A stretch of 64,000 nt of DNA, from assembly GCF_009727155.1 (NCBI RefSeq), contig NZ_WNWM01000002.1:6634001-6698000 (forward strand), in the 5' to 3' direction. The notes below the pieces were generated by a model, which saw nothing but the letters and a program-made list of their open reading frames with translations, searched no databases and was not told the DNA's origin. Position numbers and translations under genes: made by a program. This DNA is from Pseudoduganella dura (GTDB taxonomy: Bacteria > Pseudomonadota > Gammaproteobacteria > Burkholderiales > Burkholderiaceae_D). Shown here one piece after another: positions 1 to 64,000 of this stretch; position 1 is the stretch's first letter; every line of letters starts with the position of its first letter.

Positions 1-790
1 GGAGCAGCGGCTGGGCGTCAAGCTGCTACAGCGTACCACGCGCAAGCTCGCGCTGACCGACGAAGGCGCAGCGTTCCTCGAGGATTGCCAGCGCATCCTG
101 GCGGACCTGGAAAGCGCCGAAGCGGCGGCCGCCGAACGCAGTGCACGGGCTACCGGCCACCTGCTCATTTCGGCCCCCGCCGGCTTTGGCCGGCATCACG
201 TGGCGCCGCTGATTCCTTCGTTCGTGGCCGAGCACCGCGACGTGACGGTGACGCTGAACCTGGCCGACCGCGTGGTCGACCTGATCGGCGAAGGAGTGGA
301 CGTGGCCATCCGCATCGCCACCCTGGAAGATTCCAATCTCGTCAGCCTGAAGCTGGCGGACAACCGCCGCGTGGTGGTCGGCGCGCCCTCTTACCTGCAG
401 CGCCACGGCGTGCCGAAAACCCTCGACGACCTGACGCGCCACAACTGCATGGCCATCAGCAGCGCCGGCAGCCAGCGCGGCTGGACGTTCCGCGACGGCA
501 GCAAGAACGTCACGCTGCGCACGGCGGGCAACATGAGCTGCAACGACGGCGCCGTGCTGCACGACTGGGTGCTGGCCGGCAAGGGACTGGGATGGCGGTC
601 CATGTGGGAAGTGGGTGCGGATATCCAGGCGGGCCGACTGGTCACCGTGCTGGACGAGTACGCGGCACCCGGCAACGACAACATCTACGCGGTGTTCGCA
701 CAGCGGCGGCACTTGCCGTTGCGGATCCGCGCCTTTGTCGACTTTCTGCGGCGCACGTATGCGCAGCCCGGCTACTGGGCCAAGGGCTGA
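1..790 (+). CDS. LysR-family transcriptional regulator, 5' end cut off
   Basis: The window opens inside this gene; the frame is open from base 2 to the TGA at 788-790, giving 262 residues. The first residues (EQRLGVKLLQRTTRKLALTD) are the end of the LysR winged helix-turn-helix and the start of the linker helix, so about 35 N-terminal residues are missing. The rest is the periplasmic-binding-protein-like effector domain (for example DRVVDLIGEGVDVAIRI), typical of the large LysR group that responds to small aromatic or organic effectors. The target is unknown because LysR regulators usually act on a divergent neighbour, which would lie outside the window. Confidence 0.9.
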   Translation, partial: EQRLGVKLLQRTTRKLALTDEGAAFLEDCQRILADLESAEAAAAERSARATGHLLISAPAGFGRHHVAPLIPSFVAEHRDVTVTLNLADRVVDLIGEGVDVAIRIATLEDSNLVSLKLADNRRVVVGAPSYLQRHGVPKTLDDLTRHNCMAISSAGSQRGWTFRDGSKNVTLRTAGNMSCNDGAVLHDWVLAGKGLGWRSMWEVGADIQAGRLVTVLDEYAAPGNDNIYAVFAQRRHLPLRIRAFVDFLRRTYAQPGYWAKG

Positions 791-941
791 CGAGCCGGCG
801 CCGCGCCCTGTACTGTCCGGCCCGCGAAGCTAAGCCGCGGGCCCGCAGCTGCTGGGGTCCGCCGGGGCCCGCCGGATTCACGCGTGGCGATTGGACACCT
901 TGAAGGATGCATCGCGCGTCATAGTCATGAAGGCGACAGGC

Positions 942-973
942 AAAAAAAAATCCCCGGAAACCGAGGATTTTTT
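942..973 (-). terminator. Intrinsic terminator of the cold-shock gene
   Basis: Read on the minus strand, an 8-bp stem (ATCCTCGG / CCGGGGAT, one G-T pair) with a TTT loop is followed by eight or more T. It lies about 20 bp past the cold-shock stop codon. The A-run on the other side makes it potentially bidirectional. Confidence 0.85.
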
Positions 974-992
974 GATCGTTAGATCCAGCGTA

Positions 993-1196
993 TTACAGCG
1001 GCTGAATGTTCGATGCTTGCTTGCCTTTAGGACCAGCGGTCACATCGAAAGATACGCGTTGGTTCTCTTGCAGGGACTTGAAGCCGTTCGACTGAATCGC
1101 CGAGAAGTGAGCGAACAGATCTTCGCCGCCTTCGTCAGGGGTGATAAAGCCGAAACCCTTCGAATCATTGAACCATTTTACGATACCAGTTGCCAT
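993..1196 (-). CDS. cspA: Cold-shock domain protein (CspA family)
   Basis: This encodes a 67-residue single cold-shock domain, the normal CspA length. Such proteins bind single-stranded RNA and DNA and act as RNA chaperones or antiterminators. The protein begins [18 protein letters not shown], which contains RNP1 (KGFGFI), and RNP2 (DLFAHFSAI) follows. The frame is open upstream to 1268, but the conserved family N-terminus fixes the ATG at 1194-1196. It has its own terminator and a roughly 100-nt leader, as expected for cold-shock mRNAs. Which csp paralogue it is cannot be told from one copy. Confidence 0.95.
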
Positions 1197-1711
1197 TACA
1201 ATTCCTATTACAGTTAAATGAGCTTGCGCCCGTGATATCGTTTGAAGCAAGTATGCAATGGCAGACAAACTGCACTACCCTTGAATCTAAACGATCCCGC
1301 ATTATACCGAATGCAGCGCCAAAAGCACGTCGTGAGGCACGATTTCGTGAAAATAATCCAAAATTTCCAAAAATCTTCACTACTGTCGAGCGAAAAGTGA
1401 TGAGAAGCACACGATTCACAATGCCATCGCCCGGAAATCAGGCAAAGGATACTGTGGAACAATGATTCACGACACTTTCGGTGCTCGGGAGACTGCACAA
1501 CGAACAGTCATGAAGAACAGCGCGGAAACCAGAAAAACCAGGAAACTTCAGGTGGAACTACAGTTGCACTGCAGGTTGAAATCTCAGGTTGCTTCGGGAT
1601 GTCCGTAATGTTTCCTCGTGCCATCGAAATGCCCGCCTCGCAAGAATGCCCTCGCGTCGTTCGGCATATGTGTAACTATAGACAATATCAGCCGTGACCG
1701 TTTGATTAATG
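1197..1711. other. Low-GC intergenic region upstream of cspA
   Basis: This stretch of about 515 bp is visibly more AT-rich than its surroundings and holds no credible gene. The part next to cspA should be the cspA leader. A perfect minus-strand -10 box (TATAAT) lies at 1306-1301 with a weak -35, which would give a leader of roughly 98 nt. I see nothing definable from about 1400 to 1711. Confidence 0.6.
1301..1306 (-). promoter_or_regulatory. Probable cspA -10 box
   Basis: The minus strand reads TATAAT in the context CGGTATAATGCG. Transcription would start near 1294, about 98 nt before the cspA ATG. No convincing -35 is seen at 16-18 bp. Confidence 0.45.
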
Positions 1712-2077
1712 TCAATCGTGCGGCAGATATGTTGTTGCGCGGGGATTGTCGCTTGCCCAGTCGAGATAGGCCTGGATTTGCGGCAGCAGTTCTGGCCACC
1801 CCGCCATATTGCCGCCATGTTCATTCATCAGGCCGCGCACGGCCTGTTCGAGCCGCCGCGCCTGTTCGCCGAGCACGGTAAAACCGAACGAACCTGCCGA
1901 ACCGGCCACGGTATGCAATGCCGCCTGCAGGCGCGCGAGCTGTTCCCGGTCCGGCGGCGTTCCGGCCGGCGCGAGGGCATCGGCGATCGCCGCCATGCGT
2001 GCGGGCACGCTGGCGGCGAACATGTCGCCCAGTGCCTGCAGGTGGGCGCGGTAGTTGGGGTCGAGCGGCGCGGCCAC
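1712..2077 (-). CDS. Hpt-domain histidine phosphotransfer protein
   Basis: This is a 121-residue stand-alone histidine phosphotransfer domain. The Hpt signature is LHTVAGSAGSFGF near residue 55, in which the His is the phospho-acceptor and the following small residues pack the four-helix bundle. Such proteins pass phosphoryl groups between hybrid kinases and response regulators. The GTG start is 4 bp after the upp stop codon, so the two are probably co-transcribed, though no functional link between them is known. No partner kinase is in the window. Confidence 0.85.
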   Translation of the reverse strand: MAAPLDPNYRAHLQALGDMFAASVPARMAAIADALAPAGTPPDREQLARLQAALHTVAGSAGSFGFTVLGEQARRLEQAVRGLMNEHGGNMAGWPELLPQIQAYLDWASDNPRATTYLPHD

Positions 2078-2081
2078 GTGA

Positions 2082-2732
2082 TTACTTGGTGCCGAAGATG
2101 CGGTCGCCCGCGTCGCCCAGGCCGGGCACGATATAGGCGTGATCGTTCAGGTGCGAATCGAGCGAGGCGCAGTAGATCTTCACGTCCGGATGCGCGTTCT
2201 GCACCACGGTGATGCCTTCCGGCGCCGCCACCAGCGCCAGGAAGATGATCTGGTCGTCGGGCACGCCGCGGTTCTTCAGCACGTCGATGGCGTGCACCGC
2301 CGAATTGCCGGTCGCCACCATCGGGTCGCACAGGATGAAGATACGGTCGACGAGATCCGGCAGCCGCACCAGGTATTCGACGGGCTGATGGGTTTCGGGG
2401 TCGCGGAATACGCCGATGTGGCCCACGCGTGCCGACGGCACGAGGTTCAGCAGCCCGTCGCTCATGCCGATGCCGGCACGCAGGATCGGCACCACGGCCA
2501 GCTTCTTGCCGGCGATCACTGGCGCATCGATCGTCATCAGGGGCGTTTCGATTTCGCGCGTGGTCAGCGGCAGGTCGCGGGTGATTTCATACCCCATCAG
2601 CAGCGTGATTTCCTTCAGCAGTTCGCGGAACGTGCGGGTCGACGTGGCCTTGTCGCGCATGTGGCTCAGCTTGTGCTGGATCAGCGGATGATCGGTGATG
2701 AACAGGTTCGGGAAGCGCGGATCTTGTTTCAT
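2082..2732 (-). CDS. upp: Uracil phosphoribosyltransferase
   Basis: The 216-residue protein matches the length and sequence of bacterial Upp, which makes UMP from uracil and PRPP in pyrimidine salvage. It begins [20 protein letters not shown]. The PRPP-binding loop is seen in [18 protein letters not shown], and the protein ends with the family's conserved C-terminal segment ([11 protein letters not shown]). A reasonable sigma-70 promoter lies upstream at 2794-2765. The Hpt gene follows immediately. Confidence 0.97.
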
Positions 2733-2764
2733 ATATATCTAGGTGCAGACGGTTTGTGTCCCGC

Positions 2765-2794
2765 ATTATCCCAGCCAGCCACGCGGGCTGTCCA
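2765..2794 (-). promoter_or_regulatory. Probable upp promoter
   Basis: On the minus strand a -35-like TGGACA (2794-2789) is separated by 18 bp from a -10-like GATAAT (2770-2765). Each matches the sigma-70 consensus at five of six positions. It lies about 33 bp before the upp ATG. Confidence 0.5.
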
Positions 2795-2825
2795 TGCCAG
2801 GTTCGAAAAAACCGGGGCAGTTCCT

Positions 2826-4502
2826 TTAGGACACTGGCAACGCACGCGCAAGGATCGCCGCGCAATCGGTTCCCGCGGGCAGCCGGCCGTACGCCCCGCC
2901 CGGCTCGCGCGCCAGCCGCGAAGCGACGAAGGCCGATGCCACGAACCCCGGTGCATGCCGCAACAGCAGGCCCGCCTGCACGGCCAGCACGATCCGTTCG
3001 GCCAGCACGCGCGCACCGGATTCGTCGGCCTCGAACCGGGCGAGATCGCCGTTCAGCTGCGCGGTAAAGCGGGCATAGTCGGCATTGCCCGTGCCGGCGA
3101 TTGCCAGTTCCGCAGCCAGCGCCTGCGCGGCGGCGGGCGAGCGGCCGAACGCACGCAGCACGTCCAGGCACATCACGTTGCCCGAACCTTCCCAGATTGA
3201 ATTGACCGGCAATTCGCGGTACAGGCGCGCCAGGTCGCCGTCCTCCACGTAGCCGCCGCCGCCCAGCACCTCCATCGCCTCGGCGCCAAATCCGGGCCCG
3301 CGCTTGCAGATCCAGTACTTGCCGGCCGGCGTGAGCACGCGTGCCAGCAGTGCCTCGCCGGCATCGTCCGGGTGGTCGAAGCAGCGCGCCAGCCGCAACC
3401 CGAACGCCGTGGCCGCCTCGGATTCGAGCGCCAGGTCGGCCAGCACGTTCTGCATCAGCGGCTGCCCGGCCAGCGGCTTGCCGAACGCATGGCGGTGGCG
3501 CGCGTGGTGCAGCGCGCGCGTGAGCGCCGCCCGCATGATGCCGGCCGAACCGAGCACGCAGTCGAGGCGCGTGTGGCTGGCCATCTCCAGGATCGTGGCG
3601 ATGCCGCGCCCCGGCGCACCGAGCAAATGTCCGCACGCGCCGGCGAACTCCACTTCCGACGACGCGTTGGAGCGATTGCCCAGTTTGTCTTTCAGGCGCT
3701 GCACGCGCACCTCGTTGTGCGTGCCGTCCGGCAGGAAGCGCGGCACGAGGAAGCACGACAGGCCGGCGCCGGAATCGGTCTGCGCGAGCACGAGGTGGGC
3801 GTCGGCCTGCGGCGCGGAGAAGAACCACTTGTGGCCCACCAGCCGGTACGCGCCTTCCGCGTCGTCGCCGAAGATCGCGCGCGCCTGCGCCGGGTCGAGC
3901 GGCTCGGCGTGCGTGGTGTTGCTGCGCACGTCCGAGCCGCCCTGCTTTTCCGTCATGCCCATGCCGATCAGGGCGCCCTGCTTGCGGTCGACGGGCAACG
4001 GCCTGGGGTCGTATTCGCGCGACAGGATTTTCGGCAGCCAGCGCTGCGCCAGCCGGGGCGTTTGCCGCAGCGCAGGTACGCTGGCGTACGTCATCGTCAC
4101 CGGGCACTGCGAACCGTTTTCCACCTGGCCGAACAGGATGTAGCGCGCGGCCCGCGCCACCTGCCCGGCGGGCTCGCTGCCATCCCATGGCGAGGCGTGC
4201 GCGCCGGCGCCGATCAGCAGCTCCATCAGCGCGTGCCAGGCGGGATGAAATTCGATCTCGTCGATCCGGCGGCCGTTCCGGTCGAAACTGCGCAGCACCG
4301 GTGAATGGGCATTGGCCAGCCGGGCCAGGTCGAGCGTTTCCTCGCGGCCCAGTTGCGCGCCCAGCGCCAGCAAGCCCTCCACGGCGCCGGCGCCGCCTTC
4401 GCGCTCGACCGCCTCGCGCAGCGCGGGATCGCAGCCGAACAGGTTCAGGTTGCCGAACGGCGGCACCCCGTTGAACACCTCGTGCGTATCGAATTGGCGC
4501 AT
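2826..4502 (-). CDS. aidB: AidB-like acyl-CoA dehydrogenase
   Basis: The 558-residue protein resembles E. coli AidB along its length, an FAD-containing acyl-CoA dehydrogenase homologue of the alkylation (Ada) response that binds DNA and has weak isovaleryl-CoA dehydrogenase activity. Shared features are the N-terminal HEVFNGVPPFGNLNLF segment, LIGMGMTEKQGGSDVRSNTT, GHKWFFSAPQADAHLVLAQ, RLKDKLGNRSNASSEVEF and PVNSIWEGSGNVMCLDV. The ATG at 4500-4502 is preferred over the upstream one at 4532 because GGAG sits 8 nt before it and the AidB N-terminus aligns there. No ada gene is nearby. The role in alkylation protection is inferred from the family. Confidence 0.85.
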   Translation of the reverse strand: MRQFDTHEVFNGVPPFGNLNLFGCDPALREAVEREGGAGAVEGLLALGAQLGREETLDLARLANAHSPVLRSFDRNGRRIDEIEFHPAWHALMELLIGAGAHASPWDGSEPAGQVARAARYILFGQVENGSQCPVTMTYASVPALRQTPRLAQRWLPKILSREYDPRPLPVDRKQGALIGMGMTEKQGGSDVRSNTTHAEPLDPAQARAIFGDDAEGAYRLVGHKWFFSAPQADAHLVLAQTDSGAGLSCFLVPRFLPDGTHNEVRVQRLKDKLGNRSNASSEVEFAGACGHLLGAPGRGIATILEMASHTRLDCVLGSAGIMRAALTRALHHARHRHAFGKPLAGQPLMQNVLADLALESEAATAFGLRLARCFDHPDDAGEALLARVLTPAGKYWICKRGPGFGAEAMEVLGGGGYVEDGDLARLYRELPVNSIWEGSGNVMCLDVLRAFGRSPAAAQALAAELAIAGTGNADYARFTAQLNGDLARFEADESGARVLAERIVLAVQAGLLLRHAPGFVASAFVASRLAREPGGAYGRLPAGTDCAAILARALPVS

Positions 4503-4829
4503 CGCAGTCTCCGCCGGCATCCCGGCCACCATTGTGTTTTTTCCAGCCTAGCGGAAACGACATGGCGCTGCAAGAACAAGGCGCTGTCACGTGACGGCGC
4601 CCGGAACAATGCCGGCGTGCCCGGCAGCATCCGGTTGAATAAAACAAGGCACCTGATTGCGGGCACCGCAGCAACAATTTGCGGAAACCTGCGTAAATGT
4701 TGCCTCATTTCATGTAATTTCTTGGCGTAAAGTGATACATTCACGCACACGTGACCGACCGTCTCGCCCGGATCGCGCGTACTGCAGGAGTCACTGCAAG
4801 AGATACCAGCACAACAGTACAGCAACCTC
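4503..4829. other. Intergenic region between divergent aidB and GGDEF/EAL gene
   Basis: This 327-bp divergent region must hold the promoters of both genes. The part at about 4635-4760 is more AT-rich. I could not settle on a clear -35/-10 pair for either gene and see no reading frame with coding character. Confidence 0.5.
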
Positions 4830-6620
4830 ATGCTTTCCAGTTCCACCACGCCACTGCCGGAAAATGCCCGGCACGCTGTCGACGCCATGCTCGAAGAAGC
4901 CGGCGACATTGTGTTCCGGCTCGATCCCTTCGGACAGATCCTGTTCGCCAGCCGCCGCGCCACGGCGCTGCTCGGCGCCGGCCATCCGGTGGCGGGCCGG
5001 CGGCTGCACGATTTCGTGTCCGGCCTCGACGGTGCGGCGCTGACGGGCGCGCTGGCAGGGCTGGCCGATACCGGCCTCGCGCGGCTCGAACTGCGCGTGC
5101 AGCCGCCACAAGGCGAAGTGTGGTTCGACCTGCGCCTTTCCAGCTATCCGGATGCGGAAGGCTCGACCGGCGTGCTGGTGGTGGGCCGCGACCTGTCGGC
5201 GCAGCAGGCCACCGAGGAACGCCTGCGGCACATGGCCACGCACGATACGCTCACCGGGCTGCCCAACCGCCTGCTCCTGGCGGACCGGATCCGGATGACG
5301 ATCGCGCAGGCGCGCCGCTCCGGCCAGGGCTTCGCCGTGGCGGCCATCGGACTGGACAGTTTCAAGAAAGTCAACGACGGCCTCGGCCATCCGACCGGCG
5401 ACGCGGTGCTGCGCCTGGCGGCAAGCCGGCTGCGCAAGACGCTGCGCGACAGCGATACGCTGGCGCGCGTTGGGGGCGACGAATTCGTGGCGGTGCTGCC
5501 GGGCACGTTCAGCGAACAGCAGGTGCGCCTCGTCACCGGCCGCCTGATGGCCACCCTGCAGGCGCCGTTCGAGGTCGACGCGCACACGATCCATATCGGC
5601 GCATCGATCGGCGTGGCCGTCTACCCGCAGCACGCCGAGGACGACCTGCGGATCGTCGCGCTGGCCGATGCCGCGCTGTCGCGCGCGAAGGAAACGGGCA
5701 AGGCCCGCTGCGTGGTCTACAGCCCGCGCCAGAACGGCCCGTCCGAACACGACATCTCGCTGGAAGCGGCCATGTTCCAGGCCGTGCGCGAAGGCGAATT
5801 CATGCTGCATTACCAGCCGATCGTCGATGCCCGCACGCGCGAGATCGAGGGTTTCGAAACCCTGATGCGCTGGAAGCACCCCACGCTGGGCATGGTCTCG
5901 CCGGCACGCTTCATTCCGATCGCCGAAACCAACGGCCTGATCAACCTGCTGGGCGCCTGGGCCCTGAAAGCGGCCTGCGTGCAGCTCAAGCAGTTCCAGG
6001 AGGTGGCGAAACGGCCGCTGTACATCTCTGTTAATATCAGCCCCCGCCAATTTCGCAACGACAAGTTTTTAGACGTGCTAGACGATGCCATCACCTATTC
6101 CGGCCTGTCCGGCGAACATCTCGTGCTGGAAATTACCGAAGGCACGCTGATGATCGATCCGGCCCACGCCGAAACCATTCTCGGCAAGATGGCCGAGCGC
6201 CGCGCCCGCATCGCCATCGACGATTTCGGCACCGGCTACTCGTCGCTGGCCTACCTGAAACGCTTCCCGATCTCGGTGCTGAAGATCGACCGCGCCTTCA
6301 TCCGCGACCTGCCCGGTTCGCAAAAGGATGGCGCGATCTGCAACGCCGTGCTCGACCTGGCGCGGCACCTGTCGCTGTCGGTCGTTGCCGAAGGGGTCGA
6401 AACCGAGGAACAGCTTGCCTATATGCGCGAACGCGGCTGTCAATATATCCAGGGCTACCTGACCGGCAAGCCGATGGCCGCCAATGTCGCCATCGCGGCG
6501 CTGAACGAGCGTCGTTACAAAGATGTACTGGGCGAAGATGTCCTGCGCGACGATGTGCTGCGTGCGGATATGCCGCGTGCGGATGCGGCGCGCACCCACG
6601 TGTTGCGGGTGGTCCAGTGA
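4830..6620 (+). CDS. PAS-GGDEF-EAL cyclic-di-GMP turnover protein
   Basis: A 596-residue protein with an N-terminal PAS-like sensor region (about 15-120), a GGDEF domain (about 130-300) and an EAL domain (about 315-565). No membrane segment is seen. The EAL domain keeps the metal and catalytic residues: E of FETLMRW, N of SVNIS, E of EITEG, the DDFGTGYSS loop, K of LKIDRAF and E of VVAEGVE. In the GGDEF domain the VGGDEF loop and an RDSD inhibitory-site motif are present, but the first metal-binding Asp (usually DLD) reads GLD. Phosphodiesterase activity is therefore more likely than cyclase activity. Its stop overlaps the next gene's GTG (GTGA), indicating co-transcription. The C-terminal 30 residues are a degenerate DVLR/ADMPRAD repeat. 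Confidence 0.92.
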   Translation: MLSSSTTPLPENARHAVDAMLEEAGDIVFRLDPFGQILFASRRATALLGAGHPVAGRRLHDFVSGLDGAALTGALAGLADTGLARLELRVQPPQGEVWFDLRLSSYPDAEGSTGVLVVGRDLSAQQATEERLRHMATHDTLTGLPNRLLLADRIRMTIAQARRSGQGFAVAAIGLDSFKKVNDGLGHPTGDAVLRLAASRLRKTLRDSDTLARVGGDEFVAVLPGTFSEQQVRLVTGRLMATLQAPFEVDAHTIHIGASIGVAVYPQHAEDDLRIVALADAALSRAKETGKARCVVYSPRQNGPSEHDISLEAAMFQAVREGEFMLHYQPIVDARTREIEGFETLMRWKHPTLGMVSPARFIPIAETNGLINLLGAWALKAACVQLKQFQEVAKRPLYISVNISPRQFRNDKFLDVLDDAITYSGLSGEHLVLEITEGTLMIDPAHAETILGKMAERRARIAIDDFGTGYSSLAYLKRFPISVLKIDRAFIRDLPGSQKDGAICNAVLDLARHLSLSVVAEGVETEEQLAYMRERGCQYIQGYLTGKPMAANVAIAALNERRYKDVLGEDVLRDDVLRADMPRADAARTHVLRVVQ

Positions 6621-8173
6621 ACCGGTCACCCATCGCCGCCCCGGCGGACGCCGCCGCCGTCACGGCCCAGGGCGAACAGACGCTGGCCCTGCTGTGGGAA
6701 CGCACCCGCCGCCAGGGCGACATGCCGGGCTTCGCGAAAGCCATCGGCGCCGTGCTCGGCGCGATGCGCGGCGAGGATGACGGCGGCTTTTCGATGACAG
6801 AAACCGTGCTGTCCGATCCGGTGCTGACCAACAAGGTGCTGCGCCTGGCCAACAGCAGCATGTATTCGGCGTTCGGCCAGCATGTCAACACGGTCAGCAA
6901 GGCGGTGCTCGTGCTGGGCACCGAGGCGATCGGCCACCTGGCGCTGGGCCTCAAGCTGGTCGAGGAACTGTCGTCCGGCGCCGCCGATTCGAGCCACGCG
7001 CACATCGAGATGGAAAAGGCGGTGCTGGCCGGCATGGTGGCGCGCGAACTCGCCGCCACCGTGCGCAGCCCGCAGACGGAACAGGCGGTGGTGTGCTCGA
7101 TGCTGCACACGCTTGGCCGGATGATGGTCACTTTCTACCTGCCCGAGCAGTGGATGCTGCTGCAGCAGCGCGGCGGCCCCGGCAACGAAGACACGGCGGC
7201 GCCGGACCTGCTCGGCATCGGCCTGGCCGATATCGGCATGGCGGCCGCGCAACGCTGGAACCTGCCGCGCAATCTCGTATCGGGCATGCGCGTCATCGAA
7301 GCACCCGGTCCGGCCGAGGCGCTCCCGGAAGACGAAGCGTCCGGCGAGCGCCATCCCGCCGCGCTGCCCGCCGCCGACTGGGTGGCGGGCATCGCCACGC
7401 TGGCGCGGCATTGCGCCGCGGCGCTGTGGCACGACGACGAAGCCGGCGCCGCCGAACTGCAGCGGCTGAGCGCCGCGTTTGCGCCAATGCTGGGCCTGGA
7501 ACCGGAACAGGTGCAGGGCGCCATCGCCCAGGCCCGCGAAACGGCGGCCGGGGAACTGGCGATCGCCCCGCTGTCGAAGCCGCTCGAACGCCGTGCCAAG
7601 GAACTCGCCAGGACGCGCCAGCGCGCCGCCGGCAACCGCATCCTCGAGAGCGGCCTGGCCGACATGCGCGACATGGTGGACAATGCCAGCCCGGGCCAGA
7701 TGGTATCGGCGGCGCTGGAAACCGTGTACCAGGGGCTGGATTTCTCGCGCGCGGTCGCTTTCGTGCGCAACCGCCGCGAACAGTGCTACGCGGCGCGGAT
7801 GAGCTTCGGCAACCTGCCGAAGGAACGGCTGGCGGCCATGTCGTTCGACGATGCGTACGAGGCGAACGTGTTCCACGCGGCGCTGAGCAACGACCGCGTG
7901 ATCTTCATCGAGAATGCGCGCGATCCGAAGTTCGCAGCCAAGCTGCCGCACTGGTGGAAGGCTGGCCTGGCCGACGCACGCAGTTTCGTGATCCTGCCGT
8001 TGTCGGCCAATGGCCAGCCGGCCGGCTTCCTGTACGGCGACTGGGATGAAACCTTCCCGCCGATCGAACTGTCGCAGACCGAGTTCGCGCTGCTGAACGA
8101 TGCGCGCGCGCTCGTCGTCAAGGCGATCGAGCGGCGGCACCAGGCCGAGCTGCTCAACAGCCGGGCGGCCTGA
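6617..8173 (+). CDS. HDOD-domain signalling protein with C-terminal GAF-like region
   Basis: This 518-residue protein starts at a GTG overlapping the stop of the upstream cyclic-di-GMP gene by 4 bp. Residues about 10-240 form an HDOD domain (DPVLTNKVLRLANSSMYSAF, NTVSKAVLVLGTEAIGHLAL), an HD-like fold without the catalytic His-Asp set, used in regulation. A helical linker rich in Arg/Glu follows. The last 180 residues (EQCYAARMSFG to ELSQTEFALLNDARALVVKAI) look like a GAF domain. HDOD proteins often act with GGDEF/EAL proteins in motility or biofilm control, which fits the coupling here; the actual output is unknown. Confidence 0.85.
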   Translation: MNRSPIAAPADAAAVTAQGEQTLALLWERTRRQGDMPGFAKAIGAVLGAMRGEDDGGFSMTETVLSDPVLTNKVLRLANSSMYSAFGQHVNTVSKAVLVLGTEAIGHLALGLKLVEELSSGAADSSHAHIEMEKAVLAGMVARELAATVRSPQTEQAVVCSMLHTLGRMMVTFYLPEQWMLLQQRGGPGNEDTAAPDLLGIGLADIGMAAAQRWNLPRNLVSGMRVIEAPGPAEALPEDEASGERHPAALPAADWVAGIATLARHCAAALWHDDEAGAAELQRLSAAFAPMLGLEPEQVQGAIAQARETAAGELAIAPLSKPLERRAKELARTRQRAAGNRILESGLADMRDMVDNASPGQMVSAALETVYQGLDFSRAVAFVRNRREQCYAARMSFGNLPKERLAAMSFDDAYEANVFHAALSNDRVIFIENARDPKFAAKLPHWWKAGLADARSFVILPLSANGQPAGFLYGDWDETFPPIELSQTEFALLNDARALVVKAIERRHQAELLNSRAA

Positions 8174-8178
8174 AGGGT

Positions 8179-8243
8179 CCGCGTCAAGCTGCCGGTTTCA
8201 CCCGCCGGTTGCATGCCGGCAGACTTTCACGCCGTTGACGCGG
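8179..8243. terminator. Large inverted repeat between convergent genes
   Basis: Two nested perfect arms are present: an outer pair CCGCGTCAA (8179-8187) / TTGACGCGG (8235-8243) and an inner pair CTGCCGG (8189-8195) / CCGGCAG (8216-8222). It occupies the 79-bp gap between the convergent HDOD and aroC genes. There is no T-run, so it may act as a transcript-end stabiliser rather than a classical intrinsic terminator. Confidence 0.5.
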
Positions 8244-8252
8244 GTTCTGTCG

Positions 8253-9359
8253 TCAACCGGCGTTGCGGGCGATGTCCGGCGTAGCCACCCGCACGTCGCC
8301 GCACTGCGCGCGGTGCATCAGCGCATGGTCCATCAGCACCAGCGCCAGCATCGCCTCGGCGATCGGCGTGGCGCGGATGCCCACGCACGGGTCGTGCCGG
8401 CCGAACGTTTCCACCATCACCGGGTTGCCGGCCTTGTCGATCGAGCGGCGCGGCGTACGGATCGACGAAGTGGGCTTGATCGCGATCGACACCGTGATGT
8501 CCTGTCCCGTGGAGATGCCCCCCAGCACGCCGCCGGCATGGTTGCCGACAAAGCCCTGCGGGGTCAGTTCATCGCCGTGCTCGGAACCGCGCTGCGCCAC
8601 CGAGCCGAAACCGGCGCCGATCTCCACGCCCTTCACGGCATTGATGCCCATCATCGCGTAGGCGATGTCGGCATCGAGCTTGTCGTAGATCGGCTGGCCC
8701 AGCCCCACGGGCACGTTGCGCGCCACCACGTCGATGCGGGCGCCGATCGAATCGCCGTCCTTGCGCAGCGCGTCCATGTAATCTTCCATCCGCGCGATCA
8801 GGGCCGCATCGGCCGTGGCCGCGAAGAACGGGTTGTCGGGCACGTGAGCGAAATCCTGGAACGGCACTTCGATGTCGCCCAGCTGGCGCATGCAGCCGGC
8901 GAACTCGGTGCCGAACTGCTCCTTCAGCCATTTCCTGGCGATCGCCGCGGCGCCGACGACCGGTGCAGTCAGCCGGGCCGACGAGCGCCCGCCGCCGCGC
9001 GGATCGCGCACGCCGTACTTGTGCCAGTACGTGTAGTCGGCATGGCCCGGGCGGAAGCTCTCGACGATATTGCCGTAGTCCTTGCTGCGCTGGTCTTCGT
9101 TGCGGATCAGCAGCGCGATCGGCGTGCCGGTCGTGAACCCTTCGTATACGCCGGACAGGATCTGCACCGCGTCGGGCTCCTGGCGCTGGGTGACGTGGCG
9201 CGACGTGCCGGGCTTGCGGCGGTCCAGTTCGGGCTGGATGTCGGCTTCGGACAGGGCCAGCCCCGGCGGGCAGCCGTCGATGATGCAACCGATCGCCGGC
9301 CCGTGAGATTCGCCAAAAGTCGTTACCGTGAACAGCTTGCCAAAGGAATTGCCGGACAT
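8253..9359 (-). CDS. aroC: Chorismate synthase
   Basis: The 368-residue enzyme catalyses the last step of the shikimate pathway, converting EPSP to chorismate with reduced FMN. Its start at [20 protein letters not shown] is the conserved AroC N-terminus including chorismate synthase signature 1 ([18 protein letters not shown]). The later signatures are GRSSARLT near 130 and [15 protein letters not shown] near the C-terminus. The frame extends upstream to 9461, but the family start is the ATG at 9357-9359. No strong Shine-Dalgarno is seen. Confidence 0.98.
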
Positions 9360-9489
9360 GAGATCAATCTGAAAGAGCCGAGGAATTAGCAATTTTACCG
9401 CTTTAGCATCGCGTGATCCAGCAATTGCAATACTGCCTACTTCGTACACCTCGCGCAACACTTTCCTTACAGCAATGACATTAGCTGCT

Positions 9490-9495
9490 TATAAT
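9490..9495 (+). promoter_or_regulatory. Probable -10 box of the response-regulator/EAL gene
   Basis: A perfect TATAAT lies 71 bp before the ATG at 9567. The hexamer 17 bp upstream (TTACAG) is a poor -35, so an activator or an extended element may be needed. Confidence 0.4.
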
Positions 9496-9566
9496 AGGGA
9501 AGTTGCGCCGGTATCCAGCCCAATCCGCTATAAAGGGACCGGAAGACCCAATTTGGAGAACGACGC

Positions 9567-11813
9567 ATGCCCCCACCGAGCACTCCCCCCGGCACCGGAC
9601 AAGACGGGCCGCAGGACGACCTGGTGTTCCTGGACGAGTCGCCCGCCCAGCCCGGCACGGCGGCACGCGGCGCGTGGCGCGTGATGATCGTCGACGATGA
9701 CGAGGATGTCCATTCGACCACCACCTTTGCGCTCGGCAACCTGGACATCCAGGGCCGGCCGCTGGAATTCCTCCATGCCTACTCGGCCGCCCAGGCGCGC
9801 GAGCTGCTGCGGTACGAGCATGATATCGCCGTGATCCTGCTCGACGTGGTGATGGAGCAGGACGACGCCGGCCTGCACCTGGTGCGCCATATCCGCGAAA
9901 CGCTGAAGCTGGCGGACGTGCGCATCATCCTGCGCACCGGCCAGCCGGGCTATGCGCCCGAGATCGATGCGATCCGCGACTTCGACATCAACGACTACAA
10001 GACCAAGTCCGAGCTCACCCGCATCAAGCTGTACACGACGGTGACGGCGGCGATCCGCTCCTATGAGCAGATCCGCCGCATCGACGACAGCCGGCGCGGC
10101 CTGAATCGTATCGTCGAGGCCGGCACCGCGCTGATGACGCTGCACGGCGTGCGCGATTTCGCCGCCGGTGCGCTGGCACAGGCCGCGGCGCTGCTGGACG
10201 AGCCACCGGGCGGCCTGGTGTGCGTGGCGGGCGATGCCGGCGCGGTGCACGTGGTGGCCGCCTGCGGCGCCTGGCAAGGCTGCGAGGGCCGCCACCTGGG
10301 GCCCGATACCGAACCGCCCGTGCCGCCCGCGCTGGCGCGCGCGCTGGCCGAGCGGCGCAATGTCCATGGCGATGCCGGCGTCGCGCTGCACCTGGCCGGC
10401 AAGGCCTGCCGCACCTTTGCCATGCTGCTCGACGTGTCGCACCGGCCCGCGGAGCTGCAGGAACGGCTGCTGAACGTGTTCGCCGCCAACGTGGCGGTGG
10501 GCCTCGACAATGTCGAGCTGCTGTCGCACCTGCACGACGCGGCGTTCTACGACACGCTGTCCAAGCTGCCGAACCGGACCCGCCTGATCGAGATCCTCGA
10601 CGCGGCGCTGGCCGGCCCGGCCCGTGCCAGCGCCACGCTGTGCCTGGTGGACCTGGATCACTTCGCCGAAACGAACGATGCGCTGGGGCATGCGTTCGGC
10701 GACCTGCTGCTGTCCACCGTGGCGGCGCGGCTGCAGAACAGCCTGAGCCGGCACCTGACGGTGGCACGGATCGGTGGCGACATCTTCGGTGTGCTGGGCG
10801 ACGCCGCCCACGTGTACCCGGCCGGCATCCTGGCGCTGTTCCAGCAGCCGTTCGAGATCGAGGGCCAGACCGTGCAGGTGTCCGCCACGCTGGGCCTGGT
10901 GCGGCTGGCCGAGCACGACGGCAGCGGCACCGATGCGCTGAAGGATGCCGATATCGCGCTCAAGCGCGCCAAGTCGCAGCAGCGCGCCGGCCACTTCTAT
11001 TTCACGCGCAACATGGGAGTGGAAATCCGCGAACGGGTGCGCATGATGCACGCGCTGCGTTCCGCCTTCAGCAAGCACGAGCTGTTCCTGGCCTACCAGC
11101 CGCAGATGGACCTCGTCGCGCGCCGCCCGGTGGGCGCCGAGGCGCTGCTGCGCTGGAAGACCGAGGACGGCAAGCTGGTGCCGCCGGACCGCTTCATTCC
11201 CATCGCCGAATATTCCGGCCTGATCATCGATATCGGTGAATGGGTACTGCGCACCGCGTGTGCCGAGCTGGTGCACCTGCGCGCCGCCGGACACGAGAAT
11301 TTCACGATGTCGGTCAACGTCTCGCAGGTGCAGTTCCGCCACCCCCAATTCCTGCAGGTGCTGCGCAACGCCCTGGCGGACACGGGCGCCCCGCCCCGCT
11401 ATGTCGAGCTGGAAATCACGGAATCGATGGCGATGGAAGAACCGGACACGTTCATCGAAATGCTCGCGCAGGTCAAGGAAACGGGCGTGCACATCGCCAT
11501 CGACGACTTCGGTACCGGCTTCTCGTCGCTGTCCCACCTGCAGCGGCTGCGCATCGACCGGCTGAAGATCGACCGTGCGTTCGTGACCGAGATCACCGGC
11601 TCCACGCGCGGCAGCAGCATTGCCGAAATGGTGATCCAGCTGGGCCGCAACCTCGGCCTGTCGGTCGTTGCCGAAGGCGTCGAGGACGAGCACCAGGCCA
11701 GCGTGCTGCAGCAGCTGGGCTGCCCGCTGGCCCAGGGCTTTCTCTTCGCGCGCCCGATGGGGGCCGATGAACTGTCCGGCTGGCTGGCCGGGCAACCGGC
11801 GCTGCGCGCCTGA
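9567..11813 (+). CDS. Response regulator with DUF3369, degenerate GGDEF and EAL domains
   Basis: The 748-residue protein has a receiver domain (about 35-165, phospho-acceptor Asp in VILLDVVM, Lys in NDYKTKSELT), a DUF3369 region (about 170-320), a GGDEF-like domain (about 325-475) and an EAL domain (about 485-740). The signature loop reads GGDIF instead of GGDEF, so cyclase activity is probably lost although the DLDHF metal site is kept. The EAL domain retains EALLRW, SVNVS, EITES, IDDFGTGFSS, LKIDRAF and VVAEGVE. It is probably a phosphorylation-controlled cyclic-di-GMP phosphodiesterase. The ATG is preceded by TTGGAGAA. No cognate kinase is adjacent. Confidence 0.92.
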   Translation: MPPPSTPPGTGQDGPQDDLVFLDESPAQPGTAARGAWRVMIVDDDEDVHSTTTFALGNLDIQGRPLEFLHAYSAAQARELLRYEHDIAVILLDVVMEQDDAGLHLVRHIRETLKLADVRIILRTGQPGYAPEIDAIRDFDINDYKTKSELTRIKLYTTVTAAIRSYEQIRRIDDSRRGLNRIVEAGTALMTLHGVRDFAAGALAQAAALLDEPPGGLVCVAGDAGAVHVVAACGAWQGCEGRHLGPDTEPPVPPALARALAERRNVHGDAGVALHLAGKACRTFAMLLDVSHRPAELQERLLNVFAANVAVGLDNVELLSHLHDAAFYDTLSKLPNRTRLIEILDAALAGPARASATLCLVDLDHFAETNDALGHAFGDLLLSTVAARLQNSLSRHLTVARIGGDIFGVLGDAAHVYPAGILALFQQPFEIEGQTVQVSATLGLVRLAEHDGSGTDALKDADIALKRAKSQQRAGHFYFTRNMGVEIRERVRMMHALRSAFSKHELFLAYQPQMDLVARRPVGAEALLRWKTEDGKLVPPDRFIPIAEYSGLIIDIGEWVLRTACAELVHLRAAGHENFTMSVNVSQVQFRHPQFLQVLRNALADTGAPPRYVELEITESMAMEEPDTFIEMLAQVKETGVHIAIDDFGTGFSSLSHLQRLRIDRLKIDRAFVTEITGSTRGSSIAEMVIQLGRNLGLSVVAEGVEDEHQASVLQQLGCPLAQGFLFARPMGADELSGWLAGQPALRA

Positions 11814-11855
11814 CATCGCGCCCTGCGCATCAGCTGTCGAACCCGCCGCGGCATC

Positions 11856-11914
11856 GGTGTCAGACACCTTTTCCGGAAGATTCACCCGGAAAAAGTGCCT
11901 GGCACCGGTTTTTT
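11856..11914 (+). terminator. GGTGTC-type inverted repeat acting as terminator
   Basis: A long hairpin with 21-nt arms matching at 18 positions (arm 1 at 11856-11876, arm 2 at 11886-11906) and a 9-nt loop is followed by GGTTTTTT. The arms start with GGTGTCAGACACC and end in TTTTCCGG. Related elements occur at 44483 and 44638-44731, so this belongs to a dispersed repeat family placed at gene ends. Confidence 0.7.
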
Positions 11915-11952
11915 CTCCCAGCACCCGGTTGTCCCGGTAACGAATTCCCAAA

Positions 11953-11984
11953 CAAAAAACGCTGCCTCGGCAGCGTTTTCCTTT
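11953..11984. terminator. Bidirectional intrinsic terminator
   Basis: The hairpin AAAACGCTGCC / GGCAGCGTTTT has A and T runs on both flanks and sits between the convergent response-regulator and CBS-domain genes. Confidence 0.85.
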
Positions 11985-11999
11985 TACCCGACAAACAGC

Positions 12000-12455
12000 T
12001 CAGTTCGTCGCCTCATCCTGCTCGGCCGGCCAGTCCCGGATATACGCCTTCAGCATGCGGTTTTCAAAACTCTGCGCCTCGAGCACGGCGCGCGCCACGT
12101 CGTAGAACGAAATCACGCCCAGCAGGGTCTTGGCATTCATCACCGGCAGGTAGCGCGCGTGCTTTTCCAGCATGATGCGGCGCACCTCGTTGACCTCGGT
12201 ATCGGGCGTGACGGTGATCGGATGGTCGTCCATGTGCCTGCGCACCGTGCCGCCGCCCACCGAGCCCTCGTTGGCATGCAGCGCCTTGAGCACCTCGCGG
12301 AAGGTCAGCATGCCGACCAGGTCGCCATACTCCATCACGACGAGCGAACCGATATCCTTCTCGGCCATCGTGGTCGCGGCATCCACCAGCGGCTGGTCCG
12401 GGGTGATCGTGTAGAGGATGTTGCCCTTGACTTGGAGGATTTCTGAGACTTTCAT
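12000..12455 (-). CDS. CBS-domain protein
   Basis: A 151-residue protein made of two CBS motifs (about 8-60 and 78-130), which together form one Bateman module binding adenosyl nucleotides. Conserved patches are ITPDQPLVDAATTMAEKDIG and MLEKHARYLPVMNAKTLLGV. No catalytic domain is attached, so it probably senses energy state for a partner protein that cannot be named. The frame is open far upstream, but MKVSEILQVKG is the usual family start and an AGGA lies 9 nt before the ATG at 12453-12455. Confidence 0.88.
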   Translation of the reverse strand: MKVSEILQVKGNILYTITPDQPLVDAATTMAEKDIGSLVVMEYGDLVGMLTFREVLKALHANEGSVGGGTVRRHMDDHPITVTPDTEVNEVRRIMLEKHARYLPVMNAKTLLGVISFYDVARAVLEAQSFENRMLKAYIRDWPAEQDEATN

Positions 12456-12574
12456 GGTGGCCGTCCTGTCCGCGTGAATGAGTGTTTTTATTCTATGCCT
12501 TCTGGCGCAATGTAGCGTATGCCCGGGAAAAAATCCAGCCTTGCACGGAATAAGCCGGCGAACAACGGCCTGCA

Positions 12575-14607
<2,033 letters not shown>

Positions 14608-14608
<1 letters not shown>

Positions 14609-15015
14609 TGTACGGCACCCGGCAGAAGGTACTGTGGTGGGGAGCGCTGGTCAGCGTGGCCGCGCTGATCGCCTGGTGCCTGCTGTGGGAAACCGTGCTG
14701 GCGCCGCTCAAGCCGGGCGGCTCGTGGCTGGCCCTGAAGGCCGTGCCGCTGCTGTTCCCGCTGATCGGCGTGCTCAAACGCGACCTGTACACGCTGCAGT
14801 GGTCGTCGATGATGATCCTGGCCTACCTGGCCGAAGGCGTGGTGCGCGGCTACAGCGACGCGGCCATGCCGTGGCTCGGCTGGGGCGAGGCGGCACTGGT
14901 GTTCGTGTTCTTCTGCTGCGCGCTGCTGTACGTGCATCCGTACAAGCGGGCTGCGAAGAAGGCTGCCCGCGAGCTGCTGGACAAGGTTGCCCGCAGCCGG
15001 AACGGCCACAAGTAA
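14608..15015 (+). CDS. DUF2069 membrane protein
   Basis: A 135-residue predicted inner-membrane protein with four hydrophobic segments (ALVSVAALIAWCLLWETVL, LALKAVPLLFPLIGVL, MMILAYLAEGVV, AALVFVFFCCALLYVH) and a Lys/Arg-rich cytoplasmic tail. Its size and pattern fit DUF2069, which is commonly found next to wrbA in beta- and gammaproteobacteria, as here, where the start overlaps the wrbA stop. The function is unknown. Confidence 0.85.
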
Positions 15016-15044
15016 GTGAACGCCATCGAAGTCGCCAAAGGTAC

Positions 15045-16451
15045 ATGACCGCATTCCTGGACCGCTGCCGCGCGATCGCCGGCGCCGAATTCGTGCTCGA
15101 CCGGCCGGCCGACATGGCGCCGTTCCTGCGCGACTGGCGCGGCCGCTTCACGGGCGCCGCGCGGGCCGTGCTGCGCCCCGGCTCCGTCGACGAGGTGGCC
15201 CGGCTGGTGCGCCTGTGCGCGGACGAGCGCGTGCCGATCGTGCCGCAGGGCGGCAACACGGGGCTGGTGCTGGGCAGCGTGCCCGACGCGAGCGGCACGG
15301 CGGTCGTGCTGTCCGTCGCGCGCCTGAACCGGGTGCGCGCGCTCGACCCCGTCAACCGTACCGTCACCGTCGATGCCGGCGTCATCCTGCAGCACGTGCA
15401 GGAAGCGGCGGCGGCCGCCGGCTGCCTGTTTCCGCTGTCGCTGGCGGCCGAAGGCAGCTGCACGATCGGCGGCAATCTCGCCAGCAATGCCGGCGGCACC
15501 GGCGTGCTGCGCTACGGGAATGCACGCGAACTGTGCCTGGGCCTCGAAGTGGTCACGCCGCAGGGCGAGCTGTGGTCCGGCCTGCGCGGCCTGCGCAAGG
15601 ACAACACCGGCTACGACCTGCGCGACCTGTACATCGGCGCGGAAGGCACGCTGGGCATCATCACCGGCGCGGTCATGAAGCTGTATCCGGCGCCGAAGGC
15701 ATCGATCACCGCGCTGGCCGCGCTGCCCTCGCCGGCCCACGCGCTGCGGCTGCTGTCGCTGGTGCAGGACCGCGCCGGCGCCAGCCTGACCGGTTTCGAA
15801 CTGATGTCGGCCTACTGCCTGGCGCTCGTGGCAAAGCACTTCCCGCAGTTGCCGCGTCCGTTCGGAAGCGTCCATCCGCAGTATGCGCTGCTGGAAATCT
15901 CGTCGAGCGAATCGGAAACCCATGCGGTCGAACTGCTGGAAGGCGCGATCGGCGCGGCGCTCGAAGCCGATATCGTGCTCGACGCGGTCGTCGCCACGTC
16001 CGTCGCGCACTCGCGCGGCCTGTGGCAGTTGCGCGAACATATCCCGCTGGCGCAGGCGGCGGACGGCAAGAACATCAAGCACGACATCTCGCTGCCGGTA
16101 TCGATGGTGGCCGATTTCATTGCCGGCACGGAGCCGCTGCTGCGGCAGGCGTTCCCCGGCTGCCGCCTGGTCTGCTTCGGCCACCTGGGCGACGGCAACC
16201 TGCATTTCAACGTGGCGCCGCCGCCGGGCATCGACAACGAATCGTTCCTGGTCAACCAGGAAAAAGTGAATCGCGTGGTACACGATGCCGTCGTGGCCTG
16301 CGGCGGCTCGATCTCGGCCGAACACGGCATCGGCGCGCTCAAGCGCGACGAACTGGCGCGCTACAAGTCGCCGGTGGAACTGAACCTGATGCGCGCCATC
16401 AAGGCCGCGCTCGATCCGCTGAACATCATGAACCCGGGGAAGATCCTGTGA
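15045..16451 (+). CDS. FAD-linked oxidase, GlcD/D-lactate dehydrogenase (VAO) family
   Basis: The 468-residue protein has the PCMH-type FAD-binding domain (IVPQGGNTGLVLGSVP, SIGGNLASNAGG-like CTIGGNLASNAGGTGVLRYG, GAEGTLGIITGAVMKLYP) and the C-terminal substrate-binding domain with the GHLGDGNLHFNV and SAEHGIGALKR motifs. Family members oxidise D-2-hydroxy acids such as D-lactate, glycolate or D-2-hydroxyglutarate. The exact substrate cannot be told. AAAGG lies 4 nt before the ATG at 15045. Its stop overlaps the next GTG. Confidence 0.92.
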   Translation: MTAFLDRCRAIAGAEFVLDRPADMAPFLRDWRGRFTGAARAVLRPGSVDEVARLVRLCADERVPIVPQGGNTGLVLGSVPDASGTAVVLSVARLNRVRALDPVNRTVTVDAGVILQHVQEAAAAAGCLFPLSLAAEGSCTIGGNLASNAGGTGVLRYGNARELCLGLEVVTPQGELWSGLRGLRKDNTGYDLRDLYIGAEGTLGIITGAVMKLYPAPKASITALAALPSPAHALRLLSLVQDRAGASLTGFELMSAYCLALVAKHFPQLPRPFGSVHPQYALLEISSSESETHAVELLEGAIGAALEADIVLDAVVATSVAHSRGLWQLREHIPLAQAADGKNIKHDISLPVSMVADFIAGTEPLLRQAFPGCRLVCFGHLGDGNLHFNVAPPPGIDNESFLVNQEKVNRVVHDAVVACGGSISAEHGIGALKRDELARYKSPVELNLMRAIKAALDPLNIMNPGKIL

Positions 16452-16873
16452 AGGCGTGGCTGCCGGCGCTGTGCCTGCCATTCGTGGCCGCCCTGCCCGC
16501 GCACGCGCAGATGTACAAGTGCACGCACGGCGACAGCGTCACGTACAGCGAGGCGCCGTGCGAGCGCGGCGCACAGACCGTGATGGCCGTGCCCGATTCG
16601 CCGAAGGCCAGGGCCGCGCCGGAGGAGCTGAAGCGGCTGCAGAAGGAATCGGCCGCGTTGCAGAAGGAACGGCTGGCGCGCGAAGCGCAGCAGGCCCGCG
16701 CCGATGCATTGCACGACCGCCAGGCCGCGCGCCGCCGCGACGCGTGCGCGAAGCTGGAACTGGCCCGCAAATGGGCCGAGGACGACGTGCGCCGCGCCAG
16801 CCACGGAACCGCCGATGCCGCGCGCCTGAAGGCACGGCGCGCCGCCGAGCGCCACGCGGCAGAGTGCAAGTGA
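16448..16873 (+). CDS. DUF4124 periplasmic protein
   Basis: A 141-residue protein with a Sec signal peptide (KAWLPALCLPFVAALPAHA, cleavage after AHA), then a DUF4124-type segment (MYKCTHGDSVTYSEAPC with two Cys) and a long charged helix (RLQKESAALQKERLAREAQQ) ending in Cys. The GTG start overlaps the upstream stop in GTGA, and its own stop overlaps the permease GTG in the same way. The function of DUF4124 is not established. Confidence 0.85.
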   Translation: MKAWLPALCLPFVAALPAHAQMYKCTHGDSVTYSEAPCERGAQTVMAVPDSPKARAAPEELKRLQKESAALQKERLAREAQQARADALHDRQAARRRDACAKLELARKWAEDDVRRASHGTADAARLKARRAAERHAAECK

Positions 16874-19449
16874 CGTCGCGCCGCACGCTGTCGCGCTGGC
16901 TGCTGCTGGGCGAGTGGCGCGCCCACCCGGTACGCGCGCTGACGGCGGTGATGGCGATCGCCGTGGGCGTGGCCCTCGGTTTCGCGATCCACCTGATCAA
17001 CGCCGCCGCGTTCAACGAGTTCTCGGCCGCCGTGCAAAGCCTGTCCGGCCAGGCCGACGTGCAGGTCGCCGGCGCCGAACCGCTGTTCGACGAAGATGTC
17101 TACCCCCGCCTGGCACTGCGGCCGGAAGTGGCGGTCGCCTCGCCGGTGCTGGAGATCAACGCCTCGTTGCCGGGCGGGCGCGAACCGTTGAAGGTGATCG
17201 GCCTGGACGTGTTCCGCGCCGGCTACATCACGCCCGACCTGATCGGCGCGCCCGCCAGCGGCGTGGCCGGCGACACGCTGGCCGGCGATGCGCTGTTCCT
17301 GTCGCCGGCCGCGCAGCAGTGGCTGAACGCCAAGGCCGGCGCGAGCCTCGCGTTCATGGCCGGCACCGGGACGATGACGTTGCGCGTCGCCGGCTCGCTG
17401 CAGCGCGCACGGGTGGGCCAGCGCCTGGCCGTGATGGACATCGGCGCGGCCCAGTGGCGCTTCGGCCGCCTCGGCAAGCTGTCGCGGGTCGACCTGAAGC
17501 TACGCGACGGCGTCGACCGCGATGCGTTCCAGGCCGCGCTGGCGCGCGAGCTCGAACGGGACTACCCTGGGCGCTTCCGCATCGGCCAGCCGAACGACGC
17601 CGACCAGGAAAGCCGCACCAGCAACATGAGCCGCGCCTACCGCGTCAACCTCAGCGTGCTGGCGCTCGTGGCGCTGTTCACGGGCGCGTTCCTGGTGTTT
17701 TCCACGCAGGCCTTGTCCGTGATGCGCCGGCGCAGCCAGTTCGCGCTGCTGCGCGTGCTGGGCCTGGAGCGCCGCCAGCTGCTACGCCAGGTGATGGTCG
17801 AAGGCGCCAGCCTCGGCGTGGCCGGTTCGCTGCTCGGCATAGCCGGCGGCTACGCGATCGCGGCGGCCGCGCTGCGTTTCTTCGGCGGCGACCTCGGTGC
17901 CGGCTACTTCGCCGGCGTGCAGCCCGAAGTGCAGTTCACGCCGGTCGCCGCCATCGTGTACTTCAGCCTGGGCCTGGGTGTCGCGCTGCTCGGCTGCGCC
18001 GCGCCGGCCTGGGAGGCGGCCCGTGCCGCGCCGGCCGTCGCGCTCAAGTCGGGCGCCGACGAGGTGGCGCTGGCGCGCCTGTCCCGGCCGTGGCCGGCCA
18101 TCGCCTGCCTGGCGCTGGCCGGCGCGCTGTCGCAGCTGCCGCCCGTGACCGAGCTGCCCATTTTCGGCTACCTGTCGATCGCGCTGCTGCTGATCGGCGG
18201 CATCGCGCTGATGCCGCGCATCGCCGCGACCACCTTCCGTTTCGCGCACCGGCGCTGGAGCGCGGCCACCGCGCACCGCGCCGCGACCGCGGGCCACGCC
18301 ATTCCGGCGGTGCCCACGCTCACGCTGGCGCGGCTGTCGAACGCCTCCGGCCAGGCCGGCATCGCGCTGGGCGGCGTGCTGTCGAGCTTTTCGCTGATGG
18401 TGGCGATGGCCATCATGGTCGCCAGCTTCCGCGTCTCCGTGGATAACTGGATCCTGCAGGTGCTGCCGGCCGACCTGTATGCGCGCATCGCCAGCGCCGG
18501 CGCCACCGCCGGCCTGACGCCGCGCGAACAGGCGGTGCTGCGCCAGGCGCCCGGCATCGCCCGCGCCGAATTCCTGCGGCTGCGTTCCGTGTCGCTCGCG
18601 CCCGACCGGCCCAACGTGGCCCTGCTGGCGCGCGACATCGATCCCGCGCACCCGGAGAAATCGATGGTGCCGGTCGGCGGCCAGGCCGTCCAGGCGAACG
18701 GTTCGCTGCCGCGCGCCTGGGTATCCGAGGCGATGGCGGACCTGTACGACATCCGGCCCGGCCAGACGCTGCGGCTGCCGCTGGCCGGCGGCGCGGTGCC
18801 GTTCTTCGTGGCCGGCGTGTGGCGCGATTACGCGCGGGTTGCCGGCGCGGTGATGATCGAACGCGCCGACTACGTGCGGCTGACGGGCGATGCCGATGTC
18901 AGCGACGCCGCGCTGTGGCTGGCCAAGGATACGAGCCCGGCCGATGCGCAGGCGGCACTGAAGCGGCTGCCGTTCGGCGCCACGCTGGCGGTGGAGGCGC
19001 CGTCGGCGATCCGCGCGCTGTCGCTGCGCATCTTCGACCGCAGCTTCGCCGTCACGTACCTGCTGGAGGCGATCGCGATCGTCATCGGCCTGTTCGGCGT
19101 GGCCGCCACGTTCTCGGCCCAGACGCTGGCCCGCGCCCGGGAATTCGGCATGCTGCGCCACATCGGCGTCACGCGCGGCCAGATCCTCGGCATCCTCGCC
19201 TTCGAAGGCGGCGCGCTGACCTTGCTCGGCATCGCCACCGGCTTCGTGCTGGGCTGGACGATCAGCCTGATCCTCGTGCACGTCGTCAATCCGCAGTCGT
19301 TCCACTGGACGATGCAGATGCATTATCCGTGGCCGCTGCTGGGCGCCGTGGCCGGCGCGCTGCTGGTGGCCAGCATCCTGACGGCGCTGGTGTCCGGGCG
19401 GCAGGCGCTGTCCGGCGGACCGATACGCGCGGTGCGGGAGGACTGGTGA
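16870..19449 (+). CDS. FtsX-like ABC transporter permease
   Basis: An 859-residue membrane protein with two FtsX/MacB-type permease modules: a segment after the N-terminus (VRALTAVMAIAVGVALGFAI), a periplasmic domain, then three segments around residues 255-370, a second periplasmic domain, and three C-terminal segments (VTYLLEAIAIVIGLFGVAAT onward). This layout resembles LolC/E- or DevC-type exporters that extract or move lipidic substrates. A LolD-like ATPase would be needed, yet none is adjacent. The downstream AttH-like lipocalin overlaps its stop (TGATG), a recurrent partner of this permease type. GTG at 16870 is used; another in-frame GTG lies two codons earlier. Confidence 0.88.
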   Translation: MTSRRTLSRWLLLGEWRAHPVRALTAVMAIAVGVALGFAIHLINAAAFNEFSAAVQSLSGQADVQVAGAEPLFDEDVYPRLALRPEVAVASPVLEINASLPGGREPLKVIGLDVFRAGYITPDLIGAPASGVAGDTLAGDALFLSPAAQQWLNAKAGASLAFMAGTGTMTLRVAGSLQRARVGQRLAVMDIGAAQWRFGRLGKLSRVDLKLRDGVDRDAFQAALARELERDYPGRFRIGQPNDADQESRTSNMSRAYRVNLSVLALVALFTGAFLVFSTQALSVMRRRSQFALLRVLGLERRQLLRQVMVEGASLGVAGSLLGIAGGYAIAAAALRFFGGDLGAGYFAGVQPEVQFTPVAAIVYFSLGLGVALLGCAAPAWEAARAAPAVALKSGADEVALARLSRPWPAIACLALAGALSQLPPVTELPIFGYLSIALLLIGGIALMPRIAATTFRFAHRRWSAATAHRAATAGHAIPAVPTLTLARLSNASGQAGIALGGVLSSFSLMVAMAIMVASFRVSVDNWILQVLPADLYARIASAGATAGLTPREQAVLRQAPGIARAEFLRLRSVSLAPDRPNVALLARDIDPAHPEKSMVPVGGQAVQANGSLPRAWVSEAMADLYDIRPGQTLRLPLAGGAVPFFVAGVWRDYARVAGAVMIERADYVRLTGDADVSDAALWLAKDTSPADAQAALKRLPFGATLAVEAPSAIRALSLRIFDRSFAVTYLLEAIAIVIGLFGVAATFSAQTLARAREFGMLRHIGVTRGQILGILAFEGGALTLLGIATGFVLGWTISLILVHVVNPQSFHWTMQMHYPWPLLGAVAGALLVASILTALVSGRQALSGGPIRAVREDW

Positions 19450-20567
19450 TGCGTTTCCTGGTTTCCCTGTTCCTGTTGCTGTGCGGGCCGCTGCTGGCGG
19501 CGCCGGCCGCGCCCGGGCTGGCGCCCATATTCACGCAGGTGGTGCCGCTGGCGGACGGCAAGGCGCTGGCCTTCCCGCGCGACTTCGGCGCGCATCCTTC
19601 CTTCCGCACGGAATGGTGGTATGCGACCGGCTGGCTGACCACGGCCGAAGGCAAGTCCGTCGGCTACCAGGTCACGTTCTTCCGCAGCCGCACCGACACG
19701 GACGACGCCAACCCCAGCAAGTTCGCGCCGAAGCAGCTGATCATCGGCCATGCCGCGCTGTCCGATGCGGCGCACGGCAAGCTGCTGCACGACGAGCGCA
19801 GCGCCCGTGCCGGCTTTGGCCTGGCGTTCGCCGGCGAGGCCGATACCGACATCAAGCTCGATGACTGGCGCATGACGCGCGGCGCCGACGGCCGATACAC
19901 GATGCGTATCCCGGCATCGGGCTTCTCGCTGGACCTGGTGCTGGAGCCCACCCAGCCGGTGCTGCTGCAGGGCCGCGGCGGCTATTCGCAGAAAGGGCCG
20001 CGGCCCGAGCAGGCCAGCTACTACTACAGCAAGCCCCAGCTGAAAACCTCCGGCACGATCGTCGGCGCCGACGGCAGGCGCACGGCCGTTTCCGGCGTCA
20101 CGTGGCTCGACCACGAATGGTCCAGCCAGGTGCTCGATCCGGACGCCGCTGGCTGGGACTGGGTCGGCGCCAACCTCGACGACGGCGGCGCCCTGATGGC
20201 CTTCCGCATCCGCGGGAAAACCGATGGGAAAACACATCAAGGCGGCGGTGCTACACTATGGGCCCACGCGACGTGGCGCGACGCATCCGGTAAGATCACG
20301 CATTTCGGCCCCGAGGATGTGACGTTCACGCCGCGCACGCTGTGGCGTTCGCCGCGCACCGGGGCCGAGTACCCGGTGGCCGTCACGATCGCGACCGGCG
20401 AGACCAGCTGGCAGCTCGATCCGCTGCAGCCGGACCAGGAACTGGACTCGCGCCGCTCGACCGGCGCCGTGTACTGGGAAGGCGCGGCGACCGTCCGCCG
20501 CGGCGGCCGGCAGGTCGGCCGCGCCTACCTCGAGCTGACCGGCTATGTCCGGCCGATGAAACTATAA
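19449..20567 (+). CDS. AttH/CrtC-like lipocalin-fold protein, exported
   Basis: A 372-residue protein with a cleavable signal peptide (RFLVSLFLLLCGPLLAAPA). The mature part matches the AttH / carotenoid 1,2-hydratase-like family: FPRDFGAHPSFRTEWWYATG, GYQVTFFRSRT and VSGVTWLDHEWSSQVL, forming two lipocalin-like barrels. Despite the CrtC relation, no carotenoid genes are here. Coupling to an FtsX-type permease suggests handling of a lipid-like molecule in the periplasm. The name of the substrate is not known. Confidence 0.85.
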   Translation: MRFLVSLFLLLCGPLLAAPAAPGLAPIFTQVVPLADGKALAFPRDFGAHPSFRTEWWYATGWLTTAEGKSVGYQVTFFRSRTDTDDANPSKFAPKQLIIGHAALSDAAHGKLLHDERSARAGFGLAFAGEADTDIKLDDWRMTRGADGRYTMRIPASGFSLDLVLEPTQPVLLQGRGGYSQKGPRPEQASYYYSKPQLKTSGTIVGADGRRTAVSGVTWLDHEWSSQVLDPDAAGWDWVGANLDDGGALMAFRIRGKTDGKTHQGGGATLWAHATWRDASGKITHFGPEDVTFTPRTLWRSPRTGAEYPVAVTIATGETSWQLDPLQPDQELDSRRSTGAVYWEGAATVRRGGRQVGRAYLELTGYVRPMKL

Positions 20568-20586
20568 AAACCAACCCGTCACCAGA

Positions 20587-22440
<1,854 letters not shown>

Positions 22441-22443
<3 letters not shown>

Positions 22444-22485
22444 GTCACATGCTTGAGTCACATGAATGAGCAACATGAATAAGCC
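22441..22485 (+). repeat. Short imperfect tandem repeat over a stop/start junction
   Basis: Three to four degenerate 13-nt units (TGAGTCACATG, TGAGTCACATG, TGAGCAACATG, TAAGCCCATG) run from the exporter stop into the start of the next gene, creating several ATG codons in different frames. Confidence 0.6.
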
Positions 22486-23602
22486 CATGAACAAGCCGGC
22501 CAGCGAAGCGGACCTGCGCCAGCAGTGCACGGTGGTGCTGCCCGGCCACCACCAGCCGACACCGGCGCAGACCTTCGCCGCCATGGCGGCGTGGTGCGAA
22601 GAGAACGGCATCGCGCACGACGTGTACGGCGAGGGTGAACTGATCGCATCGCTCGAACGCAAGGTGGCGGCCCTGCTGGGCATGGAAGCGGCCACGTTCT
22701 GCATCACGGGCACGATGACGCAGGCCACCGCGCTGCGGCTGGCCTGCGCCGACCGCGGCAGCCGCCTGGTCGCCATGCACCCCACCGCGCACATCCTGAA
22801 GCACGAACGGGGCAACCACCAGCTGCTGGACCATTTCCACGCGCTGCAGGCGGGCAGCCCGCACCGGCCGTTCACGGTCGACGACCTGCGGGCGATTCCC
22901 GACCATCTCGGCGCCGTGTCGCTGGAACTGCCGGCGCGCGAGATCGGCGGCCAGTCGCCGTCGTGGGAGGAACTGCAGGCGATCAAGGCGCATTGCCGCG
23001 CGCAGGACACGCACCTGCACATGGATGGCGCACGGCTGTGGGAAGCGGCCGCCGCGTACGGCCACGACGGGGACCGCACCCTCGCCGACGTCGCCGCCGG
23101 CTTCGATACCGTCTACGTGTCGCTGTACAAGGGCATCGGCGGCCTCGGCGGCGCGCTGCTGGCCGGCAGCGCCGCGTTCGTCGCGCGGGCGCAGGAATGG
23201 TATCGCCGCCAGGGCGGCAGCGTCATCCACCGCACGCCGTATGTCGTCGCCGCCGCGATGCAGCTCGATGCGCGGCTGGCCGCGATGCCGGCCTGCTTCC
23301 GCCGCACGCAGTGGCTGTACGAAGCGCTGCGGGCTTACCCGCTGCTGCGCGTGAACCCGGCGCGGCCGCACGCGAACATGTTCCACCTGCACCTGCCGGT
23401 CGACCGCGAGCGTGCCATCGAACTGCGCAACGAAATCGCCCGCGAACACCGCGTGTGGCTGCACAACGCCGTGCATCACGCGCAGGTCGAAGGCACGAGC
23501 TATATCGAATGGTACGTGGGCGACCAGCTGCTGAACCTGCCGGACGGCCAGGTGCATGCGGCGCTCTCCGCATGGCACACCGCCCTGGAGGCCACGCAAT
23601 GA
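22466..23602 (+). CDS. Threonine-aldolase-like PLP enzyme
   Basis: A 378-residue fold-type I PLP enzyme of the beta-eliminating lyase/low-specificity threonine aldolase family. Seen are the cofactor Asp in HLHMDGARLWEAAAAYG and the Schiff-base Lys in YVSLYKGIGGLGGALLAGS. The expected reaction is retro-aldol cleavage of L-threonine or L-allo-threonine to glycine and acetaldehyde, but the substrate is not proven. In-frame ATGs at codons 1, 4 and 8 leave the start uncertain and the region is repetitive. The stop overlaps the helicase start in ATGA. Confidence 0.85.
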   Translation: MSNMNKPMNKPASEADLRQQCTVVLPGHHQPTPAQTFAAMAAWCEENGIAHDVYGEGELIASLERKVAALLGMEAATFCITGTMTQATALRLACADRGSRLVAMHPTAHILKHERGNHQLLDHFHALQAGSPHRPFTVDDLRAIPDHLGAVSLELPAREIGGQSPSWEELQAIKAHCRAQDTHLHMDGARLWEAAAAYGHDGDRTLADVAAGFDTVYVSLYKGIGGLGGALLAGSAAFVARAQEWYRRQGGSVIHRTPYVVAAAMQLDARLAAMPACFRRTQWLYEALRAYPLLRVNPARPHANMFHLHLPVDRERAIELRNEIAREHRVWLHNAVHHAQVEGTSYIEWYVGDQLLNLPDGQVHAALSAWHTALEATQ

Positions 23603-25077
23603 CGTTCGCCGCGCTGAAACTGATCGACCCGCTGCTGCGCGCGCTGCAGGAGCTGGGCTACGACGACCCGACGCCCGTGCAGCGACAGGCGATTCACGCC
23701 GTGCTGGCCGGCCGCGACCTGATGGCCGCGGCGCAGACCGGTACCGGCAAGACGGCCGGCTTCGCGCTGCCGCTGCTGCAGCGGCTGACGATGGAAGGCG
23801 TTGTCGCGCCGCTGGGCGTGCGCTGCCTCGTGCTGGCACCAACGCGCGAACTGGCCGAGCAGGTGTACACGAGCTTTCGCAAGTACGGCGCCCACGTGCC
23901 GCTGCGCTTCGCCGTCGCGTATGGCGGCGTGCCGATCGAACCGCAGATCGCCAGGCTGAAGAAGGGCCTCGACGTTCTGGTGGCCACGCCTGGCCGCCTG
24001 CTCGACCTGCTGCGCCAGGGTGCCCTCACCTTCGCGCAATTGCAGACGCTGGTGCTGGACGAGGCGGACCGCATGCTCGACCTGGGGTTCGCCGCCGACC
24101 TGGATGCCGTGTTCGCCGCATTGCCGCCGCAACGCCAGACGCTGCTGTTCTCGGCCACGTTCCCGGCATCGATCCGCACGCTGGCCGGCCAGCTGCTGCG
24201 CGACCCGGTCTCCGTGCAGGCCAGCCCGGCCAACGCGGCCGCCAGGACGGTGCGCCAGCTGGTGATCACCACCGACAAGAAATCGAAGCCGGACCTGTTC
24301 CTGCACCTGCTCCGCGAGCGCGGCTGGAACCAGGTGCTGGTGTTCGCCAAGACCCGCAAGGGTGTCGACCAGCTGGTCGGCGTGCTGCAGCAGGAAGGCG
24401 TCCGCGCCGACGCGATCCACGGCGACAAGCCGCAGCCGGCGCGCCTGCGCGCGCTGGAGCGCTTCAAGGCCCGCGACGTGCAGGTGCTGGTGGCCACCGA
24501 CGTTGCCGCCCGCGGGCTCGATATCCAGGGCCTGCCGCTGGTCGTCAACCACGACCTGCCGACGGTGGCCGAGGATTTCGTGCACCGCATCGGCCGCACC
24601 GGCCGCGCCGGCGCCGCCGGCGAGGCGATCTCGCTGGTCTGCGCCGACGAGGTGGAACTGTTGCGCGCGATCGAGGCGGTGATCAGGCAGGTGCTGCCGC
24701 GCGAGGAAATCCCCGGCTTCGAGGCGGCCCACAGGGTACCGTCGACCGGCACGCCGGCCAGGGCGGCGCAGCCGGCCGGCCGCAAGGTGTCATCGAAGAG
24801 CGCGCCGGCGTCGAAGCCGGGCGTGAAGCCGGTATTGAAACCGATGCCGAAACCGCCCACGAAGCCAGCTTTTGCGCCGTCCACGCCGCGCCCTGCCGGC
24901 GGCTTCGACCCGGCCACTCCCGAACGGGCCAGGCCACCGAAGCGCGTGCCGCAAGGCGCGGTCGTCGTCGCTGGCGGCCGCGGTGCGAAATCGGCGGCGA
25001 AGGCCGCAGCGAAGTCCGCACTGCCGGCGCCCAACAAAGGGCCGACGCGGGGACGAAAAAAGGGCTCCCCCGCGTAA
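23599..25077 (+). CDS. rhlE: DEAD-box RNA helicase, RhlE type
   Basis: A 492-residue ATP-dependent RNA helicase. Motifs in order are Q motif [19 protein letters not shown], Ia APTRELAEQ, Ib [15 protein letters not shown] ([13 protein letters not shown]), [19 protein letters not shown] and [12 protein letters not shown]. After residue 380 the C-terminus is a low-complexity basic tail rich in Lys, Pro and Ala ([14 protein letters not shown]), common in RhlE proteins and used for RNA binding. It overlaps the upstream aldolase-like gene by 4 bp. The role is probably ribosome assembly or mRNA turnover. Confidence 0.93.
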
Positions 25078-25132
25078 GTCGCCCGCGAGTGGAGCACCTG
25101 TTAAAATCGCATGTTTTCAGCCGGAGAATCGC

Positions 25133-26104
25133 ATGCAGCAGTACCAGCAACTGATCGAAACCGTCCTCGCCCAAGGCACGTGGCAGGACAACCGCACGGG
25201 CATCCGCACGCTGTCCGTGCCGGGCGCGATGATGCGCTTCGATCTGGCGCAGGGCTTCCCTGCCGTGACGACCAAGCGGCTGGCGTTCAAGTCCGTGGTC
25301 GGCGAGCTGTGCGCGTTCTTGCGGGCATCGCGCAGCGCGGCGGATTTCCGCGCGCTCGGTTGCAAGGTGTGGGACCAGAACGCCAATGAAAACGCGCAGT
25401 GGCTGGCCAACCCGTACCGCGAAGGCGTCGACGACCTGGGCCCCGTGTACGGCGTGCAGTGGCGCCAGTGGCCCGGCTACAAGCTGCTCGACGCCGCCGC
25501 CACCGCGCAGCGCGAAGATGCGCACCGCAACGGCTTCACCGAAGTGGCGCCGCTGGTGGAAGACGGCGTCGAGAAGATCCTGGTCTACAAGGCGATCGAC
25601 CAGCTGCGCGAATGCCTGGACACGATCGTGAACAATCCTTCCAGCCGCCGCATCCTGTTCCACGGCTGGAACCCGGCCGTGCTGGACCAGGTCGCCCTGC
25701 CCGCCTGCCACCTGCTGTACCAGTTCATCCCGAACGCCACGACGAAAGAGATTTCGCTGTGCCTGTACGTGCGCAGCAACGACATCGGCCTCGGTACCCC
25801 GTTCAACATCGCCGAAGGCGCCGCGCTGCTGCACCTGGTCGGCCGCCTGACCGGCTACACGCCACGCTGGTTCACGTATTTCATCGGCGATGCGCACATC
25901 TACGAGAACCACATGGAGATGGTGCAGGAACAGCTCAGGCGCGAGCCGTACGAAGCGCCGCGTTTCGTCATCGCCGACCGGGTGCCCGATTTCGCCGTGA
26001 CTGGCAAGTACGAACCGGAATGGCTGGAAAAGATCGAGCCGTCGGACTTCAGCCTTGAGGGCTACCGGCACCACCCGCCGCTGACGGCGCCGATGGCGGT
26101 TTGA
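25133..26104 (+). CDS. thyA: Thymidylate synthase
   Basis: This 323-residue protein makes dTMP from dUMP using methylene-tetrahydrofolate. Motifs are [38 protein letters not shown], the catalytic Cys in [10 protein letters not shown] and [20 protein letters not shown]. It is longer than the 264-residue E. coli enzyme because of an insertion after about residue 90, a form known in some bacteria. CCGGAG lies upstream of the ATG. The matching reductase gene folA is 14 kb away in the same orientation. Confidence 0.96.
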
Positions 26105-26211
26105 CGCTTTTTCCCGGACAACACGATACCGGCGCGCGCAACGCGAGCGCCACCCTGGCCTGCCGGTGGTGACGCGGCGGCGGCGCCTTGCGTGCCGAAG
26201 TACCGCATTTG

Positions 26212-26523
26212 CTACCGCGCGCCGTGCGTGCGCACCAGCTTGACGAGCTGGCGGTAGGCCGGCGACATCGCCCCGTCGGACGCGTCCACCGAAACGGACT
26301 GGTGATCGAGGTGGATCTTCATCCGGTAGGTGCGGCCGTCGCGTACCTGCGCGGCGGCCCGGGCCTGGACGGGAGAATTCCCGGCACCGGCCACCACCTC
26401 GCGCACCAGGTGTTCGCACGCCTCGCATTGCTCGGGCGGCAGGCTGCCGGAATCCAGGATGACGGGCTTTTCCAGGCCCGGCGCGGCGACGAAGCCGCCC
26501 TCGGTCGATAATTCGATACGCAT
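26212..26523 (-). CDS. Emfourin-like inhibitor of the adjacent M4 protease
   Basis: A 103-residue protein beginning MRIELSTEGGFVAAPGL. The pattern (MRIE-x-GGF, then LPPEQCEACEHLVREV, then a strand-rich region RDGRTYRMKIHLDHQSVSV and a C-terminal helix YRQLVKLVRTHG) fits emfourin, the protealysin inhibitor described from Serratia and encoded beside its protease. It sits 71 bp downstream of the M4 protease on the same strand. The ATG at 26521-26523 is preferred over upstream in-frame codons because family members start here. Inhibitor function is inferred. Confidence 0.8.
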   Translation of the reverse strand: MRIELSTEGGFVAAPGLEKPVILDSGSLPPEQCEACEHLVREVVAGAGNSPVQARAAAQVRDGRTYRMKIHLDHQSVSVDASDGAMSPAYRQLVKLVRTHGAR

Positions 26524-26594
26524 GATGCCCCCAAAATAAGAAAAGGCCCCGCCGATGCGGCGCATCGGGGAGCCGGATTCGTCGCGGCGGCAGC

Positions 26595-27671
26595 CTACAG
26601 CACGCCCACGTCCTTCCACGCCTGGACGACCGCCTTCGCCTCGTCACTGCCGGCGCCGAACAGTTTTTCCGCGTTCGACTTCGTCAGTTTCGCAAAGGCC
26701 TTGAACGTGGACTTCGGCTTCAGGCGCGCATCGAGCAGGCTGTCGTACCAGATCTTGCCCGCGCGTTCCCACGCGAACCCGCCGATCGCCACCGCGGCCA
26801 GGTAGAACGCATGGTTTGGGATGCCCGAATTGATGTGAACGCCGCCGTTATCCTTGACCGTCACCACATAATCGGCCATTTTCGCCGGCTGCGGATCCTT
26901 GCCCAGCACACTGTCATTGTATGCCGTGCCGGGCGCCTTCATCGAACGGATCGCCTGCCGGTCGGGGCCCGGTTCGGTGAACAGCTGGGCCCCGATCAGC
27001 CAGTCGGCCTCGTCGGCCTTCTGCTTCAGGCCGTATTGCTTGACGAGCGAACCGAACACGTCGGAAATGGATTCGTTCAGGGCGCCGGACTGCCCCTGGT
27101 AGACCAGGCCGGCCTCGACTTCCGTCACGCCGTGCGTCAGTTCATGGCCGATGACGTCGATCGACGCGGTGAAACGCGTGAACAGCGTGCCGTCGCCGTC
27201 GCCGAACACCATCTGGCTGCCGTTCCAGAAGGCGTTGTCGTAGTCGACATCGTAGTGCACGGTCGCATCGAGCGGCAGCCCCGCATCGTCGATGGAATTG
27301 CGGCTGAATTCCTCGAAAAACAGGTCATAGGTGGCGCCCAGGCCGTCGTAGGCTTCGTCGACAGCCGGATCGCCGCTGGAGCCCGATCCCTCGGTGCGCA
27401 CGACATTGCCGGGCAGCGACTGATCGTTGCCCGCATCGTAGATGGTGCGCTTGAGCTCGGCGGTCGTGCCGGCCATCGCGGCCAACACCTGTTTCTGGAT
27501 GCCGCTCGCAACATTCGTGGCCCTGAAGGTGCGGAACGAGTTATCGACCGACAGCGTGTCGATCGCGAATTCGCGTTGCGCCGTGGTGCCGTTCTTGGCG
27601 ATCTCGGTCAGGATGTGCGGCGGCAAGAAGCAGTGGATCGAATGGCGGTGCGGTGTCGGCTTGGTGCACAT
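26595..27671 (-). CDS. Protealysin-like M4 metallopeptidase
   Basis: A 358-residue thermolysin-family zinc protease. The zinc site is HELTHGVTE with the downstream Glu in ALNESISDVFG, and the substrate and transition-state His lies in GGVHINSGIPNHAFYL. The precursor has no signal peptide and only a short N-terminal propeptide (HCFLPPHILTEIAKNGTTAQ), as in protealysins rather than secreted thermolysins. Mature protease probably begins near the FRTFRA/ATNVAS region. GGAG precedes the ATG at 27671. With the emfourin-like gene it forms a protease/inhibitor pair. Protealysins have been linked to invasion and interbacterial roles; the role here is unknown. Confidence 0.93.
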   Translation of the reverse strand: MCTKPTPHRHSIHCFLPPHILTEIAKNGTTAQREFAIDTLSVDNSFRTFRATNVASGIQKQVLAAMAGTTAELKRTIYDAGNDQSLPGNVVRTEGSGSSGDPAVDEAYDGLGATYDLFFEEFSRNSIDDAGLPLDATVHYDVDYDNAFWNGSQMVFGDGDGTLFTRFTASIDVIGHELTHGVTEVEAGLVYQGQSGALNESISDVFGSLVKQYGLKQKADEADWLIGAQLFTEPGPDRQAIRSMKAPGTAYNDSVLGKDPQPAKMADYVVTVKDNGGVHINSGIPNHAFYLAAVAIGGFAWERAGKIWYDSLLDARLKPKSTFKAFAKLTKSNAEKLFGAGSDEAKAVVQAWKDVGVL

Positions 27672-27799
27672 GGTGAACTCCGTGGTTGGATTGGTCGGTA
27701 ACAACGGGGCCGGGAAAGGCGCAACGGCGGACCGTGGACCGGTCTTCCGTCATGTCGTGACGGACGCGGCGCCGGGTGCGGCGACGCATCCATTCGGCG

Positions 27800-28264
27800 T
27801 CAGCTGCCCTCTCCGTCCCCGTCCTGTTCTTGCGATTCTTGCGATTCTTCCGATTCTTCGTTCTCATCTTTTCCCTTGGAGCGAAATGCCCTGAGTGCCT
27901 TCACGATTGCCCCGCCATTGCCGGACAGAACCGCCCCGCCGAGAGTGACCAAGTTCGTGACGAGGCCGATCACGTCGCGCACCTTCGATAGTTTTTCCAG
28001 CGTCCCGTACGCCGATTCGAGCGCTTCGCGCAAGGCATCGGCCTTCAGGCCGGCATCCTTCACCGTCAGCGCGATGGCTTGTCCGCGCAGCACGTTGGCC
28101 AGCGCGTCGAGCCGCTGCTCGCCCTCGACCCGCACGAGGCGCTCTTCCTCGGGAGACAGCGCGTGGGTCAACCGGAACTCGAACAGCCGCGTCGATATCC
28201 TCGTGTAGCGGTCGGCCAGCTGCGCCAGGTCGTCCGCCGTCAGTTCCTTCAGGGTCGTGCTCAT
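27800..28264 (-). CDS. Hypothetical helical protein with acidic repeat tail
   Basis: A 154-residue protein of unknown function. It is largely helical and charged, with one hydrophobic stretch (VIGLVTNLVTLGGAVLSGNGGAIV, about 100-123) that could insert in a membrane or pack in a bundle. It ends in a Glu/Ser/Gln tail encoded by a 9-nt tandem repeat. It lies between a lipoprotein gene and the M4 protease on the same strand, 128 bp before the protease start. The ATG at 28264 is preceded by GGA about 8 nt away. Confidence 0.65.
   Translation of the reverse strand: MSTTLKELTADDLAQLADRYTRISTRLFEFRLTHALSPEEERLVRVEGEQRLDALANVLRGQAIALTVKDAGLKADALREALESAYGTLEKLSKVRDVIGLVTNLVTLGGAVLSGNGGAIVKALRAFRSKGKDENEESEESQESQEQDGDGEGS
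27825..27863. repeat. 9-nt tandem repeat inside a coding tail
   Basis: Four degenerate units of the form GATTCTTGC (GTTCTTGC, GATTCTTGC, GATTCTTCC, GATTCTTCG) encode, on the minus strand, the acidic EESEESQESQEQ tail. Copy number could vary between strains without frameshift. Confidence 0.7.
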
Positions 28265-28317
28265 CCCGGTATCCTCCGCTCATCGGTCAGAATGCGGTAT
28301 CGTCCAAGCCCATCGGG

Positions 28318-29151
28318 CTAGTTGCCGCGCTTGTCGAACTTGTCCCGCAAGCCCAGGGTCGCCTCGCGGTGCCTGGCCAGCGCGGCGATCAGTGACTCGT
28401 TCTCGGCCGCGAGGCGTTTCGCCCGATCCTGCTCGCCGACAAGCGTGACGGCATATATCCGCACGGCCAGCGGCTCGGTTTTCTCGAATCGCGGCAGCGC
28501 CTTGTCCATCGTCAGTTGCGCCCGCTGCCGGTAGGTGTCGAGCTGGGGACGGGTGATCGAGCTGGCGTACCATTGCAGCGCGCTCGTGGTGGCGTTGACG
28601 GCCTCGCTCTGTTCCAGTAGCTGCTTGATCTCGCCGCGCGCGACCCGCTCCGTGGCAAGCCGGGAAACGAGCTTGCCGAGGCTGATGACGGCCTTGGCCT
28701 TGTTTTCCGGCACAACCGGCTCGCCGGAGCGATCCTTCAGGTCGGTCACGGCCTCGCCCAACCCTTTCAGCTCGGCCGAATAGCGGGGCAGCCTTTCATC
28801 CGCCAGCGCCGCCAGCGTGTCCGCGTAGTTGTCCAGCAAGGCCACCAGGCTGAGGATGTGCGTGTTGTCCTGCGCGACCGGCGCGCAGTCGGCGGCGGCT
28901 TTTGCGCGCACATCGTCGATCCGGAACGCCACGAAGGCATCGCGCGTCTGTTCCTGCATCATGAACTGCGACTCGCACAATCGTACCGGGGTATCGGCGA
29001 TGGCCGCGAACGACGCCCCCAGCTTCCGGGTATCATCCGCGTAGGTTCGCACGGCCGAGAAGTCGGCGCAGCCGGCGACCTGCAGCGCGATCGCGATCGC
29101 AAGGCCCGGCCGGGCAAGAATTGACAGCGAGGTGCGGCGCATTCTGTTCAC
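28318..29151 (-). CDS. Lipoprotein of unknown function
   Basis: A 277-residue protein with a lipoprotein signal peptide (LAIAIALQVAGC, lipobox QVAGC). The remainder is mostly helical, with alternating charged and hydrophobic residues that suggest a coiled bundle. I do not recognise a family. The GTG at 29149-29151 is chosen because GGGAGAG lies 6 nt before it; the ATG three codons later (29142) is the alternative. It is followed by the acidic-tail gene, and the two may be co-transcribed with the M4 protease genes. Confidence 0.7.
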   Translation of the reverse strand: MNRMRRTSLSILARPGLAIAIALQVAGCADFSAVRTYADDTRKLGASFAAIADTPVRLCESQFMMQEQTRDAFVAFRIDDVRAKAAADCAPVAQDNTHILSLVALLDNYADTLAALADERLPRYSAELKGLGEAVTDLKDRSGEPVVPENKAKAVISLGKLVSRLATERVARGEIKQLLEQSEAVNATTSALQWYASSITRPQLDTYRQRAQLTMDKALPRFEKTEPLAVRIYAVTLVGEQDRAKRLAAENESLIAALARHREATLGLRDKFDKRGN

Positions 29152-29372
29152 GTTCAGCTCTCCCGATCGTTGAGACGAAAGCGACGAGGCGGATTCCCGC
29201 GAACACCACGGCGCCCGGCGTCCGGGCACTTGTCGGGAATCCGACACCTGTCGAATTGCTATCAGTTACTCTACACGATCGCACTGCCGTTGGGGAGACG
29301 GCCCCTGCGATTTTTCGACATGGCCGGCGCGAAGCCCTGCGCCGGCGGCGCGGCACGCACGCCGCCGGCGGA

Positions 29373-30005
29373 TTACTCCGCCGCCGGCCCCATCGACGCC
29401 ACCAGCGCGTGATACCACCGCTCCTTGCGGGTCTTGTGCAGCTGGTACCAGGCACGGATGGTCTCGGGCCGCCACACCTTCAGCATCTTGAGGACCTCGG
29501 CGCTGAACTCCAGCGGCGCCAGCCCGGTGGCGGTCAGCAGGTTGTCGCCGCGCACGGCCGGCTCGTGCCGGTACAGTTTTTCGCCCCGGTAGTCCGGACA
29601 GCTCTGCTTCAGGTAGCCCAGGTCGTTGCTGGTGTGGCGGCGCTTGTCCAGCGCCCCCACGCTGCCCAGCCCGTCCACCGCGCCGCAGATCGCCGCCACG
29701 TGATGGCCGGCATCGAGCACATCGCGCACCAGCTCCAGGACCGGCCGCAGCTCGGGCTCGTCCCATCGCTCGCCGCCCGGCAGGATCAGCACGTCGCCCG
29801 GCTCCAGCACCAGGTCCGCAAGCGCCAGGTCCGGCACGTGGATCACGCCGCCCATGCTCGTTACCGCGGCCGTGGTCAGGCCCACCTTCCGGAAGCTGAA
29901 ATCGGCCAGCGGGTTGGCGAAGAAGCGGCGGCTGTGCAGCTCCGCGCACAGGTAGCCGATCTCCCAGTCCGCCAGCGTATCGACCACCACCAGGTAAGCG
30001 TTCAT
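29373..30005 (-). CDS. DJ-1/PfpI family protein
   Basis: A 210-residue class I glutamine-amidotransferase-like protein. The nucleophile elbow is AAICGAVDGLG with Cys, preceded by DVLILPGGERWDEPEL, which supplies the oxyanion-loop region. Members include proteases, glyoxalases, chaperones and transcription-factor domains, so the precise activity is open. AAGGAG lies 6 nt before the ATG at 30003-30005. It is 55 bp downstream of the M48 protease gene on the same strand. Confidence 0.88.
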   Translation of the reverse strand: MNAYLVVVDTLADWEIGYLCAELHSRRFFANPLADFSFRKVGLTTAAVTSMGGVIHVPDLALADLVLEPGDVLILPGGERWDEPELRPVLELVRDVLDAGHHVAAICGAVDGLGSVGALDKRRHTSNDLGYLKQSCPDYRGEKLYRHEPAVRGDNLLTATGLAPLEFSAEVLKMLKVWRPETIRAWYQLHKTRKERWYHALVASMGPAAE

Positions 30006-30060
30006 GGATGTCTCCTTCGTTATCGGGTCTTCCAGTATAGAGGCTTGCCGGCAAAACGGA

Positions 30061-31689
30061 TCAGGCGGCGCGCGGCAGCAGGCTGTCGCGCCACAGGCGG
30101 GCTGCCCGCGCGCCTTTGGAACGCTCCAGGAAAGCGCAGCCTGCGTGGAGCGCGCCATCGGCCAGCGTGCGGTCGTGTGCGACCGCCGCCTCCAGCTGGA
30201 ACAGGCCCTGGTCGTCGTCCTCGGCGAGCAGGATGCAGCCGAAGTGGAACGCCGCACGGGGGAACGGGCCGCCCGGCCGGGCCAGCAGGCAGGCCAGCAC
30301 GTCCTTCGCCGCGGCCGGCGCAACCAGCCCGACGCGCAGCAGCGCCAGCTCGTGCAGGTCGGCGGGCGACAGCGCGGCCAGCGGCTGCGCATCCAGCTCG
30401 GCGAGCCGCGACCGCTCCCGGCCCGCCTCGCGGTGGCGCGCCTGCCAGGACCGCGCGGCGCGCGCCCACCAGGCCTCGTCGAATTCGCGCACCAGCACGC
30501 GCAAGGTTCCGGCCGGCAGCAGCACATCGGCCGCGCAGCGCTCCACCGGCCGCGGCAGGGCCGGCCGTTCACCGATCGCCTGTACCCGCTCGCGCAGGCA
30601 GGGATGGGTATCGTGCACGTCCGAGCGCACGGCGAGCGCGGCGGCCAGTGCCTGCGGCTGGGCCCACTGCGCGTAGCCGGCGCCGAACGCGGTCTTCATC
30701 GCGGCGAACGGCATGAACGGCGGCTGCGCGGCGTGATCCGCCTGGCGCAGCAGCGTCGGCCAGAACTGATCGGCGATCCAGCGCGCCTGCAGCGTGTCGC
30801 GCACCAGGCCCTGCGCGTTGGCGACGCTGCCGGCCAGGCTGCTGGCGATGCGGTCGGCCTCGTATTCGTTCTGCCGCGACAGCACGAACGTGTACGCATG
30901 GTAGCAAGGCATGAGCCGGTCGAGCACGCCGGCGGCGGCGCGGTGGCACAGGCTGCCCGCGGCGTGCCCGCTCACGTGCTGGTGCAACATGTCGAACAAC
31001 AGCCGCTGCCGGCCGATCCAGGCGCCCGACTTGCCGTGATCGCCGCACAGGTGGCCGACCTCGTGCGCCACCGTTGCCGTCATTTCCTTTGTCGGCACGC
31101 CGAGCATGTATGGCAGGCCCAGCGTCAGGTAATTCGTTTGCCCGAACAACACGCCGAAGGGCCCGAGGAAGCCGAAGCGGGGCCGCTGCGCGATCGCCGC
31201 GTTGTAGCGGTCGTCGACCAGCACGTGATCGATGCGGGGCGCGTCCAGCCTGGCGCGGACGCGGTCGAGCATGTCGAACAGGGCCGGGGCTTCGTCCCGC
31301 GTCAACGGACGGCCCGCCGGCACCGGCAGGCGGCCGGACAGCGTGCGCAGCACCAGCAGCGCCGCGGCCATCGGCAACAGGGCCAGCAATGCGAAGCCGG
31401 CGGCGGCGGCCGCGATATGCGCGGCGAGCGCGAAGCGCACGGCCAGCGCGGCCAGCAGCAGCGCCGATACCAGCGGGACGAGGATGGCGGCATGCGCCAG
31501 GGCGCTTACCAGCAGCACACGCCGGCGAAAGGCGTCGGGCGCCGCGTGCGAATCGAGTTCCAGCCGCCGCACCAGGCGGCTGTCGTGGTGCATGCCGGGC
31601 CCGTGCCCCGGTTCCGCCCGGCACCGCATGCCCGGCTGTTGCCGCGTGTCGAACTCCTGTTGCGTGTTCAACTTCTGCTGGGTGTTCAA
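30061..31689 (-). CDS. M48-family membrane zinc metalloprotease
   Basis: A roughly 542-residue protein with two N-terminal membrane segments (LLVSALAHAAILVPLVSALLL and AAGFALLALLPMAAALLVL, about 60-120), the zinc motif HEVGHLCGDH and the third-ligand motif NEYEADRIASSLAG, as in HtpX/Oma1-type M48 proteases. The C-terminal 150 residues are a helical, TPR-like region. The start is uncertain: I use a TTG at 31689 because AAGGGAGA stands 5 nt before it; the frame stays open to a GTG at 31725 and an ATG at 31629 is also possible. A membrane quality-control role is inferred from the family. Confidence 0.85.
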   Translation of the reverse strand: MNTQQKLNTQQEFDTRQQPGMRCRAEPGHGPGMHHDSRLVRRLELDSHAAPDAFRRRVLLVSALAHAAILVPLVSALLLAALAVRFALAAHIAAAAAGFALLALLPMAAALLVLRTLSGRLPVPAGRPLTRDEAPALFDMLDRVRARLDAPRIDHVLVDDRYNAAIAQRPRFGFLGPFGVLFGQTNYLTLGLPYMLGVPTKEMTATVAHEVGHLCGDHGKSGAWIGRQRLLFDMLHQHVSGHAAGSLCHRAAAGVLDRLMPCYHAYTFVLSRQNEYEADRIASSLAGSVANAQGLVRDTLQARWIADQFWPTLLRQADHAAQPPFMPFAAMKTAFGAGYAQWAQPQALAAALAVRSDVHDTHPCLRERVQAIGERPALPRPVERCAADVLLPAGTLRVLVREFDEAWWARAARSWQARHREAGRERSRLAELDAQPLAALSPADLHELALLRVGLVAPAAAKDVLACLLARPGGPFPRAAFHFGCILLAEDDDQGLFQLEAAVAHDRTLADGALHAGCAFLERSKGARAARLWRDSLLPRAA

Positions 31690-31728
31690 CCGGTCTCCCT
31701 TTATCGTTTTGCAAAAGAGCGCCACGAT

Positions 31729-31764
31729 AAAAGAAAAAGACCTTTGGAAAACTCTCCAAAGGTC
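31729..31764 (-). terminator. Intrinsic terminator of the ferulate operon
   Basis: On the minus strand a perfect 9-bp stem (GACCTTTGG / CCAAAGGTC, arms 31739-31747 and 31756-31764) with an 8-nt loop is followed by TTTTTCTTTT. It lies about 37 bp past the stop of the binding-protein gene. Confidence 0.85.
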
Positions 31765-31800
31765 ACTTTGCTCAACAATATTTGAGCCTGCCGGCCCCGA

Positions 31801-32985
31801 TCACTGCGGCGGCACGTCCTTCAGCACGCCGATCGGTGCATTGACCAGCTTGCCATCGACCTTCTTCACTTCGCGGATGTACATGTTCTGCACGATGTCG
31901 CGGGTGGCCGGGTCGATGCTGATCGGGCCGCGCGGGCTGTTCCACTTCATGCCGGCCAGCACCTTGATCGCCGTGTCGCCGGTCACGTTGCCGTTCAGCT
32001 TGCGGACCGTCTCGGCGATCATGCCCATCGTGTCATACGCCACCACGGTGACGAACGTCGGCGCCGGGCGCTTCGGGTTGGCGGCGGCATAGGCCTTCAG
32101 GAACACCTTGTTGGCATCGTTGTCCAGCGCCGTGGAATAGTTCAGCACCGTCACGGCGCCGAGCGCGCGATCGCCCAGTGCTTCCAGCGTGGGCGAATCG
32201 CTCGTCATGTCGCCCACGCCGAGGAACCTGATGCCGGCCTTGTCCAGCCCCTTGTCGGTAAAGACCTTCAGCAATGCCGTGCCGTCTTCGGCGCCGGGCG
32301 CGAAGAAGAACAGCGCATCGGGTTTCTGGTCCTTGGCGCGCTGCACGAACGGCGAATAGTCGGGATTGGCCAGCGGCGCGCGCGCCGAGCCGACCACCTT
32401 GCCGCCGGCCTCGCTGAAACCCTTGATGAACTTCGTCTCGGCATCGGCGCCGGTGCTGTAGTCGCTGACGAGCGTATATACGGTGCCAATCGCCTTGCCG
32501 TTCCTGCTCTTGCCCGTCCAGGTGCCGAACGGCTCCGTCATCTGGTGCATCGTCATCGACGTGCGCACCATGTACGGCGACTTTTCCGTGATGCCGGTGG
32601 TAACGGCGTTCATCACGATCATCGGCGTTTTCGAACGCGTGGCCAGCGGCGCCACCGCCAGCGCGCTCGGCGTCAGCGAAAAGCCGATCAGGAAGTCGAC
32701 CTTCTCGCGGGCGATCAGTTCCTGCGCGGCGCGTTTCGAGTGGTCGGCATTCGAGCCGCCGTCGTCGCGGTAGATCACCTCGATCTTCTTGCCGGCCACC
32801 TTGTCGCCGTATTGCTGTAAGTAGGTGCGAATGCCATCCTCGAACGGCTTGCCGATGTTCGCATACGGGCCCGTCAGTGCGGCGATCACGCCGATCTTGA
32901 TCGTGTCCTCGGCCAGCGCCGCCGATGGCAGGCAGGTCGCGGCGATGGTGCCCAGGGTAGCAAGTGCGATGGTGCGGATCTTCAT
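31801..32985 (-). CDS. Periplasmic ligand-binding protein, Liv/CouP type
   Basis: A 394-residue ABC transporter substrate-binding protein of the branched-chain amino acid/aromatic acid type. The signal peptide is KIRTIALATLGTIAATCLPSAALA, followed by the typical start DTIKIGVIAALTGPYANIGK. It is the last gene of the ech-vdh-fcs operon, and in Rhodopseudomonas the related CouP binds p-coumarate, ferulate and similar acids, so a hydroxycinnamate or related aromatic ligand is likely. No permease or ATPase genes accompany it in the window. A terminator follows. Confidence 0.9.
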   Translation of the reverse strand: MKIRTIALATLGTIAATCLPSAALAEDTIKIGVIAALTGPYANIGKPFEDGIRTYLQQYGDKVAGKKIEVIYRDDGGSNADHSKRAAQELIAREKVDFLIGFSLTPSALAVAPLATRSKTPMIVMNAVTTGITEKSPYMVRTSMTMHQMTEPFGTWTGKSRNGKAIGTVYTLVSDYSTGADAETKFIKGFSEAGGKVVGSARAPLANPDYSPFVQRAKDQKPDALFFFAPGAEDGTALLKVFTDKGLDKAGIRFLGVGDMTSDSPTLEALGDRALGAVTVLNYSTALDNDANKVFLKAYAAANPKRPAPTFVTVVAYDTMGMIAETVRKLNGNVTGDTAIKVLAGMKWNSPRGPISIDPATRDIVQNMYIREVKKVDGKLVNAPIGVLKDVPPQ

Positions 32986-33042
32986 GGTGTCTCCTCCATT
33001 TATAGGTTGTCAGTGCGCCGTCAATGCGTCGTCTGCGCGTTG

Positions 33043-34896
33043 TCAGTGCGCCCGGATGGTGCCGTCACCGTCACGACCGCCGTCGTACATCGCTGCCACC
33101 TGCTCCGCGCGCCGAGCCAGCACCGCCGCCTGGTTGACGGAACCCTTGTCCGTCAATTCCCGGTGATCGATGGATGGCGGCTCGTCCTGCAGCCGCAGCA
33201 TCGCCACCGCGGTCGAGGAACCGGTGGATTCGGCATTCAGGCGTCCCAGCAGGCCGGCAAAGAATTCCCTTACCGGCGCGCTGGCAAGCACCTGGGCCGG
33301 TGTCGCCCCGGCCGCCAGCCCCGCCAGCGCCTGGCAGTGTTCCATCCGCGGGAACACCAGCAGCCCGATCGCGTTGCGGTCGATGCCGGTAGCGACGGCG
33401 TCGAGCACATATGGCGCGCCCATGCTGATCACCTTCGCGCGCAAGGGCCCCACGCTGACGAAGGTGCCGGTGGCCAGCTTGAAATCCTCGGCGATGCGGC
33501 CGTCGAACATGAAGCCCAGTTCCGGCTGCGATGCGTCGGCGAAGCGCAGCGCGTCGCCGGTGCGGTAGTAGCCTTCGTCGTCGAACGCCTCGGCGGTCAG
33601 CGCCGGCATGCGCCAGTAGCCCGGCATCACGTGCGGCCCCTTGAAGCGCGCTTCGAGCTTGCCGCCGACCGGCACCAGCTTGACCCGGCAGCCGGGCGCC
33701 GGCACGCCCACGTAGCCGGCGCGCACGATCGGCCCGGTGCCGAACGTGCACGACGGCGACGTCTCCGTCATGCCCAGGCCCGTCATGATGCGGATCGATT
33801 CGCCGCAATGGCGCACCGCGATCGCGTCGAGCCGGTCCCACGCCGCCTGCGACAGGCCCGCACCCGCGCAGAAGAACAGTTTTACCCGCGAGAAGAAGGT
33901 GTCGCGCAGCTGCGCATCGGTTTCCAGCGCGTCGGTCAGCATCTCCCATCCCTTGGGAATGTTGAAGTAGACGGTGGGCGCGATTTCCTTCAGGTTGGCC
34001 AGCGTGCGGCCGATATCGTTCGGCGTGGGGCGGCCGTCGTCGAGGTACAGCGTGCCGCCGTTGTACAGCGCGATCCCCACGTTGTGGCTGCCGCCGAATG
34101 TGTGATTCCACGGCAACCAGTCCACCAGCACCGGCGGCTCGTCGCCGAAGAAGGGAAACGTCTGCAGCAGCATCTGCTGGTTGCTGCTCCACATGCCGTG
34201 CGTGGTGATCACCGCCTTCGGCTTCTTCGTCGAACCGGACGTGAACAGGAACTTGGCGATCGTGTCCGGCCCGACGGCGGCATTGGCCGCGTCGACCGTC
34301 GACGGCACGGTCTCCAGCAGCGCGGCAAGGCGGGTGGCCTCGATGCCGGGAACGTCGCCTTCATCGAGGATCAGTTCCGCATCGCCCGGCAGCACCGCCG
34401 CGATCGCCCGGCCGAACAGGCGGCCGTCCGACGCATACACGGCGCCGGGCGTCAGGTGGGCGACCAGTTCGTCCAGCCGGCCGAAATCGGTGGCCACCAG
34501 CGAATAGGCCGGCGACACCGGCACATAGGGCACGCCGGCGTACATGGCGCCCAGCGCCAGCTGGTAATGCTGCAGGTCGTTACCGGACAGGATCACCAGC
34601 GGCCGTTCGGCGGACAGGCCGCGGTCCAGCAGCGCCTGGCCGATCCGGCGGGCGCGCTCGAGCATGTCGGCGTAGGTCAGCCGCACCCATTCGTCGTCGG
34701 GCCCGCGCCGCGCGACCAGCGTACGCGCCGGCCACTCGCGCGCGCCGCGCACCAGGCAATCGGTAAAACGGCGCGGCACGTCGCCCAGCGGCGTTTCGGC
34801 GTCCACGTACCAGGCGTCGCCTTCCTCGCGGACGGATACCTGCGGGCGGCCGATCGCCACGGGACGGCACCGTCCCGGCATCTGCGATGCAATCAT
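33043..34896 (-). CDS. fcs: Feruloyl-CoA synthetase
   Basis: A 617-residue ANL-superfamily acyl-CoA ligase. The AMP-binding motif is FLFTSGSTKKPKAV, followed by VDWLPWNHTFGGSHN, GLGMTETSP and YYRTGDALRF. Feruloyl-CoA synthetases carry exactly this WLPWNHTFGG segment. It activates ferulate (or p-coumarate, caffeate) with CoA and ATP, giving the substrate of the hydratase/lyase encoded upstream. It begins 9 bp after vdh in the same operon. The C-terminal Lys-containing lid is present (DHRELTDKGSVNQ). Confidence 0.94.
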   Translation of the reverse strand: MIASQMPGRCRPVAIGRPQVSVREEGDAWYVDAETPLGDVPRRFTDCLVRGAREWPARTLVARRGPDDEWVRLTYADMLERARRIGQALLDRGLSAERPLVILSGNDLQHYQLALGAMYAGVPYVPVSPAYSLVATDFGRLDELVAHLTPGAVYASDGRLFGRAIAAVLPGDAELILDEGDVPGIEATRLAALLETVPSTVDAANAAVGPDTIAKFLFTSGSTKKPKAVITTHGMWSSNQQMLLQTFPFFGDEPPVLVDWLPWNHTFGGSHNVGIALYNGGTLYLDDGRPTPNDIGRTLANLKEIAPTVYFNIPKGWEMLTDALETDAQLRDTFFSRVKLFFCAGAGLSQAAWDRLDAIAVRHCGESIRIMTGLGMTETSPSCTFGTGPIVRAGYVGVPAPGCRVKLVPVGGKLEARFKGPHVMPGYWRMPALTAEAFDDEGYYRTGDALRFADASQPELGFMFDGRIAEDFKLATGTFVSVGPLRAKVISMGAPYVLDAVATGIDRNAIGLLVFPRMEHCQALAGLAAGATPAQVLASAPVREFFAGLLGRLNAESTGSSTAVAMLRLQDEPPSIDHRELTDKGSVNQAAVLARRAEQVAAMYDGGRDGDGTIRAH

Positions 34897-34905
34897 GTGC
34901 CCTCC

Positions 34906-36351
34906 TCAGATCGGGTAGTGGCGCGGCGTGGTCTGCACCGTGATCCAGCGCAGGTCCGTGAATTCGGCGATGGCGGCCCTGCCGCCGAAGCGGCCGTAGC
35001 CGCTGGCCTTCACGCCGCCGAACGGCATTTGCGCCTCGTCGTGCACGGTGGGCCCGTTGATGTGGCAGATGCCCGATTCGATACGGCGCGCCACGGCCAT
35101 CGCGCGACCGATGTCGCGGCTGAATACGGCGGCCGACAGGCCGTATTCGCTGTCGTTGGCGAGGCGGATTCCTTCCTCGTCGCCGTCGAAGCGGATGATC
35201 GACACGACCGGGCCGAAGGCCTCTTCGCGGTAGGCGGCCATGTCCGGCGTCACGCCGTCGATGATGGCCGGCTGCAGCAGGTTGCCGTCGGCGCTCGGCA
35301 CTGCCGGCAGCACCGTCGCGCCGCGTTCCACCGCGTCGCGCACCAGCGCTTCCACGCGCTGCGCGGCGGCCGGGTCGACCATGCCGGCAAGCGGCGCGTC
35401 GGCATGCGCAGCCTTCAGGCCGGCGGTCTTGGCGGCGAATTTTTCCAGGAATGCCGGGGCAATCTTCCGGTCGACGAGGATCCGGTCGGCGGACATGCAG
35501 ATCTGGCCCTGGTTGAAGAACGACGAGAACGCGGCCGCTTCCACTGCGGCATCGATATCGGCATCGTCCAGCACCACGACCGGGTTCTTGCCGCCCAGTT
35601 CCAGCAGCACGGGCTTCAGGTGCTTCGCGGCCTGCTGCGCGATGATGCGGCCCACATGCGTGGAGCCCGTGAAATTGATGCGGCGTACGGCCGGGTGGGC
35701 GATCAGCCGTTCGACCACGGCGGCCGCATCCTGCGGCGCGTTGGTGATCACGTTGACGACGCCGGCCGGGAAGCCCGCTTCCTCGAACACGGTGCCGATC
35801 AGCCGGTGCAGCGCCGGACATTGCTCGGAAGCCTTCAGGATCACCGTGTTGCCGCAGGCCAGCGGCATCGCCACGGCGCGCGTGGCCAGGATCACCGGCG
35901 CATTCCACGGCGCGATGCCAAGCACCACGCCGCACGGCTGGCGCACGCCCATCGCCAGCGAACCGGGAACGTCGGATGGAATCACTTCGCCGGCAATCTG
36001 GGTGGTCATGCCGGCCGCCTCGCGCAGCATGTTCGCCGCCAGCGTCACGTTGAACCCGTACCACATCGGGCTGCCGCCCGCCTCGAGCGTGCCGCGCGCC
36101 ACGAACTCGGCGCGGTACTGTTCCATCGTGTCAGCAGCCTTGAGCAACAGGCCGCGGCGCTGGGCCGGCGGCATCGCCGACCATGCCGGGAAGGCACGCT
36201 GCGCGGCATCGGCGGCGCGCTGGGCGTCCTCCACGGTGGCCGCGGCGGCGCGGGTGGCGGTTTCGCCACTGGCGGGATTGCGGCGCTCGAACACGGCGCC
36301 GTTCGAAGCGGCGGACGGCGATCCGTCCACCAGCAAATCGGTGTCAAACAT
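34906..36351 (-). CDS. vdh: Vanillin dehydrogenase (aldehyde dehydrogenase)
   Basis: A 481-residue NAD(P)-dependent aldehyde dehydrogenase. The general-base Glu is in LLELGGKNPVV and the catalytic Cys in FNQGQICMSADRI, with APWNAPVIL and EEAFGPVVSI also conserved. Position between ech and fcs makes vanillin, produced from feruloyl-CoA, the likely substrate, giving vanillate. AGGAGA precedes the ATG at 36351. Vanillate demethylase genes are not in the window. Confidence 0.93.
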   Translation of the reverse strand: MFDTDLLVDGSPSAASNGAVFERRNPASGETATRAAAATVEDAQRAADAAQRAFPAWSAMPPAQRRGLLLKAADTMEQYRAEFVARGTLEAGGSPMWYGFNVTLAANMLREAAGMTTQIAGEVIPSDVPGSLAMGVRQPCGVVLGIAPWNAPVILATRAVAMPLACGNTVILKASEQCPALHRLIGTVFEEAGFPAGVVNVITNAPQDAAAVVERLIAHPAVRRINFTGSTHVGRIIAQQAAKHLKPVLLELGGKNPVVVLDDADIDAAVEAAAFSSFFNQGQICMSADRILVDRKIAPAFLEKFAAKTAGLKAAHADAPLAGMVDPAAAQRVEALVRDAVERGATVLPAVPSADGNLLQPAIIDGVTPDMAAYREEAFGPVVSIIRFDGDEEGIRLANDSEYGLSAAVFSRDIGRAMAVARRIESGICHINGPTVHDEAQMPFGGVKASGYGRFGGRAAIAEFTDLRWITVQTTPRHYPI

Positions 36352-36434
36352 GGTGTCTCCTCTGTGTTCCGGGTGGGCCGGCGGGTGGCTCCCGCTCTTG
36401 TGGCCCGTACTATATAGGAAGGATCGAAGGCGGA

Positions 36435-37268
36435 TCAGCCGCGCTTGTAGGCCTGCAGGCCCGGCTTGATGGTCTTGTCGTCCAGGAACTGCTTGAGGCC
36501 TTCCTTGCGGCCCTTTTCCGGGTCGCGGTAGTTCGACTGGTCGGTCTTCGCGTACAGGTAATCCTCGCCCTGCTCCCAGGTCAGTTCGCGGGCGCGCTTG
36601 AAGCCCTGCTTCGCATAGCGCAGCACCACCGGGTTTTTCTCGAGCAGGTTCCGGGCCAGCGCGATGACCGCGTCGCGCAGCTCTTCCTTCGGCACGCTGC
36701 GGTTGACCAGGCCCATCGCGGCGGCCTGCTTGCCGGTGAACGTCTCGCCGGTCATGATGTAGTGCAGCGCCTGGCGGTGACCCATCGTGTCCGCCACGGC
36801 CTTGCTGACCAGGTTGCCCGGGGGGATGCCCCAGTTCACCTCGGACAGGCCGAATACCGCCTCGTCGGCCGCGATGGCCAGGTCGCAGGCCACCAGCGGC
36901 GAGAACGCGCCGCCGAAGCACCAGCCGTTGACCATGGCGATCGTGGCCTTGCTGTACATGCGCAGCAGTTTCCATTGCCACTGGGAGCAGTCGCGGCGCA
37001 TGCGCTCCTGCATGATTTCCGGCTTGCCGTCGGTCTCGCGGAAGTACTCCTTCAGGTCCATGCCGGCGGTCCACGCCTCGCCGGCGCCGGTCAGCACGAT
37101 CACCTGGGCATCGTCGTCAAGTTCCAGCGTTTCCAGCACGTCGATCATTTCGCGGTTCAGCGTGGGGCTCATCGCATTGCGTTTTTCCGGGCGGTTCAGC
37201 GTGATCCAGCCGATGCCGTCCGCCACGTCCACCTTCACCGTCTGCCAGCGCGCTTCGTAATTTGCCAT
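36435..37268 (-). CDS. ech: Feruloyl-CoA hydratase/lyase (HCHL)
   Basis: A 277-residue crotonase-family enzyme that hydrates feruloyl-CoA and cleaves it to vanillin and acetyl-CoA. The diagnostic HCHL segment GAGEAWTAGMDLKEYFRE is present, as is the catalytic Glu in FGLSEVNWGIPPGNLVSK. Length matches the 276-residue Pseudomonas enzyme. AGGAG precedes the ATG at 37268. It is the first gene of the ech-vdh-fcs-binding protein operon, 86 nt downstream of a promoter flanked by two MarR-type palindromes. Confidence 0.95.
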   Translation of the reverse strand: MANYEARWQTVKVDVADGIGWITLNRPEKRNAMSPTLNREMIDVLETLELDDDAQVIVLTGAGEAWTAGMDLKEYFRETDGKPEIMQERMRRDCSQWQWKLLRMYSKATIAMVNGWCFGGAFSPLVACDLAIAADEAVFGLSEVNWGIPPGNLVSKAVADTMGHRQALHYIMTGETFTGKQAAAMGLVNRSVPKEELRDAVIALARNLLEKNPVVLRYAKQGFKRARELTWEQGEDYLYAKTDQSNYRDPEKGRKEGLKQFLDDKTIKPGLQAYKRG

Positions 37269-37334
37269 CTTTGTCTCCTCTGGGTTGTCCTCGGCAGGCA
37301 GCCCGACTGTCGTCCGATATCGATTCATCGGTTT

Positions 37335-37353
37335 ATATCAGGCTGCCTGATAT
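37335..37353. promoter_or_regulatory. MarR-type operator 1, at the ech transcription start
   Basis: A perfect palindrome, ATATCAGGC-T-GCCTGATAT, begins one base after the predicted +1 of the ech promoter. It shares the core ATATCAGG-N3-CCTGATAT with the site in front of the feruloyl esterase gene. Confidence 0.8.
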
Positions 37354-37360
37354 GTAGAAC

Positions 37361-37389
37361 ATACTATTCCCAATCAGGCAGCCTGACAA
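37361..37389 (-). promoter_or_regulatory. Promoter of the ech-vdh-fcs operon
   Basis: The minus strand has TTGTCA (37389-37384), 17 bp, then TAGTAT (37366-37361), predicting a start near 37354. The -35 overlaps operator 2 and the start overlaps operator 1. Confidence 0.75.
37374..37386. promoter_or_regulatory. MarR-type operator 2, over the ech -35
   Basis: A 13-bp palindrome, TCAGGC-A-GCCTGA, carries the same core as operator 1 but lacks the outer ATA/TAT bases, so it is probably the weaker site. Confidence 0.7.
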
Positions 37390-37408
37390 GTGCTTTTTTA
37401 CGGGGTGA

Positions 37409-39208
37409 TTACTGGCAACTGAAGCTGGCGGCGTCGTCCACATTGCCGCCGACATAAGTGGCCACCTTCGGCCAGCTGCACAGCGGCCGCGTGCGGCCGG
37501 CGGGGATCGTGCCGAGGCCCGGATTGGCGCTGGCCGCCCGGGCCGTGGCGCGGATGGCTTCCGGCTGCGCGCCGTTTTCCACCCAGTCCACCAGCGCGCC
37601 CAGCATGTCGAACTGGTCGGTGGCCGGGCCGCCGCTGCAGTGGTTCATGCCCGGCACCGCGAACACGCGGGCGAACGACGGGGCGTCGGCGTAGTTGGCC
37701 TTCAGCGCGTTCAGCCAGTCGACCGTGTCGTCGAACGAAAACACGGGATCGCTGACGCCATGGAACACGAGCACCTTGCCGCCGCGGCCGCGCAGCGTGT
37801 CGAGCCGTCCCGGCGTGGCCGGCGTCATGAACGACATCGACGATTCCCTGTAGATGCCCGTCGCGGTGTGGATAGCGGCCGCGCCGGTATCGAAATTGAA
37901 GTTCAGCGCGTAGTCGAGCAGCGTGGTGCCGCCGCCGGTCAGCACGTCAGGATTGGCCGGTGGCGTGGAGAAAATGAAGGCCATCGACGGCGCGCCCAGC
38001 GTGGCGGTCAGGCCCGGCGCGGTCGCGCTGCCCAGCTTCCAGGCGCGCCAGCCTGGTGCGGCCAGGCCCGGGTCCCACGACCAGCGCGCATACAGCGCCG
38101 TGCCCGCCGAGTTCTTCGGGCCGTCGTACACCTTCCGCAGCGCGGCCTTCTGCGTGGCCGTCAGGCACGTGCCGTCCGGCGTGCCGGCGCAGATGGGCAC
38201 ATCCTTCTCCAGCGAGAACGCGGCCTGGCAGCGCGGCGTGTCCGACACGATGCCGTCGGCCAGGCCGTCGAGCGCGTCGCAGCGCTCGAGGATTTTATTG
38301 GCCACCAGCCGCAGGTCGGGGTCGGAGAACCCGGCGCCGATATTCGGGCGGCCGTCGGCGGCTTTCGGCGCGGCAGTGGCCAGCGCCTGCGCATCCCACA
38401 TCTGCGCGACCGCCGCCCGCGGCAGGTTGTAGCCCGGCGCGCCGGCCAGCACGCCGTCGTACTGGTCGCCGAAGCGGCTGGCGGCCACCAGCCCGTGCCG
38501 CCCGCCGTTCGAGCAACCCACGATGTACGAGCGGTCCGGCGCCTTGCCGTAGGCGGCCTTGATCAGGTTCTTCGCCATCGGCGTCAGCTGGCCGACCGCG
38601 TTGTAGCCATAGTCGAGACGTGCCTGCGGATCGAGCCCGTACACCTGGCCGGCGATTGCGCCGCCGCGCGTGGCGTCGGGCACGTGGCCGGCATCCGAGC
38701 TGATGACGGCGTAGCCCTGCAGCAGCGCATTGCTGACCGGGCCGCCACCCGGCAGGTTGCCGAAGGCGGCGTTGCCGCCCGTGGTGCTGCCGTCGTTGCC
38801 GCCGTTGGCCTGGTAGAAGAAACGGCCGTTCCAGTCGCGCGGCAGGCGCATCTCGAAACCGATCGCATAGGGCCGGCCGTCCACGCCGGTGCGCTCGTTC
38901 ATCTTGCCGAGCACCACGCAATGTTCGGGCATCGGCGTGGCCACGCCGTTCAGCGTCTGCGTCACGCTGCCGGCCGGTGCCAGCGTGGCGGAAGTGATCG
39001 TGGTATTGGCGAACGCCGCCTTCGCGGCGAGGTCGGTACAGCTGGCGAGGGCCGCGCCGCTGGCCGCGGCCAGGCGGGGCAAGGTACCGGCGGTCGAAGT
39101 TGCCGGGGTAGTGGGCGAGGTATTCGCGGTGCCGCTGCCGCCGCATGCCGGCAGCGTGGCGGCGAGCGCCAGCACCGCCAGCGCCGGGCGGAAGGTTGAT
39201 GTCTGCAT
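37409..39208 (-). CDS. Tannase/feruloyl esterase family lipoprotein
   Basis: A 599-residue protein with a lipoprotein signal (LAVLALAATLPACGG, lipobox LPAC), so probably anchored in the outer membrane. The nucleophile Ser is in IVGCSNGGRHGL (the CS-x-GG motif of the tannase family), the acid Asp probably in FHGVSDPVFSF and the His in VPGMNHCSGG, with paired Cys that join Ser and His regions in this family. It would release ferulate from plant cell-wall esters, feeding ech-vdh-fcs. It has its own promoter with a MarR-type operator. GGAG precedes the ATG at 39208. Confidence 0.92.
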   Translation of the reverse strand: MQTSTFRPALAVLALAATLPACGGSGTANTSPTTPATSTAGTLPRLAAASGAALASCTDLAAKAAFANTTITSATLAPAGSVTQTLNGVATPMPEHCVVLGKMNERTGVDGRPYAIGFEMRLPRDWNGRFFYQANGGNDGSTTGGNAAFGNLPGGGPVSNALLQGYAVISSDAGHVPDATRGGAIAGQVYGLDPQARLDYGYNAVGQLTPMAKNLIKAAYGKAPDRSYIVGCSNGGRHGLVAASRFGDQYDGVLAGAPGYNLPRAAVAQMWDAQALATAAPKAADGRPNIGAGFSDPDLRLVANKILERCDALDGLADGIVSDTPRCQAAFSLEKDVPICAGTPDGTCLTATQKAALRKVYDGPKNSAGTALYARWSWDPGLAAPGWRAWKLGSATAPGLTATLGAPSMAFIFSTPPANPDVLTGGGTTLLDYALNFNFDTGAAAIHTATGIYRESSMSFMTPATPGRLDTLRGRGGKVLVFHGVSDPVFSFDDTVDWLNALKANYADAPSFARVFAVPGMNHCSGGPATDQFDMLGALVDWVENGAQPEAIRATARAASANPGLGTIPAGRTRPLCSWPKVATYVGGNVDDAASFSCQ

Positions 39209-39233
39209 GAACGTCTCCGGTTATTGTTGAATT

Positions 39234-39256
39234 CAATATCAGGTTTCCTGATATTG
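39234..39256. promoter_or_regulatory. MarR-type operator 3, in front of the feruloyl esterase gene
   Basis: Perfect 10-bp arms CAATATCAGG / CCTGATATTG are separated by TTT. The core is the same as operators 1 and 2. It lies at the predicted start of the esterase promoter and between the esterase and marR genes. Confidence 0.8.
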
Positions 39257-39261
39257 ACTTC

Positions 39262-39291
39262 ATGGTAACTCCAGAGACTGTGCCGTGACAA
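39262..39291 (-). promoter_or_regulatory. Probable promoter of the feruloyl esterase gene
   Basis: TTGTCA (39291-39286) and TACCAT (39267-39262) are separated by 18 bp on the minus strand, with start near 39255. The -35 is identical to that of the ech operon, and the operator core begins 37 bp after it, against 36 bp in the ech promoter. Confidence 0.55.
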
Positions 39292-39409
39292 GCGTTCGTT
39301 ACAACACCTGGAAGCCGTGCGTGCCGTCCCGCGTACCGTCCTGCACGACGTATCCCGCCATCGCGCCGGCAGCACTTACAATACCGGCAGTTCCACTATC
39401 AACCTCGAC

Positions 39410-39856
39410 ATGCCATTACAGAACGACATGCCGGGCCGCCCGTCCGGCCTGGCCTACCTCGTGGGCCGCCTCGATCACGTGCTCAGCCGCCGCCTGCGCG
39501 ACAGCCTCGCGCCGCTTGGCCTCAGCGTGCCCCAGTACACCGCCCTGTCGGTGTTCCGCGCCCAGGGTTCGCTGTCGAACGCGCAGCTCGCCGAACGCAC
39601 GATGGTGTCGCCCCAGTCGGCCAACGAAATGGTGAAGACGATGGAGGCGCAGGGCTGGATCGAGCGGCGCCCGGATCCTTCGCACGGCCGGATCATCCAG
39701 ATCAGCCTGACGGTCGCCGGCCACGCGGTCATGCAACGCTGCGATGCGGAAGTGGTGAAGGTGGAGGCGCAGATGTTCCCGGACCTGGACACGCCGCAGC
39801 GCACGGCGCTGCAGGCCGCCTTGCGGGGCGCGGTGCGCGCGCTGAGCGAAGGATGA
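39410..39856 (+). CDS. MarR-family regulator of ferulate catabolism
   Basis: A 148-residue MarR protein. The winged helix-turn-helix is seen in SLSNAQLAERTMVSPQSANE and the wing in ERRPDPSHGRIIQISLT. It is divergent from the feruloyl esterase gene, and matching palindromes lie in this intergenic region and at the ech promoter. MarR regulators such as FerC and CouR repress hydroxycinnamate genes and release DNA on binding the CoA thioester; the same is inferred here. The start is uncertain (ATG at 39410 or 39428); neither has a good Shine-Dalgarno. Confidence 0.9.
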   Translation: MPLQNDMPGRPSGLAYLVGRLDHVLSRRLRDSLAPLGLSVPQYTALSVFRAQGSLSNAQLAERTMVSPQSANEMVKTMEAQGWIERRPDPSHGRIIQISLTVAGHAVMQRCDAEVVKVEAQMFPDLDTPQRTALQAALRGAVRALSEG

Positions 39857-39968
39857 CCGTCGCGGCCGCCGCGCGTCACACGGCTGAAGCAAAAATCACG
39901 GATAATCGCGCTCTTGCATCGTGCTCCTGCACCGGGCTTTTCCACCGCGCTTTTCCAGAACGAATCCA

Positions 39969-40451
39969 ATGACGCAACTTTCCATCATCGTCGCCATCGA
40001 CCGCCAGCGCGGCATCGGCGTGCGCAACACGCTGCCGTGGCACCTGCCGGAAGACCTGGCCCACTTCAAGCGCCTGACGACCGGCCACCCGATCATCATG
40101 GGCCGCAAGACCTTCGATTCGATCGGCCGCCCGCTGCCCAACCGGCGCAGCATCGTGATCACACGCGACGCCGCGTGGCGGCGCGATGGGGTCGAGGCCG
40201 TGCATTCGCTGGAGGAAGCGGTCGCCCTGGCGGGCGACGCGCCGGCGTTCATCATCGGCGGTGCCCAGGTGTTCGACACGGCGCTGGCCGTGGCCGACCA
40301 GCTGATCGTGACCGAGATCGACGGGGAGTTCGAATGCGACACGTTCTTCGCACCGGTCGACCCGGCCACGTGGCGCGAGGTCGAACGCACCCGGCACCTG
40401 TCGGCAAACGGGATGGCGTTCGACGTCGTCATCTACCGCCGCCACGGCTGA
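39969..40451 (+). CDS. folA: Dihydrofolate reductase
   Basis: A 160-residue enzyme reducing dihydrofolate to tetrahydrofolate with NADPH. Conserved parts are the N-terminal SIIVAIDRQRGIGVRNTLPW, the active-site Asp in LPEDLAHFKRLT, GRKTFDSIGRPLPNR and FIIGGAQVF. The length is standard. It replaces the folate oxidised by the thyA product encoded at 25 kb. Confidence 0.97.
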   Translation: MTQLSIIVAIDRQRGIGVRNTLPWHLPEDLAHFKRLTTGHPIIMGRKTFDSIGRPLPNRRSIVITRDAAWRRDGVEAVHSLEEAVALAGDAPAFIIGGAQVFDTALAVADQLIVTEIDGEFECDTFFAPVDPATWREVERTRHLSANGMAFDVVIYRRHG

Positions 40452-40645
40452 TGCGCACCGCACTCACCTCTTCCAGGTCCGGGCGCCCCACGGTGGCGCC
40501 GCTGCCGGGGCGGTTCGGTGATAATTTTTATACCTGAGCGGTGCGAATTCTGCGAAAATCGCGGACCTGATTTTTCAGACTTGTTTTTTGCACCCAGCCC
40601 GCCCTGGTCACATGAGACCCGGGCGTTCTTCTTTTTGGAGTCACA

Positions 40646-42901
40646 ATGAAATTTCGTTTCCCCATCGTCATCATCGACGAGGACTTCCGTTCTGAAAATT
40701 CTTCCGGCCTGGGCATTCGCGCGCTGGCCGCGGCGATGGAGAAGGAAGGCATGGAAGTGCTGGGTGTGACCAGCTATGGCGACCTGTCGCAGTTCGCCCA
40801 GCAGCAGTCGCGCGCGTCGGCCTTCGTGCTGTCGATCGACGACGAGGAATTCGGCGGCGGTTCGCGCGAAGAGACCGATCACGCATTGAAATCGCTGCGC
40901 GCGTTCGTCGAGGAGATCCGCTACAAGAATGCCGACATTCCGATCTACCTGTACGGCGAGACCCGCACCTCGCGCCACATCCCGAACGACATCCTGCGCG
41001 AACTGCACGGCTTCATCCACATGTTCGAGGATACGCCGGAATTCGTGGCCCGCCACATCATCCGCGAAGCCAAGAGCTACCTGGACGGCCTGTCGCCGCC
41101 GTTCTTCCGCGCGCTGGTGCATTACGCCAACGACGGCTCGTATTCCTGGCACTGCCCCGGCCACTCCGGCGGCGTGGCATTCCTGAAATCGCCGATCGGC
41201 CAGATGTTCCACCAGTTCTTCGGCGAGAACATGCTGCGCGCCGACGTGTGCAACGCCGTCGAGGAACTGGGCCAGCTGCTGGACCACACCGGCCCGGTCG
41301 CCGCCTCCGAACGCAACGCGGCGCGCATCTACAATGCCGACCACTGCTACTTCGTCACCAACGGCACGTCGACGTCGAACAAGATGGTCTGGCACTCGAC
41401 CGTGGCGCCGGGCGACATCGTGGTGGTCGACCGCAACTGCCACAAGTCGATCCTGCACTCGATCATCATGTGCGGCGCGATCCCCGTGTTCCTGATGCCG
41501 ACCCGGAATCACCTGGGCATCATCGGCCCGATCCCGCTGGAAGAGTTCACGATGGAATCGATCCAGCGCAAGATCGACAACAACCCGTTCGCCCGCGAGG
41601 CCAAGAACAAGAAGCCCCGCATCCTGACGATCACCCAGTCGACGTACGACGGCGTCGTGTACAACGTCGAGGTGCTGCGCGAAATGCTGGACGGTAAAAT
41701 CGACACGCTGCACTTCGACGAAGCCTGGCTGCCGCACGCCACGTTCCACGACTTCTACAAGAACATGCACGCGATCGGCAAGGACCGCCCGCGCGCCAAG
41801 GAATCGCTGATCTTCTCCACGCAGTCCACCCACAAGCTGCTGGCGGGCCTGTCGCAGGCTTCCCAGGTACTGGTGCGCGATTCCGAGACCGTCAAACTGG
41901 ACAAGGACATGTTCAACGAGGCGTACCTGATGCACACGTCCACCTCGCCGCAGTACTCGATCATCGCCTCGTGCGACGTGGCCGCGGCGATGATGGAAGC
42001 GCCGGGCGGCACGGCGCTGGTCGAGGAATCGATCCTGGAGGCGCTGGACTTCCGCCGCGCGATGAAGAAGATCGACGAGGAATGGGGCGCCGACTGGTGG
42101 TTCAAGGTATGGGGACCGGACACGTTCGCCGAGGAAGGCATCGGCACGCAGGAAGACTGGATCTTCAAGGAAGAAAGCGAGGAGTGGCACGGTTTCGGCA
42201 AGCTGGCGCCGGGCTTCAACATGCTCGACCCGATCAAGGCCACGATCGTCAACCCGGGCCTGTCGCTGCAGGGTCAGTTCGCCGACAGCGGCATTCCCGC
42301 ATCGATCGTGACGAAGTACCTCGCCGAGCACGGCGTGATCGTGGAAAAATGCGGACTGTACTCGTTCTTCATCATGTTCACGATCGGCATCACGAAGGGC
42401 CGCTGGAACACGCTGCTGACCGCGCTGCAGCAGTTCAAGGACGACTACGACAAGAATGCGCCGCTGTGGCGCATCCTGCCGGAGTTCTCGGCGAACAACC
42501 CGCGCTACGAGCAGATGGGCCTGCGCGACCTGTGCCAGCAGATCCACGATTTCTACAAGGCCTACGACGTGGCGCGCCTGACGACGGAGATGTACACGTC
42601 GAGCATGGTGCCGGCGATGAAGCCGTCCGACGCGTTCGCCAAGATGGCGCACCGCGAGATCGAGCGCGTGGCGATCGACGAACTGGAAGGCCGCATCACG
42701 TCGATCCTGCTGACGCCTTACCCGCCGGGCATTCCGCTGCTGATCCCGGGCGAACAGTTCAACCGCACGATCGTCGATTACCTGCGCTTCGCACGCGACT
42801 TCAACGAACGCTTCCCCGGCTTCGAGACGGACGTGCACGGGCTGGTCAAGCGCGAGGTCAACGGCAAGCGCGATTACTTCGTCGATTGCGTGAAGCAGTA
42901 A
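40646..42901 (+). CDS. Basic amino acid decarboxylase (Arg/Lys/Orn class I)
   Basis: A 751-residue PLP decarboxylase of the AdiA/LdcC/SpeC family. It has an N-terminal wing domain with a receiver-like fold (about 1-130), the PLP domain with the Schiff-base Lys in STQSTHKLLAGLSQAS and cofactor Asp in LHFDEAWLPHA, and the C-terminal domain. WHCPGHSGGVAFLKSPIG is the family signature. It would make agmatine, cadaverine or putrescine; the substrate cannot be told from the sequence alone. GGAG precedes the ATG, and no antiporter gene is adjacent, so a biosynthetic rather than acid-resistance role is possible. Confidence 0.93.
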   Translation: MKFRFPIVIIDEDFRSENSSGLGIRALAAAMEKEGMEVLGVTSYGDLSQFAQQQSRASAFVLSIDDEEFGGGSREETDHALKSLRAFVEEIRYKNADIPIYLYGETRTSRHIPNDILRELHGFIHMFEDTPEFVARHIIREAKSYLDGLSPPFFRALVHYANDGSYSWHCPGHSGGVAFLKSPIGQMFHQFFGENMLRADVCNAVEELGQLLDHTGPVAASERNAARIYNADHCYFVTNGTSTSNKMVWHSTVAPGDIVVVDRNCHKSILHSIIMCGAIPVFLMPTRNHLGIIGPIPLEEFTMESIQRKIDNNPFAREAKNKKPRILTITQSTYDGVVYNVEVLREMLDGKIDTLHFDEAWLPHATFHDFYKNMHAIGKDRPRAKESLIFSTQSTHKLLAGLSQASQVLVRDSETVKLDKDMFNEAYLMHTSTSPQYSIIASCDVAAAMMEAPGGTALVEESILEALDFRRAMKKIDEEWGADWWFKVWGPDTFAEEGIGTQEDWIFKEESEEWHGFGKLAPGFNMLDPIKATIVNPGLSLQGQFADSGIPASIVTKYLAEHGVIVEKCGLYSFFIMFTIGITKGRWNTLLTALQQFKDDYDKNAPLWRILPEFSANNPRYEQMGLRDLCQQIHDFYKAYDVARLTTEMYTSSMVPAMKPSDAFAKMAHREIERVAIDELEGRITSILLTPYPPGIPLLIPGEQFNRTIVDYLRFARDFNERFPGFETDVHGLVKREVNGKRDYFVDCVKQ

Positions 42902-42919
42902 AACCCTGTCCACCAGGAC

Positions 42920-42948
42920 AAAAAAGCGGCCCTTGCGGCCGCTTTTTT
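42920..42948 (+). terminator. Intrinsic terminator after the decarboxylase gene
   Basis: Stem AAAAAGCGGCC / GGCCGCTTTTTT with a 5-nt loop and a run of six T, 19 bp past the stop codon. Confidence 0.92.
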
Positions 42949-43092
42949 CATGGTCGCAAGCGAGTCGCATGACGACCGACAGTTTGCTGTAAAGGTCTTT
43001 TTTAGTTAAACCCGCCTCCTGCCAGCGCTGCTATATTGACCCATGCGCCGCTACGGTTGCAGGCGGCTACGGTCTTCACGCACGAGGTAGCC

Positions 43093-44460
43093 ATGGCGTT
43101 GTCGATCTGGATGCAGGCACTGGGACCGGGCGCCGCGAAGGCCGCCACGGCACTGCGCGCGGCGCTCGGCAGCAGCGGGGTGGCGGTTGGCGACGGCGCG
43201 AAAGCGGGCGGCGCGGCAGGCTTCGGTGTCGTGCTCTGCGGTGCGTGCGATGGCGCGCTGCTGCAGACTATCCAGGACATCGGGCGCAGTGCCGCCGTGC
43301 TGGCCGTCGATTGCACGCCCGAGTCCCTGCCGCCGGACGCGATGTGGGCGCTGCTCGACGCCGGCGCCACCGACCTGCTGGCGTGGACGTCGGCCGAACT
43401 GTGCGCGCAACAGATCGCGGCCCGCCTGCAACGGTGGGATGCGCTGCAGAAGCTGATGGCTTCGAATGCCGTGCGGGGCTGCCTCGTGGGCGGCAGCGCG
43501 CCGTGGCGGGCGCTCGTACAGGGCGTCGTCGAAGTGGCGGCGTTCACGCAGTCTCCCGTGCTGATCACCGGCGAGACGGGGACCGGCAAGGACCTGATCG
43601 CCCAGCTGATCCACAAATTGTCGGGTGCGCCCGGCGAATTGACCGTGCTCGATTGCACCACGCTGTCGCCCGAGCTCGCCGGCTCCGAACTGTTCGGCCA
43701 TGAACGGGGCGCGTTCACCGGCGCCATCAGTGCGCGCGACGGCGCCTTCGCGCTGGCCGACGGCGGCATCCTGTTCCTGGACGAGGTCGGCGAACTGCCG
43801 TTGCCGTTGCAGGCGCAGCTGCTGCGCGTGATCCAGGAAGGAAAGTACAAGCGGGTCGGCAGCAACATCTGGCAGCCCAGCAGGTTCAGGCTCGTGTGCG
43901 CCACCAACCGCGACCTGGAAGCCGATATCGCCACCGGCGCGTTCCGTGCCGACCTGTACTACCGCATCGCCGCGTGGCGCTGCCGTCCACCGCCGCTGCG
44001 CGAACGCCAGGCGGACATCCTGCCGCTGGTCGACCATTTCCTGCGCCAGCTGGACCCGCGGGGCCAGGGATGCCAGCTGGACGGGGCGGTGCGCGACTAC
44101 CTGCTGACGCGCGACTACAAGGGCAATGTGCGCGACCTGCGCCAGACCGTGGCGCGTATCTGGTACCGGCACACCGGTCCCGGCCCCATCACGATCGGCG
44201 ACGTGCCGCCGGACGAACGCCTGCACCACGCCCCCGCCTGGCCGGACGCGCCGTTCCGCGACGCCATCCGCCACGCCGTCGACCGCGGAATGTCGCTGGC
44301 GCGCATCGGCCAGGCCGCCACCGACACCGCCATCCGGCTCGCGCTCGAGCAGGAAGGCGACAACAACCAGCGCGCCGCCCAGCGGCTGGGCGTGACGGAC
44401 CGGGCGCTGCAGATCCGGCGCAAGGCGGCAAGGGATGGGGAGCCGGACAGCCGGCACTGA
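43093..44460 (+). CDS. Sigma-54 enhancer-binding protein with pseudo-receiver domain
   Basis: A 455-residue activator of sigma-54 RNA polymerase. The AAA+ domain (about 135-370) has Walker A GETGTGKD, the sigma-54 contact loop GAFTGA and Walker B GGILFLDEVGEL. The C-terminus has a Fis-type helix-turn-helix (NNQRAAQRLGVTDRALQIRR). The N-terminal 120 residues resemble a receiver fold (GFGVVLCGACDG, LLDAGATDLLAW) without clear phosphorylation residues. The ATG at 43093 has GAGG 5 nt upstream; a TTG at 43036 is in frame. It converges on the operon at 44749-53061, which has a sigma-54 promoter, so it is the obvious candidate activator. Confidence 0.92.
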   Translation: MALSIWMQALGPGAAKAATALRAALGSSGVAVGDGAKAGGAAGFGVVLCGACDGALLQTIQDIGRSAAVLAVDCTPESLPPDAMWALLDAGATDLLAWTSAELCAQQIAARLQRWDALQKLMASNAVRGCLVGGSAPWRALVQGVVEVAAFTQSPVLITGETGTGKDLIAQLIHKLSGAPGELTVLDCTTLSPELAGSELFGHERGAFTGAISARDGAFALADGGILFLDEVGELPLPLQAQLLRVIQEGKYKRVGSNIWQPSRFRLVCATNRDLEADIATGAFRADLYYRIAAWRCRPPPLRERQADILPLVDHFLRQLDPRGQGCQLDGAVRDYLLTRDYKGNVRDLRQTVARIWYRHTGPGPITIGDVPPDERLHHAPAWPDAPFRDAIRHAVDRGMSLARIGQAATDTAIRLALEQEGDNNQRAAQRLGVTDRALQIRRKAARDGEPDSRH

Positions 44461-44748
44461 GACGCGCCCGTTGGAAATTGCCTGGTGTCGGACATCGGCT
44501 TTTCGGTGGCGAAGCAGGGGGTGAAGCGGCGGTTTCCTGGAGCATGCTCCAGGGCTGCGGAACGATGCGGTCCTGCAGGACCGCAGCTTCAAGGAGCATG
44601 CTCCTTGCCTGCGTAGCGGGTCATGCAGGCATGCCCCTCTCCGGACACCGGTTTTCAGCACCGGCGTCGGTAAAACGTTGGCGAAAACCGGTGTCCGACA
44701 TCCTTTTCCCTTGGAAAAGGTGTCCGACACCAGAAGCCGTAGCGCCGG
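44461..44748. repeat. Cluster of palindromes and GGTGTC-type repeats between convergent genes
   Basis: The 288-bp gap holds no gene but is packed with inverted repeats: an 18-bp palindrome at 44536-44553, a perfect 20-bp palindrome at 44566-44585, an 18-bp palindrome at 44590-44607 sharing GGAGCATGCTCC with the first, 14-bp arms CGGACACCGGTTTT (44642-44655) / AAAACCGGTGTCCG (44684-44697), and a hairpin with CCTTTTCC / GGAAAAGG (44702-44720) flanked by GGTGTCCGACA and TGTCCGACACC. The last is the same repeat family as at 11856-11914 and probably ends transcription from both sides. Confidence 0.75.
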
Positions 44749-45480
44749 TCAGCCGCCCTGCCCGATCAGCCGCAGGAAGTTCAGCCCGGTGATCAGCGCC
44801 TCGTCGTCCTTGTTCAACCCCAGCAGCCGCACCTTGTGGAGTTCCAGCCCCGGGTGCAGCCACGGTCCGTCCGAGCCGAACAGCACCTTGTGCGGGCCGG
44901 CGCGCCGCACGGCTTCGCACAGCAGGTCGAAGCGCCGGATGCCGGATGTGTCCGTGTAGATGTTCGGGTGCCGCGCCAGATGGTCGATCAGCGCCAGCTG
45001 CGACGACCACTCGTCGGCGAAGCTGCCCAGGTGCGGCAGGATGAAGTCGACGTCCGGGTATTGCGTGGCCAGCAGTTCGGCCACGTGCACGTCGCCCATC
45101 GGGTCGTACAGCACGGGCAGGCCGAAGGTGCGCGCGGCATCGCAGATCTCGCCGCTGATCGGCGCATCGTGCCGGTGCACCTTGATGCCGACGAAGCCAT
45201 GGCGTTCGACCGCCGTGCGCACCATCGCGCCGATGCGGCCCCGGTCGCGGGCCGCGTGCACGAACGCCAGGCCGTAGTACCGTTCCGGCTGGGCCGCCAC
45301 GAGTTCGGCGACGGCGGCGTTGGCGCGCGCGTAGTCCGAGTGGAACGCGGCCAGCAGCACCGTGCGGTCGATGCCGGCCGCCGCGGCACGGCGCCCGTAC
45401 CGCGCCAGCGCCAGGTCGCTGTCCCACGGCCCCGTCAGGCCGTCGCCGGGGCCGGCATGGCAGTGGCTGTCGATGATCAT
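44749..45480 (-). CDS. Amidohydrolase-family protein
   Basis: A 243-residue TIM-barrel metal-dependent hydrolase of the amidohydrolase-2 type. It starts MIIDSHCHAGPG with the HxH metal motif, has GFVGIKVH and VDFILPHLGSF with further ligands, and ends with LFGSDGPWLHP carrying the catalytic Asp. Members include decarboxylases and lactonases for aromatic or cyclic acids, so the substrate is open. It is the last gene of the sigma-54-controlled operon, 18 bp after the first Gly-core gene. Confidence 0.85.
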   Translation of the reverse strand: MIIDSHCHAGPGDGLTGPWDSDLALARYGRRAAAAGIDRTVLLAAFHSDYARANAAVAELVAAQPERYYGLAFVHAARDRGRIGAMVRTAVERHGFVGIKVHRHDAPISGEICDAARTFGLPVLYDPMGDVHVAELLATQYPDVDFILPHLGSFADEWSSQLALIDHLARHPNIYTDTSGIRRFDLLCEAVRRAGPHKVLFGSDGPWLHPGLELHKVRLLGLNKDDEALITGLNFLRLIGQGG

Positions 45481-45498
45481 GGCGCGCCGCCCGCACCG

Positions 45499-46086
45499 CT
45501 ACACGCGCGCCGACGGCACGTGCTGCCGCATCGCCGCCAGCAGCGCATCGCGCACGGCGGCCGGGCTCCCGTCGCCATCGGCGGCGTGTTGCGCGGCGCT
45601 GCCCGCGATGCGCACGAAGCGGCGCGCCATCTCGAACTCGGCCTGCTCCGGGTCCATGCCTTCCGCTTCCATTTCGAGCGCCTTGGCCAGCGCCGAGCCT
45701 GCCGCCTTGCCGATCATCGTGCCGACGCCGGGAATCGGAATCATCGAACCGAGCGCGCCGCCGACGAACGGCAGCGCCGTCTTGGCGATCCCCTTCAGCA
45801 CGCCGCCCAGCGGCTTGACCACCTTGCCGACCACCGAGCCGACTTTCTTGATGCCTTTCCACGCTTTCTTGAACAGCCCGCCGAGGAACTGGTCCAGCTC
45901 TTCCTCGCTGGCGACGGACAGCAGTTCCATCGCCAGTTCCATTTCCTCGACCTCCGAAAACGGCCCTTCGAGCTCGCCCGGGCCGCCGAATTCGGCATTG
46001 AAGGTGGCACCGAGCGGCAGTACCTCGAACGTTGCCTGCGAGCGGCACCGGCCGCAGGTGCCGCAACTGCATTGTGATGCGTTCAT
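45499..46086 (-). CDS. Acidic protein with glycine-rich core, paralogue 1
   Basis: A 195-residue protein of unknown function. It starts with a Cys-rich patch (CSCGTCGRC), followed by an acidic helix EEMELAMELLSVASEEELDQ and FLGGLFKKA, then a glycine-rich amphipathic stretch (VVKPLGGVLKGIAKTALPFV, GGALGSMIPIPGVGTMIGKA) and a C-terminal block LEMEAEGMDPEQAEFEMARR leading into FVRIAGSAA. The acidic helix and C-terminal block recur in the proteins at 51636 and 52408. The glycine spacing could form a membrane-inserting glycine zipper. GAGGAGA precedes the ATG at 46086. It lies in the eight-gene operon. Confidence 0.75.
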   Translation of the reverse strand: MNASQCSCGTCGRCRSQATFEVLPLGATFNAEFGGPGELEGPFSEVEEMELAMELLSVASEEELDQFLGGLFKKAWKGIKKVGSVVGKVVKPLGGVLKGIAKTALPFVGGALGSMIPIPGVGTMIGKAAGSALAKALEMEAEGMDPEQAEFEMARRFVRIAGSAAQHAADGDGSPAAVRDALLAAMRQHVPSARV

Positions 46087-46102
46087 GTCGATCTCCTCGT
46101 GT

Positions 46103-47023
46103 TCAATCCCATCCAAGCAATTCCATTTCCATTTCCAGCTCCGCGTTCTGGTTCGTCAGCACACCCGGGTGGTTTTGCAGCATCGCCCGGTTGATCGCCA
46201 TTTCGATGTTGCGGCGCGCCGGCTCGGGCCGGCCGCTTTCGGCGATGTAGACATGGTGCCCCGCCACCGGCAACCCGAGTACCGTCGCTCCCAGCCGGTG
46301 CTTGACCAGCCGCTCGTGCAGGTTGCCGGTCTGGCCGTTGTAGGCTTTCCACGCGTTGCCCTTCCTGAACGTGATCAGGTAGAAGCCGGGCTTGCGCGGC
46401 AGCCCCAGGTTGCGCACGTTATCCAGGCGCCCCACGTACCGGAACGCGGGCGCGGCGGTCGCCAGCGACCCGATCACGGCACGCAGCGTCGCCGGCATTT
46501 CTTCCTGCGGGCCGCCGGCATCGCCGCCGTCCGCGGCGGGCAGGTCGATCGTTTCGATGGGCGGCGCCGGCCTGTCGTCGGGTTCGGCAGCCGGTTCCGC
46601 GGCAGGCGCCGGCAATAGATACCCCATCGGTTCGCTGACCATCACGCCGCCCGGCCAGCCGCCGTAGAACGGCCCCCAGTAAGGGCCACGCGGCCAGCGC
46701 CCCGGCCGAGGACCGGGCCAGGGCGCCTGGGGCGGCCGGGGCTTGCCCTGCGGCCGCGAAGGCCGCGCCACCGGCCCGCGGCCCGGCCTGGCACCTGCCC
46801 GGTAGACCGGCCGCGGGCCGCCCCTGCCCATGCCGCCCCTGCCGCCCATCGACATGCGGCCGCGCTCTTCCTCGGATTCGCCTTCGTCCTCGCCCTGCCA
46901 CTCGTTGGCCCACTCGTTGGCCCACTCATTGGTCCACTCAGCGGCAGTCCCCGCTTCGGCTTCCGACCCGCCCGCCGCGAACGGCAGCGCCTCGAACTCG
47001 TCGTTCATTCGTTCCTCGTTCAT
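46103..47023 (-). CDS. GIY-YIG-like protein with low-complexity N-terminus
   Basis: A 306-residue protein. The N-terminal half is disordered: repeated WTNEWANEWANEW, an acidic run, then Gly/Pro/Arg-rich sequence. The last 94 residues resemble a GIY-YIG nuclease fold: GFYLITFR (in place of GIY), AYNGQTGNLHERLVKHR (YIG equivalent plus the catalytic-type Arg), a later Glu in RRNIEMAIN and Asn in LTNQNAE. The N-terminal half looks unlike any repair nuclease. AAGGAG precedes the ATG at 47023, which overlaps the upstream stop (ATGA). Nuclease activity is not certain. Confidence 0.7.
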   Translation of the reverse strand: MNEERMNDEFEALPFAAGGSEAEAGTAAEWTNEWANEWANEWQGEDEGESEEERGRMSMGGRGGMGRGGPRPVYRAGARPGRGPVARPSRPQGKPRPPQAPWPGPRPGRWPRGPYWGPFYGGWPGGVMVSEPMGYLLPAPAAEPAAEPDDRPAPPIETIDLPAADGGDAGGPQEEMPATLRAVIGSLATAAPAFRYVGRLDNVRNLGLPRKPGFYLITFRKGNAWKAYNGQTGNLHERLVKHRLGATVLGLPVAGHHVYIAESGRPEPARRNIEMAINRAMLQNHPGVLTNQNAELEMEMELLGWD

Positions 47024-48102
47024 GCCAGCTCCTTCACGTGATGCCGCACGGCGTTGGCCGCCCGTGCGATGTCCGCCCTCGTGTGGTCCGCGCGCAGCAG
47101 GAACGTCAGCAGCGATGCGCCGTCCCTGCACTGCGGTACCGCCATCACCCCGTCGCGCCGCAGGCCCGCGAGCGCCGCCGCCAGGTCGATCCGGCGCGGC
47201 AGCCGAACCGCCTGCACCGGGAAACCGCCGCCCTCGCAGGCAATACCCCGCGCCGCCAGCGCGGCGCGGAACTCCGCGATCCGGCACCGCAAGGCGTGGC
47301 GCAACGCATCGCCGCATGCCGCGTTCAGCTGCAGCGCATGCCGTGCCGCCAGCACCGTGGCCACCGGCGGCGGGCTCGCGTGCAACCGCGTGTCGCTGAA
47401 GGCTTCGAAGCGCTGCACGATGGCCGCGTCGCCGGCCAGTACCGCCAGCGGCACGCCGAAGCCCTTTGCCAGCGAGGCGCCCACCAGCACCGGCGCTCCG
47501 GCCAGGCCGTGCGCGACGACCGAACCGCCGCCCTGCCGGCCCAGCACGCCGAGCGCTTGCGTATCGTCCAGCAGCAGCAGCCCGCCTTCGCGCGCCGCCA
47601 GCGCCGCATAGCGCGCCAGCGGCGGCGGGCCGGCGCCGCCCGGGCAGTAGCCGTCCGCCAGGATCAGCGGCCGGCGGCCCAGCCCGCGTGCCAGCAGCGC
47701 CAGCCGCTCGAGCTCGGGCAAGGCGCCGCTGCGGAACGCACGCAACGGCAGGCCCAGGCCGGCCGCGCGCTCGGCTCCCCAGCGCGCCACCGGGTAGGCG
47801 GCGCCGTCCACCAGCACCATGTAGCGCCGCCGGCCCCGCGCATCGGCCCGCTCATCGAGCTGCTGTCGTGCCAGCACGCCGAACAGGTCCCAGAACAGGT
47901 GCAGCGTGGAGGGCAACAGCGTCGCTGCCGCGCAGCCCTGCAGTCGCGCCAGGTCGCGCGCCACCGCGCGGGCGCCCGGTACTTCTGCCAGAGCCGCCGG
48001 TTTGCCCAGCGTGAGCGCCGGCCAGTCGTCCAGCGCGGCGCGCCCGTGCCGCAGGCCCAGGTACAGCGCGCTGGTGAAATCCGCCGCCGCGTCCGCGCCC
48101 AC
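47020..48102 (-). CDS. Alpha-oxoamine-synthase-like PLP enzyme
   Basis: A 360-residue fold-type I PLP protein resembling 8-amino-7-oxononanoate synthase (BioF) and related acyl-CoA:amino acid condensing enzymes. Seen are the start SALYLGLRHG, the cofactor Asp in LLLLDDTQALGVLG, the probable Schiff-base Lys in VGASLAKGFGVPLAVLAG and the C-terminal FLLRADHTRADIARA. It is shorter than the usual 385-400 residues at the N-terminus. The GTG start lies 9 bp after the upstream stop. Other bio genes are absent and its operon is unrelated to biotin synthesis, so a different product is likely. Confidence 0.75.
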   Translation of the reverse strand: MGADAAADFTSALYLGLRHGRAALDDWPALTLGKPAALAEVPGARAVARDLARLQGCAAATLLPSTLHLFWDLFGVLARQQLDERADARGRRRYMVLVDGAAYPVARWGAERAAGLGLPLRAFRSGALPELERLALLARGLGRRPLILADGYCPGGAGPPPLARYAALAAREGGLLLLDDTQALGVLGRQGGGSVVAHGLAGAPVLVGASLAKGFGVPLAVLAGDAAIVQRFEAFSDTRLHASPPPVATVLAARHALQLNAACGDALRHALRCRIAEFRAALAARGIACEGGGFPVQAVRLPRRIDLAAALAGLRRDGVMAVPQCRDGASLLTFLLRADHTRADIARAANAVRHHVKELA

Positions 48103-48111
48103 CCCCGGTGC

Positions 48112-50322
48112 TCACACGGCCGTGCGCTGCTGCTGCGCCAGGCGCTGCCGCAGCAGGACCGAAGGCAGCGTGGCTTCCTCGGCCGGATTGGCCGCATCGA
48201 TCGACAGGTCGACCCCGGTGGCGGCGCGGTAGGCGTGGATATAGCCCTGCGCCTGCGGCCGCCAGAAACGCGCCCAGTTGAACGCCTGCGTGGCCTCGTA
48301 CACATCGCTCCAGTGGCCGAAGCGGATCGACAGCAGCAGCTGCTCGCCGAAGATCGCCAGGTTCCGGAAGTGCATCACGCTCGTGTCGCTCCACATCTGC
48401 AGCTTCTTCATCGCGTCCACCCGGTCCATCCACGGTTCCGGGTAGGCCACCATCACGCGCGTGGGCAGGAACTCGCGGAACTCGGGCCGCGCCAGCAGCC
48501 ATTGCTGCATCAGCATCTCGATCCGCGCCGTCGACGGCAGGTCGCCGTACTGGTTGTGCGCGCCCTGCGACAGGATCAGGTGCACTTCCTTCAGCGCATT
48601 GAGGATCGGGAACGCATCGGCCTTCACGGTGGTGTCGTCGTCCTGCCGGTAGAACGACGTGAGGAGCCGGAGCAGGTGGTGGAACGCTTCGAGGAACTTC
48701 GAACGGCTGTCGGCCGGCCGCATGTTGCGCACCGCCTTCCCGTCCAGCCGGATACCGTAATGGTGGTCGTACTCGTAATTGCGCCGCACCACCGTGAGCC
48801 GGTGCTGTTCGTCCTGCGTGTATCCCCACAACAGGTTGTTCAGCGGCCGCAGCATGTCGATCTCGGTGTTGGCCAGCGGGTCGGTGGCCAGCGGCGAGCG
48901 CAGGTTCTGGAAGCGCTGCGTGATCACGTTCATCGTCTGCACCAGCATGCCTTCTTCCTGCCAGTAGCTCCAGATCAGTTCGATCAGGCAGGGGTTCGAC
49001 AGCCGGTCCTGGATGATGCCGAAGCACAGCTCGGCTTCCTCGCAATGGGTCGTGCTCGGCACGATGATCGGCACGTCCGGCAGCTTGCGGCGGATCACGG
49101 CGAGGTAAGGCAGCATCTCGGTGCCGCCCACCGACTCCAGGTAATCCTCGATAAGCGTGTCGCGCAGGTTGCCGGCCGACGGAATGTCGCGCCGGTCGAG
49201 GTAGGCGTTGTCGTTGACCGGATCGAAGGCATACGGCTCGCGGAACACGCCGCAGTTCACCATCACGAAGGCCTCGGTGGCGGCCTTGAGCACGCGGTAG
49301 GCTTCGGAATCGGTGAACGGCAGCGCGCGGCGCGTCTTCAGCGACTGGAAAACCGAGGCCTTCTTGCCGAAGCGCGAGCGCTCGAACGGCGCTCCGGCCG
49401 CGTCGGCGGGCGGCACGCAGAACAGCTGGTCGAGGAAATCCATGTAGTTGTTGAAGCCCAGCGCCTCGGTGCTGTTGCGGATCAGCGTCCACAGCGCCAG
49501 GTCCGGCGTGGCTTCCGTTTCGGTGCGCGACAGCGACACGCCGATGTTGCCGGAGATCGGCTGCGCCGGCCGTTCCTCGGCATTGAATTCGCCGTTCACG
49601 GCCAGCATGGCGCCATTCGGAATGTTCGCCCCCACCCTGTGCGGCGTGCCGGTGATCAGGCCGGCGCGCCGGGCGAACACGAGCCGGCCCGTGAACTGGT
49701 ACCGGCCCGGCTTGCGGATCAGCAGGCCGGCGGCATAGGCGCCGCCGGACTCCGGCTGCCACGTGCCGTCCGCCTCGAGCCCCACGCGGTCGCTGACGGC
49801 GCTGCCGCTGCCCTGGAAGGTCACGGTGGCGATGGCGTGGTTGCCCACGATCGCATCCTTGGTGCGCTGCGCCGCGCCCGGGGATTCGAAGTCGAACGTG
49901 ACCTGGGGTCCGATCGGCAGCCGGATCGCCAGTTTCAATACCTGTTCGGCGCCCACCAGGCCGCCGACGTAGCGGTAGACGTTGGGGCCGTCGGCCGGCG
50001 TCACGTGATCGTACAGCGCGAAATACACGTCGGGCTCCAGCCCCTCGAACGTGACGATGCCTTCCGGCCCGGTCCGTTCGTCGATCAACGCCTCGTGATC
50101 CTCCGGCCGCCAGTTGTTCCAGTCATCGACGGTCCAGCTGCGGAACACGCCCGCATCGAGGTCCCGCGCACGGAACAGCCGCAGCGTGGCGCCCACCAGC
50201 GGCCGGCCGGTCACCTCGTCCATTACGCGCACCTCGATCGCGCCGCTGCCTTCCACCACCGCCACCACCGTCACGGCGGTCACCGCGGCAGGGGCCCCTC
50301 TCGCCATTTTCCTCGTACTCAT
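48112..50322 (-). CDS. Large protein of unknown function with N-terminal Cna-B/carboxypeptidase-regulatory-like domain
   Basis: A 736-residue protein. Residues about 28-120 (AIEVRVMDEVTGRPLVGATL, then TGPEGIVTFEGLEPDVYFAL) look like a beta-sandwich of the carboxypeptidase-regulatory or Cna-B type. The rest, about 600 residues, is mostly helical and rich in Trp, Tyr and Phe; I recognise no family in it. No signal peptide or membrane segment is obvious apart from a short hydrophobic N-terminus (AAVTAVTVVAVV). It is the largest protein of the eight-gene operon and could be its structural component. It begins 18 bp after the protease-like gene. Confidence 0.7.
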   Translation of the reverse strand: MSTRKMARGAPAAVTAVTVVAVVEGSGAIEVRVMDEVTGRPLVGATLRLFRARDLDAGVFRSWTVDDWNNWRPEDHEALIDERTGPEGIVTFEGLEPDVYFALYDHVTPADGPNVYRYVGGLVGAEQVLKLAIRLPIGPQVTFDFESPGAAQRTKDAIVGNHAIATVTFQGSGSAVSDRVGLEADGTWQPESGGAYAAGLLIRKPGRYQFTGRLVFARRAGLITGTPHRVGANIPNGAMLAVNGEFNAEERPAQPISGNIGVSLSRTETEATPDLALWTLIRNSTEALGFNNYMDFLDQLFCVPPADAAGAPFERSRFGKKASVFQSLKTRRALPFTDSEAYRVLKAATEAFVMVNCGVFREPYAFDPVNDNAYLDRRDIPSAGNLRDTLIEDYLESVGGTEMLPYLAVIRRKLPDVPIIVPSTTHCEEAELCFGIIQDRLSNPCLIELIWSYWQEEGMLVQTMNVITQRFQNLRSPLATDPLANTEIDMLRPLNNLLWGYTQDEQHRLTVVRRNYEYDHHYGIRLDGKAVRNMRPADSRSKFLEAFHHLLRLLTSFYRQDDDTTVKADAFPILNALKEVHLILSQGAHNQYGDLPSTARIEMLMQQWLLARPEFREFLPTRVMVAYPEPWMDRVDAMKKLQMWSDTSVMHFRNLAIFGEQLLLSIRFGHWSDVYEATQAFNWARFWRPQAQGYIHAYRAATGVDLSIDAANPAEEATLPSVLLRQRLAQQQRTAV

Positions 50323-50340
50323 GTCGCTCTCCTAGAAAGG

Positions 50341-51639
50341 TCATTCACCTGTCGTCCGCGCCGTTGCGCCGTTCTCGAGCGCGCCCCGCATCGCCCAGTG
50401 CGTGAGCAGGCGCGCCAGCAGCACGCTCTCGTCTTCCGGTGCCAGCAGGCCATCCGCGCGGGCCTGGCCGATCACTGCCAGTACCAGCGAAGGCGCGCTG
50501 TCGTACATGCGCTGCGGCGCCGCGTGCCACCAGCGGTAGAGCCGCGCCAACCGCGCCGGCTGGCGGCCCCCCACCGCCATCGCTTCCGCCAGCGAGGCGC
50601 CGCGCAGCGCGCGCGGCCGGTGCTGGGCCAGCAGCCCCGCCATCGCGGGCAGGCTGGCCGTCAGCTGTTCCAGCAGCAGCCGGTCGCGCGCCGCCAGGCC
50701 GTCGAGCGGATAGAAGCTGTCCCACAGCCGTTCGATGCGCGTCCACTGCGGATGCGGATACAGCAGCCGCCCCAGCGCGCAACTGAGCTTCACGCGCAGC
50801 CACGGCACCGGGTGCGGGTCGTCGCCGTTGAGCCGGAATACGAACACGCGCGGCAGCGACAGCACGCCGATCAGCCCCAGCGTGGCAACCACGCCCACCC
50901 GCGCCAGCGACCAGAAATCGGCCACCACCTCGGAGATCCAGCGCTCCCACAGCTGCCAGACGACGGCCGGGCCGCTGCCGCCATGCTGCAGCGCCTGCAG
51001 CACCGGCCGCAGCGAACCGACCAGATCCAGCAGCGCTGCGCCCTGGTGCCCCACCTCGTGCACCAGCGACGAGGCGATGCTGCTGCCGATCATCCGTTCG
51101 CGCGGCACGCGGATGATCGCGACCGGGTTCTCGCCGCCGCCGGGCAGCCGCGTGCGCGCCCGCCGGATCGCCGCGCCCGGGCCGCGGTCCAGGTAGCACA
51201 CCAGCGGCGGACTGTCGAAGTAGCCGCCCGGCAGTTGCAGCGCGTCGCGCGATACCGCGTCGAGCCCCGCCAGCCAGATGCCGTTGCCATGCTCGCTGCG
51301 CTGCGTGACGACATCGATGAACAGGTCGAACTGCGTCAGCGCGGCATTGAATTTCAGGCGCAGGAAGGTGAAGCGCCGCTGCGCGTCCGCCACCGATACC
51401 CGGTTTGCCGCGGGGCTTTTCAGCCAGCCCAGGAAGCGCCGCACCATCGCGCGCAGCTCGCGCCGCCCCAGCGTGAGGTGCCGTTCGATCGCCGCCTGCG
51501 CCGCCGCGGGCAGCGCGGCCGCCGGCACCATCGGCTCGATCAGCACGAACGGCTGCATGCGGTCGACACGGTTCAGCAGCGAGCGCGCCTCCTGCGCCAG
51601 CATCCACGCCGCATAGGTACCGATGGCCATGGCCGTCAC
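50341..51639 (-). CDS. Gluzincin-like zinc protease with membrane segment
   Basis: A 432-residue protein with the zinc motif HEVGH (residues 194-198) and a downstream SEVVAD (Glu about 237), an arrangement resembling the E-x-x-AD third-ligand motif of M48 proteases. A hydrophobic stretch (VGVVATLGLIGVLSL, about 250-265) follows and may cross the membrane. The rest does not match a family I know. The GTG start overlaps the stop of the Gly-core gene (GTGA), so translation is coupled; an ATG three codons in is the alternative. It may process one of the three acidic paralogues, which is speculation from context. Confidence 0.72.
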   Translation of the reverse strand: MTAMAIGTYAAWMLAQEARSLLNRVDRMQPFVLIEPMVPAAALPAAAQAAIERHLTLGRRELRAMVRRFLGWLKSPAANRVSVADAQRRFTFLRLKFNAALTQFDLFIDVVTQRSEHGNGIWLAGLDAVSRDALQLPGGYFDSPPLVCYLDRGPGAAIRRARTRLPGGGENPVAIIRVPRERMIGSSIASSLVHEVGHQGAALLDLVGSLRPVLQALQHGGSGPAVVWQLWERWISEVVADFWSLARVGVVATLGLIGVLSLPRVFVFRLNGDDPHPVPWLRVKLSCALGRLLYPHPQWTRIERLWDSFYPLDGLAARDRLLLEQLTASLPAMAGLLAQHRPRALRGASLAEAMAVGGRQPARLARLYRWWHAAPQRMYDSAPSLVLAVIGQARADGLLAPEDESVLLARLLTHWAMRGALENGATARTTGE

Positions 51640-52388
51640 ACGCCGTACAGCACGATCTTGCGGCCCTGGCGCATCCAGCGCCCGCTGCTGGCGCCCCGCC
51701 CGCCGTAGCCGCCACCGCGGTTCTGGCCGGAAGACTGGCCCCCCTGGGCGCCCCCCATGCCCTGCCCGCCCCGGCCCTGCCCCTGCCCCTGGCCTTGCCC
51801 TTGGCCCTGGCTCAGCAGGCCGGGCGCGAACTGCTTCGCCGCGGCGGTGGCGGCCGCCTGGGCGATCTGGCGCGGGTCGCCGCCTTTCGCCTGGGCGGCG
51901 CGGTTGACGGTATCCGCCGCGATCTTCACGAAGGTCTTGGCGCCTTCGAATTCACGGTCCTCGCCGGACATTTCGCCTTCCGCTTCCAGCCCCAGCGCGC
52001 CGCCGGCCGCCGATGCCAGCCCGCTGCCGATCTTGGCGCCCAGCGGACCGCCGAAGTAGCCGCCGATCGCGCCGCCGGCCAGCGGCAGCGCCTTCTTCGC
52101 CACGCCCTTGAGCACGCCGCCGACCGCCTGGCCGACCGGCGACTTGATGATGTTGCCGGCCACCGACGCGGCCTTTTTCAGGAAGCTGCCGAGGAACTGG
52201 TCCAGCTCCTGCTCGTTGGAGACCGACAGTAGCTCGTTGGCCAGCTCCATTTCGTCGGCCTCGGACAGCAGGCCGCCGCCTTCGCCGGTCCATTCGCCCT
52301 GGCCGAATTCGTACTGTTCCATTTCGTAGCCGCTGCCACCGCCAAATTCCTGGCCGAATTCCAGGGTCGTGCGATCGAGGTCATGCAT
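51636..52388 (-). CDS. Acidic protein with glycine-rich core, paralogue 2
   Basis: A 250-residue protein of unknown function. An acidic N-terminus (TLEFGQEFGGGSGYEMEQYE) leads into ADEMELANELLSVSNEQELD and QFLGSFLKKA, then a glycine-rich core (GGVLKGVAKKALPLAGGAIG, GYFGGPLGAKIGSGLASAAG), then LGLEAEGEMSGEDREFEGAK followed by TFVKIAA. The C-terminus is a GQ repeat (GQGQGQGQGQG) and a Gly/Arg-rich tail ending KIVLYGV. Blocks before and after the core match paralogue 1. GGGAGC precedes the ATG at 52388. The stop overlaps the protease-like gene. Confidence 0.75.
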   Translation of the reverse strand: MHDLDRTTLEFGQEFGGGSGYEMEQYEFGQGEWTGEGGGLLSEADEMELANELLSVSNEQELDQFLGSFLKKAASVAGNIIKSPVGQAVGGVLKGVAKKALPLAGGAIGGYFGGPLGAKIGSGLASAAGGALGLEAEGEMSGEDREFEGAKTFVKIAADTVNRAAQAKGGDPRQIAQAAATAAAKQFAPGLLSQGQGQGQGQGQGRGGQGMGGAQGGQSSGQNRGGGYGGRGASSGRWMRQGRKIVLYGV

Positions 52389-52407
52389 GATTAGCTCCCG
52401 TTGAAAG

Positions 52408-53061
52408 TCAAACATCAAATCCGGAACGGTCATGCCGCCCCGCCTGCAAATCGATGGTCTGGATGCGCGGCACGGCCTGCGGCCCCGCCGCGCGCTGCCG
52501 CAACAGCCCGGGCGCGTTGCGGCGCGCCGCCTGCATCAGCGCGCGCTGCGCTGCCTGGCTTGCTGCCCGGTTCGCGGCCTGCCCGCCCTGCTCCAGGGGC
52601 GACTGCCCGGCACGCGCCAGCGCCGTCTGCGCCGCGTCGGCGGCCAGCCGCACGAAGTGCCGCGCCAGTTCGAATTCCTTGTCTTCGGGGGAAAGCCCCT
52701 CCAGTTCCAGCCCGAACACGCCGGACGCCTTGCGTTTCAGGTCGGCCGGCGCGCGCGTCGCGTTCAGCGGAAAGATCATCCGCGCCGCGCGGTGCAGCAC
52801 GCGCAGGACCGGTTCGCGCAGCGCCCGCTGGTGCGCATCGGCGGCGGGCCCCACCAGGTCGGCCAGCACCGGCGCCAGTTCGTCCGCGCTGCGCGCCTCC
52901 AGCAGCCGGGCGGCGAAATCCATTTCGCCGTATTCGTTTCCGGCAATGCGGTCGGCAATGCGCTCGCGCCACGGCGCCGCGGTCTCGCCTGCGGCCGGCA
53001 ATTCCAGTTCCGGCCTGAAATCGAGCAGCCGGCGATCGGCGGGAGGACGGGCTTGTTCCAT
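52408..53061 (-). CDS. Acidic helical protein, paralogue 3, first gene of the operon
   Basis: A 217-residue protein. It keeps the two flanking blocks of the other paralogues in weaker form, MDFAARLLEARSADELAPVL and LELEGLSPEDKEFELARHFV followed by RLAADAA, but the glycine-rich core is replaced by a shorter basic segment (LRVLHRAARMIFPL). The C-terminus is Ala/Gln/Arg-rich. GGAG lies 8 nt before the ATG at 53061. It stands about 40 nt downstream of the predicted sigma-54 start site and 19 bp before paralogue 2. Confidence 0.72.
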   Translation of the reverse strand: MEQARPPADRRLLDFRPELELPAAGETAAPWRERIADRIAGNEYGEMDFAARLLEARSADELAPVLADLVGPAADAHQRALREPVLRVLHRAARMIFPLNATRAPADLKRKASGVFGLELEGLSPEDKEFELARHFVRLAADAAQTALARAGQSPLEQGGQAANRAASQAAQRALMQAARRNAPGLLRQRAAGPQAVPRIQTIDLQAGRHDRSGFDV

Positions 53062-53110
53062 GGTGGTCTCCGCGAGGGGTGCGGCCCCGTGCCGCACGTA
53101 CACGGGTAAG

Positions 53111-53127
53111 TGCAAGCGGCGTGCCAG
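53111..53127 (-). promoter_or_regulatory. Sigma-54 (-24/-12) promoter of the eight-gene operon
   Basis: On the minus strand the sequence CTGGCACGCCGCTTGCA matches the sigma-54 consensus (YTGGCACGrNNNTTGCW) at every position except the one purine, with the required 10 bp between the GG and GC pairs. The start would fall near 53100, about 40 nt before the ATG at 53061, which has a Shine-Dalgarno. Confidence 0.85.
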
Positions 53128-53168
53128 GAGTTTTGCGGGGAAGGATGCCGGGTGGCGGCGAAAAGCGG

Positions 53169-53195
53169 TTCGCCCCGCGGGATACGCGGGGCGAA
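53169..53195. promoter_or_regulatory. Palindrome upstream of the sigma-54 promoter
   Basis: Perfect 11-bp arms TTCGCCCCGCG / CGCGGGGCGAA are separated by 5 bp. The centre is about 82 bp upstream of the predicted start, a usual distance for an enhancer-binding-protein site. It also lies 56 bp past the stop of the dioxygenase-like gene, so a role as a transcript-end hairpin is the alternative. Confidence 0.5.
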
Positions 53196-53250
53196 AGCGG
53201 CGAAGCGATGTTCGCCGGAAGGGGTGCCGGGCCTTTGGCCCGTCAGGTCA

Positions 53251-54147
53251 TCAGGCGATGACCGCGACCGTCAGCGTGGCCACGTAGCCGTCGGTGACGT
53301 TGCCCGTCACCGTGGCAAGCTGCAGCGAATAGCCGTCGCTGAAGACGTTGTCGGTCGCGAAGCTGATCTGCGCGAGGTTGCGCACGCTGGCGCTGTAGCC
53401 GGAGGTGGCATACACCTCGTTGCAGGCGGCTAGCGGGAACGCGAACTGCGACGTCTTGATGCGGTTCGACGCGCTCGATGCCTTGGCCAGGCTGGAATAC
53501 ACCTCGAAGTGCACGTGCGGCATGCGGCCCGAATAGCAGGCCGGGAAGATCGTGGTGAACGTCACGTCCCCGTTGGCATCCGTCTCCTGCACGCCGCGCA
53601 GATAGTTCTGGTTGGTCACGCCGCTCGAATACAGCGAGTAGTTGCCGTCGCGGTCGCAGTGCCACAGGTACACGGCGAACGCGTTGGCCGATGCGCAGCT
53701 GTTGTTGGCGTTCACGATGTGCAGCTTGATCGTCAGCGGCACGCCGGCCGCGGTGCCGCTCATGCTGCCGAAGCTGCTGCGGATGTCGCTGCGCACCACG
53801 CCGCTCTGCGTGAGCACGTTGACCACGCCGCTGCTGTTGCTGTTGGTGCCGTCGGCCGGGTATGGGCCGCCGGTTTCTTCCGGGATCACCGAGCAGCTTC
53901 CCGATGTCGTGGTGGTGGTCGTGCCGGTGGTGGTGCCGGTGGTGGTGCCCGTCGTGCCGGTCGTGGTGGTGCCGGTCGTGGTCGTGCCGGTGGTCGTGCT
54001 GGCTGAGGTATCGGAAGACCCGCCGCATCCCAGGATGGGCAGCGATGCCGCGCTGGCCAGCAGCCAGCGCAGCGACCGGCGCCGGCCGGTGGTGGTGTTC
54101 AGCATCGTCTGCAGGTCTTCTTCCAGGCTGTGCCCGTGATGTGCCAT
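53251..54147 (-). CDS. Intradiol-dioxygenase-like lipoprotein
   Basis: A 298-residue protein with an N-terminal twin-basic, hydrophobic segment ending in a lipobox (RRRSLRWLLASAASLPILGC), then a Thr/Gly-rich linker (about 52-82) and a domain related to intradiol ring-cleavage dioxygenases. The expected Fe(III) ligand positions are visible: Tyr in TGGPYPADG, Tyr in DGNYSLY or CYSGRMPHVHF and two His in PHVHFEVY. Such exported homologues are common and their substrate is usually unknown. The linker is encoded by an imprecise tandem repeat. It is monocistronic or weakly linked to the next gene upstream. Confidence 0.82.
   Translation of the reverse strand: MAHHGHSLEEDLQTMLNTTTGRRRSLRWLLASAASLPILGCGGSSDTSASTTTGTTTTGTTTTGTTGTTTGTTTGTTTTTTSGSCSVIPEETGGPYPADGTNSNSSGVVNVLTQSGVVRSDIRSSFGSMSGTAAGVPLTIKLHIVNANNSCASANAFAVYLWHCDRDGNYSLYSSGVTNQNYLRGVQETDANGDVTFTTIFPACYSGRMPHVHFEVYSSLAKASSASNRIKTSQFAFPLAACNEVYATSGYSASVRNLAQISFATDNVFSDGYSLQLATVTGNVTDGYVATLTVAVIA
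53905..54000. repeat. Tandem repeat encoding a Thr/Gly linker
   Basis: Units of 12-15 nt built from GTGGTGCCGGTC variants repeat about seven times and encode TTTTG/TTG linker units of the dioxygenase-like lipoprotein. All units are multiples of three, so length changes would stay in frame. Confidence 0.7.
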
Positions 54148-54211
54148 GGCTTGCTCCTAGTGGTCTCGTTGCTGTTGTGTGACGCTTGCCGTGTCGCTGA
54201 TCCAGCGATAC

Positions 54212-54877
54212 TCAGGCGGTGGTATTGATCAGGTTGCCGGCGCTGCCGGCCGACGGCAGCCTGGACGACAGCGTCTGCAGGAAGCTGGACAACTTCGACG
54301 AGGCATCGCTGCCGTCTCCGCCAAGCGCCGTGAGCAGGCTCTTGAATGAGCTCTGCAGCGCGGCCGTGCTGTCGGAGGCCTCGGTGCCGGCGACGCTGTC
54401 GGTACTGGCGGCGCTTTCCGTGCCGCCAGTACCATCCTCCAGCGACGAGATCAGGCTTTGCAGGTCCGATGCCAGCTTGCCGGGCCCGCCGCCGAGGTCG
54501 GGCCCGCCCTGCGGCGGCTCGCCATATTGCGCCGCACTGTCCGTGCTGCCGCTGTTCTGCGCATGCAGCGCGCCCATCAGGTTCTCGAGGAAGCTGCCGA
54601 GCGCCTGCGCCTCGCTGTCGGTACCGGTTTCGCTGGACTCGCTTGTGCTCGTGCTCGTACCCGAGCTGGCCGATGTCGAACCGGTGTCATCGGTACCGCC
54701 GATGCCGACGGATTTCAGCGCGTCGGCGATCGCGCCGAGCAGCCCGCCTCCGTCGCCGGGCGGCGGTGGCGGCATCTGGCTGCTCTGGCGAGTGGCCGTC
54801 GTCGACGACGTGCCGGACAGGCGGCTGGCATAGGACAGCTGGCTGGCCGCGCCGGCGGTCAGGGAGTTGATCGTCAT
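54212..54877 (-). CDS. Ser/Thr/Gly-rich protein of unknown function
   Basis: A 221-residue low-complexity protein with no signal peptide or recognisable domain. It starts MTINSLTAGAASQLSYASRL, has a Pro run (PPPPPG), several Ser/Thr/Asp stretches and short amphipathic helices (ALGSFLENLMGALHAQ, LQSSFKSLLTALGG, LSSFLQTLSSRL). It lies 19 bp downstream of the Spy/CpxP-like gene on the same strand, so it may share CpxR control. Confidence 0.65.
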   Translation of the reverse strand: MTINSLTAGAASQLSYASRLSGTSSTTATRQSSQMPPPPPGDGGGLLGAIADALKSVGIGGTDDTGSTSASSGTSTSTSESSETGTDSEAQALGSFLENLMGALHAQNSGSTDSAAQYGEPPQGGPDLGGGPGKLASDLQSLISSLEDGTGGTESAASTDSVAGTEASDSTAALQSSFKSLLTALGGDGSDASSKLSSFLQTLSSRLPSAGSAGNLINTTA

Positions 54878-54896
54878 GATGGTGGCTCCGGTTCGG

Positions 54897-55532
54897 TTAC
54901 TGGACGGTGGCGGGTGACGGTTCGCGGCCCGGTTCGCGACCTGGTTCGCGATCTGGTTCGCGGCCCGGCTCGCCGCGAGGCGGACGGCCGCTCCTGCGCT
55001 CCTCGAGCGACTTGCGCTGCCCGGCGGTCAGCACGCCCAGCACTTTCTGTTCGGTGCGCAGGTGCGACAGCGTGATATTGGCATCGGCCTGCGCGGCCGC
55101 CTGCGCCAGCCTGACGGCGGCGCCATCGTCGTATTTCGCAGCGCGATGCAGTTCGAACAGGGCGCGGTCGGCCTTGTCGCGTGCCTTGTCCTGCTCGCGC
55201 AGGTACGGGATCTGGCCGTGCACGATGGAGAAGATCTTGTCCTGTTGCGCTTCGGTCAGGTCGATGCCGCGCAGGTACGGCGGCACGCCGTCGAAGCCGG
55301 GGCCGGGGCCGAAACCGGGACCGCGGCCGGGACCGCCGCCACGCGGGCCATCGCGCTCGTCACCGGCCTGCTGCGCCGGGCCGCGGCGTTCGTCGGCGCG
55401 CGGGCCGGCATCGGGCTTGCGGCCGGGTGCGCCGGGCGCTTCGTCGCCGGCGATGTCCGCCATCGCCGCCAGCGGCAGGGCCAGCACGGCGGCGAGCAGG
55501 AGTCGTTGCAGGTCTTGTTTTGTATTGTTCAT
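54897..55532 (-). CDS. Spy/CpxP-like periplasmic protein
   Basis: A 211-residue exported protein with a signal peptide (QRLLLAAVLALPLAAMA). Two LTxxQ motifs mark the Spy/CpxP family: LTEAQQDKIF and LTAGQRKSL. A Gly/Pro-rich linker and a C-terminal GREP repeat (EPGREPDREPGREPGREP) flank the helical region. Family members are envelope-stress chaperones and CpxA-type kinase modulators. It is divergent from the cpxRA-like genes with two CpxR boxes in between. AAGGA precedes the ATG at 55532. The frame is open further upstream but without family similarity. Confidence 0.87.
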   Translation of the reverse strand: MNNTKQDLQRLLLAAVLALPLAAMADIAGDEAPGAPGRKPDAGPRADERRGPAQQAGDERDGPRGGGPGRGPGFGPGPGFDGVPPYLRGIDLTEAQQDKIFSIVHGQIPYLREQDKARDKADRALFELHRAAKYDDGAAVRLAQAAAQADANITLSHLRTEQKVLGVLTAGQRKSLEERRSGRPPRGEPGREPDREPGREPGREPSPATVQ

Positions 55533-55628
55533 CAGCGGTCCTTGTAGTCGGCCATTCGTGATCGGCCATTCTTGTACTGTGGAGCCGCCATTCTGTTGCC
55601 GCCCTGTGTAAAGGGCGGTTAGAGGCAG

Positions 55629-55643
55629 GTAAAACGGTGTAAA
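55629..55643. promoter_or_regulatory. CpxR box 1
   Basis: GTAAA-ACGGT-GTAAA is a perfect match to the CpxR consensus GTAAA-N5-GTAAA. It lies between the Spy-like gene and the cpxR-like gene. A further single GTAAA is at 55608-55612, 21 bp upstream. Confidence 0.85.
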
Positions 55644-55653
55644 GACCGCGGCT

Positions 55654-55668
55654 GTAAAAGCGGGTAAA
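55654..55668. promoter_or_regulatory. CpxR box 2
   Basis: GTAAA-AGCGG-GTAAA is a second perfect CpxR consensus, 25 bp after box 1 and 60 bp before the cpxR-like start codon, consistent with control of both divergent units. Confidence 0.85.
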
Positions 55669-55727
55669 ACGGCGCCGGGCACGGGAGCGCTTTGCTATGA
55701 TGGCTGGATTCGTACAATGAAAATGGC

Positions 55728-56420
55728 ATGATGAACAAGGTTTTGCTGATAGACGACGATGTCGAACTGGTCTCCATGTTCCAGGAATACCTGGAGCAGG
55801 AGGGCTTCGAAGTGAAAACGGCGCACGACGGCGAAGCCGGCACCGCCGCCGCGCTGACGGGCCAGTACGCGATCGCGATCCTGGACGTGATGATGCCCCG
55901 CATGAACGGCCTGGAAACGCTGCGCCGCATCCGCGCTGCCAGCCGGATGCCGATCCTGATGCTGACGGCCCGCGGCGACGACACCGACCGCATCGTCGGC
56001 CTGGAACTTGGCGCGGACGATTACGTGACCAAGCCGTGCACGCCGCGCGAGCTGACGGCGCGCATCCGCGCGATCCTGCGCCGCACCGCCGGCACGCCGC
56101 TGGACCAGCTGGCATCGGCCCCCCTCGTGGTCGGCCAGCTGACGATGTGGCCGGAACAGCGCCGCGCCACCTGGAGCGGCGCCACGCTGGAACTGACCAG
56201 CACCGAATTCAACCTGCTCGAAGTGCTGGCGCGGAACGCGGGCAAGCCGGTCAGCAAGAATATCCTGTCCGAACAGGGGCTGGGGCGGCCGATGGCGCGC
56301 TTCGACCGCAATATCGACGTCCACCTGTCCAGCCTGCGCCACAAGCTGGGCACGCTGGCCGACGGGCGCTCGTGCCTGCAGACCGTCTACCGCATGGGTT
56401 ATCAGCTGATCAAGGATTGA
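55728..56420 (+). CDS. cpxR: OmpR-family response regulator, CpxR-like
   Basis: A 230-residue response regulator. The receiver domain has acidic DDD (LLIDDDVEL), the phospho-acceptor Asp in AILDVMMPRMNG, Thr in LMLTARGDD and Lys in DYVTKPCTPREL. The OmpR-type winged helix follows from about 130 (ELTSTEFNLLEVLARNAGKP, NIDVHLSSLRHKLG). The kinase gene starts 1 bp after its stop. The name rests on order, the GTAAA boxes and the Spy-like neighbour. Confidence 0.9.
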   Translation: MMNKVLLIDDDVELVSMFQEYLEQEGFEVKTAHDGEAGTAAALTGQYAIAILDVMMPRMNGLETLRRIRAASRMPILMLTARGDDTDRIVGLELGADDYVTKPCTPRELTARIRAILRRTAGTPLDQLASAPLVVGQLTMWPEQRRATWSGATLELTSTEFNLLEVLARNAGKPVSKNILSEQGLGRPMARFDRNIDVHLSSLRHKLGTLADGRSCLQTVYRMGYQLIKD

Positions 56421-56421
56421 C

Positions 56422-57966
56422 GTGGGCCGCCTGTTCTGGAAGTTCTTCCTGTCGATCCTGCTGGCGCAGGTGGCGGCCACGGTGGGTATCGGCGGCGCCC
56501 TCTGGCTGAAGAACCGTGCCGCCGAACAGGACAAGCGCCCCGCCATCGATGTCAGCCCGCCCGCCGCGATGGCGATCGAATCGGCCGCCGCTACGCTGGA
56601 GTTCGGCGGGCCGCAGGCGCTGACCCGGTTGCTGGAGAACATGGACCGCCACCGCGTATTCGCCGTGGACGACCTGGGAAAGGAAATGCTGGGCCGCATC
56701 GTCAACCCGGTGCACGTGGCGGCGGCGCGCGCGGTGCTCGAGAAGGGCGACACCCGCGTGGTGCGCCGCATGACGCTGCCGAACGGCCGGCATTACCTGC
56801 TGTTCCTGCCCGCGCAGGACCGCATCGCCGCCATGAACCCGAACGATGCACGCCCGCTGCTGGCCGGCGCCGGCATGCCGATGCCGGACATGATGCCGAA
56901 CACGGGCCCGCAGCGCGGCCCCGGGCCGCAGGCCGGCAGTGTTCCCGGCTCTGGCTCCTACGGCGCGGCGCCCCGGCCCGGCGACGGCGCACCCGGCGGC
57001 AACCCGGTGTTCCGGTTCGATCCCGGCCCGGGCCCGATGGGGCCCGACGGCCCGCGCGGCCGCTTCCAGCCCCTGACACCGTTCATTCCGCTGGCCGCCG
57101 CCCTGGCGGCCAGCCTGCTGTTCGCCGCCCTGCTGGCCTGGTATTTTTCCCGCCCGATCCGCTCACTGCGGCAAGCCTTCGAGGCCGCGTCGCAGGGCGA
57201 CCTCGCGCCGCGCTTCGCCGATGCCGCCGCCGGCCGCGGCGACGAATTGACCGACCTGGGACGCGACTTCGACCGCATGACGGCACGGCTGCGCAGCCTG
57301 ATGGATGGCCAGCGCCGCCTGCTGCACGATGTCTCGCACGAGTTGCGCTCGCCGCTGGCGCGGCTGCAGGCCGCCATCGGCCTGGCGCACCAGAACCCGG
57401 CACGGATGGCGTCCTCGTTCGAGCGCATCGAGCGCGAGAGCGTGCGCATGGACAAGCTCGTCGATGAGCTGCTCACATTGTCGCGCCTCGAGGCCGGCGC
57501 CCTGTCCGGCTCGCGCGAGGAAATCGATGTGGCCGAACTGCTGCACGGGATCGTCGGCGATGCGCAGTTCGAGGCGGCCGCGCAGGGCCGGACCGTGACG
57601 GCGCGCGGCACCGCGGACGTGGTGCTGCTCGGCCAGCCCGACCTGCTCGCCCGCGCGATCGAGAACGTGGTGCGCAACGCGATCAAGCACAGCCCCGAGG
57701 GCGAGACCATCGTCGTGGAAAGCCTGGCGCAGGAAGGCACGCTGCATGTGCGGGTGCTCGACCGCGGGCCCGGTGTGGCCGAGCAGGACCTGAAGACGAT
57801 CTTCGAGCCGTTCTTCCGCAGCAGCGGCACCGAAAAGGATGTGGAGGGGCATGGCCTGGGGCTGGCGATCGCCCGGCAGGTGGTGCAGCAGCACGGCGGC
57901 ACGATCGGCGCGGTCAATCGCGATGGCGGCGGGCTGTGCGTGGAGATCGCGGTGCCGCTGGTGTGA
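56422..57966 (+). CDS. cpxA: Sensor histidine kinase, CpxA-like
   Basis: A 514-residue membrane kinase. Membrane segment 1 is at residues 5-25 (FWKFFLSILLAQVAATVGI), a Gly/Pro-rich periplasmic domain follows, and membrane segment 2 is at about 215-235 (IPLAAALAASLLFAALLAWY). Then come HAMP, the dimerisation helix with the phospho-acceptor His in LLHDVSHELRSPLARLQ, and the ATPase with N box NVVRNAIKHS, G1 DRGPGV and G2 GHGLGLAIA. The start is a GTG at 56422, 1 bp after the cpxR-like stop. The periplasmic domain is Pro/Gly/Met-rich (MPMPDMMPNTGP), which is unusual for CpxA and might bind metal. Confidence 0.9.
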   Translation: MGRLFWKFFLSILLAQVAATVGIGGALWLKNRAAEQDKRPAIDVSPPAAMAIESAAATLEFGGPQALTRLLENMDRHRVFAVDDLGKEMLGRIVNPVHVAAARAVLEKGDTRVVRRMTLPNGRHYLLFLPAQDRIAAMNPNDARPLLAGAGMPMPDMMPNTGPQRGPGPQAGSVPGSGSYGAAPRPGDGAPGGNPVFRFDPGPGPMGPDGPRGRFQPLTPFIPLAAALAASLLFAALLAWYFSRPIRSLRQAFEAASQGDLAPRFADAAAGRGDELTDLGRDFDRMTARLRSLMDGQRRLLHDVSHELRSPLARLQAAIGLAHQNPARMASSFERIERESVRMDKLVDELLTLSRLEAGALSGSREEIDVAELLHGIVGDAQFEAAAQGRTVTARGTADVVLLGQPDLLARAIENVVRNAIKHSPEGETIVVESLAQEGTLHVRVLDRGPGVAEQDLKTIFEPFFRSSGTEKDVEGHGLGLAIARQVVQQHGGTIGAVNRDGGGLCVEIAVPLV

Positions 57967-57985
57967 GCGGCAAATGCGGTGGTGG

Positions 57986-58018
57986 ATGAACAATGGCGCC
58001 GTCGGCGCCATTGTTCAT
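57986..58018. terminator. Perfect 15-bp inverted repeat between convergent genes
   Basis: Arms ATGAACAATGGCGCC (57986-58000) and GGCGCCATTGTTCAT (58004-58018) are separated by GTC. It lies between the convergent cpxA-like gene and dcd. No T-run follows on either strand, so termination would rely on the very stable stem. Confidence 0.65.
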
Positions 58019-58043
58019 TGCGGATTCAACGCTTCCCGGGCGG

Positions 58044-58610
58044 TTACGCCTTCGGCAGCGTGACGCCGCGCTGGCCCTGGTACTTGCCGTTGCGGTCCTT
58101 GTATGAGGTTTCGCATACTTCGTCGCTCTCGAAAAACAGCACCTGCGCGCAGCCTTCGCCGGCGTAGATCTTGGCCGGCAGCGGCGTGGTGTTCGAGAAC
58201 TCCAGCGTCACGTAGCCTTCCCATTCCGGCTCGAACGGCGTGACGTTGACGATGATGCCGCAGCGCGCATACGTGGACTTGCCGAGGCAGACGGTGAGCA
58301 CGTTGCGCGGAATGCGGAAGTACTCGATCGTGCGCGCCAGCGCGAACGAATTCGGCGGAATGATGCAGACATCGCTCTTGATGTCCACGAACGAGTTCGA
58401 ATCGAAGTTCTTCGGGTCGACGATCGTGCTGTTGATGTTGGTGAAGACCTTGAACTCGTCCGCGCAGCGGATATCGTAGCCGTACGACGAGGTGCCGAAC
58501 GAGATCACCTTGCGGCCATCCACTGAGCGGACCTGCCCCGGCTCGAAGGGCTCGATCATTCCGGTCGATTCGGCCATCCGGCGTATCCATTTATCGCTTT
58601 TAATCGTCAT
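58044..58610 (-). CDS. dcd: dCTP deaminase
   Basis: A 188-residue enzyme that deaminates dCTP to dUTP, supplying dUMP for thymidylate synthase. Signatures are [15 protein letters not shown], the catalytic Glu in [12 protein letters not shown], and [20 protein letters not shown]. The family-typical start [13 protein letters not shown] is at 58610. Confidence 0.96.
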
Positions 58611-58706
58611 CGCAAAGGCTTCAATTCTGTTGGTGGGTGGTGCGGCGCCGCCGCGTGGCAGCGATTTTACGCGATCGGCCCGGTCACTGAAAAGTTTTGC
58701 AGCGGA

Positions 58707-59546
58707 TTATGCAGTTTGCAACCGTTGCGCCGTCTCGCACAGCGCCAGCTCGCCGCCGATCAGGTCGCACACCATGTCGCGCACCGCCTGCGCCGTGAGC
58801 ACCGGGAATTCCATCGGGAACAGGTGGCCGCCCGGCATCAGCCGGAAGTTGCGGCCCACCAGGGCTTTCGTGGCCGTCAGGCCCGCCTGGCGGTTCTCGA
58901 TCGAGATACGGCCGGCCAGGTAGCCCACCGGTACCGGGAACTCGCCTGCGACCAGGTGGCCGATATGGTGCGGCAATGTGCGGTACACGGCCGTTTCCGC
59001 TTCGCGCGAAAAGCGCAGCTGCACCCCTTCAGGATGAGGGGCGAGGCCCGCGTGCAGGTAATCCTGCAGCACGCCGGGCGCCCACGCCGCGAACAGCTCC
59101 TTGCTGGCGAAGTGGCGCAGCGCGTCGGCCTCGCCCGGCCACACGTTACGGCGCCGCATCGACAGGCGCGACGGCGAATAACGGTCCTCGGCGCTGAAGC
59201 GCTTGACCAGCCGCCATGCGAACGCGCGCCAGCCCGCCAGCACCGGCGAATCGAGCAGCACCACGCAGCGCGCCAGCTCGGGGCGCTGCGCCGCCGCCAT
59301 CAGGCTCAGCATGCCGCCCAGCGAATGGCCGACCAGGATCACCGGCTCCCCGCGGTAGCGCGCCGTGAGCTCGGCGACCAGCTCGTCCACCAATTTTTGC
59401 CAGCCGTCCTGCACGGGATAGGCCGGATTGTGGGCATGCATGTCGAGCGCCTGGACGTCGAAATCCTTGTCGAGCTGCTCGAAGAGCTGGCGGTAGGTCC
59501 CGGCGGGGTAGCTGTTGGCGTGGGCGAAGTGGAGGATCGGTTTCAT
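58707..59546 (-). CDS. Alpha/beta hydrolase
   Basis: A 279-residue hydrolase. It begins MKPILHFAHANSYPAGTY with the oxyanion strand, the nucleophile elbow is LVGHSLGGMLSLM with Ser, and the catalytic His is probably in LMPGGHLFPMEFP. Members of this subgroup are of unknown substrate. The gene is monocistronic, with a divergent gene-poor region ahead of it. Confidence 0.9.
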   Translation of the reverse strand: MKPILHFAHANSYPAGTYRQLFEQLDKDFDVQALDMHAHNPAYPVQDGWQKLVDELVAELTARYRGEPVILVGHSLGGMLSLMAAAQRPELARCVVLLDSPVLAGWRAFAWRLVKRFSAEDRYSPSRLSMRRRNVWPGEADALRHFASKELFAAWAPGVLQDYLHAGLAPHPEGVQLRFSREAETAVYRTLPHHIGHLVAGEFPVPVGYLAGRISIENRQAGLTATKALVGRNFRLMPGGHLFPMEFPVLTAQAVRDMVCDLIGGELALCETAQRLQTA

Positions 59547-60149
59547 TGTAGGCGGCGCTGGGAGCGCCTGGAATTGCGGGCGTGGGGAAAGTAGCGGGCG
59601 AAACTTAAGATTGCATTATTTTAATAATCTTAACACAGGAGAAATAACGGTCGGCGGATGTATCGGGATGGCGGCGTGCGCGAGACAATTACACGACGCT
59701 TTTCGGACATCCGGACCAATCTTTGTCCGTACTATCGACCCTGATCGAACGGTCCGGCAGGTTCGCCGCACCTTGCGGACGACCGCGCACGGGCCACGAT
59801 CGATCAACGGTCCATGCGGCGGACGACATCGCGCGCAGGGACCTCGGCAGGCACGCGCGTGGAGCCCGCGCAAGTGCCCGCAGTATGTTGCCGCCCATGG
59901 CGAGGTGCCTACCACCAGGTATTTTCCGACGCACCTCCAGGCAGCGTGGAGCGAACTGCGTTGCACCATGCGGGATTCGGCACCGGTCCCCGGAGCGCCC
60001 GGAAAGACGAATCGTCGTCCTGTCGCCACGCTCGGCCGGACAACCGGCGCGGCAGGGCGCGTCGGCATGCACTGCGCTGCGCACCAACCTCTACCCACGC
60101 CTGGCAGCTTTCTGCCGCGTCATCGATTCCAACCTATGGAGCACACATC
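59547..60149. other. Gene-poor region upstream of the papain-like protease gene
   Basis: This 603-bp stretch has open frames in several registers but none with recognisable protein character. It contains an AT-rich palindromic island at 59605-59633 (arms TTAAGATT / AATCTTAA enclosing ATTATT / AATAAT), the most AT-rich patch nearby. It probably carries promoters of the two flanking divergent genes, and part may be degenerate sequence. Confidence 0.5.
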
Positions 60150-62066
60150 ATGCCTGGACTTAACGTTTCGAATGTTCGTCACCTGCTCAACCTTGCCGGG
60201 AATCCGTGGTCGGCGCGCGAGAGCAGGATCACTGCGCTCGACGACGACGCGCGGCGGAGCCTGCTTGGCGTGCTCGTCGACCGCAGGCAACTGGCCGAAC
60301 TCGCGCGCAAACCGCGGTTCGCCACCGCGATTGCCGGCCTGCCCGTCGCAATGGACTGGCGCAACGTCGGCGGCCGGAACCACATCTCTCCCGTCAAGGA
60401 CCAGAAGCATTGCGGCGCCTGCGTGTCGTTCTGCGTGTGCGCCGCCGTCGAATCGGTCGTTTCCATCGCAACCGGGCAGATAACGGACCTGAGCGAGGCC
60501 GACCTGCATTTCTGCTCCAGCCACGGCGCCGGTTGCGGTGGATGGTGGCCCTCGGATGCCATCGACCAGGCCACGGCACGCGGCATACCGGTGGACGAAC
60601 TCTTTCCGTACGACAGCGCCTTCGACGGCGCCGGCACGCCGGGTTGCCGCATCGATCCGCACCGGGAGGCGCGTTTATACCGGCCTTCCGGACAGTCAGT
60701 CCTGATGACGACGGCTGAACGAAAACAGTGGCTTTCGTCGCGCGGTCCGGTCTGTGCGGCGTTTCATGTCTACGACGATTTTTTCCTGGCCGGCACGGGG
60801 ATCTACCGTCACCTGACCGGCAACCACGCCGGCTACCACTGCGTCGAGGTGGTGGGTTACTCCGACACGGACCGCTGCTGGATCGCCAAGAACTCATGGG
60901 GCCCCGACTGGGGCGATAGCGGCTTCTTCCGGATCGGCTACGGCGAATGTGGCATCGACGATACGAGCACGGACCGCGACCCGGACGGCTCGCTCAACCA
61001 GTTCCCGATGTACGGGATCGAAGGGGTGCAGATTCCCGGCGGCTGGCGCGGTTTCGAGCTGGCCCCGCAGGGCAGCGCCGCATTGAATGGCGGGCTCGCC
61101 GCCGTGACGCGGATCCCCGGCAGCATGGAGACGTGGTGGATCGGGGAAAATGGCTCGGTCCAGGCCGCTTTCTGGTACGACGGTGGGCAGTGGCAACGCT
61201 ACGAACTCGCGCCGGCAGGCAGTGCGTCGCCCGAAGGTGCGATCGCAGCGGTATCGCGCATTCCAGGCAGCATGGAAACCTGGTGGATCGGCGCCAACGG
61301 CTCGGTGCAGGCAGCGTTCTGGTACGAAGGCGGCCAATGGACGCGTTACGAACTGGCACCGGCCGGAAGCGCCTCGCCCGCCGGTGGCATCGCCGTGGTG
61401 TCGCGCATTCCCGGCAGCATGGAACTCTGGTGGACAGGCGCGAATGGATCGGTGCAGGGCGCATTCTGGTATGAAGGCGGGCAATGGACGCGCTACGAAC
61501 TGGCCCCCGGCGGAAGCGCGGCAGCGGACGGCGCGATCACGGTGGTGTCGCGCATCCCGGGCAGCATGGAATTGTGGTGGGTTACCGGGAATGGCTCGGT
61601 GCAGGCGGCATTCTGGTACGAGGGCGGCCAATGGACCCGCTACGAGCTTGCCCCGGCAGGCAGCGCGTCGCCGCAGGGAGGGATTGCCGCGGTATCGCGT
61701 ATACCGGGGAGCATGGAGCTGTGGTGGACCGGTGCGAATGCCTCGGTGCAGGCCGCTTTCTGGTACGAAGGCGGCCAGTGGACACGCTATGAGCTGGCGC
61801 CCGCCGGCCACGCATCGGTCAACGGCGGCATTGCAGCCGTGTCGCGCATTCCGAACAGCCTGGAACTCTGGTGGATCGGCGGCGACGGCTCGGTGCAGGA
61901 TGCTTTCTGGTATGAAGGAAACGCGTGGCAGCGATTCGCGCTGGCGCCGGCTGGCAGTGCATCCGCATCCGGCCGCATTGCTTCGGTCTCTCGTATCCCC
62001 GACAGCATGGAGCTGTGGTGGACTGGAAGCAACGGATCGATCGGCGACAGCTTCTGGTACCCATGA
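60150..62066 (+). CDS. Papain-family (C1) cysteine protease fused to a seven-repeat beta-propeller
   Basis: A 638-residue protein. Residues about 65-270 are a C1A peptidase: oxyanion Gln and nucleophile Cys in SPVKDQKHCGACVSF, catalytic His in AGYHCVEVVGY and Asn in WIAKNSWGPDWGDSGFF, so it should be active. Residues 303 to the end are seven repeats of 49 residues (ELAPAGSAS, AAVSRIPGSMELWW, GSVQAAFWYEGGQW), the count expected for a closed seven-bladed propeller of the PLL-lectin type, suggesting glycan or surface binding. No signal peptide and only a short pro-region are seen. GGAG lies 8 nt before the ATG at 60150. A chagasin-like inhibitor gene follows at 43 bp. Confidence 0.88.
   Translation: MPGLNVSNVRHLLNLAGNPWSARESRITALDDDARRSLLGVLVDRRQLAELARKPRFATAIAGLPVAMDWRNVGGRNHISPVKDQKHCGACVSFCVCAAVESVVSIATGQITDLSEADLHFCSSHGAGCGGWWPSDAIDQATARGIPVDELFPYDSAFDGAGTPGCRIDPHREARLYRPSGQSVLMTTAERKQWLSSRGPVCAAFHVYDDFFLAGTGIYRHLTGNHAGYHCVEVVGYSDTDRCWIAKNSWGPDWGDSGFFRIGYGECGIDDTSTDRDPDGSLNQFPMYGIEGVQIPGGWRGFELAPQGSAALNGGLAAVTRIPGSMETWWIGENGSVQAAFWYDGGQWQRYELAPAGSASPEGAIAAVSRIPGSMETWWIGANGSVQAAFWYEGGQWTRYELAPAGSASPAGGIAVVSRIPGSMELWWTGANGSVQGAFWYEGGQWTRYELAPGGSAAADGAITVVSRIPGSMELWWVTGNGSVQAAFWYEGGQWTRYELAPAGSASPQGGIAAVSRIPGSMELWWTGANASVQAAFWYEGGQWTRYELAPAGHASVNGGIAAVSRIPNSLELWWIGGDGSVQDAFWYEGNAWQRFALAPAGSASASGRIASVSRIPDSMELWWTGSNGSIGDSFWYP
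61056..62063 (+). repeat. Seven 147-bp tandem repeats encoding propeller blades
   Basis: Six full units of 147 bp and a slightly short seventh, each encoding one 49-residue blade. The third to fifth units are the most alike at DNA level, suggesting recent duplication or conversion. Confidence 0.88.
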
Positions 62067-62108
62067 CAGACTGCGGAAAACCGTCACCAGGCAACAGGGG
62101 AATGAGCG

Positions 62109-62414
62109 ATGACACGACAACGCCCGGCGCTCACGATTGCCGCGGATCGGGACGGCAAGGCGTCGGTCGCTCTCCCGGAAGCCCCTGCCACTGGATATCG
62201 CTGGGAGCTGGAAGATGCGGCACTGGCCTGTCATGTTGCCGCTGCCACCTTCGCCGAGGAGGAAGGCAAGGCGCCTGGCGGTGCGGGCAACCGTGTTTTC
62301 AGCCTGGATCTCCAGGGCCGGGCCACCCTGGAGCTGGTTTTCATCCTGAAACGCGGCTGGCGCACGGAGGCCCTCGAGCGCCAGGGGGTTACCGTCAGCC
62401 AGCATTCGCCTTGA
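62109..62414 (+). CDS. Chagasin-like (I42) cysteine protease inhibitor
   Basis: A 101-residue protein with the three inhibitor loops of family I42: the first matches NPTTGY as APATGYRWEL, the second is the Gly-rich KAPGGAGNRVFSLDL and the third matches RPW as KRGWRTEALERQG. Chagasin-type proteins block C1 peptidases tightly. Placed 43 bp after the C1 protease gene on the same strand, it is almost certainly its cognate inhibitor or immunity protein. It has no signal peptide, so it would act in the cytoplasm unless exported by another route. The start at ATG 62109 has a weak upstream GGGGA. Confidence 0.82.
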   Translation: MTRQRPALTIAADRDGKASVALPEAPATGYRWELEDAALACHVAAATFAEEEGKAPGGAGNRVFSLDLQGRATLELVFILKRGWRTEALERQGVTVSQHSP

Positions 62415-62651
62415 CGGCGCGCGGGATGCCCGGTGTGACACGGCGATGCGGCAGGCGCGTCGGCGACGCTGTGCGGCAGTCGTCCAGCGGATCTCCAGCC
62501 GCCCGATAGCGCCTGCCGTCGCACGCGAAACGGCCCGGCGCGCTATCATGGCGGCCGGTACCAATCGGCACGCACCGTTGCCGGCATACCGCGCTGTCAA
62601 CCCAGGCTTTTTCGACCCAGGCGACTCCCGATTCATCACCAAGGAGAACAC

Positions 62652-63278
62652 ATGAGTTACACATTGCCGCCCCTGCCGTACGCCTACAACGCGCTCGAAC
62701 CCCATTTCGACGCGCGCACGATGGAAATCCACCACACGAAGCACCACCAGACCTACATCACGAACCTCAACAACGCGCTCGGCGAGGCCGGCGTGGAACC
62801 GGTGCCGGTGGAAGAACTGATCAAGTCGATCGACACGCTGCCCGCGCAGATCCAGGCGGGCGTACGCAACAACGGCGGCGGCCATGCCAACCACACGCTG
62901 TTCTGGACCGTGCTGACGCCCGAAACTTCCGCCCCGGCGGGCCGGCTCGCGCAGGCCATCGACACGGACCTGGGCGGCTATGACAAGTTCCGGGAAGCAT
63001 TCACGAAGGCCGCGCAAACCCGCTTCGGCAGCGGGTGGGCGTGGCTCACGGTGGGCACGGACGGCAAGCTGCTGGTCGAGAGCAGCGCCAACCAGGACAG
63101 CCCGCTGATGGGCAAGTTCGCCGGCCTGTCCGGCGGCACGCCGGTGCTGGGCCTCGACGTCTGGGAACATGCGTACTACCTGAACTACCAGAACCGGCGC
63201 CCCGACTACATCGTCGCCTTCTTCAACATCATCGACTGGAACGAAGTGGCGCGCCGCTACGAAGCCGCCCTGAAGTAA
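62652..63278 (+). CDS. sodA: Superoxide dismutase, Mn type
   Basis: A 208-residue SOD. Metal ligands are His in [12 protein letters not shown], His in [10 protein letters not shown], and Asp and His in [20 protein letters not shown]. The pattern GGHANH together with NQDSPLMG (Gln in the C-terminal half) matches E. coli SodA rather than SodB, so manganese is the likely metal. AAGGAG precedes the ATG at 62652. No signal peptide is present. Confidence 0.95.
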
Positions 63279-63546
63279 CACACCCGCTTCCCTCCGCTTT
63301 TCGCGCGTGATTTGCGCATACTTCGCGCGCATCCCCGCCGCATCCGGACAACGCCAGCCCGACGCCAGCCTGCTCCGGTTTCCACAGTGGCGCCGCACGG
63401 CATCATTGCTCCCCTTGGTCTTCCACCTTCGACTGTCCCTTCCTGGCGTTAGCACCCGGCCGGGAGCCCCCGCACCGTGTTCCTGAACGCCGTCCGCATC
63501 GTCGCGGTGCATCGCGCGCCTCTTTTGGGGCAATCCTCCACGCCCG

Positions 63547-63558
63547 ATTGTCGACAAT
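63547..63558. promoter_or_regulatory. GntR-type operator 1
   Basis: ATTGTCGACAAT is the centre of an 18-bp perfect palindrome (63544-63561). The GT-N-AC pattern fits the FadR/VanR-group GntR consensus. It lies about 150 bp before the GntR gene. Confidence 0.6.
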
Positions 63559-63633
63559 CGGCGCCCGCGCCACAGCCCGCCGAAGCGCCGGAATGCAGGC
63601 GCCATGCGCCTCCACGGCTGAAACACGTCGTGG

Positions 63634-63645
63634 ATTGTCGACATT
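63634..63645. promoter_or_regulatory. GntR-type operator 2
   Basis: ATTGTCGACATT shares 11 of 12 bases with operator 1 and lies 60 bp before the GntR start codon, suggesting autoregulation by a dimer at two sites. Confidence 0.6.
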
Positions 63646-63705
63646 TTCCAGCAGTGGCACGCGGTTTGCTTAGCAATACCCGACTCCATTGAAAACAACG
63701 TACCC

Positions 63706-64000
63706 ATGCCGCCTGCCCCGAAACCGATCATGCTTTCGCCGCCTCCCGCCGACATCGCGCCGGAAGAGCGCATGTACCTCGACGTGTACGACGCGATCAT
63801 GTCGCACCGCCTGACCGCCGGCACGAAGCTGACCGAACAGGCGCTGGGCGAGATCTACGGCATGGCGCGGCACCACGTGCGGCGCGTGCTGGCCCGGCTG
63901 GCGGCCGACGGACTGGTCGACCTCGAACCGAATCGCGGGGCCTACATCGCCAGCCCGGGCGAGCGCGAAGCCGAGGACATGTTCGAACTGCGCCAGGTAC
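63706..64000 (+). CDS. GntR-family transcriptional regulator, 3' end cut off
   Basis: The frame starts at ATG 63706 (or 63730) and runs to the window end, giving 98 residues. The winged helix-turn-helix is clear: GTKLTEQALGEIYGMARHHV, then RRVLARLAADGLVDLEPNRG, followed by the start of a FadR/VanR-type all-helical effector domain (AEDMFELRQV). These regulators bind organic acids. Two near-identical palindromes just upstream are probable autoregulatory sites. Downstream targets are outside the window. Confidence 0.9.
   Translation, partial: MPPAPKPIMLSPPPADIAPEERMYLDVYDAIMSHRLTAGTKLTEQALGEIYGMARHHVRRVLARLAADGLVDLEPNRGAYIASPGEREAEDMFELRQV

Follow-up and report, generated by a model that had tools for sequence, protein, structure and literature searches.

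With a probability of roughly 0.4, the eight-gene operon on the minus strand at 44749-53061 of the window (the whole stretch of Pseudoduganella dura DNA that was analysed, 64,000 nucleotides) is one representative of a module, widespread and apparently undescribed, for making tagged proteins and deploying them beyond the cytoplasm independently of Sec. The module has a near-constant core, p2-p3-p4, usually joined by p5 and p8, together with a convergent activator, a -24/-12 site and a palindromic enhancer. Its variable downstream slot encodes proteins of which part are tagged, many have peptidoglycan-cutting or -binding domains and some are protease- or GIY-YIG-like. A more specific reading, held at somewhat less than even odds, is a Sec-independent, multi-phylum system in which p2/p7, p3 and p4 export or inject polymorphic hydrolases, proteases and nuclease-like effectors bearing an F-E-x-x-P-F tag. 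We infer the following mechanism of deployment: the activator would turn on the entire gene set at once, the tag would mark cargo for the core proteins, the Gly-rich p2/p7 would cross, coat or perforate the envelope, p4 would serve as scaffold or receptor, possibly binding metal, and the metalloprotease p3 would clip p2 or the cargo upon release, while p5 and p8 would produce or trim either a small molecule or a modification. If true, this would add to the known secretion and weapon systems one that does not use Sec and, as far as we know, is none of the numbered types. Mechanism aside, three features link several protein families unmatched in Pfam: conserved gene order, an enhancer pair that is diagnostic and a cargo tag that can be read. 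Each of them makes function directly testable.

The eight genes are tightly packed, as the first-pass annotation had stated, with spacings from p1 to p8 of 19 bp, a 4-bp overlap, 18 bp, 9 bp, a 4-bp overlap, 16 bp and 18 bp, and they lie behind a -24/-12 site (Table 1). That annotation knew of no described system with this set, and no published match was found in what was a weak test of the literature. The regulator, the enhancer pair (53158-53215), the leader tag, the variable cargo and the assignment of p6 to a cargo type are new here.

Table 1. Genes and regulatory elements of the operon, in window coordinates.
Feature	Position	Strand	Description
p1	52408-53061	-	217 aa, degenerate member of the p2/p7 family
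p2	51636-52388	-	250 aa; MHD[IL]D start, acidic leader, Gly-rich core, C-terminal GRW-x-RxGxxI end
p3	50341-51639	-	432 aa, HExxH..E metalloprotease-like, one hydrophobic stretch
p4	48112-50322	-	736 aa; N-terminal CnaB/transthyretin-like beta sandwiches and conserved helical C-terminal part
p5	47020-48102	-	360 aa, alpha-oxoamine-synthase-like PLP protein
p6	46103-47023	-	306 aa cargo; FEALPF tag, acidic then Gly/Pro-rich middle, GIY-YIG-like C-terminal domain
p7	45499-46086	-	195 aa, p2 paralogue; CxCxxC start, FEVLPL tag
p8	44749-45480	-	243 aa, Amidohydro_2 family
Activator gene	43093-44460	+	convergent; N-terminal domain of ~130 residues, then AAA+ Sigma54_activat domain
Sigma-54 -24/-12 promoter	53112-53126	-	TGGCACGCCGCTTGC; pattern match
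Proximal enhancer palindrome	53158-53173	-	GCGAA-N6-TTCGC; 42 bp from distal copy
Distal enhancer palindrome	53200-53215	-	GCGAA-N6-TTCGC; motif match

Relatives of p4 are encoded in 218 stretches, and the module's hosts belong to Pseudomonadota, Nitrospirota, Acidobacteriota, Bacteroidota and Chloroflexota. The neighbourhood analysis proposed with the first-pass annotation finds the gene set recurring as a group, with its order kept, in relatives from several phyla. Synteny was counted in 80 kept loci, many of them close kin and several of the distant ones binned genomes, using for each gene only those loci with enough flank; genes in the fetched loci come from a simple caller plus tblastn, with errors to be expected in some starts and fusions. 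p3 lies immediately upstream of p4 in 73/73 loci and a p2-type gene within two genes before p3 in 69/69, p5 (66/68) and p8 (56/62) follow downstream of p4, and a convergent sigma-54 activator is present in 61/62. The corresponding counts in the non-Oxalobacteraceae loci (L094-L133 without L120) are 35/35 for p3, 34/34 for the p2-type gene, 31/32 for p5, 25/27 for p8 and 26/27 for the activator. A phage-borne module finds little support: 12 stretches of viral_contigs fit a pattern, and none was confirmed as a p4 relative.

The -24/-12 site, upstream enhancer and activator expected of a sigma-54-dependent operon are all found at the level of sequence and, together with the conserved co-occurrence of the genes, strongly support the predicted sigma-54-controlled operon. 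The promoter pattern used matches three places within the whole window. In its strict form it occurs in 52/69 loci vs 2/210 controls, and in 20/34 of the distant loci; because several loci were seen on inspection to read ATGC instead of TTGC, it was widened, and this form, fixed after the data were seen, occurs in 63/70 loci vs 9/345 controls. The palindrome GCGAA-N6-TTCGC, first spotted by eye and then counted largely on the same loci, is present in 69/70 operons vs 8/345 control genes. Its copies are 41-43 bp apart in 50 of the 53 loci with at least two hits (read from a list); the exceptions are L103, L106 and L111, whose second hit is located elsewhere. Whole-genome scans, in which many genomes are near kin of the loci used to spot the motif, place the exact 42-bp pair in 47/392 family genomes, a single place in each; all are p4-positive (47/59 p4-positive genomes, with the pair absent from 12, vs 0/333 of the remainder). 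In 44 of these 47 genomes the pair shares a contig with p4 and lies 2.6-4.0 kb upstream of it; in three it is on another contig. A reversed control pattern matches 1/392 genomes. When up to two mismatches are allowed, two extra 2-mismatch places appear elsewhere in the window's genome.

The activator resembles NtrC-type proteins (RtcR, NorR) in its AAA+ sigma-54 domain, a strong profile match, but differs from them in its N-terminal domain, for which no Pfam family was matched in the three members scanned. The only aspartate of this domain that is at least 95% conserved (63 activator sequences) is D94, in GA-x-D. In receiver domains, the aspartate in that position is not the phosphorylated one. 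As part of the joint deployment reading, a dedicated activator may recognise the twin sites, a proposal we hold tentatively and short of an even chance.

Among the core proteins, p3 displays HEVGH (residues 194-198) followed by E237, with H194, E195, H198 and E237 invariant in 76 sequences, and a single hydrophobic stretch (residues 250-268, KD 2.09). No family profile in Pfam matches it; the HExxH and downstream glutamate are the pattern of gluzincin metallopeptidases, of which p3 is a putative member. p4, for which the first-pass annotation gave an unknown fold, has no Pfam match and a single chain at E 0.8 against the sequences of solved structures. A first structure model from 12 sequences was poor (pLDDT 52.7); a second, from 50 sequences, reached pLDDT 70.4, with several stretches of the helical part below 50. 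The structure matches listed are mainly to the N-terminal CnaB/transthyretin-like sandwiches. The helical C-terminal part is without a family among these matches, a result that says nothing on its novelty. The helical part contains invariant ExxH motifs (E517/H520, E545/H548); that these might form a di-metal site is an idea only.

p5 and p8 bear out the enzyme families first proposed. p5 matches the bioF profile (E 7.4e-16), far below the equivalog cutoff, as it is for the alpha-oxoamine synthases in general (BioF/Kbl/SPT/CqsA), and D179, K213 and H241 are invariant in 75 sequences. The conserved lysine and aspartate, which we take to be the PLP lysine and aspartate of these synthases, are thus kept, but at the place where a histidine is usual in them p5 reads DDTQ, again invariant in 75 sequences. 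p8 belongs to Amidohydro_2 (Pfam, E 2.6e-15), and its H6, H8, H102, H150 and D204 show conservation of 95% or more across 60 sequences. It counts against the deployment reading that export leaves both the PLP and the amidohydrolase genes unaccounted for.

The three paralogous proteins, two with Gly-rich cores, are also borne out: p2 and p7 share 48% across residues 34-191 (E 4.7e-27), with p1 more weakly related to them (42%, E 2.7e-6) and lacking the full core. The first 70 residues of p2 carry a charge of -16 and the next 70 of +4, giving an acidic N-terminus and a basic Gly-rich core, and its C-terminal end is also conserved. The motif MH[DEN]xD occurs among the first 200 residues encoded by the gene before p3 in 66/71 cases. 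Crude hydropathy of p1, p2 and p7 is low (0.7-1.44). A defence-system reading finds little support, PADLOC giving one weak match among the eight proteins (p7, 12.9 bits, E 0.0073).

The variable slot, a class that takes in p6- and p7-type genes, is distinguished by an N-terminal F-E-x-x-P-F/L tag, whose pattern was taken from a gene listing before being counted. The tag occurs in 53/158 variable-slot genes vs 2/722 flanking genes and in ~0.9% of shuffled sequences; the strict form is unmatched in two thirds of variable genes. Among non-redundant variable genes it is found in 31/81, starting at residues 4-7 in 25 of the 31. A Sec-like hydrophobic start is present in 2/158 variable-slot genes vs 209/722 flanking genes, and in 0/53 of those tagged. 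In Pfam, 37 hand-picked variable genes comprised 20 with peptidoglycan domains, four with OmpA only, five trypsin-like only (one below cutoff), one weak HNH, one weak GIY-YIG and six without a match; the Extensin-like_C and some of the trypsin matches lie below cutoff. A second scan took nine more hand-picked variable genes and one p5: the two from outside Oxalobacteraceae have a wall domain, the seven from Oxalobacteraceae none. The window's operon likewise has no peptidoglycan domain in Pfam, its sole cargo being p6, and the lack of wall domains in this copy and in the seven Oxalobacteraceae genes scanned tells against deployment. The GIY-YIG likeness first noted for p6 stands in part: the motif residues align and relatives score 18.5-22.3 bits, just under the gathering cutoff of 22.6, but p6 itself is unmatched in Pfam. 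In relatives this cargo type is fused to an amidase. Other points against deployment are the low hydropathy of p1, p2 and p7, the lack of a strict tag in most variable genes and the make-up of the operon, in which we recognised neither a conventional translocase nor a transport ATPase nor any clear multi-pass membrane protein.

The first-pass annotation had proposed a dedicated product, be it secreted protein assembly, a modified peptide or a surface structure. Secreted protein assembly is the best fit, since the cargo of relatives includes tagged proteins, is often a wall hydrolase and almost never has a Sec-like start. The same rarity of Sec-like starts would suit regulated self-lysis, in which p2/p7 are holin-like, hydrolases open the sacculus and other cargo leaks; the small Gly-rich proteins, the peptidoglycan hydrolases of relatives (one strongly endolysin-like) and a tight sigma-54 switch, apt for a rare decisive event, agree with it. 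We consider it unlikely: p1, p2 and p7 have no holin match in PHROGs and low hydropathy (both weak tests), p7 giving weak endolysin and tape-measure matches at E 0.0035 and worse; no spanin was matched among those of the window's proteins that were scanned, where short ones could escape detection; the protease, PLP and amidohydrolase genes would be unexpected; and the window's copy is without a wall hydrolase. Lysis-based release of this kind is that of type 10 secretion (holin/endolysin/spanin; ChiWXYZ, YenLC). There, a regulated cluster frees cytoplasmic proteins along with a peptidoglycan hydrolase (PMC10847048). The present module shares the regulated cluster and, in many relatives though not in the window's operon, the hydrolase, but differs in having no holin or spanin match, in its near-constant metalloprotease, p4, PLP enzyme and amidohydrolase, and in cargo that often bears a common tag.

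A bacteriocin-like or modified-peptide pathway, with p2/p7 as precursors, p3 as leader peptidase, p5/p8 as tailoring enzymes and the hydrolases as accessory weapons, would draw on the p2-type gene followed by p3 in all 69 testable loci, on the acidic N-terminus and basic, supposedly membrane-active, core of p2 and on a sub-threshold lantibiotic match of p7 in Pfam (E 0.03). It is rather improbable, because Pfam and NCBIfam gave none of the eight proteins a match to a RiPP-type modification enzyme, an ABC transporter or an immunity family, and p2 is long with a conserved C-terminal end, unlike the usual cleaved precursors. About as improbable is a surface structure or a remodelling of the envelope during rest or stress, p4 and p2/p7 being structural parts and the hydrolases acting on the cell's own wall. 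The pilin-like sandwiches of p4, its single copy in most carriers and the OmpA and PG_binding domains in relatives' cargo speak for it, but the nuclease-like and protease domains make the cargo more effector-like, and its genes as a rule lack a Sec-like start.

As in polymorphic toxin systems, the module proposed here for deployment pairs a core that is conserved with catalytic domains that can be exchanged, nuclease- and peptidase-like domains among them, and a tag with a putative trafficking role is shared by 31 of the 81 non-redundant variable genes while their catalytic domains vary. It differs in that toxin tips are not recombined on one long protein, and no immunity family was matched among the eight proteins. 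A term search of the 2012 survey of polymorphic toxins, in the portion of its text available, returns no mention of GIY-YIG, PLP-dependent, amidohydrolase or Nitrosomonas (PMC3482391).

In the p4 phylogeny Nitrospirota are scattered; horizontal transfer of p4 is unproven from this tree, given its long branches and binned genomes. The carriers are environmentally important and include nitrifiers, methanotrophs and Janthinobacterium.

The eight minus-strand genes p1 to p8 form a module. The first-pass annotation had described a packed set, and the genes are indeed real, tightly spaced and all in one direction; the co-occurrence elsewhere on which it staked the claim is borne out, as a core of p2 (small, Gly-rich), p3 (HExxH metalloprotease-like) and p4 (a 736-residue sandwich-plus-helical protein) recurs together with the PLP protein p5, the amidohydrolase p8 and a convergent sigma-54 activator. 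Scanning a single genome per species gave 218 stretches encoding a p4 relative, the best 80 of which were kept for comparison (individual loci carry L numbers). Among kept loci with enough flanking sequence, p3 lies immediately upstream of p4 in 73/73 and a p2-type gene at most two genes before p3 in 69/69; p5 follows within three genes downstream of p4 in 66/68, p8 is present in 56/62 and the activator in 61/62. The distant subset (L094-L133 minus L120), apparently all outside Oxalobacteraceae, gives 35/35, 34/34, 31/32, 25/27 and 26/27, respectively.

Features of the operon and its surroundings (positions within the window)
Feature	Position	Strand	Content
Convergent sigma-54 activator	43093-44460	+	AAA+ core and N-terminal domain
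Operon, p1-p8	44749-53061	-	Eight genes, p1 first, p8 last
p5	47020-48102	-	PLP protein
p4	48112-50322	-	736-residue protein
Genes directly upstream of operon	53251-55532		Dioxygenase-like lipoprotein-type protein (label our own), small proteins, then response regulator

Two of the eight proteins match Pfam above cutoff, p5 (Aminotran_1_2) and p8 (Amidohydro_2), and the other six have no match except, for p7, weak sub-threshold ones in Pfam, PADLOC and PHROGs. Type 10 secretion and polymorphic toxins are the nearest systems by action. Because membership in either is not shown, and no description of this gene system was found in the literature searched, which was covered in part, the operon is filed as a new kind of system.

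p1 is preceded by a -24/-12 site and by a pair of GCGAA-N6-TTCGC palindromes with a spacing of 42 bp. At least one palindrome (at most one mismatch) precedes 69 of 70 operons, the window's own included, vs 8/345 control regions taken upstream of flanking genes. For the -24/-12 site, a widened pattern gives 63/70 vs 9/345 and a stricter one 52/69 vs 2/210 controls. Of the 392 family genomes, 47 hold the exact two-site pattern, in one place each (once in the window's own), and all 47 fall within the 59 carriers of p4. In 44 of them the pair shares a contig with p4 and lies upstream of it by 2.6-4.0 kb; in the other three it is on a different contig. Since within the family the exact pair is confined to p4 genomes, at a single place wherever present, the activator looks dedicated to this operon, and it presumably binds the palindromes. 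Its N-terminal domain has no Pfam match.

Between p4 and p8 sit variable genes, among them those of p6 and p7 type. An N-terminal tag, F[EDR]xxP[FL] within the first 80 residues, is carried by 53/158 variable vs 2/722 flanking genes (about 0.9% in shuffled sequences), and by 31 of 81 non-redundant variable genes, starting at residues 4-7 in 25 of those 31; in the window, p6 (FEALPF) and p7 (FEVLPL) bear it. A hydrophobic N-terminal stretch is found in 2/158 variable vs 209/722 flanking genes. Of 37 hand-picked variable genes scanned in Pfam, 20 encode peptidoglycan-cutting or -binding domains (Amidase_2, PG_binding_1, Muramidase, VanY, NLPC_P60), four OmpA only, five a trypsin-like domain only, one a weak HNH and one a weak GIY-YIG, while six have no Pfam domain. 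Four loci (L095, L097, L100, L123) combine Amidase_2 and a GIY-YIG-like domain within one protein, so that p6 may be read as a truncated form of this protein.

Wall enzymes with a common tag and lacking Sec-like starts, alongside a near-constant set made up of a protease, a scaffold-like protein and small Gly-rich proteins, point tentatively (probability about 0.4) to deployment of tagged proteins, in which the operon would give wall-acting enzymes an exit route of their own. The main difficulty for export is that nothing in the operon is recognisable as a translocase or transport ATPase. Less probable alternatives are release by lysis, envelope remodelling and a pathway of bacteriocin type. 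A wall-directed role of the window's own copy is weakened by the Oxalobacteraceae variable genes, 0/7 of which showed a wall domain when scanned. Nor can the PLP enzyme and amidohydrolase be ignored in any explanation, since both are near-constant; their constancy suggests an unnamed small molecule or modification.

Counting the window's own genome (6.95 Mb, two contigs, a single p4), p4 occurs in 59/392 family, 3/274 class and 3/299 phylum genomes. Kept loci include Janthinobacterium, Massilia, Duganella, Rugamonas, Variovorax, Polaromonas and Rhizobacter, and also Nitrosomonas, Nitrospira, methanotrophs, Microvirga, Chloracidobacterium, Bacteroidota and one Anaerolineae bin. Partial matches lie on four plasmids (Rhizobium, Ensifer, Paraburkholderia), and no p4 relative was confirmed on viral contigs. 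In the p4 phylogeny the window's copy falls among Pseudoduganella. The genes directly upstream of the operon adjoin it in several same-genus relatives (L034, L035, L037, L046, L047), which suggests that these relatives keep the operon at one chromosomal site; operon neighbours differ in other loci.

A gene that we name, by grouping, M20-type peptidase-like immediately precedes p8 in L096, L113, L115, L117, L118, L121 and L128 (Nitrosomonas, Nitrospira and others). In L053, the most distant p4 locus examined, an Amidase_2 gene follows p4 and the convergent activator is also present; upstream lie genes that we name sensor-kinase-like (by grouping) and NtrC-like. Judging by gene length and a p2 match, p1 and p2 are seemingly one fused gene (~390-450 aa) in L041, L045, L047, L048, L094, L104 and L122. 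In p5, DDTQ beside the PLP aspartate, in place of the usual histidine, is invariant in 75 sequences. A possible metal site is suggested in the helical part of p4 by a pair of invariant ExxH motifs with a spacing of 28 residues.
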